Shown: piece after piece, positions 1 through 64,000 of the stretch
How the letters are laid out: each line of letters opens with the position of its first letter
How positions within the stretch are numbered: position 1 is the stretch's first letter
Source: Halomarina ordinaria
GTDB lineage: Archaea > Halobacteriota > Halobacteria > Halobacteriales > Haloarculaceae
Direction: 5' to 3'
Length of the DNA: 64,000 bases
NCBI RefSeq assembly: GCF_030553305.1
Contig: NZ_JARRAH010000003.1
Coordinates: 1-64,000, forward strand
Made by a program: the position numbers and the translations under genes
The notes under the pieces: generated by a model
What the model was told of the DNA's origin: nothing
Database searches by the model: none
The model's input: only the letters and a program-made list of their open reading frames with translations

Positions 1-273
1 TCGGGGACGGCGTACGAGGACACGGTGGACCACCTGAGCGAGTCCGAACGGGAGGTGACGGGGCTGGTGTTCGCGCTGGCGGGATACCTGGTCCACGAGG
101 TCTACGAGAAGTGTCCGTTCATGCTGCTGGACTCGCTGGAGGCCATCGACGCCGACCGCATCGCCCACCTCGTCTCCTACATGGCGGAGTACGCCCCGTT
201 CCTCGTCGTGGCGCTCCTGCCCGAGGACGCCCGGGCGCTCGACGACTCCTACACCCGCGTGACCGAAATCTGA
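1..273 (+). CDS. C-terminal part of an SMC-related (Sph-type) protein
   Basis: The frame is open from base 1, so only the last 90 residues are present. They include the pattern FMLLDSLEAIDADRI followed by a hydrophobic strand (FLVVALL) and end TRVTEI. This resembles the Walker-B/D-loop end of the head domain of haloarchaeal SMC-related proteins, where the LLLDExE aspartate region sits about 50-60 residues from the C-terminus. The call rests on that pattern and on convergence with rdfA just downstream. In Haloferax an Sph-type SMC-related gene (sph3) neighbours rdfA, and both are linked to cell shape. The head, hinge and coiled coil lie outside the window, so a different SMC/Rad50-like protein is possible. 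Confidence 0.7.
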   Translation, partial: SGTAYEDTVDHLSESEREVTGLVFALAGYLVHEVYEKCPFMLLDSLEAIDADRIAHLVSYMAEYAPFLVVALLPEDARALDDSYTRVTEI

Positions 274-325
274 CCGGGTCACACCTCCGGACGCCCGGGT
301 GCCGTCCGTCGGTTCTCGTCTGCAG

Positions 326-347
326 CTAACAGGTATATCGCTGTTAG
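326..347. terminator. Hairpin between convergent genes
   Basis: A perfect 7-bp inverted repeat, CTAACAG and CTGTTAG, separated by 8 nt. It lies between the stop of the SMC-related gene and the stop of rdfA and overlaps the rdfA stop. Its position suggests a bidirectional transcription end, but there is no long T run, so this is an inference. Confidence 0.35.
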
Positions 348-973
348 TCGGACTCGCAGTCGCAGCCCCCTCGTTCCAGGAGGTCGAGCACCCCGTATCG
401 CGCGCCGCAGTCCTCACAGAGGACGTCGACGCCGACGAACAGCCGGAAGTCGCCGAGAGTCAGCCGCCCGGTCCGTCGGAGCTGGTCGAGGCTCCCCTCG
501 GTGACCGACTGGAGGCGGGCGGTGAGCCGTCGGATGGTGTCCGCCACGCCCTCGACTCGCGCCTCGTCGCTCGTCCCCTGGTACTCGGCGTTCCGGTACT
601 CCTTCAGGTACGACCGGATGGCCTGGTAGGTGACGAAGTCGCGCTCCAGTTGCTCGACGTCGACGCCGTCGCGTTCGAGGCGCGCGCGCGCCTCGGTCCG
701 CATCCCGCTGCTCACGTCGTCCGCCGTCAGGAGCCGGTAGAAGTTGTCCACCTCGCCGTCGACCGTCGACAGCCCCGCCCGTCGCATCGCGCTCTCGAGG
801 AGGCGCTCGTTGAACAGGTCCGCGAGGGCCCGGAGGCTGAGTCGCTCGTCGCCCTCGGCCGTCCACGACCGTTCGAGCCGGTCACCGAAGGCGGCCCCCA
901 GGTCGTACTCCTCGATGAGTCGCGCTACCTTGCTCGACGGGCGGGTTTCGGCCGCGTCGTCCTGGTCGCTCAT
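344..973 (-). CDS. rdfA: Rod-determining factor RdfA family protein
   Basis: A 209-residue acidic, soluble protein of the haloarchaeal RdfA family, which is genetically required for rod-shaped cells in Haloferax. It opens with a hydrophilic tail. The segment SKVARLIEEYDLG, at about residues 14-26, is the family's usual start of homology. A helical middle follows, and a short cysteine cluster ends the protein (C-x2-C, then C-x-C in the last 25 residues), which could bind zinc. There is no signal peptide or membrane segment. It converges on the SMC-related gene at the window edge, matching the rdfA-sph neighbourhood known in haloarchaea. Its molecular role is not known. The ATG start gives the full-length family size. 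Confidence 0.85.
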   Translation of the reverse strand: MSDQDDAAETRPSSKVARLIEEYDLGAAFGDRLERSWTAEGDERLSLRALADLFNERLLESAMRRAGLSTVDGEVDNFYRLLTADDVSSGMRTEARARLERDGVDVEQLERDFVTYQAIRSYLKEYRNAEYQGTSDEARVEGVADTIRRLTARLQSVTEGSLDQLRRTGRLTLGDFRLFVGVDVLCEDCGARYGVLDLLERGGCDCESD

Positions 974-1514
974 CCTTACTCGGCTGTCGGTCCCGACTCA
1001 CTTGTAGCTATGCTCGTCCGGGTGCGTCGCCGCGGCGACCGACGCACCGTGCGTGCGTTTCGCACACAACACCCCCGCTCGGCGAACCTGACGGATACCG
1101 TTGGTGTGGGCGTCGTCCGACGACACGAACGTCCGTCGGTGGTTCGGAACGACCGTCTCGCGGTAATTGCAACGATTATTCCGCCGAAATCCGGACACGG
1201 CCGACGAAGTCCGGTCCGAAAATCGATATCGTTGCGTCCGCGGCCATCGGTCAGTCGCCTGCGTACGTCTCGGCTGTCTATAACTATCACCGTCCACCAC
1301 ATCGGTCGTGTGACAGACCGACATATCTGTCGCGCTCCGCGTCCCCGTCGGCGTCCCCGCCGGGGTGGGCCGTGCGGGTCGTCGGTGGCGTCCCAGGTTG
1401 CGGGGTACCGTTTTGAACGCTGCCCGGCCACACCTGAATATTCACGAACAACTAAATTTTAGTTTACGTCAATCAAACAAAAGATTTAATTACATATGAG
1501 CTTGGTCTTGTTAT
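974..1514. promoter_or_regulatory. Intergenic region with protease promoter
   Basis: There is no convincing gene here; the open frames are arginine-rich and do not look haloarchaeal. From about 1430 the base composition turns sharply AT-rich. A TATA-like box (GATTTAATTA, 1483-1492) sits about 25 nt before the GTG start at 1515, as expected for a leaderless transcript. A perfect dyad, ACTAAA-T-TTTAGT (1451-1463), lies just upstream and could be a regulator site. Confidence 0.5.
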
Positions 1515-2945
1515 GTGCCAGACTATAACAGACGGATGTTCCTTCGGCTCACGGGTGCTGCTGTCGGTGCGGCCGCACTCGGTGCCGGCACGGCTGCCGG
1601 AGCGACGGGCGACGACTCGCGGTTCCTCGTCGACCTCAGGGAGATAGCGAAGTCCGACGTTCCGAGCGACGTCGAAGTCATCCACGACCTCTCACAGGTG
1701 GACCTGCTGGTCGCGCGCGGTGACGCGAGCGCGGTCGGGTCGGCGGCGGCGACGACCCCCGACGTGACGGTCTACCGGGACGACGCCGGGCCGGCGGTCG
1801 AGCGTCCCGGGCCGACGGCGAGCGGGAAGAGCCGGAGCCACAACCACGACGGTCCGGCGACGAACACCGAACTCCAGTGGGACAAGCGCGTCCAGGACGT
1901 CGGCGACCTCACCGACAAACCCGGCGGCGGGGCGTTCGTCCACGACACCACGAGGGGCGCGGGGACGCGCGTCGCCGTGGTCGACTCCGGCGTCTACGAC
2001 GCCCACCCCGACCTCGCGGACGTGGTCGACGCCGACCTCTCGGCGAACTTCACCACCGACGGCATGGATTTCCGGCCGAACGGCGCCGGCAGTCACGGGA
2101 CCCACGTCGCCGGGACCATCGCGGCGACGAACAGCAACGACGGCCCAGACGGCGGCGTCCTCGGCACCGCCCCGGAGACCGAACTGCTCTCGCTGCGCGT
2201 CTTCTCCGGCGTCGAGGGGGCGACCGGCGACACGCTCGCCGCGCTCGTGTACGCCGCCGAGCAGGGCTGTGACGCCGCGAACATCAGTCTCGGCTATCCG
2301 GCGCCGTACATCGACCCCGAGGAGTATCCGGAACTGCTCGCCATCCGGGAGGCGTACCGGCGCGTCGCGGAGTACGCCCGCTCGCAGGAGATGGTCATCG
2401 TCAACTCGGCCGGCAACGACGCCCTCGACATGGACGCCGAGGGGGTCCTCAGCCTCCCGACGGAGGTCGAGGGCATCTTCGGCGTCTCGGCGACCGGCCC
2501 CATCGGGTACGGCTGGGGCGGTAAGCACAGCGACAACGAGGAGAAGTGGTTGACGGGCGACCGCCTCGACGAGGAACCGACGACGCCGGCGTTCTACACG
2601 AACTACGGCAGCGCCGTCGACGTGAGCGCCGGCGGCGGGAACGCCGACCTCGACGCACTCGACGGCGGCGTGGAGGGGGCGGAACGTGACCTCGTCTACT
2701 CGACGGTCAACACGGTCGAGGAGGACGGCTCCGTCACCGCCGGCTACGGCTGGAAGGCGGGCACCTCGATGGCCGCCCCGCAGGTGTCGGGCGCCGTCGC
2801 CCTCGTGCGGTCGCTGCGACCCGACGCCAGCGCCGAGGCGGTCGAACGTCTCATCCAGGAGACCGCGAGCGACGCCCCCGGTGGCGCCGAGTACCACGGC
2901 GCCGGCCACCTCGACCTGGAACGGCTGGTCGAGCGCGCCGCCTGA
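1515..2945 (+). CDS. Tat-exported subtilisin-like (S8) serine protease
   Basis: A secreted S8-family peptidase of 476 residues. The N-terminus has a twin-arginine signal (NRRMFLRLTG, followed by an Ala/Gly-rich core to about residue 30), so export should be in folded form. An inhibitor-I9-like propeptide region precedes the catalytic domain (about 35-95). The triad is visible: Asp157 in VAVVDSGV, His194 in SHGTHVAG and Ser418 in GTSMAAPQ. Asn at AGNDAL is a plausible oxyanion residue. The GTG start at 1515 is chosen because the next ATG would remove the Arg-Arg pair. There is no lipobox, so release or surface association is expected. It is monocistronic with its own AT-rich promoter. Confidence 0.92.
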   Translation: MPDYNRRMFLRLTGAAVGAAALGAGTAAGATGDDSRFLVDLREIAKSDVPSDVEVIHDLSQVDLLVARGDASAVGSAAATTPDVTVYRDDAGPAVERPGPTASGKSRSHNHDGPATNTELQWDKRVQDVGDLTDKPGGGAFVHDTTRGAGTRVAVVDSGVYDAHPDLADVVDADLSANFTTDGMDFRPNGAGSHGTHVAGTIAATNSNDGPDGGVLGTAPETELLSLRVFSGVEGATGDTLAALVYAAEQGCDAANISLGYPAPYIDPEEYPELLAIREAYRRVAEYARSQEMVIVNSAGNDALDMDAEGVLSLPTEVEGIFGVSATGPIGYGWGGKHSDNEEKWLTGDRLDEEPTTPAFYTNYGSAVDVSAGGGNADLDALDGGVEGAERDLVYSTVNTVEEDGSVTAGYGWKAGTSMAAPQVSGAVALVRSLRPDASAEAVERLIQETASDAPGGAEYHGAGHLDLERLVERAA

Positions 2946-3502
2946 CCCGCCGACGGTCACCGGGCCGCGACGACCGTCGACCACGATTCGCGTGCTCGCG
3001 GCGGATTTCCGTGACATTTCGGTCTGAATTCGACCGTACTTCTGAAAATACTCATAGCGTTTCGGGGTCTCGGTTAGCCCGTGTGGTGGCCTGCACAGAT
3101 TCACCGATGACGGACGCTCCCCTCGACGACCGGACGCCGACTGCGGCCGCCGCGGACGGGGGACGCCGCTGCCGGGTCGAACGGGTTTCCGTGGCTGGGG
3201 CCCGCTGGACGCGGTGGTACCGTTCCCCCACCGACTCCCGCGGCGACCGGCGGGGAGCACACGACGGGCGCGACACGCCGTCGTCCCCCGGACGGAGCGG
3301 TCCGACCGCCGGGGGTCGCCGCCCGTTCCCCGCTGGCGCGCCCGCCGGCGCTCGCCACCGCACCCGGTCACCGCGCGCCCGTCACGGGCGCTGCGGACCG
3401 GTGACCGACCGCGACCGGCGCTCCCGCCCGTCCCGCTCGACGAACCGACCGTCCCGCCCGGTGCGACCGGACGGACGTGGCGATGCGGGGTGACGACGAC
3501 GG
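2946..3502. other. Gene-poor spacer
   Basis: About 560 nt with no supported gene. A frame starting at 3107 (MTDAPLDDRTP...) begins acidic but becomes a long arginine/serine/proline-rich run unlike its neighbours. A short AT-rich patch near 3040-3060 could be a promoter remnant. I see no repeats or RNA gene. Confidence 0.4.
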
Positions 3503-3802
3503 ATGGGGGGTCTCCTGTGGCACGTACTCACCGGCACGTCCGACGGCGAGAACCGCGTCCGCATCCTGCGAACGCTCGACGAGCGCCCTCGCAACGCGAA
3601 CCGCCTCGCCGAGGCGCTCGACCGCCACTACGAGACGGTCAGACACCACCTCGGCGTGCTCGTGGAACACGATATCGTCACCGACACCGGCGACGACTAC
3701 GGCGCGGTGTACCTCCTGTCCGGGCGCGCGCGACGGAACTGGGGGCTCGTCGAGGAGATACTCGAGCACGACGACCGCCGGTCGACCGGCCCCCGTGAGT
3801 GA
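3503..3802 (+). CDS. ArsR-like winged-helix regulator
   Basis: A 99-residue protein consisting almost only of a winged helix-turn-helix. It runs from a helix NRVRILRTLDERP through NANRLAEALDRHYETVRHHLGVL (recognition helix) to a wing with DDYGAVYLLS. This is the small haloarchaeal ArsR/MarR-like type that often precedes a small membrane protein, and here it sits 27 nt upstream of such a gene, so the two probably form an operon. It presumably controls its own promoter. No metal-binding cysteines are present, so metal sensing is unlikely. The effector is unknown. Confidence 0.75.
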   Translation: MGGLLWHVLTGTSDGENRVRILRTLDERPRNANRLAEALDRHYETVRHHLGVLVEHDIVTDTGDDYGAVYLLSGRARRNWGLVEEILEHDDRRSTGPRE

Positions 3803-3829
3803 CGGGCCGACGGCGCGCGGAGGGGCACG

Positions 3830-4132
3830 ATGACGCTCTGGGTGGACGTCGCCCGCGTCGCCATCGTCGCGAACGTCCTGCTCACGGCCGCGCTCGGCTA
3901 CGTGTGGGGGCGGAACTACCTCCAGTTCCGCTCGAAGCAGCCCCTCGGTCTCGTCGTCTTCGCGGCGTTCCTGTTCCTCGAGAACGTCCTCGCGCTCTAC
4001 TTCTACCAGTTCGAACCCACGCTGCGCGTCTGGGTGACGTCGGTCCCGCTCGTCGCACAGAGCGCCATGACCCTCCTCCGCCTCTGTGAGTTCGGCGGCC
4101 TCTGCTTCCTGACGTGGGTCTCCTGGGAGTGA
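3830..4132 (+). CDS. Small three-helix membrane protein paired with wHTH regulator
   Basis: A 100-residue protein with about three hydrophobic spans (residues ~7-27, ~40-60, ~75-97), starting MTLWVDVARVAIVANVLL. It looks like the uncharacterised haloarchaeal membrane family (DUF7521-like) commonly encoded directly after a small winged-helix regulator, as here. No catalytic motif is visible. The pairing suggests the regulator and membrane protein act together, perhaps in signal sensing, but that is inference. Confidence 0.65.
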   Translation: MTLWVDVARVAIVANVLLTAALGYVWGRNYLQFRSKQPLGLVVFAAFLFLENVLALYFYQFEPTLRVWVTSVPLVAQSAMTLLRLCEFGGLCFLTWVSWE

Positions 4133-4184
4133 CCGTCACCCCCCCCGGCGAGCCGCCGACCCGATTACGGGGACGCGAGACGGG

Positions 4185-4934
4185 CTACACGGCGTCCCCG
4201 ACCGTGTACCCGTCCGCGATTCGTCCGGCCGCGTCGACCAGCCGACGCACGTACCCGTCGAGGTCCGCCCGTCGAATCGGGTGCCCGTGGATGGGCGCGA
4301 CGACGGAGACGTCGTAGTCGTCGAGGATGGCCCGGAGCGCGCGTTCGAGTTTCGCCGGGTCGACGTAGCGCAGCCAGACGAGGTTGTCCCGGTGGAACTC
4401 GTAGATTCGCGCTTCGGGGATACCCTCCTCGAACTCGGCGGAGGTGCGGTCGCACTCGCCGGCAGGGTGGTACGACCCGAAGCCGTCGGCAGTGAACAGC
4501 ACGCCCGAGGCGTGGTCGTACACCCACGTCGTGTGCGAGCGGTCGGCCAGCGGCGGGTCGACGAAACTGAACGTCCGGCCCTGAACGCGCAGCGACTCGC
4601 CGATTCGACAGCGTCGGGCGTCGGAGAGCCCCTGCAGTTCCGGCGACCCCGAGGACGCGACCAGTTCGACGCTCTCCCACGCCTCGCGGAACGCGGAGAC
4701 GTTGCCCGAGTGGGGGTAATCGGAGTGCGAGAGGACGATGGCGTCGACGCCGGCCCCGTCGGTCGCGGCCTCGATCTGTCCCCGCAGCCCCTCACGGTGG
4801 TAGAACGACCCGGAGTCGACCAGGACGTTCCCGTCGTCGCCGCGGACCAGGTAGACCGAGACGTGCTCGTGGCGGTCCCCGTGGGGGTAACACTCGTTCA
4901 TCCACACGACCTCGTCGGTGAGTCCGACTCCCAT
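4185..4934 (-). CDS. MBL-fold hydrolase, last gene of the ABC/hydrolase operon
   Basis: A 249-residue metallo-beta-lactamase-fold protein. After N-terminal strands with VLVDSGSF comes the metal-site region VLSHSDYPHSGN. In place of the usual HxHxDH it has H-S-D-Y-P-H. Later landmarks are ADGFGSYH (mid-protein) and PIHGHP near the C-terminus. The paralog immediately upstream shares the same altered motif, so the change is conserved rather than a mutation. Family members hydrolyse esters, lactones or thioesters, or bind diiron/oxygen when the motif is HxExDH. Start ATG at 4934, 5 nt after the upstream stop, so it is cotranscribed. The substrate is unknown but is probably linked to the compound imported by the upstream ABC system. 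Confidence 0.8.
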   Translation of the reverse strand: MGVGLTDEVVWMNECYPHGDRHEHVSVYLVRGDDGNVLVDSGSFYHREGLRGQIEAATDGAGVDAIVLSHSDYPHSGNVSAFREAWESVELVASSGSPELQGLSDARRCRIGESLRVQGRTFSFVDPPLADRSHTTWVYDHASGVLFTADGFGSYHPAGECDRTSAEFEEGIPEARIYEFHRDNLVWLRYVDPAKLERALRAILDDYDVSVVAPIHGHPIRRADLDGYVRRLVDAAGRIADGYTVGDAV

Positions 4935-4939
4935 CGTGG

Positions 4940-5755
4940 TCACCCCAGCGCGCCGATTCTGTCTCGGCGCGCTATCTCCGCGACGACGTCCTTCATCCGG
5001 TCGACGTACTCCATCGCGCCTTCTCCGACGACGAGGCCGTGCGCCGGGAGTATCATCCGTGGCTCGAACCGCCGGTTGACGGCGTCTATCTCGCGCTGGA
5101 CCGTCTCCACGTCGACGTACTGGTGCCAGAACAGGACGCGCCCGTGGAACTGCACGAGGCGGCTCTCGGCGATACCGACGTCGAGTTCCTCGACGAGGCG
5201 GAGTCGTTCGCTCGCGAGGTGGGGGAAGCCGAACCAGTCGACGGGAAAGAGCATCCCCTCGGTCCGCTCGCTCATCCACAGCGAGACGGGGGCGTCGAGG
5301 AACGTCGCCTCGTGGAAGTCGACCGTGTACCGCCCGAGGTCGATGCTGTCGCCCTCGCCGACGTGGGTGGCCTCGTCCAGCCGGTAGAGTTCGTGGTCGT
5401 CGCCGTAGCGCGGCGCGACGAGCGTCGCGTCGTGGGCGGCGAGTATCCGCGCGGTGTTCCCGGCGTGGGGGACGTCGGGGTGCGAGACGACGAGGTAGTC
5501 GAGCGGGTCGTCGAGGACGGCGTCGAGCGCCCCGAGGATACGGTCGGTGCTGGCCGGCGAGAGGGTGTCGAGCAGCAGCGTCGCGTCCCCGCCGTCGAGC
5601 AGGTACGCGCACTGCGGGATGTGGACCGACTGCGCCTCGTCGTACCACGACGGGACGGGGTCCATCGACTCGACCATCCCAGAGCGGTCCGGCCCGGGTT
5701 CGTGTATCCAGTACAGCCCCTCGCGTATCTCCCTGAACGACGCGTCGGTGCTCAT
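4940..5755 (-). CDS. MBL-fold hydrolase paralog
   Basis: A 271-residue metallo-beta-lactamase-fold protein. Its landmarks are LLLDTLSP, VVSHPDVPHAGN (the HxHxDH site changed to H-P-D-V-P-H), FPVDWFGFPH and LPAHG near the C-terminus. It is similar along its length to the downstream gene, so the pair probably arose by tandem duplication. The start overlaps the stop of the upstream M20 gene by 4 nt, indicating translational coupling. The nearest well-known analogues are ODP/flavodiiron-type domains, which also lack the canonical second histidine, but no flavodoxin domain is attached. A hydrolytic role on a product of the creatininase or M20 enzyme is plausible and unproven. Confidence 0.8.
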   Translation of the reverse strand: MSTDASFREIREGLYWIHEPGPDRSGMVESMDPVPSWYDEAQSVHIPQCAYLLDGGDATLLLDTLSPASTDRILGALDAVLDDPLDYLVVSHPDVPHAGNTARILAAHDATLVAPRYGDDHELYRLDEATHVGEGDSIDLGRYTVDFHEATFLDAPVSLWMSERTEGMLFPVDWFGFPHLASERLRLVEELDVGIAESRLVQFHGRVLFWHQYVDVETVQREIDAVNRRFEPRMILPAHGLVVGEGAMEYVDRMKDVVAEIARRDRIGALG

Positions 5756-7089
5756 GCGTCGGGGTACCGGTGGAGGAACTGCGCGGTGGTCTCGATGCCG
5801 TTGCGGAAACAGTCCAGGTCCAGGTGTTCGTTCGGCGAGTGGTTCCCCTGGTCGGGGTTCGCGTAGGGGACCACCAGCACCGGGACGTCGAGTTCCGTCC
5901 GGAAGTGCGCCGCCGGGAGGCTCCCGCCGAGCAGCGGCATCTCGACCGGTTCGACCCCCCAGACGGCCTCCATGGCCGCCGCGAGCGGCGTCGCGGCGGG
6001 CGTGTCGAGCGGCGTCTTCATCGGCGGGAACGACCCCATCGCGCTGACCTCGACGTGCGGGTTCCGCGCCTCGACGTGGGCGGTGAGCAGGTCCACGACC
6101 CGCTCCGGGTCCTGCCCGGGGACGAGTCGACAGTCGAGTTTCACCGTCGCCTCGTGGGGGATGATGGTCTTCTTCCCCTCCCCCTGGTAGCCGGCCGTCA
6201 TGCCGTTGATGGTCAGCGTCGGCTCCAGCAGCAGGCGCTCGTAGTACGGCTTGTCCGTGGCGAAGGCGGCCACGCCGAGGCTCTCTCTGAGCGCCGCCTC
6301 GTCGACGGGGATGTCCGCGACCAGTTCGCGGTCGGCCGCCGTGATTCGGACGTCGTCGTAGAAGCCGTCGACGGTCACCTCGTCGCCGTCGAACATCGTG
6401 GCGACGAGCGCGACGAGTTCGTTCGCCGCGTTGGGCACCGGCCCGCCGAAGTTCCCCGAGTGGAGGTCGGCGTTCGCCGTCCGCAGGTCGAGCTGGGCCG
6501 AGGCGATGCCCCGGTTCCCGTAGATGATGGTCGGGCGTCGGGAGGCGTGCATCGGCCCGTCTGCGACGTACACCAGGTCGGTCCCGGCGAGTTCCGCCGG
6601 CGTCCCCGAGAGGTACTCGATGAGCCCGGGACTACCGCTCTCCTCGCCGCCCTCGACGAGGAGCTTGACGTTGACCGCCAGGTCCTCGACGCTCGTCAGC
6701 GCGTCCAGCGCGAACACGTGCGCGAGGAACTGTCCCTTGTTGTCGCCGGCCCCCCGGGCGTATATCGAGCCGTCGCGGACCGTCGGCTCGAAGGCGGGGG
6801 AGTCCCACAGGGCCTCGTCCCCCGGCGGCTGGACGTCGTAGTGGCCGTAGAACGTCACGGTCGGGCGCGACTCGTCGACGACCCGCTCGGCGTAGATGAG
6901 CGGGTTCCGGCTCGTCTCGATGCGCCTCACCTCGTCGAAGTCGTACTCCCCGAGGACCGAGAGCAGCAGGTCAGCACACGCCGCCATCCCCTCGCCCGTC
7001 GCGCTGACGCTCGGCTGGGAGAGCAACTCGAACAGGTGTGTTCGGTACGACGGTAACCCCGCGTCGACCGCGTCCTTCAGTTCACTCAT
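5752..7089 (-). CDS. M20-family metallo-amidohydrolase / dipeptidase
   Basis: A 445-residue zinc enzyme of the M20 (ArgE/DapE/carnosinase) family. It cleaves amide bonds of peptides, N-acyl-amino acids or carbamoyl compounds. The dinuclear site is intact: His83 and Asp85 in YGHYDVQPP, Asp116 in GAGDNKGQ, the Glu149-Glu150 pair in EGGEESG, and a terminal histidine in GGSLPAAHF. The dimerisation (lid) domain includes ADLHSGNFGG. It is cytoplasmic, with no signal peptide. It overlaps by 4 nt with the creatininase-family gene upstream and with an MBL gene downstream, so it belongs to the nine-gene operon and probably processes imported substrate. Confidence 0.88.
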   Translation of the reverse strand: MSELKDAVDAGLPSYRTHLFELLSQPSVSATGEGMAACADLLLSVLGEYDFDEVRRIETSRNPLIYAERVVDESRPTVTFYGHYDVQPPGDEALWDSPAFEPTVRDGSIYARGAGDNKGQFLAHVFALDALTSVEDLAVNVKLLVEGGEESGSPGLIEYLSGTPAELAGTDLVYVADGPMHASRRPTIIYGNRGIASAQLDLRTANADLHSGNFGGPVPNAANELVALVATMFDGDEVTVDGFYDDVRITAADRELVADIPVDEAALRESLGVAAFATDKPYYERLLLEPTLTINGMTAGYQGEGKKTIIPHEATVKLDCRLVPGQDPERVVDLLTAHVEARNPHVEVSAMGSFPPMKTPLDTPAATPLAAAMEAVWGVEPVEMPLLGGSLPAAHFRTELDVPVLVVPYANPDQGNHSPNEHLDLDCFRNGIETTAQFLHRYPDA

Positions 7090-7835
7090 CGGTCGTCACC
7101 CCGTTCGGTCCGCACTCGCTCCGCGAAGGCGGTCACGAGCCTGTTCGTCACGTCCTCGCCCAGTTCGCGTGTCGCGTAGGTCGGGTCGCCCATGTGGCCG
7201 AGTTCCGTCACCGCGTCGAGGCCGTGGGTGGTGAGCGTCGACGTCGACACCTCCCCGACGTAGCCGGGGACGAACTCCTCCTCGCGGACGAGGTCCGGAC
7301 GCAGGTGCCAGACGGAGGCGGTCACCGCCGCCCCGCCGTGGCCCCGTGCCGACGCCGGAATCCCGGCGGCCGCGAGCGCCTCCATCAGGGGGTCGATGAG
7401 CAGTCCCTTGTCGAGGAGGGTGATCACCGCCGCGTCGAGGTCGCCGGCGAGCGAGGGGAGGATGGCGTTCAGCGCCGGGAAGTTCCCCCCGTGCATCGAG
7501 AAGACGACGATGTGCTCGAAGCCGTGGGCGTCGAGGCTGTGACAGTAGTCCTCGAACACCCGCATCAACGTCTCGGGGCGGTAGCTGATGGTGCCGGGGA
7601 ACCCCATGTGGTGTTCCGAACAGCCGGGTCGGATGACCGGCGCGACCAGCGCGTCGCCGAGGGCGCGCGCCAGCTCCACGCCGATGGCCTCCGCCCAGGC
7701 GGCGTCCTTGAGCAGCCCCAGGTGCGGGCCGTGCTGTTCGACCGACCCCGCCGGCACGAGTACCGTCTTCGTCCCGTCTTCGAGCGCCGATTCGACCTCC
7801 GTCCACGTCAACTCCTCGAGTAGTACCGTCTCCAT
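7086..7835 (-). CDS. Creatininase-family amidohydrolase
   Basis: A 249-residue protein of the creatininase superfamily, whose members hydrolyse creatinine or formamidopyrimidines or process peptide cofactors (MftE-like). The first metal motif is clear (GSVEQHGPH, with a downstream Asp in LLKDAAW), as is the MHGGN loop. The usual C-terminal HAGxxETS motif is degenerate here (GHGGAAVTAS), so substrate or metal use may differ. ATG at 7835 is preferred over a longer upstream reading, because homology starts at METVLLEELTW and the upstream ATPase gene ends at 7841. It lies between the ABC ATPase and the M20 gene, which suggests an imported cyclic amide or N-substituted compound as substrate. Confidence 0.82.
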   Translation of the reverse strand: METVLLEELTWTEVESALEDGTKTVLVPAGSVEQHGPHLGLLKDAAWAEAIGVELARALGDALVAPVIRPGCSEHHMGFPGTISYRPETLMRVFEDYCHSLDAHGFEHIVVFSMHGGNFPALNAILPSLAGDLDAAVITLLDKGLLIDPLMEALAAAGIPASARGHGGAAVTASVWHLRPDLVREEEFVPGYVGEVSTSTLTTHGLDAVTELGHMGDPTYATRELGEDVTNRLVTAFAERVRTERGDDR

Positions 7836-7840
7836 CTGTG

Positions 7841-8890
7841 TCACAGTCGCTCCGCGTTCAGTCGTCCGTCGGTCTCCGTCCGGTCGTCGTAGAGGACGCA
7901 CCGCGCCCCCTGGTCGCTCCCCGTCGCGTACATCGGCGGTTCGCCCTCCCGACAGCGGGGCACCGCCTCGGGACACCGGTCGTAGAACCGACACTGGTTC
8001 ATCTCACCGGTCAGGTCGGGGACGGTCCCCTCCAGTTCCACCGGCTCGCGCTCCACGTCCGGGTTGATGACGGGCATCGAGCCGACCAGCGCCCTCGTGT
8101 AGGGGTGTTTCGGGTCGCCGATGACCTCGTCGGTCGGTCCCACCTCGACGAGTTTCCCCGCGTACATCACCCCGATGCGGTCGCACATGTGTTTCAGCAA
8201 CGAGAGGTCGTGGCTGATGTACACCGCGGTGAGGCCGAACTCGCGCTGGAGGCGCTCGAACAGGTCGAGGATGCTCGCGCGGATGCTCACGTCGAGCATG
8301 CTCGCCGGCTCGTCGGCGAGCAGGAACGACGGGTCGAGCGCCAGCGCCCGGGCGATGCCGACGCGCTGGCGCTCGCCGCCGCTCAACTCCGAGGGGTACT
8401 GCTCGGCGTACGCCTCCGCGGGTCTGAGGCCGGCCCGTTCGAGCGTCCGGTACACCCGTGCGTCGCGCTCCTCGCGCGTGCCGATACCGTGGACGTCGAG
8501 CGGTTCCTTCACCCACCGGTAGACCGTCCACCGCGGGTTCAGCGACTGGTAGGGGTCCTGGTGGATGATCTGCGCCTCGCGCCGGAAGTCGAACAGTTCG
8601 TCGTCCGAGAGGTCGGTGATGTCCCGGCCGTCGAAGACGACGCGCCCCTCGGTCGGTTCGAGGAGCCGGATGGCCGTCTTGCCGAGCGTCGTCTTCCCGC
8701 AACCGGACTCGCCGGCGAGGCCGAACGCCTCGCCGTCCCTCACGGTGAGCGAGACGCCGTCGACGGCGCGGACGTACTCGCGGGCCCCCGGGTTGAACAC
8801 GCGCGAGATCATCCCCGTATTGACCGGGAAGTGCTTGTGGAGCCCCTCTATCCTGAGCTTCGCGTCCGCCCCGTCGGGGTCGGCGCTCAT
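7841..8890 (-). CDS. Oligopeptide-type ABC transporter ATPase (OppF/DppF-like)
   Basis: A 349-residue ATP-binding subunit. Its motifs are Walker A GESGCGKTT, a Q-loop near IHQDPYQSLNPRW, the signature LSGGERQRVGIARAL, Walker B FLLADEP and switch H in YISHDL. The C-terminal oligopeptide-transporter extension carries the cysteine pattern CRFYDRCPEA...C...C of the OppD/F class, which is often an Fe-S or metal-binding site. The QSLNPR variant is typical of the F subunit. Start ATG at 8890 overlaps the stop of the D-type ATPase by 4 nt. It drives uptake together with its partner ATPase. Confidence 0.93.
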   Translation of the reverse strand: MSADPDGADAKLRIEGLHKHFPVNTGMISRVFNPGAREYVRAVDGVSLTVRDGEAFGLAGESGCGKTTLGKTAIRLLEPTEGRVVFDGRDITDLSDDELFDFRREAQIIHQDPYQSLNPRWTVYRWVKEPLDVHGIGTREERDARVYRTLERAGLRPAEAYAEQYPSELSGGERQRVGIARALALDPSFLLADEPASMLDVSIRASILDLFERLQREFGLTAVYISHDLSLLKHMCDRIGVMYAGKLVEVGPTDEVIGDPKHPYTRALVGSMPVINPDVEREPVELEGTVPDLTGEMNQCRFYDRCPEAVPRCREGEPPMYATGSDQGARCVLYDDRTETDGRLNAERL

Positions 8891-9942
8891 CGGCCCACCT
8901 CGCTCGGCGACGCGCGCGCCGGGGCCTCCCGGAGCGCCTCCCACGTCTCCTTCTTCGCGGCCTCGGTGCGGAGGTACTCGGCTTCGTCCGCCCGGTGGCA
9001 CTCGACGACGTGGCCGTCGTCGTACGTCTCCGGCTCCGGCGTCTCCGACCAGCAGCGCTCCTCCGCGAAGGGGCAGCGCGGCGCGAACCGACAGCCCTCG
9101 TCCGGGTCGACCAGGTCAGGCGGCGTCCCCGGAATCGAGATGAGCTCCTGCGACTCGGCGGTGACGTCCGGGAAGGCGTTGCGCAGGCCGAGCGTGTAGG
9201 GGTGTCTCGGCGACTTGATGAGCGTGTCCGCGTCGGCGCGCTCGACGAGTCGCCCCCCGTACATCACGGCGATGGTGTCGCACACCTCGGAGACGACCGA
9301 CATGTCGTGAGTTATCATAATCATCGCCGTGTTCAGCTCGTCCTGCAGTTCCGAGATGGTCCGCAGGATGCGGTCCTGGATGACGACGTCGAGGGCGGTC
9401 GTCGGTTCGTCCGCGAGGACGATGGCCGGACTGACCGCCAGCGCGAGGGCGACCATCGCCCGCTGGGCCATCCCGCCGGAGAACTGGTGGGGGTAGTCGT
9501 CGATGCGCGACGGTTCGAGCCCGAGGTCGACGAACAGTTCGCGGGTCCGCTCGCGGGCCTCCGCCTTCGTCGTTTCCGGCTCGTGGACGCGGATGACCTC
9601 GACGATCTGGTCGCCGACGGTGTACACCGGGTCGAAGCCGTTCATCGCGTTCTGGGGGATCATAGATATCTCCTTCCACCGGATGCGACGCCGGAGCTCG
9701 CGCATCGACAGCTCCGTGATGTCCTCGCCGTCGTACTCGATGGTCCCGCCGACCACCTCGCCGTTGTCCGGCAGCAGGCGGATGATGGACTTCGCCACCG
9801 TCGTCTTCCCGCTGCCGCTCTCGCCGACGAGACCGAGCGTCTCGTTCTCGGCCAGTTCGAGCGAGACGCCGTCCGCCGCCCGAACGCTTCCGTTCTCCGT
9901 CCGATAGTACGTCTGGAGGTTCTCGATGTTCAGTAGTGTCAT
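8887..9942 (-). CDS. Oligopeptide-type ABC transporter ATPase (OppD/DppD-like)
   Basis: A 351-residue ATPase. Its motifs are Walker A GESGSGKTT, Q-loop in MIPQNAMNGFDP, signature FSGGMAQRAMVALAL, Walker B IVLADEPTTALD and the H-loop MITHDM. The C-terminal cysteine-rich extension (CRFAPRCPFAEERC...C) is the OppD type. Start ATG at 9942 (MTLLNIENLQTYY); a longer upstream reading is arginine/proline-rich and is rejected. A 160-nt GC-rich spacer separates it from the permease gene, the longest gap in the operon, so an internal promoter cannot be excluded. Confidence 0.93.
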   Translation of the reverse strand: MTLLNIENLQTYYRTENGSVRAADGVSLELAENETLGLVGESGSGKTTVAKSIIRLLPDNGEVVGGTIEYDGEDITELSMRELRRRIRWKEISMIPQNAMNGFDPVYTVGDQIVEVIRVHEPETTKAEARERTRELFVDLGLEPSRIDDYPHQFSGGMAQRAMVALALAVSPAIVLADEPTTALDVVIQDRILRTISELQDELNTAMIMITHDMSVVSEVCDTIAVMYGGRLVERADADTLIKSPRHPYTLGLRNAFPDVTAESQELISIPGTPPDLVDPDEGCRFAPRCPFAEERCWSETPEPETYDDGHVVECHRADEAEYLRTEAAKKETWEALREAPARASPSEVGR

Positions 9943-10104
9943 TGGTCGTGGTCCGTCGTCTCGCCGTCCGGTCCGCGGGCGTCGGCCCGGGTCGGACGGG
10001 GGGTGGGTCGGTCTGTCGGGTCGACGCGGCGCGTCGGTGCGCCCTCGCGTCCGGTCGGGGTCCTCGTCGTCCGGTCGCACCTCGGGACGTGCCGGGGGGT
10101 CGGC

Positions 10105-11061
10105 TCACTCGGCATGGCGGAGCTCCGGGTTGGTGATGCGCTCGAGGGTGCGGCCGATGAAGAACACGGCCATCACCATCAGCATGATACAGACGCCGGG
10201 GGGGACGACCCACCACCAGGCGGTGCGGATGGCGTCGGCGGTGTACGCCTCGAAGAGCATCTGTCCCCACGACACCATGCTCGGGTCGCCGAAGCCGAGG
10301 AACGAGATGCTCGCCTCGGCGAGGACCGCCCACGCGACCGAGAACGCCCCGTAGAGGAACGCCAGCGGGAGCACGTTCGGCAGGATGTGGAGGTACATGA
10401 TGCGCAGGTCGCTCGCGCCGATGGAGCGCGCCGACTCGACGTACGGGCGTTCCTTGTGGCTGAGGACCTGCGAGCGGATGACGCGCGCGGTCGACCGCCA
10501 GAGGATGAGCCCGATGACGATGACGATGCTCGAGATGCTCGGTCCAAGCAGGAACACGAGGACGATGACGAACGGGAGGAACGGCAACCCGTAGGCGATG
10601 TCCGCCACCCGCATGAGGACGTCGTCGACCCAGCCGCCGAAGTAGGCGCTTATCAGCCCCACGTTGACGCCGATGAAGACGGCCATGAACGCGGCGAGGA
10701 AGCCGACGATGAGCGAGATGCGCACGCCAGCGATGACCTGCGAGGCCACGTCGCGCCCGAGGTTCGTCGTCCCGAGGAGGTGGTCCGTAGAGGGTCCCTC
10801 CAGCCGGAGCGCGTTCCCGTCGGCGTCGCGGTTGATGTCGCCGGGGTCGTAGGGGGTGAGCCACGGGGCGAACACGCCCATCAGGGTGAACGTCAGGAGG
10901 ACCACGACCCCGAACTGGCCCATCCGGTCGTCGCGAAAGACGTCGACGACCGACCGGCCGACCCGTCGCACGGCGACGACGGCGTCGCCGAGGCCGGAGG
11001 TGGTCGCCCCGTCCGTCGTCGAGGACGCGGTCGAACCGGGCGTCTCTTCGCCTCCGCTCAT
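10105..11061 (-). CDS. ABC transporter permease (DppC/OppC-like)
   Basis: A 318-residue inner-membrane subunit. A hydrophilic acidic N-terminal tail (about 45 residues) precedes the first span. It has the family region HLLGTTNLGRDVASQVIAG and about six membrane spans. The cytoplasmic EAA loop that contacts the ATPases reads YVESARSIGASDLRIMYLHILPN. A late element, ISFLGFGDPSMVSWGQML, is diagnostic for DppC-type permeases. It forms the translocation pore with the DppB-type permease encoded just upstream. Confidence 0.92.
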   Translation of the reverse strand: MSGGEETPGSTASSTTDGATTSGLGDAVVAVRRVGRSVVDVFRDDRMGQFGVVVLLTFTLMGVFAPWLTPYDPGDINRDADGNALRLEGPSTDHLLGTTNLGRDVASQVIAGVRISLIVGFLAAFMAVFIGVNVGLISAYFGGWVDDVLMRVADIAYGLPFLPFVIVLVFLLGPSISSIVIVIGLILWRSTARVIRSQVLSHKERPYVESARSIGASDLRIMYLHILPNVLPLAFLYGAFSVAWAVLAEASISFLGFGDPSMVSWGQMLFEAYTADAIRTAWWWVVPPGVCIMLMVMAVFFIGRTLERITNPELRHAE

Positions 11062-11133
11062 CGGCGCCCCCCCGTCTCGAACCCGCGGGTCGACTGCTGT
11101 GCGTGCCGCGTGCCGTCGCCGAACGTCGTGTCG

Positions 11134-12111
11134 TTAGTCATACTGCACCCTCGGGTCGAGGTAGATGTACGCCAGGTCCGCCAGGAAGTTCATCACGATG
11201 ACGACCGACCCCATGAGGAAGAACGTCCCCATCGCCATGGGGTAGTCGTTGTAGTTGACCGATTCGACCATCTCGCGGCCCATGCCGGGCCAGTTGAACA
11301 CCGTCTCGATGACGAGCGACCCCCCGATGGCGGTGCCGGAGACGATGGCGACGACCGTGACGATGGGGAGTACCGAGTTCCGAACCGCGTGGTGAAAGAG
11401 GACCCGGTGTTCGGGCAGTCCCTCCGCCTTCTTTATCTCGATGAAGTCCGCCTTCAGGACGTCGAGCATCGTGTTGCGCATCAGCAACATGGGCGTCGCC
11501 ATGTAGTAGAACGCCCCCGTCATGACCGGCAGTACCATGTGGTAGACGAAGTCCCACGCGAGGTAGCGCGACGCGAAGGTGTCGATGTCGGCACCGACCG
11601 CCCGCATCCCGCCCGAGGGGAGGATGCCGAGCCAGAACGAGAAGATAGACAGGAGGACGATGCCCGTCCAGAACTCCGGCGACGACCGGGCGACCAGGCC
11701 GACGAGGATGCCGCCCTTCTCGAAGGTTCGACCGCGGTACCAGCCGAGCAGCGACCCGAACAGGATGCCGACGACGTAGGCGATGACGAGCGCCGTCCCC
11801 ATGAGCAGGATCGTGTTCCAGAACTTCACGACGAGGATGTCCCAGACCGGTTCCCGGTACCGGAACGACGTCCCGAAGCTCCCCGTGAGGAGCTGGCCGA
11901 TGTACTCGACGTACTGGACGTAGAGCGGTTCGTTCAGGCCGAGGTTCGCGATGGTCTCCTCGCGTGCCTCGGCGGACATCCCCTGGGTGACGAACATCGA
12001 TACCGGGTCGCCGGGGGCCGCCCTGAACAGGACGAACAGTATCGTCACGAACGCCCAGTAGGTGACGAACAGCTGCCCGATACGCCGGGCGATGTACTCT
12101 CTCAGTCCCAT
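11134..12111 (-). CDS. ABC transporter permease (DppB/OppB-like)
   Basis: A 325-residue permease. The N-terminus YIARRIGQLFVTYWAFVTILFVLFR contains the first span and is followed by the DppB landmark APGDPV. The EAA loop region is FIEIKKAEGLPEHRVLFHHAVRN. The last part includes IGGSLVIETVFNWPGMG, a DppB signature. About six transmembrane helices are present. It lies directly after the binding-protein gene, giving the standard order A-B-C-D-F for peptide importers. Confidence 0.92.
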   Translation of the reverse strand: MGLREYIARRIGQLFVTYWAFVTILFVLFRAAPGDPVSMFVTQGMSAEAREETIANLGLNEPLYVQYVEYIGQLLTGSFGTSFRYREPVWDILVVKFWNTILLMGTALVIAYVVGILFGSLLGWYRGRTFEKGGILVGLVARSSPEFWTGIVLLSIFSFWLGILPSGGMRAVGADIDTFASRYLAWDFVYHMVLPVMTGAFYYMATPMLLMRNTMLDVLKADFIEIKKAEGLPEHRVLFHHAVRNSVLPIVTVVAIVSGTAIGGSLVIETVFNWPGMGREMVESVNYNDYPMAMGTFFLMGSVVIVMNFLADLAYIYLDPRVQYD

Positions 12112-12225
12112 GTGTTCGACTCGTCACCTCCCCTCCGGGACCGCACGGCGTGCGGCCCCCGCGGTCGCTCGTCGGCGTCTCCACTGACCGGACGCGCCGA
12201 CGTGCGTTCCCGTGTGTCCCATCGC

Positions 12226-13899
12226 TCACTCCTCCGGGTAGTGGAGCCGACCGTTCTGGAGCGTGTAGCCGGCCTCCTCAAGCGTCTGCTGGGCCCGGCC
12301 GAGGTCGTCGCCGAACTGCCGGACGTCCGGGTTGTGCCAGAACTCGTTGACCGCCGCCATGGGCGTGTGCGTCACCGTCCCCATGCCGTCGAGGACGGTG
12401 TCGACGATGTCCTGTTTCGGGATGCCGTCGGCGAGCGCGTGGCGGACGGCGACGTCGTCGAACGGCGCGCGGTCGAGCTGATAGTTGATGTGGTACCAGC
12501 CGTGGCTCTCGATGCTGCTGATCTCGACGTGGTCCACCTCCGAGTCGAGGCGGTTGACGGTGTCGGGGCCGGGGACCCACCCGATCATGTCGATGGACTC
12601 GTCCTCGAGGAGGCGGACCAGCCCGGACATGTCCGCCCCGGGCACCTTGAGGAGTTCGCCGACGACCGGCGGGTTGAAGTGGTCGGTGTACGCCTCGAGG
12701 CGCATCTCCTCGTCGCGGCGCCACTCGACGAACTGGAACGGTCCGCTGCCGACCGGTTCGGGGTTCTCCCAGTCGAGCGGGTCGGAGACGTCGTCGAGGC
12801 CGTCGGGGACCTCCTCCCAGATGTGCTGCGGGATGATGAACACCTGTCCGAGGCCGATGGGGATGAACGGGGCGAACGGCCGGTCGAGCGAGAACTCGAG
12901 CGACCAGTCGCCGGTGATCTCGATGCTCTCGATGGGGTCGGTGGCGGCGCCCAGCACCGGCGAGTACTCGTCGAGGTACTCGAACGAGAACTTCACGTCC
13001 TCGACGGTGAGGTCCTCGCCGTCGTGCCACTGCTGGCCCTCGCGGATGGTCACGCCGATGGTCGTCTCGTCGACCTCCTCGACGTCCGTCGCGAGCCACG
13101 GCTCGGGGAGCCCCTCCTTGTTGATGCGGACGAGGCGGTCGTAGATGAGCCGCATCGTCTGGGTGTCGTGGGTCGCCGCCCCGTCGGCGGGGTTGAGGTT
13201 GTTCACGTCGGAGGGGTAGCCGAGGCGTATCTGGTCGACGCCGTCGGCGGGCGTCGACTCGATGGCGGTCCAGAAGGACATCAGCCCCTCGCCCATCATC
13301 GTCACGACGTCGTCCAGCCGGTTGGCGTTGTACGGCATCGCCTGCCGCTGGTTCGCGATGGGCGTCCGGGGCTGGTCCTCGGCGAATATCTCCTGGCACC
13401 TGTAGACCGCCTCTTGACGCTCGTCGTCGTCGTAGCGCTCGCGCTGGGTCTCCGCCCACTCGTCGTACTCCTCGTTCTGGTAGTTCACGAAGTTCCGCCC
13501 CCCCTCCTGGTTCTGCGAGGAGTGGTGGAGGTCGTAACAGAAGACGTCCGGGTCGATGCGCTCGGCGCGCCCCGCCCAGTTGAGGGTGAACGAATCGAAG
13601 TCCTGCTGGGTCATCGCCTGGTCGACGATCTGGTTCCAGGCGAGCGGGTTGACGTTCACCTCGAACCCGAGTTCCCGCCACTGGTCGGCGATGAGCTGGC
13701 CGAACTCGTAGCGGACGGGGTCGTAGTCCGACGTCGTCACGATGAGTTCGATGGGGTCGACCGGGTCGCCCGCGCCGCCGCCCCCGCCGCCACCGTTGTT
13801 CGCACCGATACAGCCGGCGAGACCCAGCGTGAGTCCCGTCCCGGCGGCCCCGGCCGTCTTCTTCAGTACCGAACGTCGGGTAGTGTTACCTCGACTCAT
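12226..13899 (-). CDS. Tat lipoprotein solute-binding protein, apparently circularly permuted SBP_bac_5
   Basis: A 557-residue receptor for the importer. It has a twin-arginine signal and lipobox (TRRSVLKKTAG ... LGLAGC) and then a glycine-rich linker, so it is exported folded and lipid-anchored. The order of the mature domains is unusual. Residues ~48-215 (IELIVTTSDYDPVRYEFGQ, LGFEVNVN, FTLNWAGRAERIDPDVF, ...FAEDQPRTPIANQ) match what is normally the C-terminal third of DppA/OppA proteins. Residues ~218-557 (IRLGYPSDVNNLNP, VGSGPFQFVEW, APFDDVAVRHALADG, AQQTLEEAGY) match the normal N-terminal two thirds, and the protein ends exactly where the usual C-terminal third would begin. Length is typical for the family, so this is a rearrangement rather than a duplication. 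First gene of the operon. Confidence 0.9.
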   Translation of the reverse strand: MSRGNTTRRSVLKKTAGAAGTGLTLGLAGCIGANNGGGGGGGAGDPVDPIELIVTTSDYDPVRYEFGQLIADQWRELGFEVNVNPLAWNQIVDQAMTQQDFDSFTLNWAGRAERIDPDVFCYDLHHSSQNQEGGRNFVNYQNEEYDEWAETQRERYDDDERQEAVYRCQEIFAEDQPRTPIANQRQAMPYNANRLDDVVTMMGEGLMSFWTAIESTPADGVDQIRLGYPSDVNNLNPADGAATHDTQTMRLIYDRLVRINKEGLPEPWLATDVEEVDETTIGVTIREGQQWHDGEDLTVEDVKFSFEYLDEYSPVLGAATDPIESIEITGDWSLEFSLDRPFAPFIPIGLGQVFIIPQHIWEEVPDGLDDVSDPLDWENPEPVGSGPFQFVEWRRDEEMRLEAYTDHFNPPVVGELLKVPGADMSGLVRLLEDESIDMIGWVPGPDTVNRLDSEVDHVEISSIESHGWYHINYQLDRAPFDDVAVRHALADGIPKQDIVDTVLDGMGTVTHTPMAAVNEFWHNPDVRQFGDDLGRAQQTLEEAGYTLQNGRLHYPEE

Positions 13900-14136
13900 A
13901 ACAATCCCTTCTGGAGTGCTGATTTAACTATTTTGGTAACTATACTGATATACTACTGATTAGGCGGACAGTACTACTGAGAACGGGATTTATTCGATAT
14001 TCACTACCACAAACGAACTTCTATTTTTGTTCCGTAGTATCGATTCGCCGATTCTATTTATTTTTCTTCGATATTGAACGGAAATTATGTGGGTGACGGT
14101 AACGTTTACCTCCCGGTGGCGTGACGTGGAGTCGAG
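13900..14136. promoter_or_regulatory. Divergent promoter region with phased TACTGA boxes
   Basis: An AT-rich region between the importer operon (minus) and the Lrp-like regulator (plus). A TATA-like box for the operon (GATTTAACTA, 13921-13930) lies about 25 nt before its ATG. For the regulator, CGTTTACC near 14101-14108 lies about 28 nt before ATG 14137. TACTGA occurs at 13943, 13954 and 13975, that is at 11- and 21-bp spacing, so the copies fall on one face of the helix. The last two are extended to TACTACTGA. These are candidate binding sites for the adjacent regulator. Confidence 0.55.
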
Positions 14137-14643
14137 ATGCCGAACTCCGACTTCGAGTCCTTCGACGAGATCGACGGCAAGATACTCCGCGTCCTCGCCG
14201 AGAACCCCCGGACCCCCTACTCCCGGATAACCGAGATACTCGCGGAGTCCGGCCACGAGATGAGCCCCGAAGGGGTCAGGTACCGGGTCGACAAGATCAT
14301 CGACATGACGACGGTGTTCTTCCTCCTCGACCCGCAGGAACTCTCGTGGGAGATCCTCCGCGTCGCGGTCACCACGGAGAAGAGAGACGGGGCGAAGGAG
14401 GCGGCGTTCGACCTGCTCTGTGACCTCCCGTTCTGGCACGTCTCGCGTGGCATCGGGACCTTCGACTACTTCGCCGTCGGGAGCATCCTGTCGGTGCGGG
14501 ACGCGGACGACCTGGTGACGACGGTGCGCGAGGCCGACTGCGTGAACCGGGTCGACTACCTCGTCGTCACGGGCCGGAACCAGGACATGGCCCAGTACCT
14601 CAACATGGAGTACCTCACCGCCGGCAGGGAGGACGACCAGTGA
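14137..14643 (+). CDS. Lrp/AsnC-like winged-helix regulator of the importer operon
   Basis: A 168-residue protein starting MPNSDFESFDEIDGKILRVLAENPRTPYSRI, a typical Lrp/AsnC helix-turn-helix entry. The recognition region is MSPEGVRYRVDKI. The remainder (FFLLDPQELSWEILRVAVTT... HVSRGIGTFDYFAVGSI... VNRVDYLVVTG) has the alternating pattern of an RAM/AsnC ligand-binding domain with the usual Gly-x-x-Asp/Tyr turn. It is divergent from the ABC/hydrolase operon, so it is the most likely regulator of that operon and of itself. An amino acid or the imported compound could be the effector; that is inference. Confidence 0.82.
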   Translation: MPNSDFESFDEIDGKILRVLAENPRTPYSRITEILAESGHEMSPEGVRYRVDKIIDMTTVFFLLDPQELSWEILRVAVTTEKRDGAKEAAFDLLCDLPFWHVSRGIGTFDYFAVGSILSVRDADDLVTTVREADCVNRVDYLVVTGRNQDMAQYLNMEYLTAGREDDQ

Positions 14644-14667
14644 CCGCCCGTCCCCGCGACGAGGTCC

Positions 14668-15045
14668 TCAGGCGATGCGGGAGGTGACGTCCGTCGAGGA
14701 GACCATCCCCACGTAGTCCTCGCCGTCGACGACCGGGAGGTGTTTGATACCGAGGCTGGTCATCATCGCGGCCACCTCCTCGAGGAGGATGGTCGGCGGG
14801 ACGGTCTCGACCGACCGCGTCATCACCTCCGCGACCGGCAGGTCCGCCGTGTCGTGTCCCGCCGCGACGGCGTCGAGGACGTCCGTGCTCGTGACGATGG
14901 AGGGCGGACCGGTCGTCACGAGTAACGCGTTGATGTCGTTGTCGCGCATCGTCCGCGCGGCCTCTCTGACGGTCGCCTTCGACGATATCGTCTCCAGCGG
15001 CGTCGACATCACCTCTTCGGCACGGATTCGGTTGTCGAGGTCCAT
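14668..15045 (-). CDS. Two-CBS-domain protein
   Basis: A 125-residue cytoplasmic protein made of tandem CBS domains. CBS1 runs from about residue 8 (AEEVMSTPLETI through DINALLVTTG to IVTSTDVLDAV). CBS2 runs from about residue 70 (VAEVMTRSVETV through GIKHLPVVDGEDYVGMVSSTDV). Such Bateman modules bind adenosyl nucleotides and often act as stand-alone energy sensors in archaea. The ATG at 15045 is preferred; an in-frame GTG at 15084 would add 13 residues (MAKNQVYRERLTR). It converges with the Lrp-like gene 24 nt away. No partner enzyme is fused, so the target is unknown. Confidence 0.85.
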   Translation of the reverse strand: MDLDNRIRAEEVMSTPLETISSKATVREAARTMRDNDINALLVTTGPPSIVTSTDVLDAVAAGHDTADLPVAEVMTRSVETVPPTILLEEVAAMMTSLGIKHLPVVDGEDYVGMVSSTDVTSRIA

Positions 15046-15100
15046 GCGTGTCAGTCTCTCGCGATATACTTGGTTCTTTGCCACGGCGCGGCGACCGGGG

Positions 15101-15454
15101 CTACTCGTTCGTGTAGGGTTCGTGGATGCGGTCCATCCGTGCCGCCATGACGAAGTCGGTCTTGTGGAGGCCGTCTATCTTGTGCGTCCAGAGTTCGACC
15201 CGGACCTCGCCCCACTGCAGGTGGAGGTCCGGGTGGTGCCACTCCTCCTCCGCGAGCTCCCCCACCTCGTAGGTGAACTCCAGGGCGTCGCGGAAGTCCG
15301 CGAACTCGTAGGTCCCCTCGAGGTGGTGGTCGTCGACGACCCGCCACACCTCGTCGTCGAGTTCGTCGAGGTACGCCGCGTACTCGGACTCGGTGAGTGG
15401 TTCGTCCTCGGAGGTACACGCTTCACACGGCTGTTGCGCGAGCGGTGTCGTCAT
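15101..15454 (-). CDS. Pterin-4a-carbinolamine dehydratase
   Basis: A 117-residue PCD/PhhB-family protein. The family signature is present as [20 protein letters not shown] followed by KTDF, with the active-site His-His pair, tryptophan and second histidine. The family dehydrates 4a-hydroxytetrahydrobiopterin; in archaea lacking phenylalanine hydroxylase it may serve molybdopterin or other pterin metabolism. The ATG at 15454 ([13 protein letters not shown]) is chosen over a longer basic extension. The N-terminal C-x2-C is common in prokaryotic PCDs. It is probably transcribed with the CBS gene 55 nt downstream. Confidence 0.88.
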
Positions 15455-15492
15455 GGGTCGCTGTACGCCATCGACGCCCTTGTACCTTCGTC

Positions 15493-15936
15493 TCACGCCC
15501 TCCTGACCGTCCACTGGACGAGTTCGAGGAGCATCGCGACGGCGACCGCTATCGTCGCCGGCAGGGAGTAACCCACGAGCGTCGTCACCGAACGCTCGAA
15601 CGGCCGTCCGCTCGACGGCCGCCGCCGAGCGCGTGGGCCGGCTCTCGCTGTCGACCCGTGCCCCGATACCGACTCGGGGGTGTCGCCGACGACAGCGGCG
15701 GCCGCCGCCCGGGACAGGACGATTCGGAACCCGTCCGCGTTCCGGCTCGTCGCCTTGAGTTCGCCGACGTCGGTTCCCGCCGGCAGGGCGTCGATGTCAA
15801 CCACCGCACGCAGCGTCGCCTCTACCCCCTCGAGCCTCGTCGCGTACATCCATCGGCCGTCCCCCGCCGTCCCCACCAACCGGACGGTGTTCCCGTCGGT
15901 CGTCGGGACGAGTCGAAGCGGGACTGTCTCGACCAT
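15493..15936 (-). CDS. Small hypothetical protein with C-terminal membrane anchor
   Basis: 147 residues, no recognised family. Residues 1-80 look like a folded beta-rich domain ([18 protein letters not shown] ... [16 protein letters not shown]). A low-complexity Arg/Ser/Pro linker follows at about 95-112, and one hydrophobic helix (about 120-140, [20 protein letters not shown]) ends the protein. The topology suggests a tail anchor with the domain in the cytoplasm. A TATA-like CATTTAC sits about 25 nt upstream of the ATG on the minus strand, supporting a real leaderless gene. The arginine-rich linker is unlike the acidic neighbours. Confidence 0.55.
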
Positions 15937-16487
15937 ACCCCCTCCCGGGGGGTTCCGGGTAAATGCTTTCTCCCCCCCGACCCAGTCGGACGATTCGCCG
16001 TCGATATCGCAGTGTACGAGAGCGCCTCGCTGGAACTACTAGCCGAGAGTTATTTTACTTTTAACATATAAATAATGTCACTATTCGTCTCCGGGTCGGA
16101 CCGTCCCTCCTTACGACACCAGAAACGTCGTTACTGGGCGAAAGATTCGTTCTAGAGGAGCTTCTGCGACACGTGCCACGGGAGAGCTGTCTGCCGTGTT
16201 CCCTCGCGGTCGCTCGACGTCGAAACGCTTAGAGACGACGGTGTAGCGCTTATAGAGCTCCGAGACGTGCGATCTGACTACGACCGCGAGGCGAGCACAG
16301 CTTGATTCTCTCTTAAAAACAAGTCATATTTACCTATATAGTGGTGTATTGATGAATAGTCGCGCTCTGGTTCCCGTTGTGGTCCATCGGTCGGGCGTCG
16401 CGCGCAGCCGTGCGCTGCGGACGCGGTACGCTACCAGCGCGGGACGACTCCGACGACGTATTACAACAGTACAGTCGTAATACCAAC
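15937..16487. other. AT-rich spacer without a gene
   Basis: About 550 nt with no supported coding frame. AT-rich blocks at 16045-16080 and 16310-16350 resemble promoter or terminator remnants. CGCTTA-type words recur near 16220-16255 without clear symmetry. The segment lies downstream of the IclR gene and upstream of the hypothetical gene's promoter. Confidence 0.4.
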
Positions 16488-17246
16488 TTACCCGTACGTG
16501 AGATTGATCTCGATGACGTTGGCCGTGCTCTTGATGAGCCGCGGGAGTTCCTCGGTGAACCACTCCCCGCGCATGCGGCTCTTCGGCCCCGAGACGCTCA
16601 CGCCCCCCACGACGGTGTCGTCGGTGACGATGGGGGCGGCGACGCACTGGAGACCCTTGAGTCGCTCCTCGCGGTCGAATGCGTGTCCCTGCTCCTTGAC
16701 GGCCTCGAGTTCCGCGAACAGTTCGTCGCGGTCGGTGATGGTGTGAGGCGTCGCCGCCGGGAGGCCGTGCTGGTCGATGATGGCGTCGACGCGCTCTTCG
16801 GGCAGGTGCGCCATGACCGCCTTGCCGAACGCCATCGTGTGGAGGTGGACGCGCTTCCCCTCGTAGGTGTCCATGTGGACCGCGTCCGACCCCTTCTCCC
16901 GGTAGATGAAGACGCCGCGACCGTGCTCCTCGACGAGGAGGTTCACCATCTCGTCGGTCTGCTCGGCGAGCTTGTCTATCTCCGGGGGGCCGACCCGCGA
17001 GAGGAGCCGTCGGTTGCGAGCGTACTCGCCGAGGTGGAGGAAGCGCAGGCCGACGTCGTAGGTACCGTCGCGCTTCACGACGTACTCGTTGCGTTCGAGC
17101 GTCGTCAGGTGGTTGTAGACGGTGCTCTTGGGCAGTTCGAGGTGATGTGCCAGTTCCGTCACCCCCGCTCCCTTGCGTTCCATGAGCGCCTCGATGATCC
17201 GAAAGCTGGTTTCGGTCGCTTGCACCGTCGGGGCGTTCGATTGCAT
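16488..17246 (-). CDS. IclR-family transcriptional regulator
   Basis: A 252-residue regulator. The N-terminal winged helix contains SFRIIEALMERKGAGVTELAHHL and the recognition helix KSTVYNHLTTL. The C-terminal IclR effector domain includes HTMAFGKAVMAHLPEERV and GGVSVSGPKSRMRGEWF near the end. IclR proteins sense small organic acids. It is divergent from an MFS transporter and heads a cluster of organic-acid genes, so it probably controls part of this island. Candidate dyad operators lie just upstream, one overlapping its probable transcription start. Confidence 0.92.
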   Translation of the reverse strand: MQSNAPTVQATETSFRIIEALMERKGAGVTELAHHLELPKSTVYNHLTTLERNEYVVKRDGTYDVGLRFLHLGEYARNRRLLSRVGPPEIDKLAEQTDEMVNLLVEEHGRGVFIYREKGSDAVHMDTYEGKRVHLHTMAFGKAVMAHLPEERVDAIIDQHGLPAATPHTITDRDELFAELEAVKEQGHAFDREERLKGLQCVAAPIVTDDTVVGGVSVSGPKSRMRGEWFTEELPRLIKSTANVIEINLTYG

Positions 17247-17759
17247 AGCGTGTCTTCGCTGGTCGCACCCTTAGCTCCTCTGGCGAATCACACGTTCAGA
17301 AGAGCTGAACAGAATATATAGGAAAGTATGTCTGTGTTTACTACGTAGTAGTCTGAAAATAGAAACTACCACACTGCCCGTGAAAGACGGACGGATGGGC
17401 CGCCCGTTCGGTTCTGTTCGTGTCACTCTACTGTACTCCCGACCAACTGTTCACTCAGGCTGAACGGACGCGACCTCGACACTACTCGAACTGAACTGTA
17501 AAAGTACAAACTTCGTCCAACGTGCTTTCGATTCATTGTCCGTTACGTTAATGAACGTCCTCTCTGGGGTTGGAACGTCCGATAGAGGGCCGTTCAGTTG
17601 TGTGACTCGTCGACGTGTCCCACGCTCGACGGTCCCTCGGTGCGCGTGGCGGCCCGTCACTCTGCGGCCGATACTGCTCCGACAGGTTCGCTTAATATCC
17701 CGGGTCTCACTGTATCCCGTACGTTCGACCATGATACTTACGCACGTCGACGGGGGCCG
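17247..17759. promoter_or_regulatory. IclR-MFS divergent control region with two GTTCA-N7-TGAAC dyads
   Basis: Two copies of the same dyad are present: 17294-17310 (extended to GTTCAG-N5-CTGAAC) and 17449-17465. The first lies just downstream, on the minus strand, of a TATA-like run (17313-17320), so it would overlap the iclR transcription start. A 12-bp perfect palindrome, TACTACGTAGTA, is at 17339-17350. For the MFS gene, a TATA-like CTTAATATC lies near 17691-17699. No other gene is evident in these 510 nt except a 10-codon frame at 17731-17763 whose stop overlaps the MFS start. Confidence 0.6.
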
Positions 17760-18971
17760 GTGAGGGTGGCCGACGACGACAACGCCATCGCGGGGTTCAC
17801 CATGCTCGCCCACGGGACGTTCCACACCTACGAGCTGTCGATTCCCATCTTCATCGTCATCTGGCTCGACGTCTTCGACGTCTCCGCGGCCGTCCTCGGG
17901 ACCGTCATCGGTCTCGGCTACGGCCTCATCGGCGTCGGGGCGGTCCCCAGCGGTATCCTCGCGGACCGGTTCGGGTCGCGGACGCTCATCGTCGCGAGCG
18001 TCGTCGGTATGGCCGGGGGGTTCTTCCTGTTGAGCCTGGCGCCGAACGTCTACGTGCTGGCGCTCGCCATCATGCTCTGGGGGATGGCGGCGAGCATCTA
18101 CCACCCCGCCGGCCTCTCGCTCATCAGCCGGTGTGCGACCGAGCGCGGGACCGTCTTCGCGTACCACGGCGTCGGCGGGAACGTCGGGACGGCGCTCGGC
18201 CCGCTCGTCGCGGCCCTCCTGCTCGTGTTCCTCGACTGGCAGTGGGTGGTCCGACTGCTCGCGCTCCCGGCCATCCCCGTCGTCCTCTTCGGGTCACGCA
18301 TCAGCTTCGACGAGGCCATCGAGCCGTCCTCGACCGACGGCGGGAACGACTCGTTCGACCTCCGGTCCGTCCTCTCGCAGTCGCGCCTGCTGTTCACCGC
18401 CGGCTTCACGCTCGCGTTCGTCGTCGTCCTCCTCTACGGGACGTACTACCGCGGGTTGTTGACCTTCCTGCCGGACATGATCGCCGACCTCCCCCTGTTC
18501 GAGCCTATCTCCCTGTACGGTCGGACCGCGGAACCCGCCCAGTACGTCTACACCGGCCTGCTGATGGTGGGCATCCTCGGGCAGTACACGGGTGGGCGCG
18601 TCACCGACCACGTGCGGACGGAGTACGCGTTGCTCGCCGCGCTCGCGGCGCTGTCCGCCCTGGCGTTCGTCTTCCTGCCGTCGTCGACGCTCGGCGTCGC
18701 GCCGTTCCTGGTCGTCTGCGCGCTGCTCGGGTTCACCCTCTACGCGACGGCCCCCATCTATCAGGTCGTCATCGCGGAACGGGCCGACGAGACCGTCCAC
18801 GGGCTCTCCTACGGCTTCACCTACCTCGGGATGTTCGGCATCGGCTCCGCCGGGGCGGCGCTCGCCGGGGCGCTGCTCACCTACTTCGACGCGCCGGTCC
18901 TGCTCGGGGTGCTCGGCGCCATCGCGGCGGCCGCGGCGCTCCTCTGCGTGGTGCTCCTCCGGCGAGCGTGA
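17760..18971 (+). CDS. MFS transporter
   Basis: A 403-residue permease with about 12 membrane spans. It starts FTMLAHGTFHTYELSIPIFIVIW and carries the MFS loop 2-3 motif as GILADRFGSRTLI. Later elements are GMAASIYHPAGLSLISR and YHGVGGNVGTALGPLVAALL. The pattern resembles the haloarchaeal MFS branch used for organic acids or drugs; substrate unknown. There is no ATG in frame before the first span. GTG at 17760 (or 17766) is the only plausible start, and a longer reading from 17598 is not acidic or conserved-looking. It is divergent from iclR and so likely regulated by it. Confidence 0.88.
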   Translation: MRVADDDNAIAGFTMLAHGTFHTYELSIPIFIVIWLDVFDVSAAVLGTVIGLGYGLIGVGAVPSGILADRFGSRTLIVASVVGMAGGFFLLSLAPNVYVLALAIMLWGMAASIYHPAGLSLISRCATERGTVFAYHGVGGNVGTALGPLVAALLLVFLDWQWVVRLLALPAIPVVLFGSRISFDEAIEPSSTDGGNDSFDLRSVLSQSRLLFTAGFTLAFVVVLLYGTYYRGLLTFLPDMIADLPLFEPISLYGRTAEPAQYVYTGLLMVGILGQYTGGRVTDHVRTEYALLAALAALSALAFVFLPSSTLGVAPFLVVCALLGFTLYATAPIYQVVIAERADETVHGLSYGFTYLGMFGIGSAGAALAGALLTYFDAPVLLGVLGAIAAAAALLCVVLLRRA

Positions 18972-19007
18972 GCGCACGCCCGACCCGAGGTCCGTTCGCC
19001 GCGTCGC

Positions 19008-19946
19008 TCAGGCGACGCGGTTCCTGAGTTCCTCGCCGTCCTGGTAGCGCGCGACGTTCTCCTTCACCAGGTCCGCGATGTCGAGGTGGTAGCGGTTCGT
19101 CGCCGACCCCTTGTGCGGCGTGATGATGACCTCCTCCATGTCCCACAGCGGCGAGGACTCGGGCAGCGGTTCCGTCTCGAAGACGTCCGCGCCGGCGCCG
19201 GCGATGGCCCCCGACTCCAGCGCCGAGACGAGCGCCGACTCGTCGACGATGGGGCCGCGGGCGACGTTGACGAGGTAGGCGTCCTCGCGCATCGCGTCGA
19301 ACTCCGCCTCGGCGAACAGGCCGTCGGTCGCCGGCGTGTGCGGCAGGGCGATGGCGACGAAACGGGCGTCGGCGACGGCGTCGTGCAGTTCGTCGGGGTC
19401 GAACAGTTCGGAGACGCCGGGGACGGGGTCGTCCGAGCGGCGCACCCCGACGACGTCCATGCCGAGCGCGTCGGCCCGCCGGGCGATGCCCTCCCCGATG
19501 GTGCCGAGGCCGACGACGCACAGGCGCTCGTTCTCGACGGTGAACGGGCGTTCGTAGTCGGGGGTGTACCACGCTCGCTCCCCCTGGTGGTCCCGGTAGA
19601 GGTGGAGGAGGCGGGCGAACGAGAGCATGAGGCCGACGGCCACCTCCCCGACGGTCGCGCCGTGGATACCGCTGCTGTTGGTCAGCGGGATGCCGGCGGC
19701 CTCGTACGCTTCGGTGTCGAACTCGTCGTACCCGGCGCGGGCGCAGTGGACCCACCCCGCGTCGAGGTACTCCGGCCGCGGCACGTAGGAGACGACGCCG
19801 TCGGTCGCCTCGTACTCCCGGCCGTCCCCGACGAGTTCGACCGGAATCGAGAGGTCGTCGAACGCCTCGACGAAGTCGTGCTTGGGGATGACGTTGTCGA
19901 CCGACTCGTGGACGTACAGCTGTTCGAGGGGGGGCCGTTCGGACAT
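19008..19946 (-). CDS. D-2-hydroxyacid dehydrogenase (NAD-binding)
   Basis: A 312-residue member of the D-isomer-specific 2-hydroxyacid dehydrogenase family, which interconverts D-2-hydroxy and 2-oxo acids. It has the Rossmann motif VVGLGTIGEGIARRA (GxGxxG), the catalytic arginine in LVNVARGPIVDE, the glutamate in DVFETEPLP and the histidine in ITPHKG. ATG at 19946 is chosen; a longer reading is basic. It converges on the MFS gene with a 36-nt gap and is divergent from the ThDP enzyme, with which it shares a 160-nt promoter region. Its role fits the reduction or oxidation of the ThDP enzyme's 2-oxo acid substrate. Confidence 0.9.
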   Translation of the reverse strand: MSERPPLEQLYVHESVDNVIPKHDFVEAFDDLSIPVELVGDGREYEATDGVVSYVPRPEYLDAGWVHCARAGYDEFDTEAYEAAGIPLTNSSGIHGATVGEVAVGLMLSFARLLHLYRDHQGERAWYTPDYERPFTVENERLCVVGLGTIGEGIARRADALGMDVVGVRRSDDPVPGVSELFDPDELHDAVADARFVAIALPHTPATDGLFAEAEFDAMREDAYLVNVARGPIVDESALVSALESGAIAGAGADVFETEPLPESSPLWDMEEVIITPHKGSATNRYHLDIADLVKENVARYQDGEELRNRVA

Positions 19947-20105
19947 GGTCGGCGGGTGCGGAGTGGACCGTATTGAAGCTTTCGAGGGGGCGGCGCGGCC
20001 ATCCGGACGCGTGACCGGGGAAGGGGCAATTATCCGCACGAGTAGAAGGCTTTATGACCTCGGTGAAGAAGGACTGTAGATAATCGCCGGAGCGAAGTGA
20101 ATCTC

Positions 20106-21716
20106 ATGGATGTAAACACCGCAATCGCGAACGTACTGAAAGAGGAAGGAATCGACTACCTGCTCGGGTTCCCGAGCAACCCCCTGTTCGACACCGGCAT
20201 CGCCGAGGACGTCGGCATCCGGACCATCATCACCCGCCAGGAACGTACCGCGGCCCACATGGCCGACGCCATCGGGCGGCTCTCCTCGGGCGACGACATC
20301 GCCGCGTTCGCCTGTCAGCACGGCCCGGGGACCGAGAACTCCATCGGCGGCATCGCCCAGGCCTACGGCGAGTCCGCCCCGATGGTCGCCATCCCCGCCG
20401 GCTACGACCGGGCGAAGACGGACGTCGACCCCAAGTTCAACTCGCTGCTCAACTACCAGCACGTCAGCAAGTCCTGCGAACAGCTCACCGACCCCGACGC
20501 CGTCGGCGAGACGATGCGCCGGGCGTTCAGCGCGGCGCGCAACGGCCGCCCCCGCCCCGCCGTCGTCGAGGTCCCGAAGGACGTGTTCTGGGAGGACGTC
20601 CCGAGCGGCCTCGACTACACGACCACCTCCGCGAGCCGCTCGGGGCCCGACCCCGAGAACGTCGAGTCGGTCGCCGACGTCCTCGCGGACGCCGAGCGGC
20701 CGGTCATCTACGCCGGCCAGGGCGTCCACTACGCGAAGGGCTGGGACGCGCTGACGGAACTCGCCGAGACGCTCGAGGCACCGGTCGCGACCAGCCTCAA
20801 CGGCAAGAGCGCGTTCCCCGAGGACCACCCGCTCTCGCTCGGCGCCGGCAGCAAGAGCGAACCGGGGCAGCTCGCACACTTCCTGCGCGAGGCGGACGTC
20901 ATCTTCGGCATCGGCTGCAGCTTCACCCAGACCGCCTACGGTATCACCGTCCCCGAGGGCAAGACCGTCGTCCACGCGACGCTCGACCCCACCGACATCA
21001 ACAAGGACGTCGAGGCGGCGCACTCGCTCGTCGGCGACGCGAAGCTCACCCTCGAGGCGCTCGTCGAGGCGGTCGACGGTCGCGTCGAGGCGGACCGCGG
21101 TCGCTTCGACGACGTCGCCGCCGAGATCGAAGAGGTCCGGTCGGCGTGGCTCGCCGAGTGGGAGGGGAAGCTCACCTCCGAGGAGACGCCCATCAACCCC
21201 TACCGCGTCATCCACGAGCTGACGAACGTCGTCGACGCGAGCGAGACCATCATCACGGCCGACGCCGGCAACCCGCGTGACTTCCTCGCGCCGTTCTACG
21301 AGTGCACGGAGCCGCTCACGTACATCGGCTGGGGGAAGACCACGCAGCTCGGCTACGGCCTCGGGCTGGCGCTGGGCGCGAAGCTCTACCAGCCGGAGAA
21401 GCTCTGCATCAACATCATGGGCGACGGTGCCATCGGGATGACCGGCCTCGACTTCGAGACGGCCGTCCGCGAGGACCTCCCCATCCTGACCATCCACCTC
21501 AACAACTACGAGATGGCGTCCTACGACACGCCGTTCGGCGGCGACTTCGCCGACGTCGGGAAGGCGCTCGGCGGCTACGGCGAGCGCGTCGAGGACCCCG
21601 AGGAGGTCGCCCCGGCCCTCGAACGCGCCATCGAGAAGACGGAGGAGGGGACGCCCGCGCTGCTGGAGTTCATCACGGCCAAGGAGACGGAGCTGTCGCG
21701 GCCCGACCTCGAGTAG
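20106..21716 (+). CDS. Thiamine-diphosphate-dependent enzyme (acetolactate synthase / 2-oxoacid decarboxylase fold)
   Basis: A 536-residue three-domain ThDP enzyme. The N-terminal PYR domain has the activating glutamate in TRQERTAAHMADAIGR. The central domain has VIYAGQGVHY. The C-terminal PP domain has the GDG...NN cofactor motif (MGDGAIGMTGLDF through HLNNYEM). The substrate cannot be read from sequence; relatives include acetolactate synthase, benzoylformate decarboxylase, glyoxylate carboligase and oxalyl-CoA decarboxylase. The next gene is a family III CoA-transferase, as in Frc/Oxc oxalate systems, but the diagnostic oxalyl-CoA decarboxylase start is absent. ATG at 20106 is preferred to GTG at 20097. 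Confidence 0.85.
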   Translation: MDVNTAIANVLKEEGIDYLLGFPSNPLFDTGIAEDVGIRTIITRQERTAAHMADAIGRLSSGDDIAAFACQHGPGTENSIGGIAQAYGESAPMVAIPAGYDRAKTDVDPKFNSLLNYQHVSKSCEQLTDPDAVGETMRRAFSAARNGRPRPAVVEVPKDVFWEDVPSGLDYTTTSASRSGPDPENVESVADVLADAERPVIYAGQGVHYAKGWDALTELAETLEAPVATSLNGKSAFPEDHPLSLGAGSKSEPGQLAHFLREADVIFGIGCSFTQTAYGITVPEGKTVVHATLDPTDINKDVEAAHSLVGDAKLTLEALVEAVDGRVEADRGRFDDVAAEIEEVRSAWLAEWEGKLTSEETPINPYRVIHELTNVVDASETIITADAGNPRDFLAPFYECTEPLTYIGWGKTTQLGYGLGLALGAKLYQPEKLCINIMGDGAIGMTGLDFETAVREDLPILTIHLNNYEMASYDTPFGGDFADVGKALGGYGERVEDPEEVAPALERAIEKTEEGTPALLEFITAKETELSRPDLE

Positions 21717-21847
21717 CGTCGCCCTCACGGGCGGCTCGATTCCTTCGCGCTCTGGCCTGTCCCGTCGGTGAACGGCGGTGCGCTCCGCTCTTCGAGACAG
21801 CGTCGCCGACGGGAACGTTTAAGCGGGGAACCCGGCATTGTCGTCTC

Positions 21848-23110
21848 ATGGGTACCGAGAACACGGCTCGCGACCGGATACTGGACGGCATCACCGTCGT
21901 CGACCTGACGACGTTCGTGACCGGCGGCTTCGCCACCCTGATGCTCGCGAACCAGGGCGCGGAGGTCATCAAGGTCGAGCGTCCCGGCGCGGGCGACGAC
22001 AGCCGCCACTCCGGCCCGCCGTTCGTCTCGACGGAGGGGTACGACGGCCCCGGGCGGTCGGCGTCCGACCACGGCGAGTCGCCGTACTTCTGGACGGTCA
22101 ACTACGACAAGAAGAGCGTCGAACTGAACCTGAAGTCCGAGGCCGGCCTGAACGCGCTGTTCGACCTCATCGAGGAGGCGGACGTGGTCGTCGAGAACTT
22201 CCGTCCCGGCACCGCCGAACGCCTCGGTGTCGGCTACGAGAACGTCCGGGCCGTCAACGAGGACGTCGTCTACTGTTCCATCTCGGCGTTCGGCGAGACC
22301 GGGCCGTGGAGCGCGCGCCCGGGGTACGACCTGCTCGTCCAGGGGATGAGCGGCATCATGAGCGTCACCGGGCCGGAGGACGGCGACCCCGCGAAGGTGG
22401 GCCTCCCCCAGACGGACCTCATCACGGCGATGTGGGCCGCCTTCGGCATCCTCGGCGCGCTCTACCGCCGCGAGCGGACGGGCGAGGGCGAGCGCGTCGA
22501 ACTCGGCATGCTCGACGCGGCGCTCCCGTGGCTCACCAAGCAGGCGGCGAAGGCGTTCGTCGGCGAGGCCCCCGGTCGCATGGGGACGAAAGACCCCGTC
22601 ATCGCCCCCTACCAGAGCTACCCCACGGCCGACGGCTACGTCAACGTCGCCTGCGGCAACCAGAAGCTCTGGGAGGAGTTCTGCGAGGGTATCGGCCGGG
22701 AGGACCTCCTCTCCGACGAGCGCTTCACCTCGAACCCCGACCGGGTCGAGCACATGGACGAACTGGAGGCGGAACTCTCGGCGACGCTCCGCGAGCGCCC
22801 GACCGACGAGTGGGTCGACCTGCTCGCCGACGAGCGCGGCCTCCCGGTCGGCCCCGTCTACGAGGTGGGCGAGGCGCTCGACAACGAGCAGGTGAACGCG
22901 CGCGGCGTCGTCCGGACGCTCGAACACCCCGCCGCGGGCGAGATGCCCGTCATCGAACACCCGCTGAACTTCACGAGCGCGGAGAGCGGCTTCGAGGAGG
23001 CGCCGCCGCTGCTGGGCGAGGACACCGAGTCGGTGCTCCGGGCGGCGGGCTACGACGACCACGACATCGAGGCGCTCCGCGAGGCGGACGGCATTCCCGA
23101 CCGGGAGTAA
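21848..23110 (+). CDS. Family III (CaiB/BaiF) acyl-CoA transferase
   Basis: A 420-residue CoA-transferase that moves CoA between carboxylic acids. Family landmarks are LANQGAEVIKVERPG, VVENFRPGTAERLG, FGETGPWSARPGYD, and the catalytic aspartate at residue 190 (PQTDLITAM), aligned with Asp169 of formyl-CoA transferase. The start is clear: the TATA-like GTTTAAGC (21818-21825) is about 25 nt before ATG 21848, so the transcript is probably leaderless. A longer in-frame reading upstream overlaps the ThDP gene and is rejected. The partner acid is unknown; context favours a dicarboxylate or hydroxy acid. Confidence 0.9.
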   Translation: MGTENTARDRILDGITVVDLTTFVTGGFATLMLANQGAEVIKVERPGAGDDSRHSGPPFVSTEGYDGPGRSASDHGESPYFWTVNYDKKSVELNLKSEAGLNALFDLIEEADVVVENFRPGTAERLGVGYENVRAVNEDVVYCSISAFGETGPWSARPGYDLLVQGMSGIMSVTGPEDGDPAKVGLPQTDLITAMWAAFGILGALYRRERTGEGERVELGMLDAALPWLTKQAAKAFVGEAPGRMGTKDPVIAPYQSYPTADGYVNVACGNQKLWEEFCEGIGREDLLSDERFTSNPDRVEHMDELEAELSATLRERPTDEWVDLLADERGLPVGPVYEVGEALDNEQVNARGVVRTLEHPAAGEMPVIEHPLNFTSAESGFEEAPPLLGEDTESVLRAAGYDDHDIEALREADGIPDRE

Positions 23111-23338
23111 CCGGTCTCCAACACGCCCTGCCGGCGATGGCGCAACAGTTATGTGCGACGACTGGTTGGGTGTAACACACACGCGGCGCCCGTCGTCGAG
23201 CACCCGAGCGCCGTCGCACGTCGTCGTTTTCCCACCGGTCGGGCCGACGGTCGACCGGGGACTGACGACCGACGACGAGCGACCGACACTGCCTCCGCGG
23301 CGGGCGTGACGACGCTGCAACACCACAGTCGAGTATAA

Positions 23339-26308
23339 ATGGGAACACGCAACCAGACAGCAGACGGCGACCCGGCGACCGACAGTCGGGCGAACTACGA
23401 CTACCGAAACGACACGACCGACCGGCCGGGCCTCGTCACGGACCTGGAGGCACGCGTCTCCGGCGACGTCCGCTTCGACGAGTACTCGAAGCAACTGTAC
23501 GCGACCGACGCGAGCGCCTACGAGGTGACGCCCATCGGCGTCGTCTACCCCACGTCGACCGACGACGTGGCGTCGGTGATGACCTACTGTGCCGCCCGAA
23601 AGATACCCGTCCTCCCGCGCGGCGGCGGGACGAGCCTCGCGGGCCAGGCGGTCAACGAGGCCGTCGTCCTCGACTTCTCCCGGTACATGGACCGGATGGT
23701 CGACGTCGACCCGGAGGCGCGTCTGGCGCGGGCACAGTCGGGCATCACCCTCGGCGAACTCGACCGGACGCTCGAACCCCACGGGCTGAAGTTCGCGCCC
23801 GACCCGTCGACGGCCGACCGGAGCGCCCTCGGCGGCGCCATCGGCAACAACACGACCGGGGCGCACTCGCTGCTCTACGGCAAGACCGACGCCTACGTCG
23901 AGGAGATAGAGGCCGTCCTCGCCGACGGGAGCGTCGTCACCTTCGGAGAGCTGTCGGTCGAGGAACTGCGCGAGAAGGCCGACCCCGACGCCGACCTCGA
24001 AGCCGGCATCTACCACGAAGTCGTCCGGGTCATCGACGAGGAGGCCGAGGCCGTCGACGAGCGCTACCCGAGCCTGAAGCGCAACGTCTCCGGCTACAAC
24101 CTCGACGTCCTCGTCGACGAGGCCCGGGAGGGGACGGTGAACCTCGCGCGCCTGCTGGTCGGCAGCGAGGGGACGCTCGCCATCGTCACCGAGGCGACCG
24201 TCTCGCTCGAACCCATCCCGGAGACGAAGGCGCTCGGACTGCTCACCTACCACAGCCTCATCGACGCGATGGACGACGTCGCCGCCATCCTCGACCACGA
24301 ACCGGCCGCGGTCGAGGTGCTCGACGGCGTGCTGGTCGAACTCGCGCGCGGCCTGGAGGAGTTCAAGGACGTCATCGGCATCCTCCCCGACGAGACGGAC
24401 ACCTTCCTGCTGGTCGAGTTCTACGCCGACAGCGACGAGGAGCGCCGCGAGCGCGTCGAGGCGCTGCTCGCGGACCGCGTCGGCGACCTGGCGTTCGACG
24501 GCCTGGAGGCGTACGACCCCGCCACACAGAAGTCGTTCTGGAAGATGCGCAAGGCGTCGACGCCCATCCTGCTCTCGCGGACGGGCGACGAGAAGCACAT
24601 CGCCTTCATCGAGGACATCGCCATCCCGCCGGAACACCTCACCGCCTACACCGCGGACTTCCAGCAGATATTCGAGGACCACGACACGTTCGGCAGTTTC
24701 TACGCCCACGCCGGACCGGGTTGCATGCACGTCCGTCCGCTCATCAACACGAAGACCGCCGAGGGCGTCGAGACGATGGTCTCCATCTCCGACGCGGCGA
24801 CCGACCTCGCCGTGAAGTACGGCGGGTCGGTCTCTGGTGAGCACGGCGACGGCCGCGCCCGGACCCAGTGGAACCACAAGCTCTACGGCGACCACCTCTG
24901 GAACGTCTTTCGCGACCTGAAGTCGGCGTTCGACCCCGACTGGCTGCTCAATCCCGGGTCGGTCTGCGGCGACTTCGACATGAGCGAGAACCTCCGCTTC
25001 GGCCCCGAGTACGACTTCGAGGCGGGCTTCGACCCGACGCTCAACTGGGAGAACGAGAACGGCTTCCAGGGGATGGTCGAACTCTGTCACGGCTGCGGCG
25101 GCTGTCGCACCAGCCAGGAGGGGGCCGGCGGGGTGATGTGCCCGACCTACCGTGCCTCCCGGGAGGAGATAACGTCGACGCGCGGGCGGGCGAACATGCT
25201 CCGTCAGGCCATGAGCGGCGACCTCCCGGAGGAGGAACACCTCGACGTGGAGTTCATGCACGAGGTGCTCGACCTCTGTGTCGGCTGCAAGGGCTGTGCG
25301 AAGGATTGCCCGAGCGAGGTCGACATGGCCAAGATGAAGGTGGAAGTCGAGAACGAGTACCAGCAGCGCCACGGCTCCAGCCTCCGTACGAAGCTCTTCG
25401 CGAACATCGACCGCCTCTCGGTACTCGGCAGCGCCTTCGCCCCCGTCTCGAACTGGGCGAGCAAGGTGCCGGGGTCGCGCCTCCTCATGGAGAAGACCGT
25501 CGGCATCGCCCGCGAGCGCTCGCTTCCCGAGTTCCACCGCGAGTCGATGGTCGACTGGTTCGAGGCCCGCGGCGGGTCGCGCGTCTCGCGCGCGGAGGCC
25601 GACCGGAGCGTCCTGCTCTTTCCCGACACGTACACCAACTACAACAGCCCGAAGGCGGGGAAGGCGGCCGTTCGCGTCCTCGAAGCCGCGAACGTCCACG
25701 TCCGGGTTCCCGACGACGTGACCGGGAGCGGTCGGCCCGCCCACTCCAAGGGACTGCTCGGGAAGTCGCGCGAGCAGGCCCGAGAGAACGTCCGGGCGCT
25801 CGCCCCCGAGGTCCGCGACGGGTGGGACGTCGTCGTCGTCGAGCCGTCGGACGCCGTCATGCTCCAGTCTGACTACCTCGACCTCCTCTCGGGGAGCGAC
25901 GTCGAGACGGTCGCGGCCAACGCCTACGGCGTCATGGAGTACCTCGACACCCACCGCCTCGACGAGGCCATCGAGTTCGGTGCGGTGAGCGAGTCGCTCA
26001 CCTACCACGGCCACTGTCACCAGAAGGCGACGAAGAAGGACCACCACGCGGTGGGCGTCCTCCGCCGTGCCGGGTACGCCGTCGACCCGCTCGACTCGTC
26101 GTGCTGCGGGATGGCCGGGACGTTCGGTTACGAGGCCGAACACTACTCCATGAGTCAGGCCATCGGGAACATGCTGTTCGAGCAGATAGCCGAGAGCGAC
26201 GGGGACAGCGTCACCGCGCCCGGCGCGTCCTGCCAGACACAGATCGGCGACCACGAGGGCGAGAAGCCGCCCCACCCCGTCGAGAAACTCGCCGCCGCGC
26301 TGGCCTAG
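23339..26308 (+). CDS. FAD-linked D-lactate/2-hydroxyglutarate-type dehydrogenase fused to Fe-S GlpC-like domains
   Basis: A 989-residue single-chain oxidoreductase. The PCMH FAD-binding domain (about 50-260) has PRGGGTSLAGQ and ALGGAIGNNTTG. The FAD-oxidase C-terminal domain (about 260-550) ends with GEHGDGRAR. Two 4Fe-4S sites follow: C-x2-C-x2-C near residue 583 and CVGCKGCAKDCPSE near 647. A CCG heterodisulfide-reductase/GlpC-like domain (about 740-980) contains HGHCHQKA and SSCCGMAGTFG. Such fusions oxidise D-2-hydroxy acids and pass electrons to the quinone pool. It shares a 4-nt CTAG with the convergent amidohydrolase, both stops being TAG. It probably provides the oxidising step of the island. 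Confidence 0.9.
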   Translation: MGTRNQTADGDPATDSRANYDYRNDTTDRPGLVTDLEARVSGDVRFDEYSKQLYATDASAYEVTPIGVVYPTSTDDVASVMTYCAARKIPVLPRGGGTSLAGQAVNEAVVLDFSRYMDRMVDVDPEARLARAQSGITLGELDRTLEPHGLKFAPDPSTADRSALGGAIGNNTTGAHSLLYGKTDAYVEEIEAVLADGSVVTFGELSVEELREKADPDADLEAGIYHEVVRVIDEEAEAVDERYPSLKRNVSGYNLDVLVDEAREGTVNLARLLVGSEGTLAIVTEATVSLEPIPETKALGLLTYHSLIDAMDDVAAILDHEPAAVEVLDGVLVELARGLEEFKDVIGILPDETDTFLLVEFYADSDEERRERVEALLADRVGDLAFDGLEAYDPATQKSFWKMRKASTPILLSRTGDEKHIAFIEDIAIPPEHLTAYTADFQQIFEDHDTFGSFYAHAGPGCMHVRPLINTKTAEGVETMVSISDAATDLAVKYGGSVSGEHGDGRARTQWNHKLYGDHLWNVFRDLKSAFDPDWLLNPGSVCGDFDMSENLRFGPEYDFEAGFDPTLNWENENGFQGMVELCHGCGGCRTSQEGAGGVMCPTYRASREEITSTRGRANMLRQAMSGDLPEEEHLDVEFMHEVLDLCVGCKGCAKDCPSEVDMAKMKVEVENEYQQRHGSSLRTKLFANIDRLSVLGSAFAPVSNWASKVPGSRLLMEKTVGIARERSLPEFHRESMVDWFEARGGSRVSRAEADRSVLLFPDTYTNYNSPKAGKAAVRVLEAANVHVRVPDDVTGSGRPAHSKGLLGKSREQARENVRALAPEVRDGWDVVVVEPSDAVMLQSDYLDLLSGSDVETVAANAYGVMEYLDTHRLDEAIEFGAVSESLTYHGHCHQKATKKDHHAVGVLRRAGYAVDPLDSSCCGMAGTFGYEAEHYSMSQAIGNMLFEQIAESDGDSVTAPGASCQTQIGDHEGEKPPHPVEKLAAALA

Positions 26309-27327
26309 AGGCCCAGAATCCGTTTCGGGTTCTCGTAGACGACGTTTCGCACGTCTCCCGGGTCGACGCCCAGTCTGAGGAGGTCGAGCGTCATCCGCCG
26401 CATCGTCAGCGCCGCGTCGTCGGCGTACAGCCCCGCGAGGAGGTCCGAGTCGACGAGCACGCGCTCGGAGCCGTACGCCTCGATGACGCCGGCGACGTCC
26501 TCGGGGCCGACGGCCTCCGTCTTCCGGACCAGCGAGAAGCTCAGGTAACAGCCCGTCTCCTCGAGGACGTACTCGGCGATGTCGGGGTGACCGTGGTCGA
26601 TGACGACCTGTTCGTGGGCGAGGCCGGCCTCGTCGGCGACGGCCACGTCCATCTCGGCCGCCTGCCGCTTGGCGGTGGGGAGGTCGAACGTCGGGGCGGG
26701 GTCGGCGTCCGGAGCGCCCCCGTAGTCGAACTTGTGGGAGAACGTCCGCCCGAACTGCGCGGGCACCGACCCCGGCCCCTCGCGGTTGCCCGGCGTGTGG
26801 AGGATGACCGGCAGGTCCTGTTCGTCGGCGACGTGCATCTGTTCGCGGAGCACGTCTCGCTGGTCCTCGATGGGCCACGCGCTGACCGACTGCACCGGGT
26901 CGATGCCCGTCTCGCCGATGGCGACCACTTCGTCTAACTCGCAGTAGTCGGGGAGCACCGCCAGCAGGTCGTCGGTCCCCTCGATTCGCGCGCCGAAGTG
27001 GATGCCCGTCGCGAGGTGGACGTCGAAGAAGTGGTTGCGCGACACCTCGCCGGCCCGGCGGAGCGCCTCGTCCCAGAGGAACCGCCAGTCGTCGGGCTGG
27101 ATGGGCCGGTAGGGGACCTGGAAGTACGACGCCGCTATCATGACCACCGCGTGGGCCCCGCTGGCGTCCATCTTCTCGTGGTGCTCCCAGCTCAGCGTCC
27201 CGGTGTGCTGGTGGATGTCTATCCAGGGGATGTCCTTCGCCTCGGGGGGGTAGGGGCGCTCGTAGTCGGCCGCCTCGTCGCTGATGGCCGCCGTCGGTCG
27301 CTTCGTTGGGTAGTCACTGTCTCCCAT
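26305..27327 (-). CDS. TatD-like metal-dependent amidohydrolase
   Basis: A 340-residue TIM-barrel hydrolase. The metal ligands are visible in order: His-x-His in WIDIHQHTG, Glu in IGETGID, His in VILHTPGN, His in VIDHGHPD and the barrel-closing Asp in LVDSDLL. TatD proteins act as nucleases or deoxyribonucleases, but the barrel also serves lactonases and decarboxylases, and this copy lies among organic-acid genes, so a lactone or ring-cleavage hydrolase is possible. It is longer than TatD (about 260 aa), with an N-terminal extension of about 35 residues. It is probably the last gene of the minus-strand set with the CoA-transferase and crotonase. Confidence 0.78.
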   Translation of the reverse strand: MGDSDYPTKRPTAAISDEAADYERPYPPEAKDIPWIDIHQHTGTLSWEHHEKMDASGAHAVVMIAASYFQVPYRPIQPDDWRFLWDEALRRAGEVSRNHFFDVHLATGIHFGARIEGTDDLLAVLPDYCELDEVVAIGETGIDPVQSVSAWPIEDQRDVLREQMHVADEQDLPVILHTPGNREGPGSVPAQFGRTFSHKFDYGGAPDADPAPTFDLPTAKRQAAEMDVAVADEAGLAHEQVVIDHGHPDIAEYVLEETGCYLSFSLVRKTEAVGPEDVAGVIEAYGSERVLVDSDLLAGLYADDAALTMRRMTLDLLRLGVDPGDVRNVVYENPKRILGL

Positions 27328-27388
27328 GTGAGAGTCGAGAGGGAGAAGGAGGTATTAACCGTGGGTGGTCGTGGTCGGCGCTCCGCCG

Positions 27389-28588
27389 TCAGGGCGAGCG
27401 GTCGCCGAACGCGCCGTCGGTCGTCCACTCGTCGAGGCTCGTCTGGTCGCCGGCCACCTCGGCGAACACCTCGTCGGTGTGCTCGCCCAGTCGGGGGGCG
27501 GGCGTCCGGACCGTCGCGTCGTAGTCCGGGAAGTTGACGGGGTGGCCGGGCAGGAGACACGACCCCCAGTCCGGGTCGTCGTGTTCGACGACGAGGTTCC
27601 GGGCGCGGCTCTGTTCGTGGTCCGCGATGTCGGCCACGTCGTTGATGGGGCCGTTGGGGAAGCCGTACTCCGTGAGCCGGTCGAGCCAGTGGTCGGTCGG
27701 CTCCCCCGCGAACTCCTCCTGGATGATTCCCGTGACCGTCTCCTCGTTGGCCTGGCGGTCGTCGTTCGTCGGGTAGTCGCGTAGCTCCTCGCGGCCGAGC
27801 ATGTCGACGAAGTCGCCCCAGCGGTCGTCGCTCGGGACGCCCGTGACGACGTAGCCGTCGGCCGTCTCGAACACCTGGTACGGGACGAGCGTCTGGTGGG
27901 TCGTCCCCTGGGGACCGGGGACCTCGCCGGTCATCGAGTAGTTCGTCAGGTACTCGTTCATGAGGACGACGATGGAGTCGAACAGGCCGACGTCGAACTT
28001 GCCGGTGAAGTCCTCTGCGACCCGGTCGCGCTCGTAGAGCCGTGCGAGGATACCGATAGCCGCGAACATCCCCGTCGTGAGGTCGCCGATGGCCTGCCCG
28101 ACCTTCACGGGGTCGCCGCCCTCCGGCCCGGTGACGCTCATGATGCCGCCCTCCGCCTGGAGGATGAGGTCGAGGCCGGGCTTCTCGCGCAGCGGACCGG
28201 TCTCGCCGTAGCCCTTGATACTGGCGTAGACGATGTCCGGGTTCAGCGAGGTGACGTCGTCGTAGCCGATGCCGAGTTTGTCGGTGACGCCGTAGCCGAA
28301 GTTCTCGACGAAGACGTCCGCCTCGGCCAGCAGGGAGAGCGCGGCGTCGGTGCCGGCGTCGGTCTTGAGGTCGAGCGTGACCGAGCGTTTGTTCCGGTTG
28401 TTCGCCATGAAGTAGCCGGACTTGCCGTCGGGGCCGACCCCCTGGCTCCGGGAGGGGTCGCCCACGCCGGGGCGCTCTATCTTGACGACGTCGGCGCCCA
28501 TGTCGGCGAGCAGCGCGCCGCAGAACGGGCCGGCGCGGTGGCCGGTCATCTCGACGACCCGGAGGTCGCCGAGCGGGCCCTCACTCAT
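27389..28588 (-). CDS. Family III (CaiB/BaiF) acyl-CoA transferase, second copy
   Basis: A 399-residue CoA-transferase. Landmarks are LLADMGADVVKIERPG, NNRNKRSVTLDLK, VENFGYGVTDKLG, KGYGETGP and the catalytic aspartate at residue 169 (QAIGDLTTGM), the same position as in formyl-CoA transferase. It is only moderately similar to the copy at 21.8 kb, so it probably uses another acid. Its start overlaps the crotonase gene stop by 8 nt (28581-28588), so the two are translationally coupled and probably act on the same CoA ester. Confidence 0.9.
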   Translation of the reverse strand: MSEGPLGDLRVVEMTGHRAGPFCGALLADMGADVVKIERPGVGDPSRSQGVGPDGKSGYFMANNRNKRSVTLDLKTDAGTDAALSLLAEADVFVENFGYGVTDKLGIGYDDVTSLNPDIVYASIKGYGETGPLREKPGLDLILQAEGGIMSVTGPEGGDPVKVGQAIGDLTTGMFAAIGILARLYERDRVAEDFTGKFDVGLFDSIVVLMNEYLTNYSMTGEVPGPQGTTHQTLVPYQVFETADGYVVTGVPSDDRWGDFVDMLGREELRDYPTNDDRQANEETVTGIIQEEFAGEPTDHWLDRLTEYGFPNGPINDVADIADHEQSRARNLVVEHDDPDWGSCLLPGHPVNFPDYDATVRTPAPRLGEHTDEVFAEVAGDQTSLDEWTTDGAFGDRSP

Positions 28589-29369
28589 CGCCCTCGTTGA
28601 ACTCGTCGACCAGGCGCTCGCGCTCCTCGGTGGCGAACTGCTCCCACCAGAGGTCGGCCTCGAACTCGCGGGCGGTCGCCTCGTCGGGGGCCTGTGCGGC
28701 CTGGTTGAGCGCGCGCTTCGAGTTCTTCACCGCGAGGCGACCGGTGTCCTGGATGCCGTCGATGATGCTCTGGACGGTGGCGTCGAGGTCCTCGCGGGGG
28801 ACGGCGTGGTTGACGAGGCCGATGCGTTCGGCCTCGTCGGCGTCGATGAACCCGGCGGTGTAGACGAGTTCCTTCGCCTTCGCCTCGCCGACGAGTTCGA
28901 TGGCGCGGCGGTTCGACCCGCCGGTGGGAATCTGGCCGATGTTCGCGGTGGGGACGCCGAACTTCGCGTCCTCGACGGCGACGCGGAGGTCGCAGTACAT
29001 CGCGAGGATGAGGCCGCCGCCGACGCAGTAGCCGTTGATCTTCGCGATGACCGGCGCGTGACACTCCCGCGTCTTGCGGTACATGTCGTAGAAGAGGTCC
29101 TGGCGGTCGCGCTGTCTGGGGTCGTGTTCCTCGGGGGTGCCCGCGTACTCCGTGATGTCGGCGCCGGCGGAGAACGCCTTCTCCCCCTCCCCGGTGAGGA
29201 CGACGACGTCGATGGAGCGGTCGAGTTGAATCTCGTCGAACGCCCGGGTGACGTCGTGCATGACGTCGTCGTTCAGGGCGTTGTACACCTCCGGGCGGTG
29301 GAACTCGAGGGTCGCGACACCGTCTTCGACGTCGACGGTGATACTCTCGTAGGCCGAGTAGCGTGCCAT
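28581..29369 (-). CDS. Crotonase-fold (enoyl-CoA hydratase/isomerase family) protein
   Basis: 262 residues with clear crotonase landmarks: EFHRPEVYNALN, the oxyanion-hole alanine/glycine in AFSAGADI, and the second oxyanion element YCVGGGLILAMYCD. The two catalytic glutamates of enoyl-CoA hydratase appear missing. The first is isoleucine in GGGLILA (normally GGCEL), and the second falls in FGVPTANIGQ (normally FGQPEI). So it is probably not a simple hydratase; an isomerase, hydrolase or decarboxylase in the same fold is more likely. It is first in a two- or three-gene operon with the CoA-transferase. Confidence 0.87.
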   Translation of the reverse strand: MARYSAYESITVDVEDGVATLEFHRPEVYNALNDDVMHDVTRAFDEIQLDRSIDVVVLTGEGEKAFSAGADITEYAGTPEEHDPRQRDRQDLFYDMYRKTRECHAPVIAKINGYCVGGGLILAMYCDLRVAVEDAKFGVPTANIGQIPTGGSNRRAIELVGEAKAKELVYTAGFIDADEAERIGLVNHAVPREDLDATVQSIIDGIQDTGRLAVKNSKRALNQAAQAPDEATAREFEADLWWEQFATEERERLVDEFNEGDE

Positions 29370-29480
29370 GTGTCTGCAGGCCGTGGGGGGGAGAAAAAGA
29401 TTATGTCATCGCCCTCCCCTGATTCGGCAGTTGCTGACGACATCCCAAGCCTTTAGCCCTTCTCGTCGGCTCTGAAAGGT

Positions 29481-30536
29481 ATGTCTTACCGGATAGCGAC
29501 CATTCCCGGGGACGGTATCGGCCCGGAAGTCGTCGACGCGACGCTCCCGCTCTTCCAGACCGCCGCGAACACCCACGGCGTGGACGTCGAGTTCGTCGGC
29601 TACGACTGGGGGAGCCAGCGCTACCTCGAGGAGGGGGCGATGATGCCCGACGACGGCCTCGACCACCTAGCGGACAAGGACTCCATCCTGCTCGGCGCCG
29701 TCGGTCACCCGGAGGTCCCCGACCACGTGACGCTCCACGGCCTCCTGCTCCCGATTCGCAAGGGCTTCAACCAGCAGGTGTGCAAGCGTCCCGCCATCCT
29801 CTTCGACGGCGTCGAGAGCCCCCTCCGGGGGTACGAGGGCGGCGACATCGAGTTCACCGTCTTCCGCGAGAACACCGAGGGCGAGTACTCCGACATCGGC
29901 GGGCGCGAGCACGTCGGCTTCGACCACGAGGTGGCGGTCCAGAGCGCGATGTTCACGCGGGCCGGCACGGAGGCCATCCTCCGGGCCGCGTTCGAGGCCG
30001 CCCGGGAGCGCGAGGGGCACCTGACGAGCATCACGAAGTCGAACGCGCAGGCGTTCAGCATGGTGTTCTGGGACGAGGTCGTCGCCGAGGTGGCGGCGGA
30101 CTACCCCGACGTGGAGGTGGAGAGCCTGCTGGTCGACGCCGCCAGCATGGACTTCATCCGCCGCCCCGAGGAGTTCGACGTGGTCGTCGCCTCCAACCTC
30201 TTCGGCGACATCCTCACCGACATCGGTGCCATCGTCACCGGGAGCATGGGGCTCGCACCGTCGGGCAACATCAACGTCGACGGCGACTACCCCTCGATGT
30301 TCGAACCGGTCCACGGGAGCGCCCCCGACATCGTCGGACAGGGCGTCGCGAACCCGCTCGCGACGGTGCTCTCCGGCGCGATGCTGTTCGAAGACCTCGG
30401 CGAGGAGGCCGTCTCGGAGGCGCTCTGGGCGGCGGTGCGCGACCTCCTCGCGGACGGGGACGCGCCCCGGACGCCGGACCTCGGCGGCGACGCGTCGACG
30501 GTCGACGTCGTCGCGGCGCTGGAGACACGGCTCTGA
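29481..30536 (+). CDS. Isocitrate/isopropylmalate-family dehydrogenase, tartrate/D-malate-type
   Basis: A 351-residue NAD-dependent beta-decarboxylating dehydrogenase. The family elements are IPGDGIGPEVV at the N-terminus, FRENTEGEYSDIGG (phosphate/substrate helix), KSNAQAFSM with the catalytic lysine, metal aspartates in DAASMDFI and SNLFGDILTD, and the NAD motif PVHGSAPDIVGQ. The substrate loop HGLLLPIRKGFNQQVCKRP resembles tartrate and D-malate dehydrogenases more than IPMDH. D-Malate, tartrate or 3-alkylmalate to the 2-oxo acid plus CO2 would fit this island. It is divergent from the crotonase operon, with a CCTTTAGCC box upstream, about 28 nt before the ATG. Confidence 0.88.
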   Translation: MSYRIATIPGDGIGPEVVDATLPLFQTAANTHGVDVEFVGYDWGSQRYLEEGAMMPDDGLDHLADKDSILLGAVGHPEVPDHVTLHGLLLPIRKGFNQQVCKRPAILFDGVESPLRGYEGGDIEFTVFRENTEGEYSDIGGREHVGFDHEVAVQSAMFTRAGTEAILRAAFEAAREREGHLTSITKSNAQAFSMVFWDEVVAEVAADYPDVEVESLLVDAASMDFIRRPEEFDVVVASNLFGDILTDIGAIVTGSMGLAPSGNINVDGDYPSMFEPVHGSAPDIVGQGVANPLATVLSGAMLFEDLGEEAVSEALWAAVRDLLADGDAPRTPDLGGDASTVDVVAALETRL

Positions 30537-30568
30537 GCGAGCGGCGGTCGAAGGAACGGGAGTCGTCT

Positions 30569-31006
30569 CTACTGGTCGGTGTCGGGTTTCACCATGACGA
30601 CGGGCGTCTCGGCCGAGAGGATGACCGACTGGGAGACGCTCCCGAAGAGCGCCTTCCCGACCGCCGAGCGCTTGCGCCCCGCGACGACGATGTACTCGGC
30701 TCCCACCCGCGTCGCGTAGCTGACGATTTCGTCGGCCGGGTCGCCGACCAGCCCGACGGGCTCGGCGTCCGCGTCGGCGTCCTGTATCGCTTCGGTGGCG
30801 ATTTCGGTGGCGATGGCCTCTATCTCCTCGACCGGGACGGCGGAGCCGGTCTCGCTGACGTTCGTCCGCTGGAGCGAGACGAACTCGTCCCGCGTCAGGA
30901 CGTGTACCGCGTGGACGGGTTCGTCGAACGCCTCCCCGAGGCGTCGGGCCTCCGCGATGATATCGCTCGCTCGGTCGGTCCGGTCGACTGCTGCAACGAT
31001 TGGCAT
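30569..31006 (-). CDS. UspA-type universal stress protein
   Basis: A 145-residue single Usp domain. It starts MPIVAAVDRTDRASDI and ends with the nucleotide-loop region VVAGRKRSAVGKALFGSVSQSVI, then PVVMVKP. The glycine/serine pattern (G...G...GS) supports ATP or AMP binding. It is convergent with the tartrate/D-malate-type dehydrogenase. In haloarchaea Usp proteins are frequent next to transporters, and here it is divergent from the TctCBA operon, so a regulatory tie to uptake is possible. Confidence 0.9.
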   Translation of the reverse strand: MPIVAAVDRTDRASDIIAEARRLGEAFDEPVHAVHVLTRDEFVSLQRTNVSETGSAVPVEEIEAIATEIATEAIQDADADAEPVGLVGDPADEIVSYATRVGAEYIVVAGRKRSAVGKALFGSVSQSVILSAETPVVMVKPDTDQ

Positions 31007-31344
31007 GGTACCCGTTCTATCGTCGGGCCATATAAATGAAGGGGGCGTCCGGTCCCCCTCGGTGTCGTCGTCGTCGAGGAACCGTGGGTCTCCGGAGGGT
31101 CTGATAATATACTGTCACGAATGGCCGACGGTCCAACGGAAAGTTTTATTATATATCTCTATAAATCACCAGAGAGACCCGGTGGCAAGGTACGACGTAA
31201 CAGGCACCATGTACGTTCCGTGCGTTCGACGATGCGGTTCGTGTCCGTTACGCTGGTACGACAAGCGGGCGGTTGTCACGCGGGGTCACGGACGGACCAA
31301 CGAACGAAAATGTCAGACGACAACCCACTGAGACAGGGAGACAG
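31007..31344. promoter_or_regulatory. Promoter region of the tct operon and uspA
   Basis: About 340 nt without a supported gene. A strongly AT-rich block at 31140-31170 (TTTTATTATATAT and TATAAAT) is the likely promoter zone for the plus-strand transporter operon and would give a long leader of more than 150 nt before ATG 31345. On the minus strand the uspA TATA-like box lies close to its start (CATTTATATGG, about 31027-31037). The small open frames here look random. Confidence 0.45.
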
Positions 31345-32475
31345 ATGAGCGACAAACCAAACGACACAGGACAGTCGGACAGTAGTGGTATCGGGTCGAC
31401 GATAGACAGACGGCGGTTCCTGCAGGCCGGTGGTGCCGCGTCGGTCGCCGCGCTCGCCGGCTGTATGGGCGGTGGCGGTGGCGGCGGTGGCAACGGCGAC
31501 GACAACGACAGCGGTAACGGAAGCGGCGGCGGCGGTGGCGGCGGCGGTGACGGCTGGGACCCCTCCCAGTCCATCCGCTACATCGTCCCGTACGACGAGG
31601 GCGGCGGAACAGACGTGTACGCCCGCGGTATCGTCGAACAGCTCATCGAGGCCGAGGGCGAGGAGGTACAGATCGACAACGTCCCCGGCGCCGGCGGGCT
31701 CAACGGCTTCGGTCAGCTGATGCGGGCCGATCCGGACGGCCACACTATCCTCGGCAGCGCGACGCCGCTCGAGGTCGCCCCGCAACTGCTCGAGGACCCC
31801 GGGTTCGACCAGCGCGACGCGAGCGGTATCGGCGTCTTCGGCCGGTCGGCCTGGTGTCTCGTCGTCAACGAGCAGTACCAGGACGAAGTCGAGACGTTCG
31901 ACGACGTCATCGAGAAGTACAACTCCGGCGAGTGGGAGAACATCGGCGTCCAGTCCCCCGGGAGCTCCCAGGACATCATCGTCCTGCTGGCGAAGTACGA
32001 ACTCGACGAGTACGACTGGCAGTGGACCCAGCGCGTCACCTACACCGGGACGGGCCCCATCGCACAGGCGGTGGCCAGCAACGAGGTCCCCGCCGGTATC
32101 GGGACGGACGCGGGGACGCGGTCCACCGTCGAGGGCGGGAACATCTACCCCGTCGTCTCCTTCGTCAGTGACGGCACCGACGTCTACCCCGACCTCGACT
32201 CGGTGACCGACCTCGACTACCCGGAGATAGACTTCGTCGGCGGTCTCAGCCGTGGCATGTTCGCCCCGCCGGAGACGCCCGACGAGATCATCGAACACCA
32301 CACCACGGCCCTCGAAGAGGCCATCAACGACGACCGGACCACCGAGTGGACCGACGAGACCGGCAACCCCACGTTCTACGAGGGGCCGGACGCGGCCAAC
32401 GCGATCATCACGGACGCCTTCGAGGCCTACGACGAACTGAACGTCATCGACCTCGTCGAGGAGAACTCGGACTAA
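31345..32475 (+). CDS. TctC-type solute-binding lipoprotein (tripartite tricarboxylate transporter)
   Basis: A 376-residue receptor. The Tat lipoprotein signal reads DRRRFLQAGG ... ALAGC, followed by a Gly/Asn/Asp-rich linker. The Bug/TctC core has IRYIVPYDEGGGTDVYARG, VDNVPGAGGLNGFGQL-type spacing and the TPLEVAPQL region. Bug receptors bind carboxylic acids. It is longer than bacterial TctC (about 325 aa) because of the linker. ATG at 31345 (MSDKPNDTG) is chosen; an upstream in-frame reading adds an unrelated basic segment. First gene of the tctCBA operon. Confidence 0.9.
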   Translation: MSDKPNDTGQSDSSGIGSTIDRRRFLQAGGAASVAALAGCMGGGGGGGGNGDDNDSGNGSGGGGGGGGDGWDPSQSIRYIVPYDEGGGTDVYARGIVEQLIEAEGEEVQIDNVPGAGGLNGFGQLMRADPDGHTILGSATPLEVAPQLLEDPGFDQRDASGIGVFGRSAWCLVVNEQYQDEVETFDDVIEKYNSGEWENIGVQSPGSSQDIIVLLAKYELDEYDWQWTQRVTYTGTGPIAQAVASNEVPAGIGTDAGTRSTVEGGNIYPVVSFVSDGTDVYPDLDSVTDLDYPEIDFVGGLSRGMFAPPETPDEIIEHHTTALEEAINDDRTTEWTDETGNPTFYEGPDAANAIITDAFEAYDELNVIDLVEENSD

Positions 32476-32480
32476 CCCCC

Positions 32481-32502
32481 GAACCGAAATCTTTATCGGT
32501 TC
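32481..32502. promoter_or_regulatory. Stem-loop with embedded TATA box between tctC and tctB
   Basis: A perfect 7-bp inverted repeat, GAACCGA and TCGGTTC, enclosing 8 nt (AATCTTTA). The loop together with the start of the right arm forms a TATA-like CTTTATC, about 26-30 nt before the tctB ATG at 32522. It could attenuate or process the message after the abundant receptor transcript, act as an operator over an internal leaderless promoter, or both. Confidence 0.5.
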
Positions 32503-32521
32503 ACTATCAGCCACATAATCC

Positions 32522-33106
32522 ATGACATTGAGAAGCAAAGTGGAAGTGATAACTCCAGAGCATATCATGCTCGTATCACTGATAGCGCTCGGGACGGTCT
32601 TCTACGTCGTACCGGACGTCGAGGATTACGCGCGCAACGCATCGATCTTTCCACAGTACACGGGGGCGTTCGTCATCATCGGCAGTCTGCTGTTACTGTT
32701 CGGTAAGTACCTCCCCGGACCGCTCCAGAAGTTCGTCACCGAGGAGGTGAGCATCACGAGCGGGGACACGACCAAGGAGTTCGCCCCGAGTGCAGAGGAA
32801 GAAGACGACGTCGAAGAAGACGACGACGAGCCACGCGAGACCATCGGGACGGACCTCGGCTACCACATCAACGACACCGTCGTCATGATGGTGTTCTCGA
32901 CGCTGTACCTCGTCGTTGGCTACGCGGCCGGGATGCTGTACGTCACCCCCCTGTTCATCATCGCCTACACACAGTGGTTCAAGGTCCGCTGGGTGGTGAG
33001 TATCTTCCTCGCCGTTCTGGCGACGGTCATCATCTATCTCTTCGTCGAGTACCTGCTGATTCCGTTCGACCAGGGGCAGTACATCTTCACGTCGGGGCTG
33101 ATATAG
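32522..33106 (+). CDS. TctB-like small membrane subunit
   Basis: A 194-residue integral membrane protein with about four spans: ~13-33, ~48-65, then after an acidic loop ~118-140, and a final pair to ~182. The central loop is very acidic (EEEDDVEEDDDEPRE), which is typical of halophile cytoplasmic loops. Position between TctC and TctA, size and topology identify it as the poorly conserved TctB subunit. It abuts tctA with no gap (stop at 33106, ATG at 33107). Confidence 0.82.
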   Translation: MTLRSKVEVITPEHIMLVSLIALGTVFYVVPDVEDYARNASIFPQYTGAFVIIGSLLLLFGKYLPGPLQKFVTEEVSITSGDTTKEFAPSAEEEDDVEEDDDEPRETIGTDLGYHINDTVVMMVFSTLYLVVGYAAGMLYVTPLFIIAYTQWFKVRWVVSIFLAVLATVIIYLFVEYLLIPFDQGQYIFTSGLI

Positions 33107-34624
33107 ATGCTCCCCGTCCTGCCGCTCCAGAACGCGGTCTCGTCGCTGGTCGAGGGTATCGGCATCGCACTCACGCCGTCGATACTCCTCTGGATGGTGG
33201 TCGGCCTCGTCCTCGGGATGGTCCTCGGGGCGCTCCCGGGCATCGGCTCCCCGGTCGCGATGGCCATCGTCCTCCCACTCACGCTCCCGCTGCCGGCCGA
33301 GGCGGCCATCATCCTGCTGGTCGCCATCTACAGCGGCGCGATGTTCGGGGGGAGCGTCGCCGCCATCCTGCTCAACGCGCCGGGGACGGAGTCCGCCGCG
33401 GCGACGACGCTCGACGGCTACCCGATGGCGAAGAGCGGGCTGGCGAAGAACGCCCTCGCCATCGCGACGACCGCCTCCGCGCTCAACGGCTTCGCCGGCG
33501 CGGTCATCCTCGTCATCCTCTCGCCGGTACTCATCGGCGCGGTGCTCGCGTTCGGGTCGCCGGAGTACTTCCTGCTCGCGCTCCTCGGCATCTCGCTCAT
33601 CACCATCGTCACCGACGGCTCCATCGTCAAGGGGCTGGTGTCGGGCGCCTTCGGGCTGATGATTTCCACCATCGGGGTGGCCATCTTCAGTCCGACACCG
33701 CGGTTCGCCTTCGGGCAACTCTCGCTGTACGAGGGCATCAACTTCGTCGCCGCCCTCATCGGCATGTTCGCGTTCGCCGAGATGATGAAACTGGCCGCCC
33801 AGAAGACCATCTCCGAGGAGGCGGTCGAACTCGGCGGGAGCATCACCGAGGGTATCAAGACGGTGTTCAGGTACCCGAAGTCGATGGTGAAGGCACTCGT
33901 CATCGGGCTCGGCATCGGGATGGTCCCCGGGTCGGGCGCGACGACGTCGACGTTCGTGGCCTACGCCGAGGAGGCTCGCTCGCGCGTCGAGGGGGCCTTC
34001 GGGGAGGGTGACCCTCGCGGTATCATCGCCCCCGAGGGGGCGAACAACCCGACGGTCAGCGGGTCGCTCATCCCGACGCTGTCGTTCGGTATCCCGGGCA
34101 GCGGGTCGACCGCCGTCCTGCTCGGCGGCATCCTCATGCACGGCCTCCAGCCGGGGCCGGTGCTGTTCGAGGAACAGCTCTCGTTCACCTACGCCATCTT
34201 CGTCTCGCTGTTCCTCGGTAACTTCGTCATCCTCGCGGCCGGGTACACGGTCATCCCCTACGCGAGTCGCATCACCGACCTGGACACGAACGTCATCATC
34301 CCGATGGTCGTCGTCCTCTCGTTCGCGGGCGCGTACACGCTCGCCGACAACTGGGTCGACGTCGTCGCGGTGCTCGTGCTCGGTATCTACGGTTTCTACA
34401 TGGTCAAGTACAACTACTCGGTCATCGCGTTCGTCCTCGGCATCGTGCTGGGGCCCATCGCCGAGCAGAACCTCTTCAGGGCACTGAGCATCTCGGGCGG
34501 CGAGTGGAGCATCTTCTACACCCGCCCCCTGTCGGCCGCCATCGTCGTCGCCATCGTCTTCGTCCTGTTCGGGCCGTTCATCAAACCGTACGTGAGTCGG
34601 GGTATCGACCGCATCTCGTCCTGA
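33107..34624 (+). CDS. TctA-type large permease of the tripartite tricarboxylate transporter
   Basis: A 505-residue membrane protein with about 11-12 spans. Highly conserved TctA segments are present: GMVLGALPGIGSPVAMAI, YSGAMFGGSVAAILLNAPG, LDGYPMAKSG, MVPGSGATTSTFVAY and the second-half repeat IPGSGSTAVLLGG with GLQPGP. It is the translocating subunit and is driven by ion gradients, not ATP. Together with TctC and TctB it should import a di- or tricarboxylate, matching the CoA-transferases and dehydrogenases upstream. Confidence 0.93.
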   Translation: MLPVLPLQNAVSSLVEGIGIALTPSILLWMVVGLVLGMVLGALPGIGSPVAMAIVLPLTLPLPAEAAIILLVAIYSGAMFGGSVAAILLNAPGTESAAATTLDGYPMAKSGLAKNALAIATTASALNGFAGAVILVILSPVLIGAVLAFGSPEYFLLALLGISLITIVTDGSIVKGLVSGAFGLMISTIGVAIFSPTPRFAFGQLSLYEGINFVAALIGMFAFAEMMKLAAQKTISEEAVELGGSITEGIKTVFRYPKSMVKALVIGLGIGMVPGSGATTSTFVAYAEEARSRVEGAFGEGDPRGIIAPEGANNPTVSGSLIPTLSFGIPGSGSTAVLLGGILMHGLQPGPVLFEEQLSFTYAIFVSLFLGNFVILAAGYTVIPYASRITDLDTNVIIPMVVVLSFAGAYTLADNWVDVVAVLVLGIYGFYMVKYNYSVIAFVLGIVLGPIAEQNLFRALSISGGEWSIFYTRPLSAAIVVAIVFVLFGPFIKPYVSRGIDRISS

Positions 34625-34859
34625 CCGACGGACGACCCGACCCACGCCGTTTCTTCTCGCGCTCCGCGCCGTCCTCGCCTCCCGGAACACTCGCTCACTC
34701 GCTGTTTCTCGCGTGCGTGCGCGCCAACTCAGCATTACGGTACTCACCTACACCGAGGCGTACAGCGACTCCTCCACCCCTCACCGCACGACGACCTCGC
34801 CCCGGGAGTCCGTCGAAGGGACACCGCACAGTTATGAGACGGTCCTCCATACCACGCGT

Positions 34860-35558
34860 ATGGACTCGGAACAGGTCACGACGGTGACCGTCGACTCGTA
34901 CTCGACACTGGTAGACATCGACTCGCAGGAGCCCGTTCTGGCGGAGTACGTCGACGACATCGAGGACGCGGCGAGCGTCTCACAGCTCTGGCGCAGCCAG
35001 TACCTCCAGTACTCGATGATCGCGAACGACATCGACGCCTACCGGCCGTTCTGGGAGCTCATCGGCCAGGGATTGCGCTACGCGCTCGAAGCCCACGGTC
35101 ACGACGTCCCCGAAGACGTCCGCGACGACATCAGACGCGTCGTCTACGAGGAGCGCCTCGCCGTCTTCGACGACGTCGGCGACGGCATCCGGCGCATCAC
35201 CGACGCGGGCTACGAGGTGTACGTCCTCTCGAACGGCACCCCCGAGATGCTCGCCCACCTCCTCGCGGCGGCCGACCTGGAGGACGTCGTCACCGACGCC
35301 GTCAGCGCCGACGAGGTGGAGACGTACAAGCCGGACCCGGGCCTCTACCGCCACGCCGCCGACCGGACGGACACGCCCATCGAGGAACTCCTCCACGCCT
35401 CCGGCGGCACGATGCGCGACGTCTGGGGGGCGAAACACGCCGGGATGCAGACGGCGTGGGTCTCGCGGCCGGACCAGCACCTCCCGACGGAGACGCTCGG
35501 TCCGGCGCCCGACGTCGTCGTCGAGGACTTCCACGACCTCGCGGACCGACTCGATTAG
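34860..35558 (+). CDS. Haloacid dehalogenase type II-like HAD hydrolase
   Basis: A 232-residue HAD enzyme with many L-2-haloacid dehalogenase residues: nucleophile Asp in VDSYSTLVD, the arginine in LWRSQYLQYS, Ser/Asn in VLSNGTP, Lys and Tyr in YKPDPGLY and Asp in MRDVWGAKHAG. The usual SSN loop before the last Asp is altered to SGGT, so activity may differ. Dehalogenases of this type turn L-2-haloacids into D-2-hydroxy acids, the substrate class of two dehydrogenases in this island. TATA-like CAGTTATG lies about 25 nt before ATG 34860. A longer reading from 34713 is rejected. Confidence 0.82.
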   Translation: MDSEQVTTVTVDSYSTLVDIDSQEPVLAEYVDDIEDAASVSQLWRSQYLQYSMIANDIDAYRPFWELIGQGLRYALEAHGHDVPEDVRDDIRRVVYEERLAVFDDVGDGIRRITDAGYEVYVLSNGTPEMLAHLLAAADLEDVVTDAVSADEVETYKPDPGLYRHAADRTDTPIEELLHASGGTMRDVWGAKHAGMQTAWVSRPDQHLPTETLGPAPDVVVEDFHDLADRLD

Positions 35559-35691
35559 ACGCTGTCGTGCTTGCGCGCGGCGCCCGCCCCCGTCGCCGTC
35601 GCTCTTCGATTGAACTAGCGTAGCCACTCCTCGTCGAAGACGACCCTCGGAGACGAGTCTCTTTCGCCTCACCACCATCGAGGCCCACCCG

Positions 35692-36645
35692 TCACCGGCC
35701 GGCGTGTTCGACGACGAGTTCGACGAACCGGTCGACGCCGTTCGGGCGGGGGGTGGGTGCCTCGACCCGGTCGAGGAGGGAGACGACGTCATCGACGGAC
35801 GCGGCGGCGTAGAACCCCACGTCGTCGGCCAGCGCGCGAACGACCCCGCGCTGTTCGGAGGTGTGGGGGAGGACGATACAGGGGGTCCCGGCGACGGCCG
35901 CCTCCATCACCGTCGAGTAGCCGCTGCAGACGACGACGGTCGCGCGCTCGATGTAGGGCTGGAGCGACGGTGCGACCGTCCAGTCGTCGCCCCCGACCAG
36001 CGTCACCGAGCGCCCCCGCCGTTCGAGCGCCGTCCGGAGGCGGTCCTCGCTGACGGTGAACGCGCTGGGGACGACGAGCACGTCGACGGACGCGTCGAGC
36101 GCGCCGCCGGCCGGGGCGATGGGCGGGACTACCTCGGCGCCGGGGATGGTCGGCGCGCCGGTCCACACCTTCGGGAGCGCGAACAGTTCGGCGGTCGCGA
36201 CCGCGAAGCGGTTGCGGACGCGCGCGCCGACGCGCTCGGCGGTTGTCGTGTAGAACCCGGCGGGGTCGTGCGTGAGGTAGTAGTAGGGCGTCCGCGTGAG
36301 GGTGGCGGCGACGGCCGCGGAGATGTCGTCGGCGACGAGGAACGCCGGGCGCTCGCGGCGGAGCCACCCGGCGTAGTCGCGCACCCGGCCGGTCAGGGCC
36401 GGGGCCGCCCCCGCGAGCGCGGTTACGGGGTTCCCGCGCTGGTAGCCGTCGATGAGGTCGACGGGCGTCGGCTCGTACTCCCGGTAGCCGTTGCGTTCGA
36501 CGAAGGTGCGTCCCGGACCGCCCCCGGCGAGGACCGTCTCGTACCCCGCCGTCTCGAGCGCCCGGGTGACCGCGAGCATCCGACTCGCGTGTCCCGCCCC
36601 TTCGCAGTAGTGGGCGACGGCCACCCGCGTCCCTCGGTCGGTCAC
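35692..36645 (-). CDS. MurG-like (GT28-type) glycosyltransferase
   Basis: A 317-residue GT-B fold protein. The N-terminal region VAVAHYCEGAGHASRMLAVTRAL has the glycine-rich, histidine-containing loop of MurG/UGT-like enzymes. The C-terminal sugar-nucleotide site contains VVCSGYSTVMEAAVAGTPCIVLPH, the SG-x-T-x-x-E-A pattern. It transfers a sugar from a nucleotide donor; the acceptor is unknown. There is no membrane helix. It is divergent from a phosphatase-superfamily gene and sits in a group with a flippase-like protein, suggesting synthesis of a surface glycan or glycolipid. Confidence 0.85.
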   Translation of the reverse strand: MTDRGTRVAVAHYCEGAGHASRMLAVTRALETAGYETVLAGGGPGRTFVERNGYREYEPTPVDLIDGYQRGNPVTALAGAAPALTGRVRDYAGWLRRERPAFLVADDISAAVAATLTRTPYYYLTHDPAGFYTTTAERVGARVRNRFAVATAELFALPKVWTGAPTIPGAEVVPPIAPAGGALDASVDVLVVPSAFTVSEDRLRTALERRGRSVTLVGGDDWTVAPSLQPYIERATVVVCSGYSTVMEAAVAGTPCIVLPHTSEQRGVVRALADDVGFYAAASVDDVVSLLDRVEAPTPRPNGVDRFVELVVEHAGR

Positions 36646-36736
36646 GTCCGGTTACACGGCCGGAGGCCTCACAAGTACTGCGCTTTCGGCGCGTCAGACG
36701 TGAACACTATTGCGTCGCGGCGAGAGGGACCAACGG

Positions 36737-37648
36737 ATGAAGCAACTGCTCTCCGCGGCGTCCCGGAACCTCCGGTACGCCGGCGTCGACGCCGTCCGGG
36801 AGGTGCTCTGGCGGACCTACCTGTCGGTGCGTCCCCGGACGCCGGCTGACCCGGTGCTCGACGCCGACTGGGACCTGCTGGTGGTGCTCGACGCCTGCCG
36901 GGCGGACCTCTTCGAGACGGTCGTCGCCGACGGCGACTACGACTTCGAGGCGGGGCAGACACGCATCTCGCCGGGGAGTTCGTCCGTCGAGTGGCTGGCG
37001 GCGGTGTTCGGCGACGCGCCCCCCGGCGCGCTGGCCGACCTCGGGTACGTCACCGCCAACCCCTACAGCGAGGCGCACCTCGACGCCGAGGCGTTCGGCC
37101 TCCTCGACGAGGTGTGGCGCGACGCCTGGGACGCGGACCTGGGGACGGTCCCGCCGCGGCCGGTCACCGACCGGGCCGTGGCGGCCGCCCGCGAGGCCGC
37201 CCCCGATCGGCTGGTCGTCCACTACATGCAACCGCACTTCCCGGCCATCGCGACGGGGACCGGCGAGCGCCGGACGGCCGAGGCGTGGGGCGACGAACCG
37301 ATGTCCATTTGGGAGGACCTCCGCTTCGGGGGCGACGCGGACCGGGCGTGGGCCGACTACCGCGCGAACCTCGAACTCGTCCTCGAGGAGGTCACGGCGC
37401 TCCTGTCGAACGTCGACGCCGACCGTGCCGTCGTCACGGCGGACCACGGCAACGCGTTCGGCGAGCGCCACATCTACGGCCACCCGGGGGGCGTCGACCT
37501 GCCGTGCCTGCGTGAGGTGCCGTGGTGCGAGACGAGCGCGACCGACCGGGGGACTCGTACGGTCCCGACCGACCGCCGGAGCGAGCGGACGACGGTGGAC
37601 GCGGACGCGGTCGACGCGCGCCTGCGGAGCCTGGGGTACCGGACGTGA
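36737..37648 (+). CDS. Alkaline-phosphatase-superfamily (sulfatase-like) protein, short form 1
   Basis: A 303-residue protein. DWDLLVVLDACRADLFE supplies the first metal Asp. SPGSSSVEWLA is a candidate nucleophile region (Ser). VVHYMQPHFPAI resembles the HxxxPH region, and VVTADHGNAFGE is the conserved Asp-His-Gly metal site. It has no signal peptide. It is related to the gene at 40.2 kb and ends with SLGYRT, like the C-terminus of the next sulfatase gene. GTGA overlap with that gene means coupled translation. It could cleave or transfer phosphate- or sulfate-containing headgroups on a glycan or lipid. Confidence 0.8.
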   Translation: MKQLLSAASRNLRYAGVDAVREVLWRTYLSVRPRTPADPVLDADWDLLVVLDACRADLFETVVADGDYDFEAGQTRISPGSSSVEWLAAVFGDAPPGALADLGYVTANPYSEAHLDAEAFGLLDEVWRDAWDADLGTVPPRPVTDRAVAAAREAAPDRLVVHYMQPHFPAIATGTGERRTAEAWGDEPMSIWEDLRFGGDADRAWADYRANLELVLEEVTALLSNVDADRAVVTADHGNAFGERHIYGHPGGVDLPCLREVPWCETSATDRGTRTVPTDRRSERTTVDADAVDARLRSLGYRT

Positions 37649-38913
37649 GCGCCGACGCCCCCGGGACCGACGGCGAGCGCGAGGCCCCCCCGAACCTCCT
37701 CGTCGTCTGTGTGGACTGCCTGCGCGAGGACGTCCTGCGGACCGACCGGACGGTGACGCCGTTCCTCGACGACCTGCGCGAGCGCGGGCTCGCGTGTACG
37801 GAGCTGTACGCGACGGCGACGACGACGACCCCCTGCGTCGCCAGCCTGCTGACCGGCACCTACTCCGAGCGCAACGGCCTGCGCTCGTTGCGTCACGGCG
37901 AACTCTCGGCCGACGTCCGGTCGCTCGCCGAACTGCTCTCTGACGCCGGCTACCACACGGAGGCGCACGTGACCGGGCCGTTGCTCCCCGAGACGGGGCT
38001 CGACCGCGGGTTCGACGTCTACCGACACCGTCCCGAGTCGGCGTCGGTGTTCGGGTCGTGGGGCGAGGAGGCGCGCGCGCGTCTCGCCGACCTCACCGAC
38101 CCGTTCGCCGCGGTCGTCCACCTCTGGGAACTCCACGAGGACGTCGAGGTGCCGGACGCGTACGACCGCCCGCGCTACGGCGCGACCCCCTACGCCCGCG
38201 CGCTCTCGGCGCTCGACCCGCAGGTGCGGTCGCTCGTCGACGTCGTCCCCGACGACACGCTGGTCGCCGTCGTCGGCGACCACGGCGAGAGCATCACCCA
38301 CCGACACAACCCGGTTCGCCTGCTCGTCAAGTCCCTCCGGGACGCGCTGCGGTACTACGGCGGCGTGGACACGCGGCCGGCGGTGAACCGGCTCAACCGG
38401 GCGCTCGACGGGTTCGGGCCGGACGTCCGCGACCGGTTCGTCGAGAACGGCCACGGCGAGAACGTCCTCGACGCGACGACGAACGTCCCCTTCGTCCTCG
38501 CGGGGCCGGGCGTCGAGGCGGCGACCGTCGACGCGCAGGTCCGGCAGGTCGACGTCCTCCCGACGCTGCTCGACGCGCTCGACCTGCCGGTGCCGGCGGT
38601 GGACGGCGAGCCGATTCGGGCGGACAGCGAGGAGCGCCCGGCGTACATGCGTGCCTGCGGCGCGTCGCTGCACGGCGAGCGCAACTGGGCGCGGGGGGTT
38701 CGCCTCGGCGGGGCGAAGTACGTCGAGTACCCGAACCGCGACTGGTCGCCCGAGGTGTACGACCTGCGGGCCGACCCCCGGGAGCTGACACCGGTCGACG
38801 ACCCCGCCCTGGCGGCGCGCCTCGAACGCGAACTCCCGCCGCCCGGGCGGCCGCCGGCCGACGAGACCCGCCTCGACATCGACGACCACCTCCGCGACCT
38901 CGGCTACCTCTAG
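37645..38913 (+). CDS. Sulfatase/alkaline-phosphatase-superfamily enzyme
   Basis: A 422-residue hydrolase. PPNLLVVCVDCLREDVLR gives the metal Asp pair. TTTPCVASLLTGTYSERNGL aligns with the C/S-x-P-S-R sulfatase motif, but with Thr in the nucleophile position, so it may be a phosphodiesterase or phosphotransferase rather than a formylglycine sulfatase. VGDHGES is the Asp-His metal site, and FVENGHGENVLDATTNVPFVLAGPG is a typical later segment. It ends HLRDLGYL. GTG start at 37645 overlaps the upstream stop. It shares a CTAG stop pair with the convergent flippase-like gene. Confidence 0.87.
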   Translation: MSADAPGTDGEREAPPNLLVVCVDCLREDVLRTDRTVTPFLDDLRERGLACTELYATATTTTPCVASLLTGTYSERNGLRSLRHGELSADVRSLAELLSDAGYHTEAHVTGPLLPETGLDRGFDVYRHRPESASVFGSWGEEARARLADLTDPFAAVVHLWELHEDVEVPDAYDRPRYGATPYARALSALDPQVRSLVDVVPDDTLVAVVGDHGESITHRHNPVRLLVKSLRDALRYYGGVDTRPAVNRLNRALDGFGPDVRDRFVENGHGENVLDATTNVPFVLAGPGVEAATVDAQVRQVDVLPTLLDALDLPVPAVDGEPIRADSEERPAYMRACGASLHGERNWARGVRLGGAKYVEYPNRDWSPEVYDLRADPRELTPVDDPALAARLERELPPPGRPPADETRLDIDDHLRDLGYL

Positions 38914-39938
38914 CGGACCACCCTGACGCCGAGGGCGGCGGTCGCGGCCGCACCCACCGACGTCGTCAGGAGGTAGCCCCCGACGCTGTGGACGAGGACG
39001 GCGGCGACGACCGTCGACGCGGGCGCCCCGGTGAGGAGGGTGAGCAACCCCACGTTGACCGCCTCGGTCCCCCCGAGACCGCCCGGCGTCGGGACGGCGC
39101 CGCCGAGCGTCCCCAGCGGGACGACGAAGAACGGGAGCACCACCGGTATCGACGCCCCGAGCGCGAGGAACGTCGCCCAGAGGCCGACCGCCTGGAACGC
39201 CCACCCGAGCGCGGAGAGGCAGACGGCCGCGGCGAGGCGGCGGCGGTCGGCGGCGACGCGTTCGACGGCCGCCCGGAACCCGGCGACGCGTGCGCCGACC
39301 GCGCCGCGCTCCGGGAGCGACACGAAGGGGACGACGGCGGCGAGACGCCGCCACGCGCCCTCGACGGCGGCACCGAACAGTCGCTCGACGCCCCGCCGTC
39401 GCCGCCACCCGAGGACGGCGAGCGTGGGGAGCGCCACCGCCAGCACGAGGACGACCGCGGGCGCGAGGCCCAGTCGGTCGCGGACGGCGGGCGTCCCGGT
39501 CAGCGCGTAGTACGAGACCCCGACGGTGACGAACGAGAGCGACGGCACGACGTTGATGGCGTCGAGGCTGGCGACGGAGGCGAGGCCGACCTCGTAGTCG
39601 GTGTCGACGGTCCGCGAGAGCAGCCACGCGGTGACGGGTTCGCCGCCGGCCTGCCCCAGCGGCGTGACGTGGTTCGCGAAGCCCGCGGCCGCGTGGACGA
39701 GCAGCGCCTGTCCGAGCGAGGCGTCGACGGCCTGGGTGCACAGCACGTTCCACAGCGCGAACCCCCAGGCGACGTTCCAGAGGAGGACCGTCGCGGCGAC
39801 GGCCGCGAGCAGCCACGGGTCGCCGTCGACCACGGCGTCGACGACGGCCCGGGCGTCGGTGAGCCAGAGCATCACCGCGAAGACGGCGAGCGCCGCGAGG
39901 ACGCCGCCACCGGTCGTGATGAGGGTCTCCCGTCGCAC
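38910..39938 (-). CDS. Flippase-like integral membrane protein (LPG synthase TM / UPF0104 family)
   Basis: A 342-residue protein with about eight spans, starting TLITTGGGVLAALAVFAVMLWL. Family hallmarks are HAAAGFANHVTPLGQAGGEP in the first half and GTLGGAVPTPGGLGGTEA in the second. This family is related to AglD-like membrane domains of archaeal N-glycosylation and to phospholipid-handling domains. The three neighbouring phosphatase-superfamily genes and the glycosyltransferase suggest it moves or modifies a lipid-linked sugar. It has a cytosolic Arg-rich loop near residue 180. Confidence 0.88.
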   Translation of the reverse strand: MRRETLITTGGGVLAALAVFAVMLWLTDARAVVDAVVDGDPWLLAAVAATVLLWNVAWGFALWNVLCTQAVDASLGQALLVHAAAGFANHVTPLGQAGGEPVTAWLLSRTVDTDYEVGLASVASLDAINVVPSLSFVTVGVSYYALTGTPAVRDRLGLAPAVVLVLAVALPTLAVLGWRRRRGVERLFGAAVEGAWRRLAAVVPFVSLPERGAVGARVAGFRAAVERVAADRRRLAAAVCLSALGWAFQAVGLWATFLALGASIPVVLPFFVVPLGTLGGAVPTPGGLGGTEAVNVGLLTLLTGAPASTVVAAVLVHSVGGYLLTTSVGAAATAALGVRVVR

Positions 39939-40195
39939 GGTTGCGCTGGGTCGCCCGCTCCCATCAGTGTAGCGAAGCCGCTCGCGCCGCTTCCGTGGAA
40001 AAAGCTATCGGTGTCGGAGTACTTCGTCGGGTACGGAACCCGATGGACCGCACGCGAGCCTCCCGTCGTCTCCCCCCGGCGGGGGACGACCGGTCGTCGG
40101 CCCCCTCCGGACGACCGTCTCCCCCTCCGGGACGGTCCCCCGGTCCCACCTCGCGGGACGCGACGCGGTTCGTGCGGTCGCGGGCGTGACAAACC
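39939..40195. other. Spacer with short hairpin
   Basis: A GC-rich spacer between the flippase-like gene (minus) and the third phosphatase-superfamily gene (plus). A 6-bp dyad, TCGGGT-N5-ACCCGA, is at 40027-40043. No gene or clear TATA box is seen. Confidence 0.3.
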
Positions 40196-41107
40196 ATGCA
40201 ACGGAGCACCCGTACCCCGCCGAAGGAACAGGACGTGTTCGGAACCGACTGGGACTACCTCATCGTCCTCGACGCCTGCCGGTACGACGCGTTCGAATCG
40301 GTCTACGAGGAGTACCTCGACGGCGACCTCGAACGCCGCCGCAGCCCCGGGTCGGCGACCCCGGAGTGGGCGTCGAAGACGTTCACCGGCCAGCACGACC
40401 TCGTCTACTTCTCGACGATACCGTTCATCAACAGCCTCGGGATACCGCTGTGCGACCTGCGGTGGGGTGCGTCGTGCGACTACGACTGGGCGGCCGCCGA
40501 CCACATCGACGAGGTCGTCGACCTCTGGCGGGAGGCGTGGGACGACGACCTCGGGGCGGTCACGCCGGAGGCCGTCACCGCCGCCGCCCGGGAGCGCCTC
40601 GACGACGGGTCGGACCGCCGGATGGTCGTCCACTACCTCCAGCCCCACGCGCCCTACCTCCGGCGGGGGAAGGGGCGCAAGCTCAGGCAGATACGCGCCG
40701 GCGTGACCGACGCGGGGGACCGCTCCCGGGGTACGGCGACCCCCGACGGCGACGCGGACGGGTACCGGGGCGTCCTCCGGTCGGTCGGCGACGACCTGCG
40801 TTCGAGAGTCGAGTCGGCGCTCGGCGACAGCCGTCTCGCCATGCAACTCGGGATGCTCGTCGAACTCGACGTCGCGGCGCTCGCCGACCTCCGGACGGAC
40901 GGGGTCGCCGCCGTGCTCAAGCGCTACCACGAGGAGAACCTCCGGCTCGCACTGGAGTCGGCCGCCGACCTCATCGAGGACCTCGACGGACGGGTCGTCG
41001 TCACGGCCGACCACGGCGAGGCCTTCGGCGAGCAGGGCGTCTGGGAACACCACATCGAGACCTACATCCCCCCGCTCGTCGACGTACCGTGGCTCGTCGT
41101 CGAGTGA
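40196..41107 (+). CDS. Alkaline-phosphatase-superfamily protein, short form 2
   Basis: A 303-residue paralog of the protein at 36.7 kb. Shared landmarks are DWDYLIVLDACRYDAFES, SPGSATPEWASKTF (nucleophile region), VVHYLQPHAPYL and VVTADHGEAFGE. It lacks the LGY ending and has an internal segment (about 165-245) not seen in the first copy. There is no signal peptide, so a cytoplasmic role in building a phosphorylated or sulfated precursor is more likely than external scavenging. ATG at 40196 gives a start next to the conserved domain. Confidence 0.8.
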   Translation: MQRSTRTPPKEQDVFGTDWDYLIVLDACRYDAFESVYEEYLDGDLERRRSPGSATPEWASKTFTGQHDLVYFSTIPFINSLGIPLCDLRWGASCDYDWAAADHIDEVVDLWREAWDDDLGAVTPEAVTAAARERLDDGSDRRMVVHYLQPHAPYLRRGKGRKLRQIRAGVTDAGDRSRGTATPDGDADGYRGVLRSVGDDLRSRVESALGDSRLAMQLGMLVELDVAALADLRTDGVAAVLKRYHEENLRLALESAADLIEDLDGRVVVTADHGEAFGEQGVWEHHIETYIPPLVDVPWLVVE

Positions 41108-41459
41108 CTCCCGACTACCGTCCGCCTCACCCTTCCCGTTCTCTCCTCGAACCGCCTCGTGCACTCGCGTCCCGGACGGACGAGCGACGGGCTTAAGACT
41201 GACCGAACGATTAGTACACACGTCGGAGGGGGACGCGAACCGGCTCACCCGAGGGACGCCATGCCGGGCGGGCCGCGCCGCACTTGGCCGATTCCCGCCG
41301 AATCGTGGCCGACGCCTCCGACATTCCACACGCGGCCCGTTTTCCCTCGGTCGAGAACAGCGCTTCCCCTTCGAGAGTGTCTTCGTCGCTCGTCTCCGGG
41401 TTCCTCTCCCGAACGTACCGACGGAAAGGACTATACGAGCTGAACGCTCATTCAGTAAC
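41108..41459. promoter_or_regulatory. Spacer with TetR-type operator over the zinc-ribbon gene promoter
   Basis: No gene is seen in these 350 nt. At the right end a TATA-like CTATAC (41431-41436) is followed by the dyad CTGAA-N6-TTCAG (41440-41455, core TGAACGCTCATTCA) and then ATG 41460, so the dyad covers the probable transcription start. The core resembles the TGAACG/CGTTCA-type palindromes of TetR regulators, and the second gene of the operon encodes a TetR protein. Confidence 0.5.
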
Positions 41460-41885
41460 ATGCGTAACGCACGTTCGACAGTTCGTCCATGGCTCGCCGC
41501 CCTGCTCAGCGCGGCGGTGGCGGGACTCGGTCACCTCTACCTCCGCCGGTGGCTCCGGGCGCTCGTCTGGCTCGGCGTCGCGGTGGCGGCGTCCGCGCTC
41601 GTCCCGGCGGCGGCCCTCGAAGCGGCGGCCGCGGGCGAATCGGTCGACCTGTGGGCGATGGCACCCGTCTGGCTCGTCGGACTGCTCTGTACCGTCGACG
41701 CGTACCTCCTCGCCGTCGCGGACAGACGACTCGCACACGCGCGCGAAGCCGTCGACGACGGGGGCCGTCTCACGCGGTGCCCGTCCTGCGGGGGCGACCT
41801 CGACCCCGACCTGACGTTCTGTCACTGGTGTACGCGCGACCTCGGTGACGTCGAGGTGGCCACGTCCGCGACGGGGGAGCGCTGA
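41460..41885 (+). CDS. Small membrane protein with C-terminal zinc ribbon
   Basis: 141 residues. Two or three hydrophobic helices (about 10-60 and 68-88) carry a GLGHLYLRRWLRAL motif as in TM2/DUF5683-like small membrane proteins. A cytoplasmic tail ends in a rubredoxin-like zinc ribbon, C-P-S-C-G-G ... F-C-H-W-C. The stop overlaps the next start (TGATG), so it is cotranscribed with the TetR gene. The function is unknown; the ribbon suggests protein or nucleic-acid contact. Confidence 0.75.
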   Translation: MRNARSTVRPWLAALLSAAVAGLGHLYLRRWLRALVWLGVAVAASALVPAAALEAAAAGESVDLWAMAPVWLVGLLCTVDAYLLAVADRRLAHAREAVDDGGRLTRCPSCGGDLDPDLTFCHWCTRDLGDVEVATSATGER

Positions 41886-42487
41886 TGGCGGTCGACCCGG
41901 ACGCCGACGAACGCGGGAGCACCGAGACGGAGATCATGGAGGCGACGTACCGCGCGCTCTGCAAACACGGGTACAGCGGCCTCTCCATCTCGCGCATCGC
42001 CGACGAGTTCGAGAAGAGCAAGTCGTCGCTGTACTACCACTACGACTCGAAGGACGACCTCCTCGTTGCGTTCCTCACCTTCGCCGTCGACCGCTTCGAG
42101 GCGTCGGTCGCCACCGAACGGAGCGACGACCCGATGGCCGACCTCGAGGGCGTCATCGAACGCCTGCTCCCGCTTCGCCCCACCGACGAGCAGCGGCAGA
42201 TTCAGGCGCTGCTGGTGGACCTCCGCTCGCAGGCCGTCACCGACGAGCGCTTTCGCGAACGGTTCGCCGACATCGACGAACGCCTCGTCACGACGCTCAC
42301 CGAGGTCATCGAGCGCGGCATCGAGCGCGGCACGTTCAACGAGGTGGACGCGACCCGGGTCGCGGAACACGTCCTCGCGGTGTTGAACGGCGCGATGGTG
42401 GCGCGCGCGACGACCGACCGGGAGGCCGCCGTCGCCGCCGCCCGCGTCTCGCTCTCCTCGTACCTCGACACCGTCCTCCGTCGATGA
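41885..42487 (+). CDS. TetR/AcrR-family regulator
   Basis: 200 residues. The N-terminal helix-turn-helix has IMEATYRALCKHGYSGLSISRIADEFEKSKSSLYYHY, with the classic SLYYHYxSKDDL recognition-helix ending. The helical ligand domain follows (about 60-200). It lies between the zinc-ribbon gene and the RND exporter, with dyad or direct-repeat sites before both, so autoregulation and repression of the exporter are likely. Confidence 0.92.
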   Translation: MAVDPDADERGSTETEIMEATYRALCKHGYSGLSISRIADEFEKSKSSLYYHYDSKDDLLVAFLTFAVDRFEASVATERSDDPMADLEGVIERLLPLRPTDEQRQIQALLVDLRSQAVTDERFRERFADIDERLVTTLTEVIERGIERGTFNEVDATRVAEHVLAVLNGAMVARATTDREAAVAAARVSLSSYLDTVLRR

Positions 42488-42621
42488 GCACACCCGACAA
42501 CCGTCCGGAACTCGTCACCGGTTCCGATAGCTCTTAACGTGGTGTACTGTTAGTAGGAAGCGAACAACAGTACTGTTCGTAGGTAGATACTCACAATGAC
42601 GACACGACACCGGCGGTGCGC
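42488..42621. promoter_or_regulatory. RND exporter promoter with direct repeats and palindrome
   Basis: A TATA-like CTTAAC (42532-42537) is followed by two 14-bp direct repeats with one mismatch, GTACTGTTAGTAGG (42544-42557) and GTACTGTTCGTAGG (42570-42583), 26 bp apart. The 12-bp palindrome AACAGTACTGTT (42566-42577) overlaps the second. These flank the expected transcription start and are candidate TetR sites. A 9-codon frame (42596-42625, MTTRHRRCA) ends in an ATGA overlap with the exporter start. Confidence 0.55.
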
Positions 42622-45600
42622 ATGAGTCGGGTCGACCGGCTCGTTCGCGCCATCACCGACCACACGCGGGTCGCCATCGTCCTCATGCTCGTCGCGACCC
42701 TCCTCCTCGGGTCGGGCGCGGGGATGATAGACCAGTCCTCCTCGCTCGACCAGTTCCAGAGCGACTCGCCCGAGTCGGAGAAACTGGAGTACATCGAGGC
42801 CAACTTCTCGACGGGCGCGAACAACACCACGACCGTCCAGGTCGTCGCCCGCGACGACGACGTCCTCGACAAGGAGTCGCTGCTCGCCCTGCTCGAACTC
42901 GAACAGCGCCTCCGGGCGAACGAGACCGTCAACCGGACGCTGACCGACGACGACGCCGTCGTCGGGATGCCGACCCTCGTCGCGACGACGGCCCTCCAGC
43001 AGGAGGCCGGCGAGGAGCTTCAGGCGACGAACGACGAGTTCCAGGCGCTGAACGCGACCGTCACCGAGGAGCGGCGGGCCATCGAGGAGCGAAGCGCCGA
43101 CCTCAACGCGACCGCCGACGACCTCGAGGGGGCACTGACGAGCGTCCGAGGGGACGTGAACGCGAGCACGGAATCGGAGTTCGACGCGGTTCGGGCGAAC
43201 ACGTCGGCCGAGTTGAACGAGACCGACCTGGCGACCTTCCAGCGCGCGGCGGGCGCGCTCCTGGTCGCCGAGAACGAGACGCAGGTCGACCAGGCGTACC
43301 AGCTCGGTACACAGGGCGTCCTCGCCGAGGAGTACCGCGCGCTCGAACAGCGCGGCGAGGACCTCGAACGACAGGGAGAGCGTCTCTCCGACCGGGCCGA
43401 GGAGTTCGAGGCGTTGAACGCGACCGTCACCGAGGAGCGCCGCGCGGTCACGGAACGGAGCGCCGAACTCAACGCGACCGCCGACGACCTCCGGGGGGCA
43501 CTCACGACGCTCCAGCAGGACCCGAACGCGAGCGCCGAAGCGGAGTTCGACGCGGTCCGGGCGAACACGTCGGTCGAGCTGAACGAGACCGACTTCGCGA
43601 CCTTCCAGCGAGCAGCGGACGACCTCCGGACGGCGGAGAACGAGACAGAGGTTCGACAGGCCTACCAGCTCGGTACACAGGGCGTCCTCGCCGAGGAGTA
43701 CCGTGCGCTCGAACAGCGTGGCGAGGACCTCGAACGGCAGGGCGAGCGACTCGCCGACCAGGGCGAGGAGCTCCAGGACCGCAACGCCGCCGTCACCGAG
43801 GAGCGGCGGGCCATCGAGGAGCGAAGCGCCGACCTCGACGCGACCGCCACCGACCTCCGCGAGGCGCTGACGAGCGTCCGGGGGGACGCGAACGAGAGTG
43901 CCGAAGCGGAGTTCGACGCGGTCCGGGCGAACACGTCGGTCGAGTTGAACGAGACCGACCTGGCGACCTTCCAGCGCGCGACGGGCGCGCTCCTGGTCGC
44001 CGAGAACGAGACGCAGGTCGACCAGGCCTACCGGCTCGGTACGCAGGGCGTCCTCGCCGAGGACTACCGCGCGCTCGAACAGCGCGGCGAGGACCTCGAA
44101 CGACAGGGCGAACGGCTGGGTGACCTGGGCGAGGAACTCCAGGACCGCAACGCGGCGTTCGAGAACGCCTCGAACGCCACGCTCGCCGAACAGCGCGAGC
44201 AACTGGCGTCGATGAACGAATCGGAGGTCGACGAGACGCTCTCGCTGCTGCTGGGCGAGAGCGACGACGAGGGCGGTTCGGGCGACTCGCCCGCCGTCGC
44301 GTTCGTCCCTACCGACTACGAGACGGGGTCGGGCGAGGCGGAGGCGACGATGCTGCTCGTCACCCAGCGGACGGACGGGGAGACCGACGCGTCGACCGGC
44401 GCCGCGAGCGACCGCATCACCGACGCACAACTGGCGATGCAGGCCATCGCCACGGAACAGGACGACCGGACGCTCGTGTTCGGCGGTGGCATCATCGGCG
44501 AGGAGATCAACCAGTCGATGACCGACAGCCTCGTCATCGTCGGGCCGCTGGCGCTGCTGTTCGTCCTGCTCGCGCTGGCGGTCGCCTACCGCGACCTGCT
44601 CGACATCGTCCTCGGGTTCGTCGGCATCCTCGCCGTCCTCGTCTGGACGTTCGGGTTCATGGGCTGGGCGGGCATCGCGTTCAACCAGCTGTTCGTCGCC
44701 GTCCCCGTGCTGCTCATCGGCCTCTCCATCGACTACGCCATCCACGTCTTCATGCGCCACCGCGAGGAACGCGAGCGCACCGAGGGCGTCCGCCCGTCGA
44801 TGCGGGTGGCGATGGCCGGCGTCGGCGTCGCCCTCGTCTGGGTGACCGCCACGACGGTCATCGGTTTCCTCTCGAACCTCACCAGCCCCGTCCCGCCCAT
44901 CCAGGAGTTCGGCGTCGTCAGCTCCGTCGGCATCACCGCGGCGCTGCTCGTCTTCGGCGTCATGATCCCGGCGCTGAAGATCGAGCTCGACACGTTCCTC
45001 GAAGGACGGGGTATCGACCGGCAGAAGCGGGCGTTCGGGACCGGCGGCGGTCGGTTCTCGTCGGTGCTCGCGACGGGTGCGACGGCCGCCCGGCGGGCAC
45101 CCGTCGCCGTCATCCTCGTCGCGCTGCTCGTCAGCGCCGGCGGCGTCTACGGCGCCTCGCAGGTCTCGACGAGCTTCAACCAGGAGGACTTCCTCGCCGA
45201 CGACCCGCCGGCGTGGATGGACGACCTCCCCGAACCGTTCGCGCCCAACGAGTACACGGCGAAGTCGAACCTCGACTACGTCAACGAGAACTTCGTCCGT
45301 GAGGACTCCCAGGCGCAGATTCTCGTCGAGGGGTCGGTGACGGACCCGTCGGCGCTCGAACGGGTGGCCGCCGCCGAGCGCGACGCCGCCGAGAGCGACG
45401 TCGTCCAGGTGCTGTCGGACGACGAGGCGGACATCCAGAGCCCGCTGTCGGTGATGGAGGGTGTCGCGGCGGAGAACGAGACGTTCAACGCCACCTTCGA
45501 GGACGCCGACACCGACGGCGACGGCGTCCCCGACCAGGACGTCGAAGAGGTGTACGACGCGCTCTACGAGGTCGCCCCCGACGAGGCGGAGAGCGTCGTC

Positions 45601-46335
45601 TACCGGACCGACGACGGCGAGTACGAGGCGCTCCGGCTCGTCATCTCCACGCAGGGGAACGCGCCGTCGAGCGACGTCACCGACGAGATGCGCGCGCTCG
45701 CCGCCGACATCGACGGCGACGGCCTCGAGGCGACGGCGACCGGCCAGTCGGTCCTCTTCGACATCGTCCAGAACCAGTTGCTCCAGACCGTCGTCGAGAG
45801 CCTCATCGTCACGCTCGTCGCGGTGTTCGCCTTCCTGATGCTGACCTACCGGGTCACGGAGGGGAGCGCGACGCTCGGGGCGGTCACACTGTTGCCGGTC
45901 GTGCTGAGCGTCTCGTGGATCCTCGGGACGATGTACCTGCTCGACATCCCGTTCAACATCCTGACGGGGATGATAACCAGTCTCACCGTCGGGCTGGGGG
46001 TCGCGTACTCCATCCACCTCTCCGAGCGCTTCAACCAGGAACTCGAACGGACGGGCGACCTGTGGGAGTCGATGCGCCTGGCGGTCACCGGGACCGGCGG
46101 CGCGCTGCTCGGGTCGGCGGCGACGACCGTCGGCGGGTTCGGCGTGCTCGCGTTCGCCATCCTCCCGCCGCTCCGGCAGTTCGGCATCATCACCGGGCTG
46201 ACCATCATCTACGCGTTCCTCGCGAGCGTGCTCGTCCTCCCCAGCCTGCTGGTCGTCTGGCACCGCTACCTCGGGCCGGGACGGTCCGCCACGACGGGCG
46301 AACAGGCGGCCACCGCCTCCCCCGCGGAGGACTGA
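42622..46335 (+). CDS. RND/MMPL-family exporter with triplicated external domain
   Basis: A 1237-residue Patched/MMPL-type permease. Span 1 is at about 17-37. The first external domain runs to about 630 and contains three tandem 122-residue repeats (140-261, 262-383, 384-505), then a partial fourth start. A five-to-six-helix bundle follows (about 635-800, with VPVLLIGLSIDYAIHVFMRHREER), then a span, a second external domain (about 850-1040) and a second helix bundle with LTVGLGVAYSIHLSERF. The repeats are rich in N-glycosylation sequons and look coiled-coil-like (EERRAIEERS, QRGEDLERQGERL). Export is presumably proton-driven; the substrate is unknown. GTG at 42616 is an alternative start. A TrmB gene follows after 1 nt. 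Confidence 0.92.
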   Translation: MSRVDRLVRAITDHTRVAIVLMLVATLLLGSGAGMIDQSSSLDQFQSDSPESEKLEYIEANFSTGANNTTTVQVVARDDDVLDKESLLALLELEQRLRANETVNRTLTDDDAVVGMPTLVATTALQQEAGEELQATNDEFQALNATVTEERRAIEERSADLNATADDLEGALTSVRGDVNASTESEFDAVRANTSAELNETDLATFQRAAGALLVAENETQVDQAYQLGTQGVLAEEYRALEQRGEDLERQGERLSDRAEEFEALNATVTEERRAVTERSAELNATADDLRGALTTLQQDPNASAEAEFDAVRANTSVELNETDFATFQRAADDLRTAENETEVRQAYQLGTQGVLAEEYRALEQRGEDLERQGERLADQGEELQDRNAAVTEERRAIEERSADLDATATDLREALTSVRGDANESAEAEFDAVRANTSVELNETDLATFQRATGALLVAENETQVDQAYRLGTQGVLAEDYRALEQRGEDLERQGERLGDLGEELQDRNAAFENASNATLAEQREQLASMNESEVDETLSLLLGESDDEGGSGDSPAVAFVPTDYETGSGEAEATMLLVTQRTDGETDASTGAASDRITDAQLAMQAIATEQDDRTLVFGGGIIGEEINQSMTDSLVIVGPLALLFVLLALAVAYRDLLDIVLGFVGILAVLVWTFGFMGWAGIAFNQLFVAVPVLLIGLSIDYAIHVFMRHREERERTEGVRPSMRVAMAGVGVALVWVTATTVIGFLSNLTSPVPPIQEFGVVSSVGITAALLVFGVMIPALKIELDTFLEGRGIDRQKRAFGTGGGRFSSVLATGATAARRAPVAVILVALLVSAGGVYGASQVSTSFNQEDFLADDPPAWMDDLPEPFAPNEYTAKSNLDYVNENFVREDSQAQILVEGSVTDPSALERVAAAERDAAESDVVQVLSDDEADIQSPLSVMEGVAAENETFNATFEDADTDGDGVPDQDVEEVYDALYEVAPDEAESVVYRTDDGEYEALRLVISTQGNAPSSDVTDEMRALAADIDGDGLEATATGQSVLFDIVQNQLLQTVVESLIVTLVAVFAFLMLTYRVTEGSATLGAVTLLPVVLSVSWILGTMYLLDIPFNILTGMITSLTVGLGVAYSIHLSERFNQELERTGDLWESMRLAVTGTGGALLGSAATTVGGFGVLAFAILPPLRQFGIITGLTIIYAFLASVLVLPSLLVVWHRYLGPGRSATTGEQAATASPAED
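43039..44136 (+). repeat. Three tandem 366-bp in-frame repeats within the RND gene
   Basis: Units start at 43039, 43405 and 43771, each exactly 366 bp (122 codons), and a fourth unit begins at 44137 but diverges after about 8 codons. Each unit runs from a V-T-E-E-R-R-A helix through FDAVRANTS and YQLGTQGVLAEEYRALEQRG to a G-E-E ending. Units 1 and 3 share long nearly identical DNA stretches, and so do 2 and 3 in other parts. This indicates recent duplication and exchange between units. Confidence 0.95.
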
Positions 46336-46336
46336 G

Positions 46337-47113
46337 ATGGACGACGGGGACGCCGTCGACGCCCTCTCGCACCTCGGCCTGACGGGCTACGAGGCGCGGG
46401 TGTTCGTCGGCCTCCAGAAGCTCGAGACGGGAACGGCCCGCGAGGTGGCGCGGGTCGTCGACGTGCCGCGCTCGCAGGTGTACAGCACCGCCGACTCGCT
46501 CGAGGCGCGCGGCCTCGTCGAGGTGCAGAACGCCTCGCCGACGCGCTATCGCGCCGTCGACCTCGAGGAGGGGATGGACCGCCTCTACGAGCGCCTCGAC
46601 CGCGAGCGGCGGCGGGCGACGGAGTACCTCCGGGAGGTGCGGGGGTCGCTCGCGCGCGAGGGCGACGACCGCCAGCCGAACATCTGGGTCACCCGGGGCA
46701 CGACGAACGTCGGCCGCCGAGTCGAGGAACTGCTCGCCACGGCCGAGGAGCGGGTCGTCGTCGGCGTCGACCGGCCGACTCGCCTCCCCGACTCGACGGT
46801 CGAGGCGCTCGCGGTCCTGGTCGACGCCGGCGTCACCGTCGTCGGGGTCAGCGAGCACGAGCGCGTGGTCGAGCGCTTCGGGTCGGTTCCCGGTCTCGAA
46901 CGCGTCCACGTCCCCGACGGCCGGACGCCGAACGTCGCGACCAGCCGGCTCCTCGTCGTCGACGACCGGACGGTGCTCGTCGGTATGGTCGACGACGGCG
47001 GGGGCGAACGCGAGACGGCGATGTGGAGCGAGGACACCACGTTCGCGGCGCTGCTCGCCCGTCTCGTCGACGGCTGGTTCGAACAGTACGGCGAGCGCGT
47101 GTCGTCCGAGTGA
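46337..47113 (+). CDS. TrmB-family transcriptional regulator
   Basis: 258 residues. The N-terminal TrmB winged helix has ALSHLGLTGYEARVFVGLQKLETGTAREVARVVDVPRSQVYS. A coiled helix (about 75-105, MDRLYERLDRERRRATEYLREV) links to a C-terminal domain with phospholipase-D-like strands (VVVGVDRPTRL, TSRLLVVDDRTVLVGM). TrmB proteins often sense sugars, but this short form lacks an obvious sugar domain. Only 1 nt separates it from the exporter stop, so it is part of the exporter operon and may regulate it. Confidence 0.9.
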   Translation: MDDGDAVDALSHLGLTGYEARVFVGLQKLETGTAREVARVVDVPRSQVYSTADSLEARGLVEVQNASPTRYRAVDLEEGMDRLYERLDRERRRATEYLREVRGSLAREGDDRQPNIWVTRGTTNVGRRVEELLATAEERVVVGVDRPTRLPDSTVEALAVLVDAGVTVVGVSEHERVVERFGSVPGLERVHVPDGRTPNVATSRLLVVDDRTVLVGMVDDGGGERETAMWSEDTTFAALLARLVDGWFEQYGERVSSE

Positions 47114-47149
47114 TTCGGGGACGGTGCGCGAGGCTGTCCGTCGCTGGGG

Positions 47150-49144
47150 TCACCCGTCGCTCACGTGTAGCTCGTTGACGCTGATGTGGAGGTAGGTCAC
47201 CGGTGCCGTCCCCCCGCCGAGGAGGTCCGGCCGCTGGTCGGCGAGGACGGTGTCGTAGTGGACGGCCGTGCCGCCCTGGACGGTGCTCGTGCTGCCGACG
47301 ATGCCGCCGTACACCTCTGACCCCCCACGGACGGTGACGTCCTCGTTCGCCGGGGCGTAGATGACCCCGTAGAGGGTCGCCCCGCCCTGGACGGTGACCG
47401 TGGAGCCACTCGACCCGTAGAGCCACAGTTGGTCGCCGCGTTCGCCGACGCTCTCCCACCGCGTCCTGATGGTGTAGTCGCCGCCGGCGTAGACGTGGAC
47501 CCTGTCCGACCCGACGGTGTTCACCGTCGACCCACCCGTCGAACTGACGTCGCCGTCGACGGCGAGGTGGATGGGTCCATCGCTGGTGTCGAAGGTGAGC
47601 GCGTCGCTCCCCGACAGCGTCAGGTCGTCGAGGTGGTACGTGCCCGCCGTCAGCGTACACGACTCGAACCGGCCGCCGCAGTTCCCCGCCTCGAGGCGCT
47701 CGACGTCGCTCCCCGTGTTGTTGTTCCGCGCCGCGTGCGCCTCGAGGCGGCCGTCGATGGTCGCGTCGATGGGCGTCAGCTCCGGCGGCGTGAGGTCGCT
47801 CGCCGCCGCGACCCGGCTCAGGTCCGGTCCCGCCGCCCCTTCGGTCACCCGACCGTTGACGTTCGGGTTGACGCCGTCGTCGTCGAACCGTCCGCCGACG
47901 GTGACGTCGCCGTTCAGGTTCTGCCCGTTCGCGGCGTGGAAGTCCCCACCGACGTGGACGTCGCCGGATATCGAACCGCTCTTGGCGTAGTAGTCGCCGC
48001 CCGCGACGACGTCGTCCTCGACGGCGACGCCCCCGCCCGTCTCGACGACGTCCCCGCCGACGCTCACGGGACTGGTGACCTTCCCGCCGCCGCTGATGGA
48101 GAAGTCGCCGTCCGCGACCACCTCGCCGTCGACGCCGACGCCGCCGCTCAGCGTCACGTCGCCGTTCGTTATCAGGTCCCCCGTCACGTCGATGCCGCCC
48201 CCGCCGTCGAAGTCGCCGGCGACGCGCATGTCGCCGCGGACGGTCCCGCCGCCGGCGTTCCGGAGGTCGTCGCCGACGTAGACGCTCCCGTTCGACCCCC
48301 GCGTCTCCGAGTAGCTCCCGCGCGAGGAGTCGTAGCTGTCGACCGTCGCGCCGCCCTGGACGCGCAGGTCCGAGCGGTGGGAGGCGATGCCGTCGGTCAC
48401 GTTGCGGCTCTTGTTCGGGATGGTGAGGACGAGTTCCACCGTCTCCGCGTCGTCGTCGACGTCGACGCTCTCGACGGTCGTCCGCGACTCGAAGTACGCC
48501 GCCCACCCCTCGTAGTACTGGCTCCGGATGGTGATTCGGACGCTCCCCGCTCCGAGCGGGTTCCTCGCCGTCTCGTTCGGGAAGACGGCGGTGGCGTCGC
48601 CCTCGGACAACTGGAGCGTCCCGCCGGACGCGGTGCCGCGGACGACCGCCAGCGGGAACGTGAGCGTCGGGTCGCCCGACGACGTCACGGTCCGCTGGTA
48701 GTGGAACTCCGGCGGCGAGACCATCTCCGCGTGTTCGCCGTCGGTTCGCCACACGCCGCCGCCCTGGTAGGCCACCGTCGTCGACCCCGTGGTGTACTCG
48801 ACGGCCCCGAGGGTGGTGTTCGCGAGCTCCCGGGGACACGTCTCACAGCCGACGTACTCGATGGATATCGCGCCCGCGTCCTCGTCGACGCGGGTCGTCC
48901 CGCGCCCCCCGAGTTCGACGCGCTTGCCACCCGACGTGCCCAGGACGACGTCGCTCGCGCGCGAGTCGAGGGTCGTCATCGCCACCTCCGCGGCCTCCGC
49001 GTCGGCGCTGTCCTGCAACAGCGTCAGGACCTCCCCGCCGAGCAGGAGCACGCTTCCGACGCCGATGACGGTGAGCCCGAGCAACAGCACGACGCCGACG
49101 ACGTGGCTCTGCCCTCGGCCGTCGTCGAAACCACGTACACTCAT
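47150..49144 (-). CDS. Pilin-like surface protein with repetitive beta-helix body (DUF7289/DUF7305-type)
   Basis: 664 residues. The start MSVRGFDDGRGQSHVVGVVLLLGLTV resembles archaeal type IV pilin-like N-termini: a short basic leader, then a long hydrophobic helix. The middle (about 300-470) is a chain of short repeats with the pattern G-D-V-x-V-x-G-G (GDLITNGDVTLSGGVGVDG, VVEDD, VHVGGDFHAANG), like bactofilin or polymer-forming beta-helices. The C-terminal part has LTAGTYHLDDLTLSG, LWLYGSSGSTVTVQGGATL and further VQGG repeats. It probably extends from the cell surface. ATG at 49144 is chosen; the longer open reading is basic and unrelated. It has several N-x-S/T sequons. Confidence 0.75.
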   Translation of the reverse strand: MSVRGFDDGRGQSHVVGVVLLLGLTVIGVGSVLLLGGEVLTLLQDSADAEAAEVAMTTLDSRASDVVLGTSGGKRVELGGRGTTRVDEDAGAISIEYVGCETCPRELANTTLGAVEYTTGSTTVAYQGGGVWRTDGEHAEMVSPPEFHYQRTVTSSGDPTLTFPLAVVRGTASGGTLQLSEGDATAVFPNETARNPLGAGSVRITIRSQYYEGWAAYFESRTTVESVDVDDDAETVELVLTIPNKSRNVTDGIASHRSDLRVQGGATVDSYDSSRGSYSETRGSNGSVYVGDDLRNAGGGTVRGDMRVAGDFDGGGGIDVTGDLITNGDVTLSGGVGVDGEVVADGDFSISGGGKVTSPVSVGGDVVETGGGVAVEDDVVAGGDYYAKSGSISGDVHVGGDFHAANGQNLNGDVTVGGRFDDDGVNPNVNGRVTEGAAGPDLSRVAAASDLTPPELTPIDATIDGRLEAHAARNNNTGSDVERLEAGNCGGRFESCTLTAGTYHLDDLTLSGSDALTFDTSDGPIHLAVDGDVSSTGGSTVNTVGSDRVHVYAGGDYTIRTRWESVGERGDQLWLYGSSGSTVTVQGGATLYGVIYAPANEDVTVRGGSEVYGGIVGSTSTVQGGTAVHYDTVLADQRPDLLGGGTAPVTYLHISVNELHVSDG

Positions 49145-49334
49145 TCCGGATACGTCCGAAACCAGTAAACATAATTTCAACGTTAATTCTCTAACGATGA
49201 ATATCCGACGTGCGCTCCCCGGTCCGTGGCGGGACGTCCGTCGAGGTACTGCTGTTTGGTTCCACTCTCCAACTGCACGAGGTTCACGGAGGGGAGACGG
49301 GTTCATCCCCGTCCGCGTCCAACGGTATCCCCTC

Positions 49335-50195
49335 ATGCCAACCGTTCGGACAGCTGACATCGAAACGTACTTCGAGCGCCGCGGCGACGGCCCGCCGGTC
49401 GTGTTCGTCCACGGTGCCGTCCTCGACCACTCGCAGTGGGACGCCCAGGTCGAGGCGCTCGCGGACGAGTACACCACCGTCGCCTACGACGTGCGGGGCC
49501 ACGGCCGGACCGGCGGGTCGGCGCGCGAGCGCTACTCGGTCGACCTGTTCGCCGAGGACCTCGCGGCGCTCGTCGACGCCCTGGACCTCGACCGCCCCGT
49601 CGTCTGCGGCCTCTCGACCGGGGGCTGTATCGCCCAGGTGTACGCGGCGCGATACCCGGAGCGCGTCTCGGGGCTGGTGCTCGCGGACACGTTCACGCCG
49701 GCCCTGTTCGACCGGCGCGAGTGGCTCCAGCGGTCGGTCCTGCTGCGCGCGACCGTCCCGCCGGTGCGCCTCGTCGGCTACGAGCGCGTCGAGCGGGTCC
49801 TGGTGTGGCTCCACGAACGTCTCCACGGGGAGGGCGTCAGCGGCGACTACGAACGCATCGAGGGGCTCCGGGCGACGGGCCCGAAGATGGCGACCGAGGA
49901 GTTCGCGAAGGTGATCCGTGCCGTCGCCGCCTTCCACGAGACGTCGGTCGACCTCTCGGCCATCACCGCCCCGACGCTGGTGCTGTACGGCGAACACGAA
50001 CCGCCGTTCGTCCGCCGCCACGCGGCGACACTGGGCGCGGAACTCCCCGACGTCACGGTCCGGGTGGTGCCGGGCGCGGGACACGCCTCGAACCTCGACG
50101 ACCCCGCGTTCTTCACGGACGCGGTCCGTCACCTCCTCGTCCGCGCGTTCCCCGACGACGCACCCGAACGTGCCCGGGGAGGAGGCATCGGGTAA
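49335..50195 (+). CDS. Alpha/beta-fold hydrolase
   Basis: A 286-residue cytoplasmic hydrolase. The oxyanion region is PPVVFVHGAVLDHSQW, and YDVRGHGRTGG follows. The nucleophile elbow GLSTGG carries the catalytic serine, LVLYGEHEPPF has a likely acid residue (Glu instead of the usual Asp), and the histidine is in VPGAGHASNLDDP. A cap helix region lies at about 130-200. Esterase, lipase or C-C hydrolase activity cannot be told apart. ATG at 49335 follows a 190-nt spacer with an AT-rich block at 49165-49200. Confidence 0.88.
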   Translation: MPTVRTADIETYFERRGDGPPVVFVHGAVLDHSQWDAQVEALADEYTTVAYDVRGHGRTGGSARERYSVDLFAEDLAALVDALDLDRPVVCGLSTGGCIAQVYAARYPERVSGLVLADTFTPALFDRREWLQRSVLLRATVPPVRLVGYERVERVLVWLHERLHGEGVSGDYERIEGLRATGPKMATEEFAKVIRAVAAFHETSVDLSAITAPTLVLYGEHEPPFVRRHAATLGAELPDVTVRVVPGAGHASNLDDPAFFTDAVRHLLVRAFPDDAPERARGGGIG

Positions 50196-50279
50196 CGGGT
50201 CGTACCGGAACCGCGCGGCGCATTCGTGAGCAGGCAGGACGCTTATGCGCCACTCGGCAATCACTCGATTCCAGACCGT

Positions 50280-50990
50280 GTGCCGTCCGACAACGCCCTC
50301 TCCGAGCCGATGATAGCGACGTTCGTCCTCCAGCAGCCGACGCTGATGCAGGCGCTCGCCGCCGTCCCGTCGACGCGACTCACCTGGGAGCAGACGGACG
50401 CGACCGACTGCGGGGAGACCTTCGTCCTGTTCTGGGCGGCGTCGGACGACTACGACGCCTTCGAGGCCGCGATGGCGGACGACCCGACGGTGCGCGACCC
50501 GCGCCACCTCACCACGTTCGACGGCCGACGGCTCTATCGGGTCGAACAGGTCGACGCGGGGAAGGAGCGGAGCGTCTACCCGGCGCTCGTCGAGACGGGC
50601 GCCATCGTTCAGGAGCTGACCGCCACCCACGAGGGGTGGTGCTTTCAGGTGCTGTTTCCCGACCACGAGGCCCTCTCCCGGTTCCACCGGGCCTGCGTCG
50701 ACCGCGACGTCGCGTTCAGGCTCCTCAACAAGTTCGAGCAGGTCGGCGAGCCGGACGCCGGCTACGACTTCGGCCTCTCGGAGAAACAGCGTCGGATGCT
50801 CGTTCGGGCCGCCGAGGCGGGCTACTACCGGGTCCCCCGGAGGGTCGACCTCTCGACGGTCGCCGACGAGGTGGGCATCTCCCACCAGGCGGCGTCCGAA
50901 CGCCTCCGACGCGCCGTCGACCGACTGGTCCGACACACGGTCCTCCCGGACGGTGACGGGCCCACCGACGGGGGACCGCCCCGCAGGTGA
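50280..50990 (+). CDS. HTH-10 (bacterio-opsin activator-like) regulator
   Basis: A 236-residue haloarchaeal regulator. The N-terminal beta-rich domain begins SEPMIATFVLQQPTLMQALAAVP and includes QVLFPDHEALSRFHRAC. The C-terminal HTH-10 has GLSEKQRRMLVRAAEAGYYRVPRRVDLSTVADEVGISHQAASERLRRAV. Possible starts are GTG 50280 and ATG 50310. A TATA-like CTTATG at 50241-50246 fits the GTG. It follows the alpha/beta hydrolase by 84 nt but seems to have its own promoter. The effector is unknown. Confidence 0.85.
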   Translation: MPSDNALSEPMIATFVLQQPTLMQALAAVPSTRLTWEQTDATDCGETFVLFWAASDDYDAFEAAMADDPTVRDPRHLTTFDGRRLYRVEQVDAGKERSVYPALVETGAIVQELTATHEGWCFQVLFPDHEALSRFHRACVDRDVAFRLLNKFEQVGEPDAGYDFGLSEKQRRMLVRAAEAGYYRVPRRVDLSTVADEVGISHQAASERLRRAVDRLVRHTVLPDGDGPTDGGPPRR

Positions 50991-51398
50991 CGCCGGTGTC
51001 GTCGCGGTGCCTCCGGTCGCCCTCGCGCTCGCGTCGCACGTCGGCGAGGAGAGTCCGGGCGACGCGGTCGCACCCCGCCGTCCCGGCGTGGTCGTGAATC
51101 GACGCGCGGGGAGTGAGCGAGGCGACGCGTCCGTCACCGCGGGAGCGAGACGGTGCTCCCGGACGTCGGGACGTACTGTCGCCGGGATGTCAACAGGATA
51201 ACAACGGTAGCGTGTTATTCGGCCCGTCGCCCGCGGGGCCGGTCGGTCGGGTGGCGGACGTACATGCCCGTTCCCGACGAGGGACCCGCAGACGGCGCCC
51301 CGTCACGGTCCGACGGGCGGAACCTCGTCACGTCGGTTAATCGTCTATTTATGTTGTACATAGACGAGTGCACACACGGGACTGTGGCGACTCGCCGG
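50991..51398. other. Convergent spacer with inverted repeat
   Basis: A 408-nt spacer between the HTH-10 gene and the convergent serine acetyltransferase gene, with no supported gene. A 7-bp dyad, TCGTCTA-N13-TAGACGA, is at 51341-51367 within an AT-rich patch and could serve as a terminator or a regulator site. Confidence 0.35.
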
Positions 51399-52268
51399 CT
51401 ACCGTCCTTCGGTCCGCTTTCGCTCCTGCGTCGGGTGGTCGCTGACGTACACCGTCGTACGGTCGGGAACGTCCTCAGTGACCCACGAGTTGGCACCGAT
51501 ACTGACGTGGTCGCCGACGGTGATGGCGCCGAGGACCTTCGTGCCGGCGCCGATGACGACGTGGTCGCCGACGTCCGGGTGGCGCTTGTACCCCTTGCGA
51601 AGGGTGTGGGACTCGCGTTCGTCCTCCTCGAAGTGGAGCGCGCCGAGCGTCACGTCCTGGTAGAGGCGCACCCAGTCGCCGACGGTGGCCGTCTCGCCGA
51701 CGACCACGCCCGTCCCGTGGTCGATGAAGAAGTACTCGCCCACCTCGGCGCCGGGGTGGAGGTCGATGCCGGTCTCCGTCTTCCCGTACTCGGTCAGTTC
51801 GCGGGCGTACGCCGTCGCGCCCGCCTCGTAGAGCGCGTGGGCGACGCGCTGGATAAGGATGGCGAGGAAGCCGGGGTACGACCGGATGACCTCCACGTAC
51901 GACGTCGCCGCGGGGTCACCCTTGTAGGCGGCCTCCACGTCCTTCTTGAGCAGCGCTCGGATGGCCGGCAGGCGGTCGATGACGTCGGCCACCGTCCCCT
52001 CGGGGTCGTCGCTCCCGTAGGACCGGACCCCCGCGTAGAACAGCCCACCGAGGTCGTCGAGGCAGTCGCAGACCGCCAGTTCGTCACGCAACAGGTCCGT
52101 CGCGTTCCAGCACGTGGGAAAGAACAGTCGCTTGAGCAGGTTCACCTCCTCGAAGCGGTGTTCGCGCCGCGGGAACCCGGTCGAGGGCTGGGCCGGGAAC
52201 GGGTCGTCGTCCGCCCGGTAGGAGGCGAACAGCCGCCGGTGTGCGTCGCCGGAGTAGCTGTACTCCAT
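51399..52268 (-). CDS. cysE: Serine O-acetyltransferase (CysE/EpsC-type)
   Basis: A 289-residue enzyme making O-acetylserine, the cysteine precursor, from serine and acetyl-CoA. The N-terminal helical domain (about 1-155) includes SYPGFLAILIQRVAHALYEAG. A left-handed beta-helix follows, with GIDLHPGAEVGEYFFIDHGTGVVVGETATVGD, where the catalytic histidine lies in DHGTG, and IGAGTKVLGAITVGDHVSIGANSWV. No dicarboxylate C-terminal peptide typical of the cysteine synthase complex is evident. It is divergent from the small zinc protein with a 110-nt promoter region. Confidence 0.9.
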   Translation of the reverse strand: MEYSYSGDAHRRLFASYRADDDPFPAQPSTGFPRREHRFEEVNLLKRLFFPTCWNATDLLRDELAVCDCLDDLGGLFYAGVRSYGSDDPEGTVADVIDRLPAIRALLKKDVEAAYKGDPAATSYVEVIRSYPGFLAILIQRVAHALYEAGATAYARELTEYGKTETGIDLHPGAEVGEYFFIDHGTGVVVGETATVGDWVRLYQDVTLGALHFEEDERESHTLRKGYKRHPDVGDHVVIGAGTKVLGAITVGDHVSIGANSWVTEDVPDRTTVYVSDHPTQERKRTEGR

Positions 52269-52378
52269 AGGTCACCTTCCGTCGCGCACGCCTTAGTTGT
52301 CGGCGCTCGCCGGACCGCCGAGCGACCGGTCCCCCGAGCGACGCACACCTATTTGACGTTCGGTTGCCACGTGGGACC

Positions 52379-52576
52379 ATGAACGGGGAGTGTTACTTCT
52401 GTCGGGGCATCGTCCTCGCGGGCGAGGCCGACGACCTCGTGCTGGACCGCCACGGCGACCACCGGGTGTACGTCCACAGGGAGTGCGCCGAGGGCCACGG
52501 CCTCGTCGACGAACCGACCGACGAGGAGGGGGTGGCGGTGACGTGCCCGGAGTGTGGCGTCGCCGAGACGCACTGA
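52379..52576 (+). CDS. Small zinc-finger protein
   Basis: A 65-residue protein MNGECYFCRGIV ... with a C-x2-C at the start, H-R-E-C in the middle and C-P-E-C near the end, so it probably binds one or two zinc ions. Haloarchaea encode many such tiny zinc-finger proteins. TATA-like CTATTTG (52349-52355) lies about 25 nt before ATG 52379. It converges on folD. Function unknown. Confidence 0.7.
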   Translation: MNGECYFCRGIVLAGEADDLVLDRHGDHRVYVHRECAEGHGLVDEPTDEEGVAVTCPECGVAETH

Positions 52577-52618
52577 GGGGTGAGCCGGACCCCACAGCGT
52601 CGACCACGAGCACGCACA

Positions 52619-53557
52619 CTACGGGAGGTCGACGGCCACTCCTTCCTGTTCGCTGGCGGCCTTCACCGTGTTGTACATGAGCATCGCGATGGTCATCGGC
52701 CCGACGCCGCCGGGAACGGGGGTGATGGCGCCGGCTTTCTCTTTGGCGCTCTCGAAGTCGACGTCGCCGACGAGTTCGTAGCCCTTCTCCGTGTCGGCAT
52801 CGTCGGACGGAGTCCGACTGCCCGCCGAGCTTCGCTCGGCGACGTCGACGCGATTGACGCCCACGTCGATGACGGTGACCCCCTCCGAGAGCATACTTCC
52901 ATCGACCATCTCGGGGACGCCGGCGGCCGCGACGACGATGTCCGCTTGCCGGGTCTTCGCCGCCAAGTCCTCCGTCCGGGAGTGGCAAACGGTGACGGTG
53001 GCGTTTCCTCCCGGTTGTTTCTGGAGGAGGAGGTTGGCCATGGGTTTGCCGACGATGTCGGAGCGCCCGACGACGACGGCGTCTTTCCCCTCGGGGTCGA
53101 CGTCGGCCGCCTCCAGCAACTTCTGGACACCGTGTGGAGTACAGGGTTTGTAGCGGGCGTTTCCAGCCACTAATCGCCCGACGTTCTCGGGGTGGAAGCC
53201 GTCGACGTCCTTCGCGGGGTCGATGGCGCGCAACACCCGGCGCGTCTCGACGTGCTCGGGCACCGGCATCTGTACCAGGATTCCGTGCACCGACGAGTCC
53301 GCGTTCAGCGTCTCGACGCGGTCGAACAGCGCCTCGGCGGGGTCGTCCGGCGATAGCTCGTAGTGCGACCCCTCGATACCCGTCTCCTCGCAGGCCCGCT
53401 GTTTCATCGAGACGTACGTCTCGCTGGCCCCGTCGTCGCTCATCAGCACGGTCGCGAGGCCGGGCGTCACGCCAGCCTCGGCTAGCCTGTCTGCGCACGC
53501 CGTCACCTCGCTCCTGATGCGGTCCGCCACCTCGTTGCCGTCGATTACTGTCGTCAT
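52619..53557 (-). CDS. folD: Methylenetetrahydrofolate dehydrogenase/cyclohydrolase FolD
   Basis: A 312-residue bifunctional enzyme interconverting 5,10-methylene-, methenyl- and 10-formyl-tetrahydrofolate with NAD(P). [14 protein letters not shown] carries the catalytic lysine, and [11 protein letters not shown] and [14 protein letters not shown] belong to the active site. The Rossmann motif is [18 protein letters not shown], and [11 protein letters not shown] is the C-terminal signature. It is about 15 residues longer than usual. The extra residues (about 237-254, [16 protein letters not shown]) lie between IDVGVNRVD and [12 protein letters not shown] and are encoded by two adjacent hairpins (52802-52840). 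The ATG at 53557 abuts a 280-nt region divergent from pabB. Confidence 0.95.
52802..52840. repeat. Double-hairpin insertion inside folD
   Basis: Two adjacent perfect inverted repeats: GTCGGA-N5-TCCGAC (52802-52818) and GCCGAG-N5-CTCGGC (52824-52840). Together they correspond to the extra residues of FolD and keep the frame. This looks like insertion of a small palindromic element into a surface loop. Confidence 0.7.
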
Positions 53558-53839
53558 CGTTGGTGTGTTCGTGGATGGGTCGCGCCGCGCGACGGCGCGA
53601 GAGTCCCTGCGGCGGCCCGTCCGCCGCGCACTCCCGAAGACGTCCCGTCGCAGTGGTATAGTCCAGCACGGCGAATAGTCCACCCCTTGAAGTCCGGGAC
53701 GCTGTTCGCCGCGCGGTTCTCCCCGTTCGATGCCGTCTCGGGCGGTGCAGCGGGTCGCGCAAGGCTTTTCTCCGCACCCATGCAGGTGACGGACAGCCAC
53801 GGCGGGGACCGGGGGTCGGTCCCCGCGGAGTCACGACAG
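53558..53839. promoter_or_regulatory. folD-pabB divergent promoter region
   Basis: About 280 nt between the divergent folate genes. An AAGGCTTTTC box lies near 53761-53770. An alternative pabB start (ATG 53780) lies too close to it for a leaderless message, favouring ATG 53840 with a leader. No separate gene is seen. Confidence 0.35.
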
Positions 53840-55348
53840 ATGGGAGGAACGAGGGTCGTCACGCGGCAGGTATCGTTCGTCGAGACGGCGGCAGCGGCGC
53901 CGCCGGGAGCGCGCGTCCCCGTCGAGGTCCGGGTCGACGTCGCCGACCCGTTCGAGGCGTACCGCCGCGTCCGGACCACGGAGCGCGACGGCGTCTACCT
54001 GGAGACGACCGGTGGGCAGTCCGGGTGGGGCTACTTCGCCGTCGACCCCGTCGAGCGCGTCCGGGTGAGCCCGGAGGCGACGCCCCTCGACGGCGCCAGC
54101 GGCGGGAGTTCGAGTATCGACGCCATCGACGCGCTGCTGGAGCGCGAGCACCTCGCTCGCGGCGACTGCGAGGTTCCCTACCCCTGCGGCGCGTTCGGCT
54201 GGCTCTCCTACGACGTCGCACGTGAACTGGAGGACCTCCCCGCGACGACGGTCGACGACGGCCTCCCGCGCCTCCAGTTGGGGGTGTTCGACACCGTCGC
54301 CGCCTGGCGGGAGCCCCGCGACGGCGAGGTGGACCTTCGCGTGACCGCGTGTCCCGTCGTCGACGAGTACGCGTCGCCGCGGGCGGCCTACGAGGCGGGC
54401 GTCGAGCGCGCGTCGGCGCTCGCGGCGGCGGCACGCCACGGCGACCCGACGGTCGGACCGCCCCCCAGCGCCGACCGCGCGGCGACGTTCGAGAGCGAGT
54501 GCGGCGAGGCGGCGTTCGCCGACCGCGTCCGGACCGTCAAGCGCTACGTCCGCGACGGCGACACCTTCCAGGCGAACGTCTCGCACCGACTCGTGGCTCC
54601 GGCCGCCGTCCACCCGGTCGAGACGTTCGCCGCGCTCCGGCGCGTGAACCCGGCACCGTACTCCGGCCTCCTCGAGTTCCCGGGCGTCGACCTCGTGAGC
54701 GCCAGCCCGGAACTGCTCCTCGCGGTCGACGGCGACCGCCTGCTGACCGAACCCATCGCCGGCACGCGCCCGCGTGGCGAGACGCCCGCGGCCGACGCCG
54801 ACCTCGAACGCGACCTCCTGACCGACGAGAAGGAGCGCGCCGAACACGCGATGCTCGTCGACTTGGAGCGCAACGACCTGGGGAAGGTGAGCGAGTACGG
54901 GAGCGTCGAGGTGAGTGAGTATCGCCGCGTCGACCGTTACTCGGAGGTGATGCACCTCGTCTCGCTCGTCGAGGGGCGCCGCCGGGCGGATGCGAGCCTC
55001 GCCGACGCCGTCGCGGCCGTCTTCCCCGGCGGCACCATCACCGGCGCGCCGAAGCCCCGGACGATGGAGATAATCGACGAGGTCGAGACGACCCGCCGCG
55101 GTCCCTACACGGGTGCCATCGGCGTCTTCGGGTTCGACGACCGCGCGACGCTCAACATCGTCATCCGGACGCTCGTGCGCCGGGGCGAGCAGTACCGACT
55201 CCGGGTCGGCGCCGGCATCGTCCACGACTCGGTGCCCGACCGCGAGTACAGGGAGACCCTCGACAAGGCCCGCGCGCTCGTGACGGCCGTCGACGAGGCG
55301 CTCGGCGAGACGGGGTCGTTCGCCGTCAGCGCGGAGGGTGCGCGGTGA
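53840..55348 (+). CDS. pabB: Aminodeoxychorismate synthase component I (PabB-like)
   Basis: A 502-residue chorismate-utilising enzyme. The N-terminal domain includes [13 protein letters not shown] and [16 protein letters not shown]. The catalytic domain has [62 protein letters not shown] and the C-terminal [19 protein letters not shown]. The PIAGT rather than PIKGT motif occurs in anthranilate synthases and in one PabB subtype, so TrpE is an alternative. The folate neighbours (folD, folC-folP) favour p-aminobenzoate synthesis. The GTG start of the glutaminase partner overlaps its stop. Confidence 0.82.
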
Positions 55349-55917
55349 TACTCGTCGTCGACAACTACGACTCGTTCGCCTACAACCTCGTCCAGTACGT
55401 CGGCGAGTTCGACGAGGTGACGGTCCGGCGCAACGACGCCATCGACGTGGCCGGGATTCGAGAACTCGACCCGGACGGCATCGTCGTCTCCCCCGGACCG
55501 GGGACGCCCGCCGACGCCGGCGTCTCGATTCCGGTCTTCGCGGAGACGACCTACCCCGCGCTCGGCGTCTGTCTCGGCCACCAGGCGCTCTGTGCCGCCC
55601 ACGGTGCGCCCGTCGGCCACGCCCCGGACGTGGTCCACGGGAAGCCCTCGACGGTCCACCACGACGGCTCGCGCCTCTACGACGGCGTCGACGACCCCTT
55701 CGAGGTGGGCCGCTACCACTCGCTCGCCGTCGAGGGCGACGACCTCCCCGCGGTCCTCCGCACGACGGCCACGACGGCCGACGAGCAGGGCGTCGTGATG
55801 GGCGTCCAGCACGCGGAGCGCCCGCACGTCGGCGTGCAGTTCCACCCCGAGAGCATCCTCACCGACGCCGGCAAGCGCATCGTCGAGAACTTCTGCCGGG
55901 GCTTCGCCGGCGTCTGA
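55345..55917 (+). CDS. pabA: Aminodeoxychorismate synthase glutaminase component (PabA-like)
   Basis: A 190-residue class I glutamine amidotransferase that supplies ammonia to PabB. It starts [21 protein letters not shown]. The nucleophile is in [10 protein letters not shown] and the His-Glu dyad is in [11 protein letters not shown]. The oxyanion region is [11 protein letters not shown]. The GTG start at 55345 overlaps the pabB stop by 4 nt, so the subunits are translationally coupled. Family members can serve both anthranilate and aminodeoxychorismate synthases. No pabC-type lyase follows; the next gene is convergent. Confidence 0.87.
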
Positions 55918-55922
55918 GGCCC

Positions 55923-57779
55923 TCACTCCTTCTCGGGCGGGTCGACGTCGTGGTGGAGTTGGATCGCCGGCAGGCGCGCGAGCGCCCGCCTGAGCAGCGA
56001 GACGTGCCCCCGCTCGTGGCGGGCGAACGTCAGCGTCACCCCGGCGAGCGCGACGAGGGCGAGGACGGCGAACGGCCCGCCGGTCAGCACCGCCAGCGCC
56101 TGCAGCGTCTCGCCCCCGCCGACCACCAGCACCGAGACGGCCACCGCGCCCTGGAAGACGCCCCAGAAGACGACGCCCCCCGTCGACGGCGCCAGCCCGC
56201 GACGCGTCGCCAGTATCGCCGTGACGAGCGTCGAGGTGTCCGCCGAGGTCACCATGAACCCGACGATGAGTGCCAGAAAGAGGAAGGTCAGCAGTCGACC
56301 GAGGGGGAGGGCGGCGAACAGCGGGAAGCCGGCGACGGCCTCCGACCCGCCGCGCGCCGCGACGGCGGCGAGGACGTCGGCCCGCCCCGTGTGCTGGACG
56401 TACAGCGACGACCCGCCGAGCAGGAGGAACCACGTCGCCGTGGCGGCCGAGGTGGCGACGACGCTCGTGAACACGACGGTCCGGACCCGCCGGCCACGCG
56501 AGAGCGCGGCGAGGAACAGGCCGGCGAACGGCGCCCACGAGAACCACCACGCCCAGTTCCAGACGGTCCACTCGGCCACCCACGGTCCGTCGAGGTGGAG
56601 GCTCAGTGCGAGGAAGTCGACGCCGTAGCCCGCCAGCGCCGCCGCTCCCCGGTCGAGGACGAACGACCGGGGGCCGACGGCGACGAGGGCGAGCGCGAAC
56701 AGCGCGAACAGCGCGACGGTGACCCCCGCGATGCGGCGGATGCCCCGGTGGACGCCCGTGAGGCAGGAGAGGACGTAGATGAACGTCAGTCCCCCGACGA
56801 AGAGGACGGGGCCGACCCCGCCGGCGGTGACGCCCCACTGGAACGTGATGCCGGCGAGGAACTGCTCGCTCACCAGCGCGACGGACGTGGCGACGCCGCC
56901 GACGGTGGCGAACACCGCCAGCGTGTCGACGAGCGTGCTCCACCGCGAGTCGAGGCCGTCGACGCCGAGGAACGGCGCGAGGATGGTCGAGACGCGCAGC
57001 GGCGCCCCCTGCGAGAACACGAAGTACGCGACGGGGACCCCGACGACGGCGTACGCGCTCCACGCCGAGAGTCCCCAGTGGAACAGCGCGTACGTGAGTG
57101 CCCCGCCGATGGCGGCCTCGGACCCCGGTGTCGCCCCCACGAACGGCGGCGGGTCGCGGTAGTGAAACAGCGCCTCCGCCGGCCCCCAGAACACGAGCCC
57201 GGCGGCGATGCCCGCCGTGAACACGAGCGTGAAGTACGTCGGGAAGGTGTAGGTCGGTTCGGTGTCCGGGCCGCCGAGTTTCACGTCGCCCCACGGCCCG
57301 ACCAGCAGGAACAGGCAGTAGGCCACCGACAGCAGGACGACGCCCTGGAACAGGGGGCCCCCCTCGCGCAGGACGGCGTCCGAGACGGCGTCGACGGTCG
57401 CCGTCGTCCCCGCCGGGAAGGCGACCTGCAGACAGAGGAAGGCCACGAAGACGGCGACGGGGACGCCGAAGACCACCGGGTCGTGGTGGTCGAAGAACTC
57501 GCCGAGGGTGCCTCGAATCCCCGTCCGACGGACGTGGAGCAGGTACGGCTCGCCCGGCTGCTCCCCGGCGTCCGCCCGGTGCGGGAGGACGGCGAGGTAG
57601 CCGAGGCCCGAACAGAAGAAGACGAGCGCGAGCGTCAACCACACCGCTCCGTCGACGGCCTCGCCGACGAACTCCGGGAAGAAGAACCCCGAGAGAACGA
57701 CACCGCCGGACAGCGCACACAGCGGGAGCAGTATCCCGGCCGCGAGTCCCTCGGCGCCGTCGGTCCCCGACGCGCTCAT
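55923..57779 (-). CDS. BCCT-family transporter
   Basis: A 618-residue secondary transporter for betaine, choline or carnitine-like compounds with about 12 spans. The BCCT signature is WTVWNWAWWFSWAPFAGLFLAALSRGRRVR, the tryptophan-rich helix 8. Other landmarks are FFDHHDPVVFG near the N-terminus and ALFHWGLSAWSAYAVVG (helix 4 region). Uptake of glycine betaine fits osmotic needs of a halophile. ATG at 57779 (MSASGTDG) is preferred to an upstream start. It lacks the long basic C-terminal osmosensor of BetP. It converges with pabA, 5 nt apart. Confidence 0.92.
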   Translation of the reverse strand: MSASGTDGAEGLAAGILLPLCALSGGVVLSGFFFPEFVGEAVDGAVWLTLALVFFCSGLGYLAVLPHRADAGEQPGEPYLLHVRRTGIRGTLGEFFDHHDPVVFGVPVAVFVAFLCLQVAFPAGTTATVDAVSDAVLREGGPLFQGVVLLSVAYCLFLLVGPWGDVKLGGPDTEPTYTFPTYFTLVFTAGIAAGLVFWGPAEALFHYRDPPPFVGATPGSEAAIGGALTYALFHWGLSAWSAYAVVGVPVAYFVFSQGAPLRVSTILAPFLGVDGLDSRWSTLVDTLAVFATVGGVATSVALVSEQFLAGITFQWGVTAGGVGPVLFVGGLTFIYVLSCLTGVHRGIRRIAGVTVALFALFALALVAVGPRSFVLDRGAAALAGYGVDFLALSLHLDGPWVAEWTVWNWAWWFSWAPFAGLFLAALSRGRRVRTVVFTSVVATSAATATWFLLLGGSSLYVQHTGRADVLAAVAARGGSEAVAGFPLFAALPLGRLLTFLFLALIVGFMVTSADTSTLVTAILATRRGLAPSTGGVVFWGVFQGAVAVSVLVVGGGETLQALAVLTGGPFAVLALVALAGVTLTFARHERGHVSLLRRALARLPAIQLHHDVDPPEKE

Positions 57780-57843
57780 ACCTTCCCACTCGGGAGCGGG
57801 TGCCCAAAGAACTGTCGCACCTGTTAACACGACTCACTCGACG

Positions 57844-59073
57844 TCACGCCGCTTCGTCGTCGCCGAGGACGTCCGCGTAGGCGGACGCCTCGCCGAGGAC
57901 CGACGCCCCGAGGAGGCGCCCCCCGATGGTCCGTGGGTTGATGACCTCGTCCGCCCCGACCGACGTGAACTTCCGGACGTGTTTCTCCTCGTTGACGGCC
58001 GCCACGACCCGGACGTCGGGGGCGACGGCCTTGCACGCGAGGACCGCGAGGACGTCCCGTGCGTCGTCGTCGCTCCCGACGACGATTCCACGGGCGTCGC
58101 CGACGCGCGCGTCCGCGAGCACCGCCTCGTCGGTCGGGTCGCCCGTGAGGACGTTCGCCCCGTCCCGCTTGAGCCGGGTAGCAGCGTCCGCGTCCGGCGT
58201 GACGACGACGAAGTCGGTCGCGTCGGCCAGTCGGTCGATGAGCGATGCCGTCACGTCGCCGACGCCGAGGACGACGACGTGGTCCTCCAGGAGTGTGAGT
58301 TCGGATGCAGTCATGGTTCCGAAGGCGGCCGCCATGCGCGATTCGATGGCCGGGGCGACGAGCGCGCCGATAGCGATGGTGAACGCGCCGGTCCCGAAGA
58401 GGATGACCGACAGGGTGAACCACTGCGCCTCCGTCGTCGTCGGCGTGACGTCGCCGTAGCCCACCGTGGCGACGGTGACGATGACGTAGTACACCGCGTC
58501 GCCCCAGTCCTCGATGCCGACGAACTGGCCTCGCAGGCCGTAGGCGCCGACGGTGCCGTAGAGGCCGACCCCGACGATGGCGGCCAGCGAGGCGACCTGC
58601 AACGGCGAGAGGTCGAGGCGGCGCTGGAAGTCCTCGCGGTTCGAGACGAGCAACGGGAACGCCACGCAGAGCGAGAGCAGGAGCGGGACGTCGGTCGTCC
58701 GGAGCGTCGACAGCGGGAGGGCGGCGAGGGCGGGGAGCGTCACCACCGCGACCCGCCAGGCGATGCGCTTTCGCCGTCGCAACCCGAACGTCGCGGTCCC
58801 CAGCAGGAACGCGAACAGCACGCCGCCGAACCGCACGAACGACGACGCTCCGGGGAAGACAGTCGCGAGCGGTCCGCCGAGCGTCACCGTCGCCTCGCTC
58901 ATGTTCGAGAGGCCCGTGACGAACGCCAGGAGCGCGACGACGCCCGTCACGAGCACCGTCGGCTTCGCGCCGGAGAACTGTCGCCACTCCACGAGCGCGA
59001 CGCGCTCGGCGGTGTAGAACACCTCCTCTACGGCCCGGTCCCCCGGCTCGTTCGGTGCGTCAACCACTCCCAC
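57844..59073 (-). CDS. Potassium channel with RCK/TrkA-N domain
   Basis: A 409-residue ion channel. Hydrophobic N-terminal segments (about 40-170) come first. A pore module then has the filter TVATVGYGDVTPTTTEAQW between two helices (about 190-260). A cytosolic RCK domain follows, with VVVLGVGDVTASLIDRLAD (Rossmann), FVVVTPDADAA and VVGSDDDARDVLAV. It should pass potassium under nucleotide control. The start is a GTG at 59073, about 25 nt after the minus-strand TATA box TTTTTATAC (59090-59098); a longer ATG reading lacks such support. Confidence 0.9.
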   Translation of the reverse strand: MGVVDAPNEPGDRAVEEVFYTAERVALVEWRQFSGAKPTVLVTGVVALLAFVTGLSNMSEATVTLGGPLATVFPGASSFVRFGGVLFAFLLGTATFGLRRRKRIAWRVAVVTLPALAALPLSTLRTTDVPLLLSLCVAFPLLVSNREDFQRRLDLSPLQVASLAAIVGVGLYGTVGAYGLRGQFVGIEDWGDAVYYVIVTVATVGYGDVTPTTTEAQWFTLSVILFGTGAFTIAIGALVAPAIESRMAAAFGTMTASELTLLEDHVVVLGVGDVTASLIDRLADATDFVVVTPDADAATRLKRDGANVLTGDPTDEAVLADARVGDARGIVVGSDDDARDVLAVLACKAVAPDVRVVAAVNEEKHVRKFTSVGADEVINPRTIGGRLLGASVLGEASAYADVLGDDEAA

Positions 59074-59258
59074 ACCATTCGTCGACGGTGTATAAAAACC
59101 GCTCGGCGAGGCGGGCCACGACACCGCTCGCACCGGCGTGAGGATGTCGTGAGACTGAATATCGCGGGGGAAGTAGCCCGTCGTATGACACGCCCGTCGT
59201 CCGTCGAGAGCCGAACACGGGAGCCGAACGAACCGACGGGCGCGGCGCCGAGAGGACG

Positions 59259-59678
59259 GTGGTGTCGGTGAACTCCGCGGTCGCGTTCGGGTTCGCGACC
59301 ATGCTGGCGTGGGGCTTCTGGATCGTCTTCGGCGACATCGCCTCGAACAGCATCGACCCCGAACTGGCCGCGTTCGTCTCCTACGTGACCGCCGCCGTCA
59401 TCACGGGCGTCTACGTCCTCGTCTCCGACGCCTCGTTCACCGTGACGACGCACGGGGTGGCCTTCGCGGCCGTCGCGGGCCTCGCGGCCGCCATCGGCGT
59501 CGTCGCGACGTACGTGGGCGTGACCGTCGGGTCGACGGCCGTCGTCTCGACCATCGGCGGGATGTACTTCGTCACGGCGGCGGTCATCAGCATCGTGGCG
59601 CTCGGCGAACCGCTGTCGGCGAGCAAGGTCGTCGGCATCGGCCTGGCGCTGGTCGCCATCGTCGTCATCAACCTGTGA
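59259..59678 (+). CDS. EamA-like half-size membrane transporter
   Basis: A 139-residue protein with four or five spans, matching one EamA/DMT domain. It starts AVAFGFATMLAWGFWIVFG and ends LGEPLSASKVVGIGLALVAIVVINL. Single-domain DMT proteins act as dimers. The GTG at 59259 starts a run of GTG codons (59262, 59268), so the exact start is uncertain. The substrate is unknown. It precedes ridA by about 95 nt on the same strand. Confidence 0.8.
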   Translation: MVSVNSAVAFGFATMLAWGFWIVFGDIASNSIDPELAAFVSYVTAAVITGVYVLVSDASFTVTTHGVAFAAVAGLAAAIGVVATYVGVTVGSTAVVSTIGGMYFVTAAVISIVALGEPLSASKVVGIGLALVAIVVINL

Positions 59679-59772
59679 CCACGGTCGACACGACCCGTCG
59701 AAATCGCTACCTGTTGTGTCGCCCGCTCCCTCGCGACCGGGATTTAACACCCCGGACGCCGAGCGGGTGGAT

Positions 59773-60153
59773 ATGAAGCGAACGGTCAGCACGGACGACG
59801 CACCCGCCGCGGTCGGCGCGTACAGCCAGGCGACGACCGCCGGTGGACTGCTCTTCACCGCCGGACAGCTCCCGCTGACGACCGACGGCGAGTTGCTCGA
59901 CGACGAACCGGTCGGCGACCAGACCCGCCAGTGTCTGCGAAACGTCGAAGCCATCCTCGAATCCGAGGGGCTGTCGCTCGGGGACGTGGTCAAGACCACC
60001 GTCTTCCTCGACGACATCGACGACTTCGACGCGTTCAACGAGGCCTACGGCGAGTTCTTCGAGGAGGAACCGCCCGCCAGGAGCGCCGTCGAAGCCGGCG
60101 CGGTGCCGAAAGGTGCGGCCGTCGAGATAGAGGCCGTCGCCGTGACGGAGTGA
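59773..60153 (+). CDS. ridA: RidA-family enamine/imine deaminase
   Basis: 126 residues. RidA hydrolyses reactive 2-aminoacrylate and related imines released by PLP enzymes. It starts MKRTVSTDDAPAAVGAYSQATTAGGLLFTAGQLPL. The conserved arginine in PPARSAVEAGAVPKGAAVEIEAVA binds the carboxylate. A TATA-like GATTTAAC (59741-59748) is about 25 nt before ATG 59773, suggesting a leaderless transcript. It converges with fhs, 4 nt apart. Confidence 0.93.
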   Translation: MKRTVSTDDAPAAVGAYSQATTAGGLLFTAGQLPLTTDGELLDDEPVGDQTRQCLRNVEAILESEGLSLGDVVKTTVFLDDIDDFDAFNEAYGEFFEEEPPARSAVEAGAVPKGAAVEIEAVAVTE

Positions 60154-60157
60154 GGGT

Positions 60158-61885
60158 CTAGAACAGCCCGGAGATGTTCCCGTCGGCGTCGATGTCCATC
60201 CCGGCGGCGGCGGGGTCGCTCGGGAGGCCGGGCAGCGTCAGCACGTCGCCGGTGAGCGCGACGAGGAAGCCCGCGCCGGCGGAGGGGTATATCTCGCGCA
60301 CCTCGAGTTCCCAGTCGGTCGGGACGCCCTTCTTGCTCGCGTCGTCGCTCAGCGAGTGGAAGGTCTTCGAGAGACAGACGGGGAACTCCCCGAAGCCGAG
60401 GTCCTCCATCCGCTCGATGTCGGACTCCGCGCCGCCGGTGTACTTGACGCCGTCGGCGCCGTAGATCTCCGTGGCGACGGTGTGGATCTTCTCCTTGATG
60501 GAGTCCTCGTCGTCGTACAGCGGTGCGAACGACTCCTCGTCGCCGGCTTCCACCTCCGCGACGACGTGTTCGGCGAGGTCGACACCGCCCTCGCTCCCGT
60601 TCTCGAAGACGGTCGATTCGGCGGCCTTCACGCCCAGGTCCTCGCGACAGTGGTCGAGGACGGCTTCGACCTCCTCGTCGGCGTCGTCGGGGAAGCGGTT
60701 GACGGCGACGACGACCGGCACGCCGAACTTCTGGAGGTTCTGGACGTGCTTGTCGAGGTTCGGGAGGCCGGCCTCGACGGCGCCGACGCCGGCGTCGGCG
60801 ATGTCGTCGAAGTCGGCGGGCCACATGTCCTCGCCGTGGTACTTGAGCGCCCGGACGGACGAGACGAGGACGACCGCGTTCGGCGTCATGTCGCCCAGCC
60901 GGCAGACGATGTTCATGAACTTCTCCGCCCCGAGGTCGGAGCCGAAGCCGGCCTCGGTGACGACGTAGTCGGCCATCCCGAAGGCGGCCTTGTCGGCCAT
61001 CAGCGAGTTCGTCCCGTGGGCGATGTTCGCGAACGGCCCGCCGTGGACGAACGCCGGCGTCCCCTCGATGGTCTGGACGACGTTCGGTTTGATGGCGTCC
61101 CGGAGGAGCATCGTGACGGCGCCCGTCGCGTCGATGTCGTCGACCGTCACCGGGTCCCCGTCGCCGTCGTAGGCGACGACGATGCGGGCGACGCGTTCCT
61201 TGAGGTCGCCGAGACTACTCGCCATGCACAGCACGGCCATCAGTTCGGAGGCCGCCGTGAGCAGGAAGCCGTCCTCGCGGGGGGTCCCGCCGGTCTTCCC
61301 CCCGAGGCCGATGACCGTCTCCCGGAGCACCCGGTCGTTCATGTCGATGGCGCGGGGCCAGGCGACGTCGTTGACGTCGATGTCCAGCTCGTCGCCCTGC
61401 GATATCTTGGCGTCGAGCATCGCCGAGATGAGGTTGTGCGCCGAGGTGAGCGCGTGCAGGTCGCCGGTGAAGTGGAGGTTGATGTCCTCCATCGGCAACA
61501 CCTGCGAGCGGCCGCCGCCGGCCGCGCCGCCCTTGACGCCGAACACCGGGCCGAGCGAGGGTTCGCGGATGGCGATCATCGCCGTCTCGCCGATGTGGTT
61601 GAGCGTCTGGCCCAGCCCGACGGTCGTGACGGTCTTGCCCTCGCCCTTCGGGGTGGGGGTCATCCCCGTCACGAGCACGAGGTTCCCCGCCTTCTCGTCC
61701 GCCTGCTCGCGGAGGCGGTCGATGGCGTGGTGCTTTACTTTCGCGGTGTACGAGCCGAAGTACTGGAGGTCGTCGAGACCGAGCCCCCAGGGTTCGACCA
61801 GCTCCCAGATGGGTTCCATGTCGGTCGACCGGGCGATCTCGTAGTCCGTGGGAAGCGGCCCCTCGACCTCGTCGGGTGGAGACAT
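60158..61885 (-). CDS. fhs: Formate-tetrahydrofolate ligase
   Basis: A 575-residue ATP-dependent enzyme making 10-formyl-tetrahydrofolate from formate. The P-loop is TPTPKGEGKTVTTVGLGQ. Other conserved segments are EPSLGPVFGVKGGAAGGGRSQ, INLHFTGDLHAL, NDRVLRETVIGLGG, GTPAFVHGGPFANIAHGTNS and TEAGFGSDLGAEKF. It ends VLTLPGLPSDPAAAGMDID. Length matches the family (about 555). ATG at 61885 (MSPPDEVEG) is chosen; a longer reading is unrelated. It uses folate made by the neighbouring pab and folC-folP genes and feeds folD. Confidence 0.95.
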   Translation of the reverse strand: MSPPDEVEGPLPTDYEIARSTDMEPIWELVEPWGLGLDDLQYFGSYTAKVKHHAIDRLREQADEKAGNLVLVTGMTPTPKGEGKTVTTVGLGQTLNHIGETAMIAIREPSLGPVFGVKGGAAGGGRSQVLPMEDINLHFTGDLHALTSAHNLISAMLDAKISQGDELDIDVNDVAWPRAIDMNDRVLRETVIGLGGKTGGTPREDGFLLTAASELMAVLCMASSLGDLKERVARIVVAYDGDGDPVTVDDIDATGAVTMLLRDAIKPNVVQTIEGTPAFVHGGPFANIAHGTNSLMADKAAFGMADYVVTEAGFGSDLGAEKFMNIVCRLGDMTPNAVVLVSSVRALKYHGEDMWPADFDDIADAGVGAVEAGLPNLDKHVQNLQKFGVPVVVAVNRFPDDADEEVEAVLDHCREDLGVKAAESTVFENGSEGGVDLAEHVVAEVEAGDEESFAPLYDDEDSIKEKIHTVATEIYGADGVKYTGGAESDIERMEDLGFGEFPVCLSKTFHSLSDDASKKGVPTDWELEVREIYPSAGAGFLVALTGDVLTLPGLPSDPAAAGMDIDADGNISGLF

Positions 61886-62113
61886 CTCGGACGGACGTTC
61901 CGGGCACCTCCTCAAGAACGTTGGCCAAGCTACCAGAACGAGGAGGGGTTGTGGTTCGCTCGGTGAGGCGACGCGCGCCGCTCTACATGCGGAAAATTCG
62001 ATAGTTCGAGGTTCGCCGCAGGGACCGCTCGACAGTCCGGAAATCGCCATCGACTGAGGTGCTCGCGTCCGTTCGACGACAGCTTAATGGAGTCGCCCGC
62101 GCGGACATGTGCC
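61886..62113. promoter_or_regulatory. fhs-folC divergent promoter region
   Basis: A 228-nt divergent region. GCTTAATGG (62081-62089) lies about 28 nt before ATG 62114 and is a likely TATA element for the folC-folP gene. No gene is seen. Confidence 0.4.
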
Positions 62114-64000
62114 ATGAAGTACCACGAGGCGGTCGCGTCGATACACGCCCTCCAGCGACGACGACCGAAGTTCGGGACGGCGACGACCGCCCGACTCCTC
62201 TCGCACCTCGGCGACCCGCACGAGGACCTCGACTGCGTGCAGGTGGCGGGGTCGAACGGGAAGGGGAGCACCGCCCGGTTGCTGGAGAGCGTCCTCCGCA
62301 CGTCGGGCGTGCGCGTCGGTCTGTTCACCTCGCCGAAGCTCACCGACCTCCGCGAGCAGGTGACGGTCGACGGCCGACCCGTCGCGCGCCGCGACCTCGC
62401 GACGTCCGTCGAACGCCTCGAACCGTGCATCGAAGCGCTCCGAGCCGAGGACGACGCCCCGACGCACTTCGAGGTGCTCACCGCCCTCGCGCTCCACCAC
62501 TTCGCCCGTCAGGACGTCGACGTGGCGGTGCTGGAGGTGGGTATCGGCGGGCGCTACGACGCGACGAGCGTCGTCTCGCCGGTGGCGAGCGCGGTGACGA
62601 GCGTCTCCCTGGAGCACACCGACCTGCTCGGCGACACCGTCGAGGCAATCGCCCGCGACAAGGCGCAGGTCGCGCCAGAGGGGAGACCGCTCGTCACCGG
62701 CGCGACGGGTGCGGCCCTCGACGCGGTTCGGGGCGAGACGGACGTACTCACCGTCGGGGAGCGCGACGCCGACGTGGTCGCGGTCGAGACGGGGATGCGT
62801 TCGGCCGTCGAGAGCGACGTCGCCGTCACCGGCCCGGACTGGGCGCTCGAGACACAGCTCTCGCTGCTCGGGCGCCACCAGGCGACGAACGCGGGAATCG
62901 CCGCGACGCTGGCCCGGCAGGTCGCCGACGTCGACGAGTCGACGGTCGCCGACGGCCTCCGGCGGGCCACCTGGCCCGGTCGGTTCGAGGTCGTGGAGCG
63001 AGAGCCGTGGGTGGTCCTCGACGGGTCGCACAACCCGGCGGCGACGGCGACGCTCCGCGACCTGCTGGCGCGCTACGACTACGACGACCTGCACGTCGTC
63101 TTCGGGGCGATGTCCGACAAGGACCACGCCGGCATGGTCGAGGCGCTCCCACCGGTCGACACCGCGTTCGTCACCCGCCCCGAGGTCGACCGGGCGGCGA
63201 GCGTCGACACGCTCGCGGACGTCTTCGAGGGCCACGCGACGCACATCGAGGCGGTCCCGTCCGTCCCGGAGGCGACCGACCGTGCGGTCGAGGCGGCGGC
63301 CCCCACCGACTTCGTGCTCGTCACCGGGTCGCTGTACGCCGTCGCCGAGGCGCGCGACCGGTGGACACGGCTGGTCGTCCCGAACGACCGGACGTCGCCC
63401 CGGCCCCCCCTCGCCGGTGGGCGGTTCCCGGAAGTGGCGCGCGAGACGCTCGACCACCGGACGTTCGAGACACGCCTGCGACGCGAGCAGGCCGAGCGCG
63501 TCGCGGAACGGCTCGATGCGCTCGGCGGGGAGTGCGTTCGCTCCGCCGTCGGCGCCCCCGAGGGCCTCGAGGCGGTCGCCCTCGGGGGAACCGTCCCCTG
63601 CCTCCGCGAGCTCGCCGCCGACCTCTCCGGCGAGGGCCACGGGCTGGGGTCGGTCGCGCGACAGGTGGACGCTGCGCTCGACCCGCCCCCCGCGAACCCG
63701 TTCGGCAACGACCGCCGTCGAACGGCCGTGATGGGCGTCCTGAACGTCACGCCCGACAGCTTCCACGACGGCGGCGAGTACGACGAGTTCGAGGCGGCGG
63801 TCGCCCGGGCGCGGGAACTGGTCGCCGCCGGCGCCGACGTCGTCGACGTCGGGGGCGAGAGCACGCGGCCGGGTGCCGACCCCGTCCCCGTCGAGGAGGA
63901 GCGCTCGCGCGTCGTGCCGGTCGTCGAGGCCGTCTCCGACCTCGGCGTCCCGGTCTCCGTCGACACGCGGCGGGCAGCGGTCGCGAGCGCCGCGCTCGAC
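62114..64000 (+). CDS. folCP: Fused folylpolyglutamate/dihydrofolate synthase and dihydropteroate synthase (partial)
   Basis: The frame is open to the window end (629 codons). The FolC domain (about 1-430) has GTATTARLLSHLG, the P-loop VAGSNGKGSTARLL, LFTSPKLTDLREQV, VLEVGIGGRYDATS, EHTDLLG and VLDGSHNPAATATL. A linker domain (about 430-530) is FolP-like or hydropterin-related but not clearly assigned. The FolP domain starts near residue 537 with VMGVLNVTPDSFHDGG and continues with DVVDVGGESTRPGA and VPVSVDTRRA. FolP joins pterin and p-aminobenzoate, and FolC adds glutamate. FolC-FolP fusions are known in haloarchaea. The C-terminus lies outside the window. Confidence 0.93.
   Translation, partial: MKYHEAVASIHALQRRRPKFGTATTARLLSHLGDPHEDLDCVQVAGSNGKGSTARLLESVLRTSGVRVGLFTSPKLTDLREQVTVDGRPVARRDLATSVERLEPCIEALRAEDDAPTHFEVLTALALHHFARQDVDVAVLEVGIGGRYDATSVVSPVASAVTSVSLEHTDLLGDTVEAIARDKAQVAPEGRPLVTGATGAALDAVRGETDVLTVGERDADVVAVETGMRSAVESDVAVTGPDWALETQLSLLGRHQATNAGIAATLARQVADVDESTVADGLRRATWPGRFEVVEREPWVVLDGSHNPAATATLRDLLARYDYDDLHVVFGAMSDKDHAGMVEALPPVDTAFVTRPEVDRAASVDTLADVFEGHATHIEAVPSVPEATDRAVEAAAPTDFVLVTGSLYAVAEARDRWTRLVVPNDRTSPRPPLAGGRFPEVARETLDHRTFETRLRREQAERVAERLDALGGECVRSAVGAPEGLEAVALGGTVPCLRELAADLSGEGHGLGSVARQVDAALDPPPANPFGNDRRRTAVMGVLNVTPDSFHDGGEYDEFEAAVARARELVAAGADVVDVGGESTRPGADPVPVEEERSRVVPVVEAVSDLGVPVSVDTRRAAVASAALD

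Follow-up and report, generated by a model that had tools for sequence, protein, structure and literature searches.

A circularly permuted subclass of cluster C solute-binding receptors, widespread in archaea and bacteria

Results

Genes at the locus

The window analysed here, a stretch of 64,000 nucleotides of Halomarina ordinaria DNA, contains a receptor gene at 12226-13899 on the minus strand, with an ATG at 13899, a stop codon at 12228-12226 and a product of 557 aa. Its translation begins with the Tat lipoprotein signal already indicated by an initial sequence-only reading, comprising residues 1-30 (13810..13899) with an RR motif and the lipobox LAGC ending at Cys30. R8 R9 and G29 C30 are invariant across 26 haloarchaeal proteins of the permuted type described below. 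A Gly-rich tether (residues 31-45; 13765..13809) is followed by the C-type block, residues 46-213 (13261..13764), which corresponds to the canonical C-terminal third of SBP_bac_5 proteins. The N-type block, residues 219-557 (12229..13245), corresponds to the N-terminal two thirds. Between them, a linker of residues 214-218 (13246..13260), delimited by the boundaries of a two-part HMM, connects the former C-terminus with the former N-terminus. All these segments are encoded on the minus strand. Both blocks had been recognized initially, with limits at about 48-215 and 218-557 that are refined here.

Downstream of the receptor gene, on the same strand, are genes for a DppB-type permease (11134..12111; PF00528, PF19300), a DppC-type permease (10105..11061; PF00528, OppC_N) and two ATPases, both matching ABC_tran and oligo_HPY, of the DppD type (8887..10080, true start probably at ~9942) and the DppF type (7841..9001, true start probably at ~8890). 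These Pfam matches, at 7841-12111, to a pair of permeases and a pair of ATPases of Dpp/Opp type agree with the otherwise standard operon described at first. Still on the minus strand, they are followed by genes for a creatininase-family amidohydrolase (7086..7994; PF02633, E 1.4e-58), whose start is uncertain and whose ORF overlaps the preceding one, an M20-family peptidase/amidohydrolase (5752..7089; PF01546, PF07687) and a metallo-beta-lactamase-fold hydrolase (4940..5755; PF00753). A gene for an Lrp/AsnC-type regulator (14137..14643, plus strand; PF13404) lies upstream of the receptor gene in divergent orientation.

Elsewhere in the window, the segment 19008-30536 carries genes for a 2-hydroxyacid dehydrogenase, a TPP enzyme, two family III CoA-transferases, an FAD/FeS oxidase of ~989 aa, an enoyl-CoA hydratase and an isocitrate/isopropylmalate dehydrogenase-type protein, and looks like an organic-acid degradation island.

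Order of the sequence blocks

The whole protein matches SBP_bac_5 (PF00496) with 197.3 bits, compared to a curated cut-off of 32.4, in two stretches: residues 52-130 correspond to the C-terminal end of the profile and residues 265-551 to its N-terminal three quarters. Scanned alone, residues 44-218 match positions 290-366 of 368 (E 1.1e-9, 38.3 bits) and residues 219-557 match positions 2-284 (E 4.9e-47, 161.2 bits), both above the cut-off and in accordance with the C-terminal and N-terminal character initially assigned to them. The canonical linear order of SBP_bac_5 fails here, since profile positions 290-366 precede positions 2-284, and the two-part HMM gives the same swapped order. In a phmmer search against PDB sequences, the best match was AppA (1xoc), to which residues 225-550 align at 28-349 and residues 54-192 at 364-499. 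The same swap is seen in the alignment with CcNikZ-II (8efz), while in E. coli DppA residues 29-368 align to the N-block model and residues 383-515 to the C-block model.

Applying the two-part HMM test revealed the swapped order in 81 proteins, including that of the window, and the normal order in 44, and no protein of either set contained the C or the N part twice. The swap is therefore neither an accident of alignment nor a duplication, and the proposal of a reordering holds. The swapped block order in gene 12226-13899 is confirmed.

Mapped onto AppA, the break falls at approximately residues 350-363 of the C-terminal lobe, after the helix that ends in EAGW/EAGY and before the strand that follows it. 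In the window protein the N-type block ends with a short stretch past the EAGY helix. The first reading put the chain end exactly at the AxxxLEEAGY hinge, but the chain continues 12 residues beyond LEEAGY, and the break falls within the C-terminal lobe rather than at the hinge between lobes. Breakpoints agree across permuted proteins, the tail after the N-block being short as a rule (median 4 residues). The linker measures 5-10 residues in about half of them and mostly 16-37 in the remainder (5-37 in nearly all). Members of one haloarchaeal subclade (L010, L011, L013, L016, L021) carry an extra C-terminal tail of ~30-40 residues past the new end of the fold.

Distribution of permuted receptors

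The initial impression of an isolated oddity had to be abandoned, as the permuted form is common: the 81 proteins of swapped order derive from haloarchaea, other archaea and bacteria, and thereby supply the homologs of equal order that had been sought. One is a second permuted receptor, encoded in the same genome as the window and 29% identical to the first; this genome (3.6 Mb) encodes two permuted and two normal SBP_bac_5 receptors. A protein search through 57 genomes of the same family disclosed more than 30 near-full-length matches in permuted order. Among 116 near-complete haloarchaeal genomes, the permuted profile has matches in 77 at E 1e-80, with three matched by the N-block only, and the permuted gene is present in at least about 74. 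Of 240 genomes sampled from the class to which the Aliihoeflea genome belongs (Alphaproteobacteria), at least 10 had it; both this count and the haloarchaeal 74 are lower bounds, with few candidates scored per genome.

A scan of species genomes, using a five-row alignment as a query (a nine-row alignment was too diverse), placed permuted receptors, besides those of haloarchaea, in Thermoproteota and Nitrososphaerota among archaea. Bacterial hits were distributed over about eight phyla (Pseudomonadota, Deinococcota, Spirochaetota, Actinomycetota, Bacillota, Thermodesulfobacteriota, Chloroflexota and Armatimonadota). Several of the archaeal and bacterial genomes hit are metagenome bins, so that single phylum assignments may be wrong. 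Plasmid-borne homologs occur in Alphaproteobacteria and in haloarchaea. One permuted-receptor match (L026; G023:C1:2805543-2807276) is reported with a single TGA inside, which possibly is just the region of the stop codon or else marks early decay.

Gene neighbourhoods

On a plasmid of Halalkalicoccus jeotgali the gene order is the same from the regulator through the M20 gene, and the receptor is 74% identical. A DppB gene is located near 45 of 49 permuted loci, indicating that the permuted family serves Dpp-type importers. In this operon arrangement, with DppB/DppC permeases and DppD/DppF ATPases, it resembles canonical cluster C receptors. Creatininase genes are near 7 of 49 permuted and none of 34 normal loci, M20 genes near 5 of 49 and none of 34, and M28 genes near 14 of 49 and 2 of 34, respectively; hydantoinase genes also occur near permuted receptors. 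None of these associations is corrected for relatedness.

In one haloarchaeal clade of permuted receptors (L004:1486-3258, equivalent to C1:1099730-1101490 of the window's own genome, and L098, L099 and L105), the gene lies beside that of a PAP2-type phosphatase. Examined loci of this clade have no Dpp permease or ATPase gene nearby, leaving the receptors as orphans, and in Natrinema two permuted copies flank the PAP2 gene.

Residues of the ligand site

DppA grips its dipeptide by Arg383, which contacts the carboxylate, and Asp436, which contacts the amino group (PMC12136057). In the alignment column of Arg383 the window protein has Ser57, and none of the aligned permuted proteins has Arg, so that this ligand-binding residue of DppA is not conserved in the permuted family. 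The loop carrying Asp436 has a two-residue insertion (GRxxRxDPD), and the ambiguous equivalent position varies between E, D and A. Judged by sequence, the GRxxRxDPD motif, which replaces the loop GDNGDPD of DppA, is a candidate ligand-binding feature; it occupies receptor residues 110-118 (~13572-13546, minus strand) and is kept in most operon-linked permuted receptors (alignments A2 and A4). The neighbouring amidohydrolase genes allow a guess that the ligand may be an amide or a peptide-like compound of amino-acid origin.

Phylogeny and selection

A tree was constructed from 460 columns restored to the canonical order, including 81 permuted and 44 normal proteins. One branch, of moderate support, separates all permuted rows from the normal ones. 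The concatenated tree needs a single change of label between permuted and normal, the N-block alone one or two, and the C-block alone two. We also considered that the swapped order might have arisen several times independently, or by fusion of two fragment genes, the C-terminal one placed ahead of the N-terminal one, instead of by a single permutation. The two changes in the C-block tree and the weakness of deep branches with all rows included, where the separating branch has an SH-aLRT support of 33, speak for this alternative. Nevertheless, it is unlikely given the family-wide agreement of breakpoints, the single change in the concatenated tree, the rise of support to 90 after removal of nine long branches, and the absence of doubled parts from the fetched loci.

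The simplest reading is a single ancient event with later transfer between domains. The permutation would most likely have arisen once, probably by a tandem in-frame duplication with loss of both outer parts, and would have spread afterwards among archaea and bacteria, partly via plasmids. A duplication intermediate was looked for in the fetched loci and was not found; the duplication route is what we infer from the present arrangement.

Measured between the window gene and the two relatives closest to it, dN is 0.14-0.20 and dS 1.0-2.4 in both blocks (dN/dS ~0.07-0.16). The permuted protein is thus under purifying selection.

Predicted fold and chain connectivity

AlphaFold2, supplied with 38 permuted proteins, returned a model with mean pLDDT 90.8 and pTM 0.87. 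It is confident over residues 41-557, and pLDDT falls below 50 in residues 1-40 only. On the single sequence without relatives, mean pLDDT was 35.6 and the model was unusable. In the confident model the C-terminal end forms two short strands (546-548 and 551-553), and the C-block opens with a strand at 50-55. This geometry fits a cut site at what would have been a hairpin turn.

Sequential structure aligners pair only residues 217-557, with residues 1 to ~360 of receptors of ~475-540 residues, at Z values of 22-25 against AppA, NikZ, DppA and OppA. The N-terminal two thirds superpose on 1xoc over 330 residues (VIA-align Z 25.4, rmsd 3.5; 1xoc 18-357) and on 1dpp over 320 residues (Z 22.7, rmsd 3.6). 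Covering just about two thirds of each solved receptor listed, residues 217-557 are therefore an incomplete fold. The first third stays unpaired because a permuted protein leaves it without a partner in sequence order. The limitation of aligner rows to 217-557 is expected from permutation and is no sign that residues 46-213 lack a known fold. By homology this segment is the missing third, and this homology together with the confident global model suggests that it sits in place of the canonical C-terminal third.

Another arrangement would be a domain-swapped dimer, with the short linker separating the blocks of one chain and each block completing the fold with its counterpart from a second chain. 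The linkers of just 5-10 residues seen in about half of the members would favour it, and shortened connections are known to produce swapped dimers. However, the model of the monomer is confident throughout the mature chain (pTM 0.87), and in OppA and DppA both termini lie in the N-lobe, so that a short link is enough to join them within one chain; we regard the dimer as quite improbable. The restriction of sequential matches to 217-557 could also be taken to mean that residues 46-213 are an unrelated N-terminal domain attached to a truncated receptor. The chance of this is negligible, because residues 44-218 by themselves score above the cut-off of SBP_bac_5 in the last part of the profile, the block aligns with AppA 364-499 and DppA 383-515, and 217-557 covers roughly the first two thirds, and no more, of each solved receptor listed; the arrangement that the sequence-only reading had opposed to its own, a complete fold in 218-557 behind an unrelated domain, is accordingly absent. 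That the order stems from an error of assembly or annotation, or that the gene is decaying, has no evidence in its favour and is scarcely credible when open frames of the same order are found in many independent genomes and phyla and dN/dS is well below 1 in both blocks.

Discussion

The swapped order and its conservation, the confident fold prediction, the linkage to operons and purifying selection characterize the gene presented here. We hold with high confidence that it encodes a functional cluster C receptor (DppA/OppA/NikA-type), circularly permuted at the gene level, which should adopt the usual fold and serve a DppBCDF importer and most likely had a single origin. With AppA (1xoc), DppA (1dpp), OppA and NikA/NikZ, the permuted family shares both sequence blocks, the predicted fold class and an N-terminal export signal. 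It differs from canonical cluster C receptors in the swapped order of blocks and in having its termini in the C-lobe instead of the N-lobe.

In the proposed scheme, the chain would be broken at a short stretch within the C-terminal lobe, and the old termini, both in the N-terminal lobe, would be bridged by the short linker. The chain would then fold into the usual two-lobed Venus-flytrap, trap a ligand between its lobes and pass it on to the DppBCDF importer, whose genes lie immediately downstream. The Venus-flytrap mechanism and the hand-over to DppBCDF are established for the receptor family (e.g. PMC12136057), and transport by the permuted receptor presumably follows the same course.

Both termini of canonical cluster C receptors such as OppA and DppA are located in the N-lobe. 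The permuted chain starts inside the C-lobe, and for this reason its lipid anchor is expected on the C-lobe and not on the N-lobe. Since many members from bacteria carry ordinary signal peptides that lack a lipobox, tethering cannot explain in general why the swap persists.

A precedent exists in another receptor cluster. TpMglB-2 (Tp0684) of Treponema pallidum is a permuted cluster B glucose receptor for which the subclass ‘Type Ic / Cluster Bc’ was proposed; strands usually near the N-terminus lie near the C-terminus, the form is reported from treponemes and Gram-positive bacteria, and its authors weighed tethering as a possible reason for the permutation (PMC4990184). Both cases are natural, family-conserved circular permutations of an ABC-importer receptor, although TpMglB-2 is a sugar receptor of a different fold class. 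A test for the cluster B (type I) fold was negative for the window protein, whose sequence and listed structure matches belong to cluster C, with SBP_bac_5 homology over both blocks. The permuted family would thus be the cluster C counterpart of ‘Cluster Bc’.

The first reading knew of no prior description. For cluster C none was found in open-licence papers (incomplete in coverage, so that an earlier mention is possible), whereas for permuted receptors at large TpMglB-2 is one. No solved permuted structure is among the best 60 of 113 PDB sequences matching the permuted profile, in which the best stretch covers the N-type block only. NCBIfam holds no model for the permuted form, and the matches obtained there score far below cut-off, most of them in the N-type block.

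We conclude that permuted receptors are a real and widespread subclass of cluster C, apparently undescribed. They probably represent an ancient subclass of single origin (‘cluster Cc’), present in Archaea and Bacteria, unnoticed because its members are filed under SBP_bac_5, and anchored by the opposite lobe in tethered lineages. If so, such anchoring could alter docking of the receptor on the permease. Few natural circular permutations persist across phyla, and the sole described case found for an importer receptor is that of the other cluster. In profile searches permuted and normal proteins are lumped together without notice, and structure templates and substrate predictions for them may be wrong. 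The presence of normal-order relatives in the same genomes offers a direct test of how the location of the chain ends and that of the lipid anchor affect folding, hinge closure and docking.
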